Assembly (NCBI GenBank): GCA_017962285.1
Contig: JAGCVR010000167.1
Coordinates: 1-13,891 of the forward strand
From: Muribaculaceae bacterium
GTDB lineage: Bacteria > Bacteroidota > Bacteroidia > Bacteroidales > Muribaculaceae
Length of the DNA: 13,891 bases
Direction: 5' to 3'
The notes under the pieces were generated by a model. It ran no database searches. It had not been told where the DNA came from and saw nothing but the letters and a program-made list of their open reading frames with translations. Of the stretch, positions 1 through 13,891 are shown piece after piece; the stretch's first letter is position 1; the number at the start of each line of letters is the position of its first letter. The position numbers and the translations under genes were made by a program.

Positions 1-439
1 AAGCTATGTCGGTGTCGATGGCTTGCACCACATGACCTTCCGTCTGAGCCTTGGCGAGCAATCCAGAGAGCTGGCGAACGATTCTTTTCTCTTTTTCCGC
101 ATGGTCCTCAAAAATGTCGGGGTAAATGCGTGCCACTTCCTCGCCCACCTTGTATGCTCCTCCTTGCAGATAGAGCCTGATTTGCTTGTAGGTGCGGAAA
201 AGTGCCTCGAAGCAGTTGGCGGAAGATTCAAAGATTTCCTTCAACTCTTTGTCGTGTTTTGCGTGCTCCAAATCCAGACACTGACGGATCAGCGACTTCT
301 TGTCGGGGAACACCTCGTAGAGTGTGCGCTTGGATATGCCGCAGTTGTGCGCCACCGCGTCCATTGTCATGGCCAGCGGTCCCACCTTGGCAAGCAACTT
401 GCCGGCTTCCTTGATGATTAACGATTCTTTTGTATCCAT
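1..439 (-). CDS. TetR/AcrR-family transcriptional regulator, 3' end cut by window edge
   Basis: A leftward reading frame opens with ATG at 439-437 and stays open for 146 codons to the window edge, so the C-terminus is missing. TetR-family proteins are usually about 190-210 residues, so roughly a quarter is absent. Residues 8-52 match the family's DNA-binding domain: 'KEAGKLLAKVGPLAMTMDAV' leads into a helix-turn-helix at about 26-50 ('AHNCGISKRTLYEVFPDKKS'), with the typical T-L-Y-x-x-F-x-x-K-x-x-L ending. The rest is helical, as expected for the ligand-binding and dimerisation domain; the ligand cannot be predicted. Regulators of this type usually repress themselves and nearby genes, often efflux or envelope genes, and the likely targets lie to the left, outside the window. 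A good Bacteroidetes-type promoter lies upstream at 480-511. Family assignment is confident; function is not. Confidence 0.9.
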   Translation of the reverse strand, partial: MDTKESLIIKEAGKLLAKVGPLAMTMDAVAHNCGISKRTLYEVFPDKKSLIRQCLDLEHAKHDKELKEIFESSANCFEALFRTYKQIRLYLQGGAYKVGEEVARIYPDIFEDHAEKEKRIVRQLSGLLAKAQTEGHVVQAIDTDIA

Positions 440-479
440 AATTAAGAAAAAGCTTTTTTCGGCATTTCTTTTTGGACTG

Positions 480-511
480 CAAAATTACCATAAAACCCAG
501 AAAACTCCAAA
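480..511 (-). promoter_or_regulatory. Predicted promoter of the TetR-type gene
   Basis: Read on the minus strand, TTTG (511-508) is followed by 20 bp and then TAATTTTG (487-480), matching the Bacteroidetes sigma-factor pattern TTTG-N19-21-TAnnTTTG. The implied start of transcription is near 474, giving a leader of about 35 nt before the ATG at 439. A 12-bp perfect palindrome, AAAAAGCTTTTT (447-458), lies in that leader and could be an operator, though it is A/T-simple and may be chance. Confidence 0.6.
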
Positions 512-593
512 CGTTTTTCAAGTTTTCTTTCACATCCCCCACAACTTTTCACATCTTTTCCCACACCCAACACACTACCCCGCCCCAGAAAGA

Positions 594-674
594 CTAGAAA
601 GTCTAGCCCGGCTAGATCGGCTAGAAATGCTAGATCGGCTAGTTCGGCAAGCCTGCCAGCCCAGCCAGAAAGCC
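594..674. repeat. CTAG array with exact 9-bp period in the tetR-parE spacer
   Basis: Six CTAG tetramers begin at 594, 603, 612, 621, 630 and 639, exactly 9 bp apart, each followed by a variable five-base spacer (AAAGT, CCCGG, ATCGG, AAATG, ATCGG, TTCGG). A 14-bp unit GCTAGATCGGCTAG is repeated exactly at 611-624 and 629-642. The 9-bp phase continues in degraded form (CAAG, CAGC, CAGA at 648, 657, 666) to about 674. I did not notice another CTAG elsewhere in the window, though this was by eye. The array lies between two divergent promoters and outside any supported gene. Its role is unknown: a protein-binding array, a transcript feature or a slippage-prone simple repeat are all possible. Confidence 0.85.
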
Positions 675-724
675 CACAGTGTTTCACTTCGTGGGGTTTT
701 AGGGATTTTTAGCAGGGTTTAGTG

Positions 725-754
725 TTGAGATTTGCGATAAAATCACTAACTTTG
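725..754 (+). promoter_or_regulatory. Predicted promoter of the parE-coaD-S41 operon
   Basis: TTG at 725-727 is followed by 19 bp and TAACTTTG at 747-754, a full match to the Bacteroidetes -7 box TAnnTTTG with a usual -33 spacing. Transcription would begin near 761, leaving a leader of about 55 nt before the ATG at 817. The leader is A/T-rich and has no strong Shine-Dalgarno sequence, as is common in this phylum. Confidence 0.6.
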
Positions 755-816
755 TAAATTATTCCAAGAATAAACCGTTTCAGGACATTACTTTAGATTA
801 AAAATCACAGAAATAA

Positions 817-2775
817 ATGGCAGACGAACTGACCCCCAACGACATCCAGCAGCAAAACACCGACTTCGGCGGTTATGAGAAACTGGTAACCCTCACTCCG
901 CGTGAACACATCAGGCTCCGCCCGGGTATGTATATCGGCAAACTCGGTGACGGCTCGCAGAGCGACGACGGCATCTATGTGCTCATGAAAGAGGTGGTGG
1001 ACAACAGCATCGATGAATTCAACACCGGTTTCGCACGACCTACCATCACCATCGACATTGCCGACGGTGAAGTCACCATTCGCGACTTCGGACGAGGCAT
1101 CCCACTGGACCAGGTGAAGGACGCATCATCGAAGATGAATACCGGAGCAAAATACGACACGCAGAACTACAAGCGTTCGGTGGGACTCAACGGCGTGGGT
1201 ATCAAGGCGGTAAACGCGCTCTCGAGCAACTTCTACATCCGCTCCGTGCGCGACGGACAATGCTCTGCCGTTACCTACAGCGAGGGACTGGTGGTGAACG
1301 AAACAGGAATCGTGCCTGCCGACGCTGGCGAAGAAAACGGCACGCTGGTGCGCTTCACCCCCGACAGTACAATCTTCAAGGGATATGAGTACCGCGAGGA
1401 CATAGTGGAGACCATGATAAAGAACTATTCGTTCCTTAACACGGGGCTCACGCTGGTTTTCAACGGCAAGAAATACCACTCGCGCAACGGATTGAGCGAC
1501 CTGGTAAAGGAAAACATGACCAACGACCCGCTCTATCCGCTCATCCACTTCACCGACAACGACATAGAGGTGGTCATCACCCATGCCGCACAGGTGGGCG
1601 AGGAATTCTACTCGTTTGTCAACGGGCAGCACACCACGCAGGGCGGCACGCACCAGAGCGCATTCCGCGAGGCGGTGTCGCGCACCGTGAAGGAATTCTT
1701 CGGCAAGAACTTTGAATACAGCGACATCCGAAACGGTATCGTGGCGGCAATCAGCCTGAAGGTGGAAGAACCCGTGTTTGAGTCGCAGACCAAGATAAAG
1801 CTGGGCAGCAGCGTGATGTGGAAAGACGGCCCCACCATCTATAAGTTTATCAACGACTTCATCAAGCGCCAGCTCGACAACTACCTGCACAAGAATCCCG
1901 CCACAGCCGAGATTATGCTGCAGAAGATTCAGGAGAGCGAGCGCGAACGCAAGGAGATTGCAGGCGTCACAAAGAAGACGCGCGAGCGCATCAAGAAGAT
2001 AGCTCTTCACAACAGCAAGCTCCGCGACTGCCGCGTTCACCTCAACGACAGCCGAGCCGGCAAGGAGGACCGCCGCGAAGACTCCACACTGTTCATCACC
2101 GAGGGTCTCTCGGCAAGCGGCTCCATCACCAAAATACGCGACGTGGAGACTCAGGCAGTGTTCTCGCTGCGAGGCAAGCCGCTCAACACCTACGGACTCA
2201 AGACCGCGAAGGTGGTGGAAAACGAGGAATTCAGTCTGCTCCAGGCCGCCCTCAACATTGAAGACGGAATAGACGGGCTCCGCTACAACAAGGTGATTGT
2301 GGCAACCGATGCCGATGTGGACGGCATGCACATCCGCCTGCTCATGCTCACCTATTTCCTGCAATTCTATCCCGAACTCATAAAGACCGGACACCTCTAC
2401 ATTCTGCAGACTCCCCTCTTCCGTGTACGCAACAAGAAGGAAGCCAAGCGCAAGCAACGTTCCGCCGGCAAGGAGGCGAAGGAGAACAAGGTGGAGACCT
2501 ACTACTGCTACAGCGACGAGGAACGCATCGACGCCATACAGCGTCTGGGCGAGAATGCCGAAATCACCCGGTTCAAGGGCCTCGGCGAGATCTCACCCGA
2601 GGAATTTGCCGACTTCATAGGTCCCGATATGCGGCTCGACAAAGTGCAGCTGCGCAAAGAGGATTCGGTGAAAGACATGCTTGCGTTCTTCATGGGCAAG
2701 AACACCATGGAACGCCAGGAATTTATCATGGACAACCTTGTAATTGAAGACGATGAAGACATCACAGTGCAGTAA
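817..2775 (+). CDS. parE: DNA topoisomerase IV subunit B (ParE)
   Basis: The 652-residue product is the ATPase subunit of a type IIA topoisomerase. With ParC it decatenates replicated chromosomes by passing one DNA duplex through another. The GHKL ATPase fold is plain: E59 and N63 in '[12 protein letters not shown]', 'DFGRGIP' at 90-96 and the glycine-rich lid '[14 protein letters not shown]' at 123-136. The transducer domain follows. The TOPRIM domain has E429 ('[11 protein letters not shown]'), the acidic cluster D498/D500/D502 ('[12 protein letters not shown]') and '[13 protein letters not shown]' around K587. The usual GyrB/ParE 'EGDSAG' reads 'EGLSAS' here; the metal-binding Glu is kept. 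ParE rather than GyrB is inferred from overall resemblance to Bacteroidetes topoisomerase IV B proteins and from the coaD-protease neighbours; a tree would settle it. The tail is acidic ('[10 protein letters not shown]'). The start was chosen because the promoter lies about 60 bp upstream and the N-terminus has normal length. Confidence 0.9.
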
Positions 2776-3289
2776 CTCAAACCGGCGCGTAGCCCTCTTC
2801 CCGGGCTCGTTCGACCCCTTTACCCGAGGACACGAATCAATAGTGAACCGCGCCCTGCCCCTGTTCGACGAGGTGGTGATAGCAATCGGGGTGAACTTCA
2901 ACAAGACATCACTCACATCGATGGAGCAGCGCGAGGCGCTGATACGCTCGGTGTTCCGCGACGAGCCACGCGTGAAAGTGGTTTCCTACACAGGGCTCAC
3001 CGCCGACGTGGCGCGCCAGTGCGGAGCGAACTTCTTCCTGCGCGGCGTGCGCATGATACAGGATTTTGAGAACGAGATGCACATGGCTGAGGTGAACCGC
3101 GAACTCTCCGGACTGGAAACGGTGCTGCTCTACACGCTGCCCGAAGACAGCCACATCAGTTCAAGCATCGTCCGCGAACTCATTAAGTATGGCCGAGACG
3201 TGAGCGACTATCTGCCACGCAATCTCGACATGAGCCTCATCCCCGACAACTGGATTATTAAGAAACTGACTAAGAAAGACAAGAAATGA
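2753..3289 (+). CDS. coaD: Phosphopantetheine adenylyltransferase (CoaD)
   Basis: CoaD transfers AMP from ATP to 4'-phosphopantetheine to give dephospho-CoA, the penultimate cytoplasmic step of coenzyme A synthesis. From the ATG at 2753 the protein has 178 residues. It carries the nucleotidyltransferase signature '[18 protein letters not shown]' with T24-x-G-H27, then 'VGVNFNKTS', '[20 protein letters not shown]' and the late '[10 protein letters not shown]' motif. The family is usually about 160 residues; the extra 10 at the N-terminus arise because the gene begins inside parE, overlapping its end by 23 bp. No ATG, GTG or TTG lies between 2753 and the conserved RRVALFPG, so the overlap is real; a TTG at 2744 is a less likely alternative start. 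The stop overlaps the next start as ATGA, so translation of the three genes is probably coupled. Confidence 0.93.
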
Positions 3290-4941
3290 TTCGCAGAATA
3301 TCCACCGCACTGCTGTTTGCCGCAATCTGCGCGCTCAGTGCCGTGTCGCAACCCATACCCGAATATCTTCAGAAACTGCTCAACGCACAGTATGCGGTGA
3401 GTACGTTCTATGTGGACAGCACTTCGAACGATAAGCTCGTGGAGGACGCCATCATAGGCATGCTCGAGAAACTGGACCCCCACTCCGCCTATTCCGACGC
3501 CAAGGAGACCAAGGAACTGGAAGAACCGCTCCAGGGCGAGTTCAGCGGCATCGGCATCCAGTTCAACATGAACCACGACACGCTCTATGTGATTCAGACC
3601 ATAGCCGGCGGACCGTCGGAAAAAGTGGGGATTCTGCCTGGCGACCGCATTGTTACCGTCAACGACAGCACCATAGCCGGCGTGAAGATGAAGAACACCG
3701 ACATCATGAAACGTCTGCGCGGCAAGAAAGGTTCAAAAGTTACCGTTCAGGTGAAACGCGGCAATCAGAGGGAACTAATAACTTTCCGCATCACGCGCGA
3801 CAACATCCCGCTCTACAGCATCGATGCCAAGTATATGGTGGACGACCACACGGGATACATCCGCATCAGCAACTTCGGCGCCAAGACCTATCATGAAATG
3901 ATGGAAGCCCTCGACTACCTGAACAAGCAAGGTATGCGACAGCTGATAGTGGACCTCACCGACAACGGCGGCGGTTACCTGGAGGCTGCCGTTGACATCT
4001 GCAACGAGTTCCTGCAGCGCGACCAGATGATAGTTTACACCGAAGGACGCGCCGCACCGCGCTTCGAATCGCGCGCAACCGGCACGGGACACTACAAGGA
4101 CCTGAAGATGGCTATCATGGTGAGCCAGTTTTCAGCTTCGGCCTCCGAAATCTTCACCGGTGCCATGCAGGACTGGGACCGTGCGGTGGTAGTGGGACGC
4201 AGGACGTTTGCAAAAGGCCTTGTGCAGCGGCCCTTCCGCTTCAACGACGGCTCCATGATGCGCCTCACCGTGGCACGCTACTACACACCGAGCGGACGCT
4301 CCATCCAGAAGCACTACACCGCCGGCGACAAACGCGCCTACGATGAAGACATCTACAACCGATACAAGGAAGGAGAATATTATAATGTGGACAGCATCCA
4401 GTTCAACGACACCCTCCGTTACACCACTCTCGTGAACGGACGCACCATCTATGGCGGCGGCGGAATCATGCCCGACGTGTTTGTGCCGGTCGATACCACA
4501 AGCTACTCGAAATACTACCGCGACATGGTGGCAAAGGGCATCGTGAACCAGTTCTGCATCGATTACGTGGACCGCCACCGCAAAGAATTATTGAAGAAAT
4601 ACCCCACTATTGACGACTTTGACCGCGGCTTTGAACTCTCCGACACCGACATGAAGGATTTCGTGGCGCGGGGAGAAGCCGACAACGTGAAATTCGACGC
4701 CGAGCAATATGCCACAAGCCGCGGCGTGCTGATGCGTATGATGAAAGGCGTCATTGCGCGCGACATATTCAGCGATTCTTCGGCATACACGGTGATTGTG
4801 AACCATGAAAATCCCGAATTGAAAATCGCTCTCGACATTCTCAACGACCATGACCGTTACGAGCGCATCCTGAGGGAAGACAACCCCGACTATAAACGTC
4901 TTGCCGAGCAGCACCGCCAAAAACGCGAATCCGCAAAATAA
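3286..4941 (+). CDS. Secreted PDZ-domain S41 (C-terminal processing) protease
   Basis: This 551-residue protein resembles CtpA/Tsp-type serine proteases, which act in the periplasm on exposed C-termini of envelope proteins. An N-terminal signal sequence (about 1-22, 'RRISTALLFAAICALSAVSQ', no lipobox) is followed by a short helical region. A PDZ domain spans about 85-160, including 'GEFSGIGIQF' and 'ILPGDRIVTVND'. The S41 catalytic domain includes 'LIVDLTDNGGGYL' at 220-232, the nucleophile region 'SASASEIF' at 283-290 and the general-base Lys310 in 'RRTFAKGLVQ', so the Ser-Lys dyad is intact. The last 150 or so residues are helical and charged, as in many Bacteroidetes members. The start overlaps the coaD stop by four bases (ATGA). 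Functional linkage to parE and coaD is not obvious; the cluster is probably just co-transcribed. Substrates cannot be predicted. Confidence 0.92.
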   Translation: MIRRISTALLFAAICALSAVSQPIPEYLQKLLNAQYAVSTFYVDSTSNDKLVEDAIIGMLEKLDPHSAYSDAKETKELEEPLQGEFSGIGIQFNMNHDTLYVIQTIAGGPSEKVGILPGDRIVTVNDSTIAGVKMKNTDIMKRLRGKKGSKVTVQVKRGNQRELITFRITRDNIPLYSIDAKYMVDDHTGYIRISNFGAKTYHEMMEALDYLNKQGMRQLIVDLTDNGGGYLEAAVDICNEFLQRDQMIVYTEGRAAPRFESRATGTGHYKDLKMAIMVSQFSASASEIFTGAMQDWDRAVVVGRRTFAKGLVQRPFRFNDGSMMRLTVARYYTPSGRSIQKHYTAGDKRAYDEDIYNRYKEGEYYNVDSIQFNDTLRYTTLVNGRTIYGGGGIMPDVFVPVDTTSYSKYYRDMVAKGIVNQFCIDYVDRHRKELLKKYPTIDDFDRGFELSDTDMKDFVARGEADNVKFDAEQYATSRGVLMRMMKGVIARDIFSDSSAYTVIVNHENPELKIALDILNDHDRYERILREDNPDYKRLAEQHRQKRESAK

Positions 4942-4982
4942 CCGGCCTGATAAAGACCGCCCTCAAATCCCCTTCCAGCTGG

Positions 4983-5501
4983 TCAGGATTTACGGTTGGC
5001 GTTGCGGGCATAGCGGAACAGTTCCAGCGGCAGGTGACAGTAACCGCCGGGATTCTTGTCCAGATAGTCCTGATGGTAATCCTCGGCATTGTGGAAGTTT
5101 TCAAGGGGCAGCACTTCCACTGCAAGTGATGCTCCAATTTCCTTTTCCTCTTGGCGGAATTTTTCCTCAATAGCGGGGACATCCTGCCGGTCGGTATAGT
5201 AAATTCCGGTGCGATACTGCGTTCCGGTGTCTTCTCCCTGCCGGTTTACGCTCACCGGGTCAATCGCCATGAAATACAAGTCGAGCAGCAGCCCGAGCGA
5301 CACCACCTGCGGGTCGTAACACACGCGCACCGTTTCGGCATATCCGGTGGTGTCGGTGCAAACGTCCTTGTAGGTGGGATTCTCAGTCTTGCCATTGGCA
5401 TAGCCCACGCATGTCTCCACCACCCCGTTCACCTGTTTGAAGAAATGCTCCACACCCCAGAAGCATCCGCCTGCAAAATATATTTCTCTGTTCATACTCA
5501 T
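4983..5501 (-). CDS. msrA: Peptide-methionine (S)-S-oxide reductase MsrA
   Basis: MsrA reduces the S-epimer of methionine sulfoxide in oxidised proteins back to methionine, using thioredoxin as electron donor. The 172-residue, single-domain protein has the signature 'AGGCFWGVEHFF' with catalytic Cys13, and the conserved 'GTQYRTGIYY' and 'FHNAEDYHQDYLDKNPGGYC'; the Cys in NPGGYC is a likely resolving cysteine. No MsrB domain is fused and no signal peptide is visible, so it is probably cytoplasmic. The start could be ATG 5501 or the in-frame ATG two codons later (5495); both are compatible with the family. It converges on the protease gene with only 41 bp between the stops, and I see no clear terminator there. 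Upstream, minus-strand TAGTTTTTG at 5535-5527 is only a partial match to the -7 consensus. Confidence 0.95.
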   Translation of the reverse strand: MSMNREIYFAGGCFWGVEHFFKQVNGVVETCVGYANGKTENPTYKDVCTDTTGYAETVRVCYDPQVVSLGLLLDLYFMAIDPVSVNRQGEDTGTQYRTGIYYTDRQDVPAIEEKFRQEEKEIGASLAVEVLPLENFHNAEDYHQDYLDKNPGGYCHLPLELFRYARNANRKS

Positions 5502-5571
5502 TTTTTCTATTAAAACGAGGTTTCAACAAAAACTATTGTGAATTTTTGGCACAATTTTTGCATATATCAAG

Positions 5572-5599
5572 TTTGAGACGAAAAAAAATAGTAACTTAG
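5572..5599 (+). promoter_or_regulatory. Possible promoter of the TM2-GH25 cluster
   Basis: TTTG at 5572-5575 and TAACTTAG at 5592-5599 resemble the Bacteroidetes promoter elements. The spacer (16 bp) is shorter than the usual 19-21 and the -7 box has one deviation (TTAG for TTTG). It is the best candidate in the 134-bp divergent spacer between msrA and the TM2 gene. Initiation would fall near 5606, inside the inverted repeat listed next. Confidence 0.35.
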
Positions 5600-5616
5600 C
5601 ACTCTCAATCGAGTGC
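5596..5616. promoter_or_regulatory. CIRCE-like inverted repeat overlapping the predicted transcription start
   Basis: The left half reads TTAGCACTC (5596-5604), identical to the left half of the HrcA operator CIRCE (TTAGCACTC-N9-GAGTGCTAA). The right half reads GAGTGC (5611-5616) followed by AAT instead of TAA, and the spacer is six bases, not nine. The perfect core is GCACTC-N6-GAGTGC. Its place just after the -7 box and 20 bp before the ATG at 5636 suits an operator or a leader hairpin. Identity as a true HrcA site is doubtful because the spacer is wrong. Confidence 0.5.
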
Positions 5617-5635
5617 AATTAAAAATTTTAAGACT

Positions 5636-6067
5636 ATGTATAAATACGTTTGTCCAAGCTGTGGTAATGAATTCACCACATCAACCCAGACCAACGGCGT
5701 TACTTGCCCTTATTGCGGCAAGCAGTTCATAACAGCTTACGGCACTCCGCAGCAACCGCCGCAGTATGCCTATGGACCTGCCGGCAGTACAGGCGGCAAC
5801 ATCTTCGACAACGGCCCGTCGGGCAAGAGTCGTGGCGTGGCTGGAATCCTGGCTCTGTTCCTCGGCGCGATAGGAGTTCACTATTTCTATCTCGGCAAGA
5901 CCACCGCAGGCCTGGTATTCCTGCTCATATCGCTGCTGTCGTGCGGCCTTTTAGGAGCAATCTTCGCCATCATTTCGCTCATCCAGGGCATAATGATGCT
6001 CACCATGACTCAGGAAGAGTTTGAGCGGAAGTATGTGAACACGCCATCGTCATTCCCCGTATTCTGA
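5636..6067 (+). CDS. Zinc-ribbon TM2-domain membrane protein
   Basis: The 143-residue protein begins with a four-cysteine zinc-ribbon-like motif, CPSC at 6-9 and CPYC at 24-27. A linker rich in Pro, Gln, Tyr and Gly (about 36-62) follows. Then comes a TM2 domain (about 64-122) of two membrane helices, 'GVAGILALFLGAIGVHYFYL' and 'TAGLVFLLISLLSCGLLGAI' onward, joined by the family's short G-x-H-x-F-Y-x-G turn. The C-terminus (123-143) is polar. TM2 proteins are widespread but their biochemical role is mostly unknown, so no function is assigned. It is the first gene of a cluster: the GH25 gene starts 8 bp after its stop. The start is fixed by the cysteine motif beginning at residue 6 and by the upstream leader. 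Confidence 0.88.
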   Translation: MYKYVCPSCGNEFTTSTQTNGVTCPYCGKQFITAYGTPQQPPQYAYGPAGSTGGNIFDNGPSGKSRGVAGILALFLGAIGVHYFYLGKTTAGLVFLLISLLSCGLLGAIFAIISLIQGIMMLTMTQEEFERKYVNTPSSFPVF

Positions 6068-6075
6068 AGCACTGC

Positions 6076-6834
6076 GTGAGTTCCAGGGCACATAAGCAGA
6101 AGCGGTGGAAGCAAATACGCAACGCTATGATTGCTGCCGGTGCAGTGGCGCTGGTGGCAATCACTCTGCTCACGTGGCACAATCGCTACAAGTGGCTTCA
6201 CAGCAGCCCCGACATTGATTTCGCACAATACCCCATTGTGGGCATCGACGTGTCGAAACACAATGGGGCCATCGATTTCGATTCGGTGGCGAAAAATGGT
6301 GTGCACTTTGTCATCATCAAAGCCAGCGAACACACATCGTTCGTCGATTCAAAGTTTAAGGACAACCACCGGAACGCCACAGCCGCCGGACTTAAAGTGG
6401 GGGCATATCATTTTTTCCGCAAGAAATTTAACGGCGACGAGCAGGCACGGCACTTCCTTGCCACCGTGGGCAATCTGGAGCTGCAGCTGCCTCTCGTAAT
6501 AGATGTGGAAGACGCGAGCAATGACGAGGTGAGCGACGAGGTGGCACGGCAGAACCTTGCCGACATGATAGGCTCGCTCCGGAAAAACGGCATTACGCCC
6601 ATCTTCTACACCAATGGCGACGGTTACCGCAAGTATTACAAGGGGCGGTACGACGACTTGCCTCTGTGGCTCTGCTCGTTCAGCCATCCCGATTCAATAC
6701 TCGACCACGGCCATGTGATTCAGCAATACAGCCACTGGGGACGAATGAACGGAATGACCGGCGACGTGGATCTGAATATCTTCATAGGCTCTGAAAAAGA
6801 TTGGGAAACGTGGTTAGAAAAAGTGAAACAATGA
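6076..6834 (+). CDS. Membrane-anchored GH25 (Chalaropsis-type) lysozyme
   Basis: Glycoside hydrolase family 25 enzymes cut the beta-1,4 bond between N-acetylmuramic acid and N-acetylglucosamine in peptidoglycan. The 252-residue protein has a basic N-terminus, one membrane helix (about 17-33, 'AMIAAGAVALVAITLL') and a single GH25 domain (about 53-245). Visible family motifs are 'GIDVSKHNGAIDF' with D58, 'FVIIKASEHTSFVD', 'GAYHFF', 'PLVIDVED' with the catalytic D143/E145 pair, 'IFYTN', 'LWLCSF', 'IQQYSH' and 'GDVDLNIF'. The helix suggests a signal anchor facing the periplasm. The start is GTG 6076, 8 bp after the TM2 stop; an ATG at 6127 would begin inside the membrane helix and lose the basic residues, so GTG is preferred but not certain. 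Its stop overlaps the next gene as ATGA. It could serve envelope remodelling or attack on other cells; no immunity-like partner is evident. Confidence 0.92.
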   Translation: MSSRAHKQKRWKQIRNAMIAAGAVALVAITLLTWHNRYKWLHSSPDIDFAQYPIVGIDVSKHNGAIDFDSVAKNGVHFVIIKASEHTSFVDSKFKDNHRNATAAGLKVGAYHFFRKKFNGDEQARHFLATVGNLELQLPLVIDVEDASNDEVSDEVARQNLADMIGSLRKNGITPIFYTNGDGYRKYYKGRYDDLPLWLCSFSHPDSILDHGHVIQQYSHWGRMNGMTGDVDLNIFIGSEKDWETWLEKVKQ

Positions 6835-7478
6835 AGCATCTGATGAAAATATGCTGCCGCATGGCTCTTATAGCGGTCGTGATTGCCGCATGGCTGCCCG
6901 CAGGTGCCATGATCTACACCTGGGATCGTCACAACCTGGCGTTCGAAGTCCCCGACGGAGGCTTTGTAACCTATAATTCCAACTCGCATTTTGAAGTACG
7001 CTGGGACGAGATGGTTGTGTCGTTAACCCTCTATGACAAGAGCTATTCCACCGAAGAGCAAATCCACGACGATTTGCTCCGCGATGCCTTCGGCTATAAC
7101 CTCTACGACACCAGCGAAGGCAAGGTGAAGAACAAATTCTTCAAGGGCATCAGCATTGAAGGCACCATGCCCGACGGCTCGCGCGCCCGTATAACAAGTC
7201 TCTCGTCGAAAAATACTAACCTTCTGGTGAAAGTCACCGTCAATTATCTCTACGGCAACCGTGAGATGGTGGACGACATAGTGAAGAGTTTCACCGAGGG
7301 CGCAAAAGAGATTCAGAAAAAGAAACAAAAGCAGTCGAAAGAACAACGCAAGCAGAAAGTGCAGAAGAAAGCCGATGCCGACCGTCAGAAACGAGAGCAA
7401 CTGCAGAAAGAGCAGGAAGAACAGCAGCGGCTGCAGGAAGAGCAACGACGCAAGAACGAAAAAATCTACGAAGTGTAG
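6831..7478 (+). CDS. Secreted protein with charged coiled-coil tail, function unknown
   Basis: I do not recognise this 215-residue family. It has a signal peptide (about 1-26, 'KICCRMALIAVVIAAWLPAG'), then a region of about 130 residues with alternating hydrophobic pattern, likely beta-rich ('AFEVPDGGFVTYNSNSHFEV'). From about residue 156 to the end is a highly charged Lys/Glu/Gln tail ('KKKQKQSKEQRKQKVQKKAD' and 'REQLQKEQEEQQRLQEEQRR'), which should form a long helix or coiled coil. The ATG at 6831 overlaps the GH25 stop by four bases and directly precedes the signal peptide; an upstream in-frame TTG at 6801 would add residues before it and is unlikely. The tail could bridge periplasmic partners or contact peptidoglycan or nucleic acid, but that is a guess. 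Translational coupling to the lysozyme suggests a shared envelope role. Confidence 0.8.
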   Translation: MKHLMKICCRMALIAVVIAAWLPAGAMIYTWDRHNLAFEVPDGGFVTYNSNSHFEVRWDEMVVSLTLYDKSYSTEEQIHDDLLRDAFGYNLYDTSEGKVKNKFFKGISIEGTMPDGSRARITSLSSKNTNLLVKVTVNYLYGNREMVDDIVKSFTEGAKEIQKKKQKQSKEQRKQKVQKKADADRQKREQLQKEQEEQQRLQEEQRRKNEKIYEV

Positions 7479-7530
7479 CCTCGTGCCACCCTCGCCGGCA
7501 TGATGACCGAATGTGGTTGAAAATTATTTT

Positions 7531-7560
7531 TTGTGGTAATGCCGATTTTTAGTAATTTTG
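7531..7560 (+). promoter_or_regulatory. Predicted promoter of gldE-PPTase
   Basis: TTG at 7531-7533, 19 bp, then TAATTTTG at 7553-7560 is a perfect fit to the Bacteroidetes consensus. It lies 29 bp before the ATG at 7590 and separates this transcription unit from the TM2-GH25 cluster ending at 7478. No obvious terminator hairpin with a T-run was seen in 7479-7530. Confidence 0.65.
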
Positions 7561-7589
7561 CATCATCAAAATGAAGAAATAACTCAGAA

Positions 7590-8963
7590 ATGGAAATAGA
7601 CCCTGACCCTTTATCTTGCGTTTTATCACTAATCTCTGCAGTGTCTCCGGCTGCAACCACATCCTGGATTGAATTCTCCGCACCAACGTTTGGAAGCATC
7701 ATCGCTATTTTAATCGCCCTGCTCGGGCTGGCACTGTCGTCGTTTTTCTCGGGCTCGGAAATCGCCTATTTCTCGCTCCGACCCACCGACCTGGAACAAA
7801 TCGACGATGACGAAGCGCGCGAACGCGTTTCGACGCTGCTGGAAAAGCCCGAACGACTCCTCGCAACTATACTTATCGGAAACAACATCGTGAATGTGAT
7901 GGTGGTTATCCTGCTCAACTTTGCCCTGAGCCAGATGCTTACCTTCACCAGTCAGGTGGTAAACTTTGTGGTGCAGACTGTAATCCTTACTTTCCTGATA
8001 CTGCTTTTTGGCGAGGTTCTGCCAAAACTTTATGCCAACAACAATAATCTGAAGTTTGCCACCATAGCATCATCGGGGCTGTTGGCAGCCACGCATCTGC
8101 TGTCGCCACTGTCGCGGCTTATGGTGAAAAGCACGCGCATAGTGGACAAGGTGGTCACCACCCATGCCGACTCTCTCTCGGTCGAGGACCTTTCCCGCGC
8201 CCTCGAGGTGAGCAACGTGAAGAGTGCCGAAGAAAAAGACATCCTCGAAGGCATTCTCACATTCGGCGACAAGACGGTGAACGAGATAATGAAGCCGCGC
8301 GTGGACGTGGTGGCGCTCGACATAGAATCCACCTTCAGCGACGTGCTGCGCAGTGTGGTGGAAAACGGCTATTCGCGCATGCCCGTCTATGAAGAGAACC
8401 TTGACAACATCAAGGGGATTCTCTATGCCAAGGACCTGCTGCCTTTCATCGGCAAGCGGAACGACGCCTTCCAGTGGCAGAAACTGCTTCGCGAAGCCTA
8501 TTTCGTGCCAGAGTCGCGCATGATCGACGACCTCCTCGAGGACTACCGCACAAAGAAAATCCACATGGCGGTGGTGGTGGATGAATTCGGATGCACGCAG
8601 GGCATTGCCACCCTCGAGGATGTGCTTGAGGAAATCGTTGGCGACATCGACGACGAATACGATGACGAGGAAAAACCATACACACAAATCGACCCCGACA
8701 CCTTTATCTTCGACGGAAAGACCAGTCTTGGCGATTTCTGCCGCATTACCGACCTCGAAGATGAGATTTTCGACGATGACATCGCCGACGAAGCCGAGAC
8801 TATTGCCGGACTTCTGCTCAACATAAAGGGCGACTTCCTCAAGCAGAAGGAAGCCATCGTTTACAAGAATCTGAATTTCGTGGTTCTCAAAGTGGTGAAG
8901 TACCGCATCGCCAAAGTACGTGTTCACATAAACAGAGAAAACCAAGAGTCAAAGCAAGACTGA
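7590..8963 (+). CDS. gldE: GldE-like CNNM/CBS/CorC-HlyC membrane protein
   Basis: The 457-residue protein has the layout of the CNNM/CorC (HlyC/UPF0053) family. A DUF21/CNNM transmembrane region (about 37-200) includes 'SSFFSGSEIAYFSLRPTDLE' and 'LLFGEVLPKLYA'. A CBS-domain pair (about 233-352) includes 'VNEIMKPRVDVVALD', 'YSRMPVYEENLDNIKGILYA' and 'VVVDEFGCTQGIATLEDVLE'. An acidic linker and a CorC/HlyC domain (about 365-450) follow. Relatives are linked to divalent-cation (Mg2+/Co2+) transport. In Bacteroidetes this form is called GldE, first linked to gliding in Flavobacterium, but it is kept in non-gliding Bacteroidales where its role is unclear. No other gliding gene is visible here. The ATG at 7590 sits 29 bp after a strong promoter; the polar first 30 residues are longer than strictly needed, so a later start is possible. 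The stop overlaps the next start (TGATG). Confidence 0.88.
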   Translation: MEIDPDPLSCVLSLISAVSPAATTSWIEFSAPTFGSIIAILIALLGLALSSFFSGSEIAYFSLRPTDLEQIDDDEARERVSTLLEKPERLLATILIGNNIVNVMVVILLNFALSQMLTFTSQVVNFVVQTVILTFLILLFGEVLPKLYANNNNLKFATIASSGLLAATHLLSPLSRLMVKSTRIVDKVVTTHADSLSVEDLSRALEVSNVKSAEEKDILEGILTFGDKTVNEIMKPRVDVVALDIESTFSDVLRSVVENGYSRMPVYEENLDNIKGILYAKDLLPFIGKRNDAFQWQKLLREAYFVPESRMIDDLLEDYRTKKIHMAVVVDEFGCTQGIATLEDVLEEIVGDIDDEYDDEEKPYTQIDPDTFIFDGKTSLGDFCRITDLEDEIFDDDIADEAETIAGLLLNIKGDFLKQKEAIVYKNLNFVVLKVVKYRIAKVRVHINRENQESKQD

Positions 8964-9574
8964 TGCCTTTTACCGGAAGCCGCACATATTCAGGCAACAT
9001 AACGGTGTACTGCTGGGACATGACCGAAGACAGCCGGCAGTTGCAGCAGATGTGCCGCAGTCTGGGACTGGACTGGCAATGCGACGCCAAAGCCGAAAGC
9101 CGCCGCCGCGAGATCTTCGCGGAACGGTTGCTGCTGAAAGAAATTTTCGGCAACGACGCCTCCCTGATGCACAACGATGACCTGGCTCCGTTTCTCCGCA
9201 GAATAAAACAGAAAATCAGCATTGCCCATGCCCGGGGCAGACTGTGTGTGGCGGTGGGCAACGCCACTCAGTGCTTCGGCATCGACATTGAGACGCACCG
9301 TCCCCGCGTACTCAACGTGCGCGACGGATTTCTCAACGATGACGAGAAACGGTGGATCGAAGCCTCCGACAGTCTCTCGCACATGATAGCCTGGACCGCC
9401 AAAGAAGCCGTCTTCAAGGCCATCAGCGAGCGTAGCCTCATCAAAGAGTACCGGAACCAAATCGTCCTCAGCGAGTTCTCTTTGCCCGCCACGGATGAAT
9501 TCACGCTGACACACCGCTCCCGTTTCATCCCGAAAGACGAAAAGCCTCAAAGGGAATTCACACTGATTTCCTAA
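8963..9574 (+). CDS. 4'-phosphopantetheinyl transferase superfamily protein
   Basis: Enzymes of this family move 4'-phosphopantetheine from CoA to a serine of acyl or peptidyl carrier proteins. The 203-residue product resembles the Sfp/AcpT type. Visible motifs are 'ISIAHARGRLCVAVG' (about 85-99), the metal-binding 'GIDIE' with D108 and E110, 'FLNDDEKRWI' with E128, and 'AWTAKEAVFKAI' with the conserved W-x-x-K-E-A (W144-A149). All expected catalytic residues are present. The start ATG overlaps the gldE stop by one base, so translation is probably coupled; this gldE-PPTase pairing is familiar from Bacteroidetes genomes. It shares the CoA pathway with coaD, though they are in separate operons. 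The target carrier protein is not in the window; it could be fatty-acid ACP or a secondary-metabolite carrier. Confidence 0.9.
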   Translation: MPFTGSRTYSGNITVYCWDMTEDSRQLQQMCRSLGLDWQCDAKAESRRREIFAERLLLKEIFGNDASLMHNDDLAPFLRRIKQKISIAHARGRLCVAVGNATQCFGIDIETHRPRVLNVRDGFLNDDEKRWIEASDSLSHMIAWTAKEAVFKAISERSLIKEYRNQIVLSEFSLPATDEFTLTHRSRFIPKDEKPQREFTLIS

Positions 9575-9605
9575 ATCAACCCCCACTACATCTTCACAAT
9601 TGCCA

Positions 9606-9999
9606 CCTGCGGAATCTCGGAGAGATTCGCGTAGCAGGAACCCTATGTTGTGTCGCTTTCAGCGACCTACATGGGGATTGCAGTGGACTCCGCCATAAGT
9701 GCGTCGAAGACGAACTTCCCCACCAGCGTTCCGTGGACGTTTTCCACAGTTCTGTCACCCCTTCAGGGTTTCACACGACTGGCGACCTCGTCACGGGGGG
9801 TACGCTGCGCTCACCCCCGCCTGTGGTCTGCCAGGGCTTCGCCCTTCGCCAGCCTCCGGCGATGCACCATCGCACTATCGGCTTTTGACAAGTCGGAGAC
9901 TTGGAAATGTGCTTAACACATTGTGCGTGCCAATTCGAAGATTTGGCGCGCACTGTGTGACAGTAGGCTAATCTACTCAGGGCACTTCGAAGATGTGCC
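9606..9999 (+). ncRNA. Hairpin-packed non-coding region, candidate structured RNA or palindromic repeat cluster
   Basis: The 495 bp between the convergent PPTase and dipeptidase genes (9575-10069) hold no credible gene but many exact inverted repeats. They are: CCTGC/GCAGG enclosing GAATCTC-GGA-GAGATTC (9606-9638); GTCGCT-TTC-AGCGAC (9652-9666) inside a longer stem 9641-9676; AGGGC-TTC-GCCCT (9833-9845); GCGATG-CAC-CATCGC (9859-9873); CAAGTC-GGA-GACTTG (9889-9903); AATGTG-N5-CACATT (9906-9922); an 11-bp stem at 9923-9953; AGTAG-N6-CTACT (9962-9977); and GGCAC-N9-GTGCC (9981-9999). T-G pairs at 9644/9673 and 9928/9948 favour a plus-strand RNA. None ends in a T-run, so they are not ordinary terminators. 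Similar short hairpins can also be dispersed intergenic repeats; copy number would decide. Strand and boundaries are inferred. Confidence 0.5.
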
Positions 10000-10033
10000 G
10001 TAGTGGTCGTAGCATTCTCAGGACTCAGGCGCT

Positions 10034-10068
10034 ATCCCGCACACCCCTCTCAGTTATCGCTACGGGAT
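10034..10068. repeat. Inverted repeat just past the dipeptidase stop
   Basis: ATCCCG (10034-10039) pairs with CGGGAT (10063-10068), enclosing 23 bases. It lies within 36 bp of the dipeptidase stop (10070-10072, minus strand), so it could cap that transcript. The loop is long and no T-run follows, so an intrinsic terminator is not supported. A second pairing, CCGTAG (9998-10003) with CTACGG (10060-10065), competes with it. Confidence 0.3.
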
Positions 10069-10069
10069 G

Positions 10070-11749
10070 TTATTTCTCGGATTCCACCACGCGCAGGCGG
10101 TCGCCGCTGCCTGCCACCACGGTGTTGTAGTAGTCTTGCGTGTAGCCGGGCCACTTGGGAGACACAGGCAGGCCGTCAGGATTGCGCTCGAACTGTCCGT
10201 CTTTCTCCTTCTTCACGTTGCCGTCCATATACTTCACAAACAGGTATTTGGCAAGGTCCTGATAGCGAGCGGTGGCTTGCTGGGCGGTATTCACGCTGTA
10301 GTTGGTGAGATATTCCACAGCGCTTGCGGGATTCTCCTTAAGCAAGGCATTTGCAGCCACCTCCACAATGGGCTGGTTTTTCTCGAACTTGTCCTCGAGT
10401 TCCGTCTGCACGCGGCGCACATCGTCAATCATCACCGAATAACGGCTGTAAACGAAGTTCGAAATCACGTTGTTCACCCAGAAGGCGGCATCGAAATTGA
10501 ACGTATAGAGGTCGGCCTTACCACGCGCGTAGCTGTCGGGTACCTCACGGGAACAGCAATATATTGGCACGAAAAGCGCGGTGTTTGCATCATCCACGCC
10601 AAACCAGCTCACACCGCCAATTGCATCGGGCAGCCAATGGCGCATCGGGTTCACGAACACGAAACCCGTCTGCTGCGTGGCTATGGCACGCTCCATGCAG
10701 TAAGTCACGCTGTCAACCTTGAACTCCATCGGGCGCCAGCGATATGGAACGCCCCAGTAGTTGGTGGCTCCCGGGTCCTTGGTCATGTCGAACGGAGTAT
10801 CCTCGAAATGGTCGCGCATCATGTTCTGAACGTCACGAACGCTCACCTTGCGGTCGGGGCGCACCCACACGGGCATCACCTCGGCGCCTTTCTTGCCGTT
10901 GATAAATGGCAGGTAGCGGTCCATGCCGGAGGCGAACTTGTTGAAATATGCCCACACGCGCGCATCACATCCGCGCAGGGTACCGAAGTCGGCGGGAGAA
11001 TACACGCGTGAGAACTCAAAATCAGCATCCTTGCCGCTGTAGAGCCCCATCTTGCGCGCAAACGAAATCACATCCTTTGAGTAAAGGCAGTTTTCCTTGT
11101 CCTTCAGCGGGAACTTGTAGATACGCGCCTGGTTGGCATGACCGGCTATACAGTCGTCGGGCACGCGCATCGCCACCAACACGGCCCCTTTTTCCTTGCC
11201 TGCCTTGCCTATCATGTCCATGATCCACACCTCGTTGGGGTCGCCTATCGAGAACGATTCGCCCTCGCTGTTATAACCATACTTCTCCACCAGGTCGGTC
11301 ATCACGGCGATTGCCTCGCGCGCAGTGCGGGCACGCTGAAGAGCCACATAGATGAGACTTCCGTAGTCCATTATGGCTTTGCCGGTGGTGTCCATCAGTT
11401 CCAGTCGGCCGCCCCATGTGCTCTCGGCAATGGTGAGCTGGTGCTCATTGATGTTACCTATCACCTGATAAGTGTGTGGCACTTCGGGAATATAGCCGTG
11501 CAGCTTGCCGCTGTCCCAGTCGCGTATTTCACGCATCTCGCCGGGCTTGTGGTCGGCAGCGGGCAGAAACTGCATATCGCCGTAGAGCGTATGTGAGTCG
11601 GCGGCATAGGAAATAATCGTACTGCCGTCGGCACTTGCGCCTTTGCCCACAATCAGGTTGGTACACGCGTCACTGTTCACGCTTGCAATGGTAGCCACTA
11701 AAATGGCTGCCATCAATTTCATCGTTCTCATATTTATTTTCATTTTCAT
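10070..11749 (-). CDS. Secreted C69-family dipeptidase
   Basis: Family C69 enzymes are N-terminal-nucleophile cysteine peptidases that cleave dipeptides. The 559-residue protein has a signal peptide (about 1-28, 'MRTMKLMAAILVATIASVNS') and then 'ACTNLIVGKGASADGSTIIS', in which Cys29 is the expected nucleophile, freed by cleavage. Further family segments are 'WGGRLELMDTTGKAIMDYGS', 'GDPNEVWIMDMIGKAGKEKG', 'RVYSPADFGTLRGCDARVWA' and 'GGVSWFGVDDANTALFVPIY'. The signal peptide suggests a periplasmic or surface role in peptide scavenging, in keeping with an asaccharolytic or mixed-feeding gut Bacteroidales. Four Met codons lie in the first 10 residues; the first (11749) is taken here, but the true start could be any of them without changing the signal peptide. 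It has its own good promoter upstream and faces the hairpin-rich spacer at its 3' end. Confidence 0.92.
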   Translation of the reverse strand: MKMKINMRTMKLMAAILVATIASVNSDACTNLIVGKGASADGSTIISYAADSHTLYGDMQFLPAADHKPGEMREIRDWDSGKLHGYIPEVPHTYQVIGNINEHQLTIAESTWGGRLELMDTTGKAIMDYGSLIYVALQRARTAREAIAVMTDLVEKYGYNSEGESFSIGDPNEVWIMDMIGKAGKEKGAVLVAMRVPDDCIAGHANQARIYKFPLKDKENCLYSKDVISFARKMGLYSGKDADFEFSRVYSPADFGTLRGCDARVWAYFNKFASGMDRYLPFINGKKGAEVMPVWVRPDRKVSVRDVQNMMRDHFEDTPFDMTKDPGATNYWGVPYRWRPMEFKVDSVTYCMERAIATQQTGFVFVNPMRHWLPDAIGGVSWFGVDDANTALFVPIYCCSREVPDSYARGKADLYTFNFDAAFWVNNVISNFVYSRYSVMIDDVRRVQTELEDKFEKNQPIVEVAANALLKENPASAVEYLTNYSVNTAQQATARYQDLAKYLFVKYMDGNVKKEKDGQFERNPDGLPVSPKWPGYTQDYYNTVVAGSGDRLRVVESEK

Positions 11750-11777
11750 TGATTAATATCTCTGTGTGTTGGAGTTA

Positions 11778-11808
11778 CAAATTTACGAAAAGAATGTCAA
11801 TTCCCAAA
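11778..11808 (-). promoter_or_regulatory. Predicted promoter of the C69 dipeptidase
   Basis: On the minus strand, TTTG (11808-11805), 19 bp, TAAATTTG (11785-11778) matches the Bacteroidetes consensus exactly. The ATG at 11749 lies 28 bp downstream of the -7 box. The promoter fills most of the 85-bp gap after the beta-helix gene, so the dipeptidase is probably transcribed separately from it. Confidence 0.65.
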
Positions 11809-11834
11809 CCTTATATCCAAACGAATAATCGACT

Positions 11835-13712
11835 TCACTTTGTCAACGCCTGAACCGACGCTATCTGCGAACTGTATCCCACAACCTGCAGGCGCACATT
11901 ACCGGGCAGGTATCTGGAATTGAGAGGAATCTCCACTCTGCGCAAATCCTCCTTCGATGCCACTTTCTGCGCGTTGCCTGTCTGAGTGTGCGTGACATTT
12001 CCATCGGCATCCACATATTCAGCCTTCACCTGCACCGTGCTGCCCACAGCAGCGCCACAATAGAACTCCATCACGAGGCGTTTCACGTTACGGGACAATT
12101 TCACACCATTCTCACTCAATATACTCTTGTTGTATTGACTGGTCACTACATCCTTTTCGCCCACTCTCGACGGGATGCCGTTATATCCATAATTCTTCAC
12201 GAAATATGGATTATTAAGGGCAACAAGTTCATTGTTCTCGTACTTGACATCATCCTTCAGCGAAACATCCACACCCTTTGCCTGCAAATTCAGATACAAG
12301 GGCGAATCGCCACTGTTCAACGGAATCACATTCGTGCCGATTTGCCGCTCCACGGAAAGACTCTGAGTCCCCTTGGCATATCCACCCTCAACATAGGCGA
12401 ATCTCGACTTTCCTCCATTATAGAGGCAACTCACACTAAGGTTCGTATAGTTCTGGAAGCCGGAGCCATAACGCGCGAGTTCCCGGATTTTGACTTCATT
12501 ATCGCGGTCGTATTTATTGCTCCACGTCGCATTGTTGTTACTCAAAATGAGATTATTGACAAGCAGTGTCCCATAGCCATTCAAGTCAAAACAGGGCACA
12601 CGGCTCATGCTGAGGACATCCGACGGCTCTTCATTGAAAAGCTGTTCGGTCTTACCCACTGCCTTTGTCCACATCGCACTCTGCTCAAAGAAGAAATTGT
12701 TAACCACCAATTCAGCCATGGACGAGCCACGATAGGTTTTAATGAGAGGTCCCACTACCGCCTCAAACATTATCCTGTCTATAACCGTGGCGGAGATTGA
12801 CGCGCTTGTCCCGTTAATCACCTGAATTATGGGCAGGTCGCTGCGTCCTTCGTTGTGGTACATGATAATGTCCCTGAAATAGCACTCGTAAATATACCCA
12901 AGGGTAAGCAACGGGATATCAGCGAGCAGCCCTCCGGAAATGCCGAAATGCCCTATTTCCACACGATCCAGTATCAACGCGGAACGGGGATAGTCCACTT
13001 TCACATTCGGGTCGTAGTTGTTCGTCAAATCCACCCTTTTCAGACCCATGAACGAATCGAGTCTCTTTTGAAAAGCATCTTCCTCAAGCCAACGAAAAGC
13101 GATGTTGTCAATCTTTATGTTGTAACCGCGTTCCACCGCGCCTTTCACAGACTGGCCGAAACAATCCTTTCCGCCGCCCACCTTGATAATGTAACGTTGC
13201 GTGTTTTCCTTAGGATAAAACTCTGTGGTAAATCCAAGCCCATAGGACTCTTCCCCGATAATTGCGAAATGGTCCTTTTTCTCATTGCACACATGCAGTT
13301 CCGAGAGATAAAACTTTCCCCGCGGGAAAATCATGGGTTTATTGAGCGGCATGAGGTATTTCTCAATAATCGGAGTACAGTCAATGCTGCGGTTATCTGG
13401 TTCTATGCCGAACCAACGCACATCCACATAGTCATTCTTGATATCACCACGAATGGATAATCCCTTGAAACACCGATATGGTCCATTCTCCAAAAGGATA
13501 TTGTTCACTTTAATCACACCATTGTTCAATGACCCGCCATCGAACCTGAGCACACAATCTTTCAACCCTGACAAATCCAGCACACCGCCCTTGAGGTCAA
13601 AGTCGTTGCGAACCTCGTAAATGGTCTGGTTCTGCGTCATTTGTGTATTAAGTGCTGCTTGTGGATTAAGCACAAGATGCGTCATCATCAATATTAATGA
13701 GAGAATCTTCAT
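11835..13712 (-). CDS. Large secreted protein, probable right-handed beta-helix
   Basis: The 625-residue product starts with a signal peptide (about 1-20, 'KILSLILMMTHLVLNPQA'). The N-terminal segment 'YEVRNDFDLKGGVLDLSG' through 'FDGGSLNNGVIKVNN' (about 32-72) resembles a module common in Bacteroidetes beta-helix proteins and phage tail proteins. The middle has irregular hydrophobic repeats with many Asn and Gly ('LILDRVEIGHFGISGG', 'LVVNNFFFEQSAMW', 'TLLVNNLILSNNNATW'), as in pectate-lyase-like parallel beta-helices. The last 90 or so residues look like a separate beta-domain ('LVMEFYCGAAVGSTVQVKAE'). No catalytic signature is recognisable; glycan binding or cleavage is possible but unproven. 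Sampled lines are clearly richer in A+T than parE, hinting at different ancestry. The upstream gap to the next gene is 29 bp with no convincing promoter, so it may be co-transcribed with that gene. The ORF is certain; the fold is inference. Confidence 0.75.
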   Translation of the reverse strand: MKILSLILMMTHLVLNPQAALNTQMTQNQTIYEVRNDFDLKGGVLDLSGLKDCVLRFDGGSLNNGVIKVNNILLENGPYRCFKGLSIRGDIKNDYVDVRWFGIEPDNRSIDCTPIIEKYLMPLNKPMIFPRGKFYLSELHVCNEKKDHFAIIGEESYGLGFTTEFYPKENTQRYIIKVGGGKDCFGQSVKGAVERGYNIKIDNIAFRWLEEDAFQKRLDSFMGLKRVDLTNNYDPNVKVDYPRSALILDRVEIGHFGISGGLLADIPLLTLGYIYECYFRDIIMYHNEGRSDLPIIQVINGTSASISATVIDRIMFEAVVGPLIKTYRGSSMAELVVNNFFFEQSAMWTKAVGKTEQLFNEEPSDVLSMSRVPCFDLNGYGTLLVNNLILSNNNATWSNKYDRDNEVKIRELARYGSGFQNYTNLSVSCLYNGGKSRFAYVEGGYAKGTQSLSVERQIGTNVIPLNSGDSPLYLNLQAKGVDVSLKDDVKYENNELVALNNPYFVKNYGYNGIPSRVGEKDVVTSQYNKSILSENGVKLSRNVKRLVMEFYCGAAVGSTVQVKAEYVDADGNVTHTQTGNAQKVASKEDLRRVEIPLNSRYLPGNVRLQVVGYSSQIASVQALTK

Positions 13713-13741
13713 AAGGAAATATCGTTAAATTCTAATACTAT

Positions 13742-13891
13742 TCATTTCAGTTTCAAATGGCTCTCGGGTGCGGCAAAGGTCTGTTGTTTGTCTCCTATTG
13801 ACACGCAGCGCACGAGGCTGCCGGTGTTTCCTTCGACCTCCACACCGTAACCCACTCCCAGCGCCGGGTGAACAGGGAACTTGAAAAGAGG
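13742..13891 (-). CDS. C-terminal 49 residues of an unrecognised protein, cut by window edge
   Basis: A leftward frame enters at the right edge and stays open for 49 codons to a TGA at 13744-13742. It reads PLFKFPVHPALGVGYG, continues with VEVEGNTGSLVRCVSIGDK, and ends QQTFAAPESHLKLK. It is a plausible coding tail: the composition is normal, and the GC content resembles the core genes rather than the A+T-richer beta-helix gene 29 bp downstream. I cannot assign a family from this fragment. The other two minus frames also stay open for much of this short stretch, so coding status rests on composition and position. Confidence 0.5.
   Translation of the reverse strand, partial: PLFKFPVHPALGVGYGVEVEGNTGSLVRCVSIGDKQQTFAAPESHLKLK

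Follow-up and report, generated by a model that had tools for sequence, protein, structure and literature searches.

What occupies the spacer between the 4′-phosphopantetheinyl transferase (PPTase) gene and the convergent peptidase C69 gene of a Muribaculaceae genome, and why is it so crowded with hairpins? The window analysed here is the whole contig on which the spacer lies (C87; 13,891 nt), part of a 1.48 Mb assembly that is 61% complete. A first-pass annotation had described small hairpins throughout positions 9606-9999 and had offered two explanations: a structured RNA on the gldE-PPTase strand, or a cluster of mobile palindromic repeats. All of the hairpins described are present, including those with 3-nt loops of GGA (9612-9628 and 9889-9903), TTC (9652-9666 and 9833-9845) and CAC (9859-9873); to these five we add a sixth, with a GTG loop, at 9952-9964. 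The longer stems at 9641-9676 and 9923-9953 fold as described, with one T-G pair apiece, the gaps of 2, 0, 8 and 3 nt between hairpins in 9889-9999 hold, and no T-run follows the hairpins. Shuffled sequence had been named as the yardstick that could overturn the observation, and none of 1000 dinucleotide shuffles reached the real hairpin density. Positions 9606-9999 contain 6 perfect hairpins with a stem of at least 5 bp and a 3-nt loop (shuffle mean 0.40, maximum 5) and 16 when loops of 3-8 nt are allowed and nested hairpins are counted (shuffle mean 2.39, maximum 10), whereas other 394-nt stretches of the window hold at most 4 hairpins of the 3-nt-loop kind (mean 0.45).

A count of copies with positions 9575-10069 as the query returned 20 further partial matches in the window's own genome, which cluster mainly in four blocks: A and D (Table 1), B (9750-9868) and C (9889-10007). 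Nearly all listed own-genome copies (22 of 24) lie outside any ORF of at least 120 aa, the exceptions being two 22-nt matches to D. Family-C copies often form inward-facing pairs 0-21 nt apart, both in this genome (L015, L017) and in relatives (L088, L089, L090, L094); the pair at L093 faces outward. The repeats are dispersed and fall into families, and we conclude that the spacer is composed, as a mosaic, of scattered repeats with several hairpins each, and is not one RNA. Repeat 1 is probably itself a mosaic of blocks A and D, because the close own-genome copy of block A lacks the D hairpin. The middle block is reversed: its TTC loop reads GAA on the minus strand, and an A-C opposition in its 9757-9769 stem on the plus strand is a T-G pair on the minus strand. 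The homologous core of repeat 2 spans 9750-9868, its outer end not being fixed, and in repeat 3 the outer stem of the central hairpin competes with the hairpin at 9906-9922.

Table 1. Repeats and blocks of the spacer, in window coordinates. Own-genome copy numbers of repeats 2 and 3 come from models of own copies and include the window's copy.
Feature	Position	Strand	Description and support
Repeat 1	9609-9718	+	Own-genome copies; clade-D flank model; fold better on +
Repeat 1 parts			5′ mini-hairpin 9612-9628 (GGA loop); central stem 9641-9676; 3′ hairpin 9697-9717 (GAA loop)
Block A	9609-9677	+	One close own-genome copy, without the 3′ hairpin of D
Block D	9697-9718	+	End of the clade-D repeat
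Repeat 2 (family B)	9750-9873	-	About ten own-genome copies; clade-B flank model; L178 flank matches
Repeat 2 hairpins		-	9859-9873; 9833-9845 (GAA loop on -); central 9794-9819; 9757-9769
Repeat 3 (family C)	9887-10010	+	Clade-C flank model; about ten own-genome copies; covariation
Repeat 3 hairpins			9889-9903 (GGA loop); 9906-9922; central 9923-9953; 9962-9977; 3′ 9981-9999 (GAA loop); then GTAGTGGT

Three B copies of the own genome, at L009, L011 and L016, follow a hairpin resembling the 3′ one of family C and then GTGGT, so that B and C parts recur together in a changed order. Own-genome copies also lie near or at the ends of contigs C15, C55, C99, C107 and C176 of this assembly (G000), as if the repeats had broken the assembly, and two ORFs of 88-90 aa that overlie the repeats (9650-9971) look spurious and repeat-made. 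Elsewhere in the window, a short tandem repeat of period 9/27 lies at 594-648 beside a TetR-like gene, and a 625-aa protein (11835-13712) is without a Pfam match at E 0.001; a PADLOC search gave no match to this protein or to anything else.

A Y1_Tnp search of the window's own 61%-complete assembly found no Y1 transposase gene, and the cognate gene may lie in the missing part of the assembly or may have been lost. Cognate enzymes were therefore taken from relatives, with Y1_Tnp matches occurring in 36 of 41 genomes. The same-genus set comprises all 43 matches of at least 47.8 bits, weaker ones being left out, and the set from other families comprises 20 of the 25 matches above 45 bits; three same-genus loci and one from the other families had flanks too short for testing. 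Every one of the 43 same-genus transposases carries the motif Y[IV]..Q..HH, the HuH motif being present too, and most are 145-161 aa long, the few outliers reflecting the choice of start codon or the end of a contig.

Comparison of upstream with downstream flanks revealed inverted, hairpin-rich repeats around most of the 43 same-genus genes. When significance was judged by per-locus dinucleotide shuffles (at most 4 of 900 null scores reaching the real score), flanking inverted repeats were significant at 35 of the 40 testable same-genus genes with the motif, at 12 of 13 genes with the motif in the order's other families, and at none of six Y1 genes without the motif, one of which (L202) was borderline with 5 of 900 null scores. 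The motif-bearing genes without significant flanks were L049, L053, L060, L064 and L082 in the same-genus set and L200; L053 and L060 each have one C-type copy despite the failed test. At 7 of the 40 genes the flanks match in direct orientation too. In three relatives (G001, G008 and G014), a Y1 gene is bracketed by family-C copies that face it. With 20 own-genome partial matches, several families, and inward-facing copies beside relatives' transposase genes, the suggestion of a cluster of mobile palindromic repeats is supported.

The arrangement recurs among named records found with a clade-C protein, where BLAST, run without a shuffle control, found flanking inverted repeats at 16 of 19 loci, 5 of the 19 appearing to duplicate loci already in the genome set. 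These records are named Bacteroidales; 18 of the 19 are titled as MAGs, several with rumen or cecum in the title, and the other is Parabacteroides sp. PH5-46, whose genome has four more repeat matches beyond the two flanking ones. Beyond Bacteroidales, the motif is present in two plasmid proteins of Cytophagales. Inverted repeats flank the gene in Persicobacter (48.3 bits; null maximum 24.0 over 60 shuffles) but not in Bernardetia (19.7 bits; null maximum 34.0).

One explanation for these data is that the repeats are what is left of ordinary IS200/IS605 elements (subclass 1.1), or short derivatives of them. The NCBIfam IS200/IS605 model is indeed the best match to the transposases, scoring above its cut-off for one of four proteins and below it for three, and the two systems share a related Y1 enzyme and hairpins recognised on single-stranded DNA. 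However, the Y[IV]..Q..HH motif is universal in the same-genus set, and the inverted-repeat flanks that accompany it are absent both from the six motif-less Y1 genes and from two IS200-type plasmid controls. Moreover, IS200/IS605 ends are subterminal hairpins of a whole mobile IS, whereas here we find inverted arrays and gene-less copies. We therefore consider an IS200/IS605 origin unlikely.

The pairing of repeat and enzyme is specific to transposase clades, which we drew by hand from a tree of the 43 proteins in which some branches have support under 95. Among 72 flank repeats from 36 loci, many of them homologous and so not independent, a similarity of at least 35 bits between loci was seen for 143 of 284 pairs within a clade and for 1 of 2236 pairs between clades. 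Each transposase clade is thus paired with a repeat of its own, and repeat families track the clade of the enzyme. Ten flank models were built from transposase flanks alone, with the window excluded, and three of them match the window at E ≤ 0.01, in every case with the top match in the spacer: the clade-C model at 9887-10004 (+; E 5.3e-23), the clade-D model at 9695-9718 (+; E 1.9e-4) and the clade-B model at 9822-9753 (-; E 1.1e-3). The other seven gave no window match at that threshold.

On E-values taken alone, the window's presumed links to clades B and D are weak, and because of this the B link was tested in reverse, with the own-genome B model searched against transposase flanks. This model matches both flanks of the transposase gene at L178 (G057:C52), in inverted orientation (E 3.5e-8 and 1.4e-4), and a single flank at L179. 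A scan of 74 kb of own-genome stretches, window included, with the flank models found full clade-D repeats at L019 and L026 (E 4.9e-30 and 7e-28), clade-B repeats at L023 and L024, and one repeat each of clades E and F (E 3.3e-9 and 4.9e-9). Taken together, the matches to clades B-F indicate that this one genome bears repeats of at least five transposase clades.

A clade-D repeat of G014 has 25 matches in G014 itself (self counted), of which 16 form 8 inward-facing pairs by our count from the listing; it has 17 matches in G005, 9 in G024, 3 in G016 and 2 in G011. It has no match in G018, where the three tree-placed transposases belong to other clades. The pairing does not hold in all genomes: G003 and G005 hold family-C copies, and none of their tree-placed transposases is of clade C; G005 is listed as 100% complete, and the clade-C enzyme may have been lost. 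Clade-C enzymes are present in G006, G009 and G021, where their own repeats are too distant from the window's for BLAST.

To what form of nucleic acid does the folding belong? We aligned 28 family-C copies (27 distinct), consisting of 23 of the 38 family-C matches and 5 copies from named records. In the three-helix structure of this family, 93.6% of cells are paired and 14 of 32 pairs have changed on both sides; the covariation score is 0.298, compared with 0.109 for shuffled alignments and at most 0.082 for slid structures, although the scored structure was drawn by hand from the window's fold, which favours the unslid one. The structure is conserved, and its strands are asymmetric: wobble pairs are one-sided, with G-T in 95 cells versus A-C in 12, or 68 versus 12 once a single invariant T-G pair (27 of 27) is removed. 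Read toward the gene, the 72 flank repeats contain 80 hairpins with a stem of at least 5 bp and a 3-nt loop (shuffle mean 9.1), and 48 of these 80 loops are GNA (40 of them C-GNA-G) versus 3 of the complement TNC, with GNA loops averaging 0.58 in shuffles (maximum 3). Such loops occur in 9 of 10 clade groups, and GNA loops on G-C pairs are described as unusually stable DNA mini-hairpins (PMC4686876). Folded as DNA, blocks 1 and 3 are clearly more stable than shuffles, and more so on the plus than on the minus strand; for block 2 the minus strand is slightly favoured, and the fold lies weakly below shuffles (z -1.8 on +, -2.0 on -). The GNA loops, the G-T bias and the strand-specific folds favour single-stranded DNA.

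These results bear directly on whether the spacer encodes a structured noncoding RNA in the PPTase direction, its hairpins being selected as RNA. The first-pass annotation had read the T-G pairs as the mark of a plus-strand RNA; the strand assignment stands for two blocks, both of which also fold below shuffles as RNA, but the GNA loops and the HUH transposase point to folded single-stranded DNA. The compensatory changes found in family C fit RNA and single-stranded DNA equally. Against an RNA, the spacer contains three unrelated families, one of them reversed, the dispersed copies adjoin different genes, GNA is not a typical RNA loop, and an Rfam scan of both strands of the window gave no match above the gathering score. 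Nor did the repeats turn up at other PPTase loci. A search for PPTase in 61 genomes in order to find the orthologous spacer gave 30 loci for examination, one being the window itself, and five repeat models had no match at E 0.01 in the other 29. It is very improbable that the hairpins were selected as a structured RNA in the PPTase direction, though the repeats may have some additional role as RNA.

The same loci show that gene order has changed at this site. PPTase and C69 are co-directional in all five relatives' loci that show gldE, PPTase and C69; in four relatives (L170-L173) these three genes run in one direction and the repeat cluster is absent between them. In the window (8963-11749), C69 is inverted relative to the relatives' order, and the repeat cluster lies at the new junction; on the other side of C69, reading of 11750-11834 found no such repeat. 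The coincidence of repeat cluster and gene-order break is a correlation only.

The position of the window's copies between convergent genes, and the roles that REPs elsewhere are thought to play (PMC3733652), might suggest host-selected terminators or mRNA stabilisers spread by their use, with transposase flanks as just one location, but no T-run follows the hairpins and host use leaves unexplained why repeat family tracks transposase clade, so we give this idea little credence.

We conclude that the repeats are very probably non-autonomous, single-stranded DNA hairpin elements of subclass 1.2 transposases and that several families of them have landed in the spacer. Each repeat, as single-stranded DNA, would fold into an array of small hairpins: mini-hairpins on its 5′ and 3′ sides and, between them, a larger central stem, often with another inside it, the loops being mostly GNA. 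A single-domain HUH-tyrosine transposase (TnpA_Y1) of subclass 1.2, encoded between two inward-facing repeat copies, would be its cognate enzyme; a PDB sequence search with the clade-C transposase as query gave no match. We infer binding, cleavage and movement by this enzyme, which most likely binds the folded strand, cuts it and rejoins it, and single copies and inward-facing pairs would thereby be scattered between genes, in the way supposed for REPs and TnpA_REP. The comparisons made here revealed no insertion polymorphism. TnpA_REP is described as processing folded single-stranded DNA strand-specifically (PMC8266576).

How does this proposal compare with known systems? In the TnpA_Y1 survey of Quentin et al. 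(2018, PMC6006769), subclass 1.2 is tabulated as proteins of ∼148 aa with [DN]H[IV]H and Y---Q--HH, from Bacteroidetes and Cyanobacteria, with REP marked 'no', and is described as generally without IS200-type ends. The relatives' transposases share this length, HuH motif, signature and Bacteroidetes host; in contrast to the published 'no', most genes examined here have cognate inverted hairpin-array repeats and dispersed copies. We read the flanking repeats as a correction to the published table and not as a ground for excluding these enzymes from the subclass. The survey's automatic REP search, as described there, accepts a hairpin when a GT[AG]G tag lies on its 5′ side. By that rule, applied to short hairpins only, 1 of 43 loci has a tagged hairpin within 1000 nt and the spacer has none, which may explain how the repeats of subclass 1.2 were missed.

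Like REP/REPIN-RAYT systems (REPtrons), the repeats are dispersed intergenic palindromes that form inverted pairs, flank an HUH-Y1 gene and pair with it clade by clade. Unlike those of REPtrons, they are longer (∼90-190 bp), have several hairpins and lack the canonical GT[AG]G tag, and the REP_Tyr_transpos model scores 19.5-23.1 bits in three of four proteins, with the fourth unlisted, against a cut-off of 80. The nearest precedent is the TIRtrons, in which Y1 genes (TIRYTs) likewise lie between long inverted repeats (Di Nocera et al. 2013, PMC3733652), some of these being dispersed as pairs or clusters according to the same account. In the survey's classification, 20 of 26 TIRYTs belong to subclass 2.1 and the others to 2.2 and 2.5, with none assigned to 1.2 (PMC6006769). 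Among the matches listed in a search of the open-access literature on REP/RAYT in Bacteroidetes, Prevotella, Bacteroides and Muribaculaceae, none links repeats to subclass 1.2. Mobile palindromic repeats are known; what is new, within the literature searched, is cognate multi-hairpin repeats for a subclass recorded without any.

A broader reading, on which we are evenly divided, is that subclass 1.2 and its repeats constitute a further system of hairpin-guided single-stranded DNA mobility, widespread among Bacteroidota, beside IS200/IS605 and RAYT-REP. Recognition in such a system would be through arrays of hyperstable C-GNA-G mini-hairpins with strand-marking wobble pairs, with no GTAG-tagged single palindrome; enzyme and repeat would co-diverge by clade; and repeats would pile up in inward-facing pairs and in mosaics, as at the break in gene order in the window. 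The superfamily survey, in the part cited here, left subclass 1.2 without a substrate (PMC6006769). If the repeats are that substrate, defined pairs of enzyme and DNA, including one from Parabacteroides sp. PH5-46, make the function of subclass 1.2 directly testable. If true, the proposal would also explain the intergenic hairpin clusters of Bacteroidales, along with spurious short ORFs and contig ends, and would provide a natural case of hyperstable GNA DNA hairpins apparently under selection.
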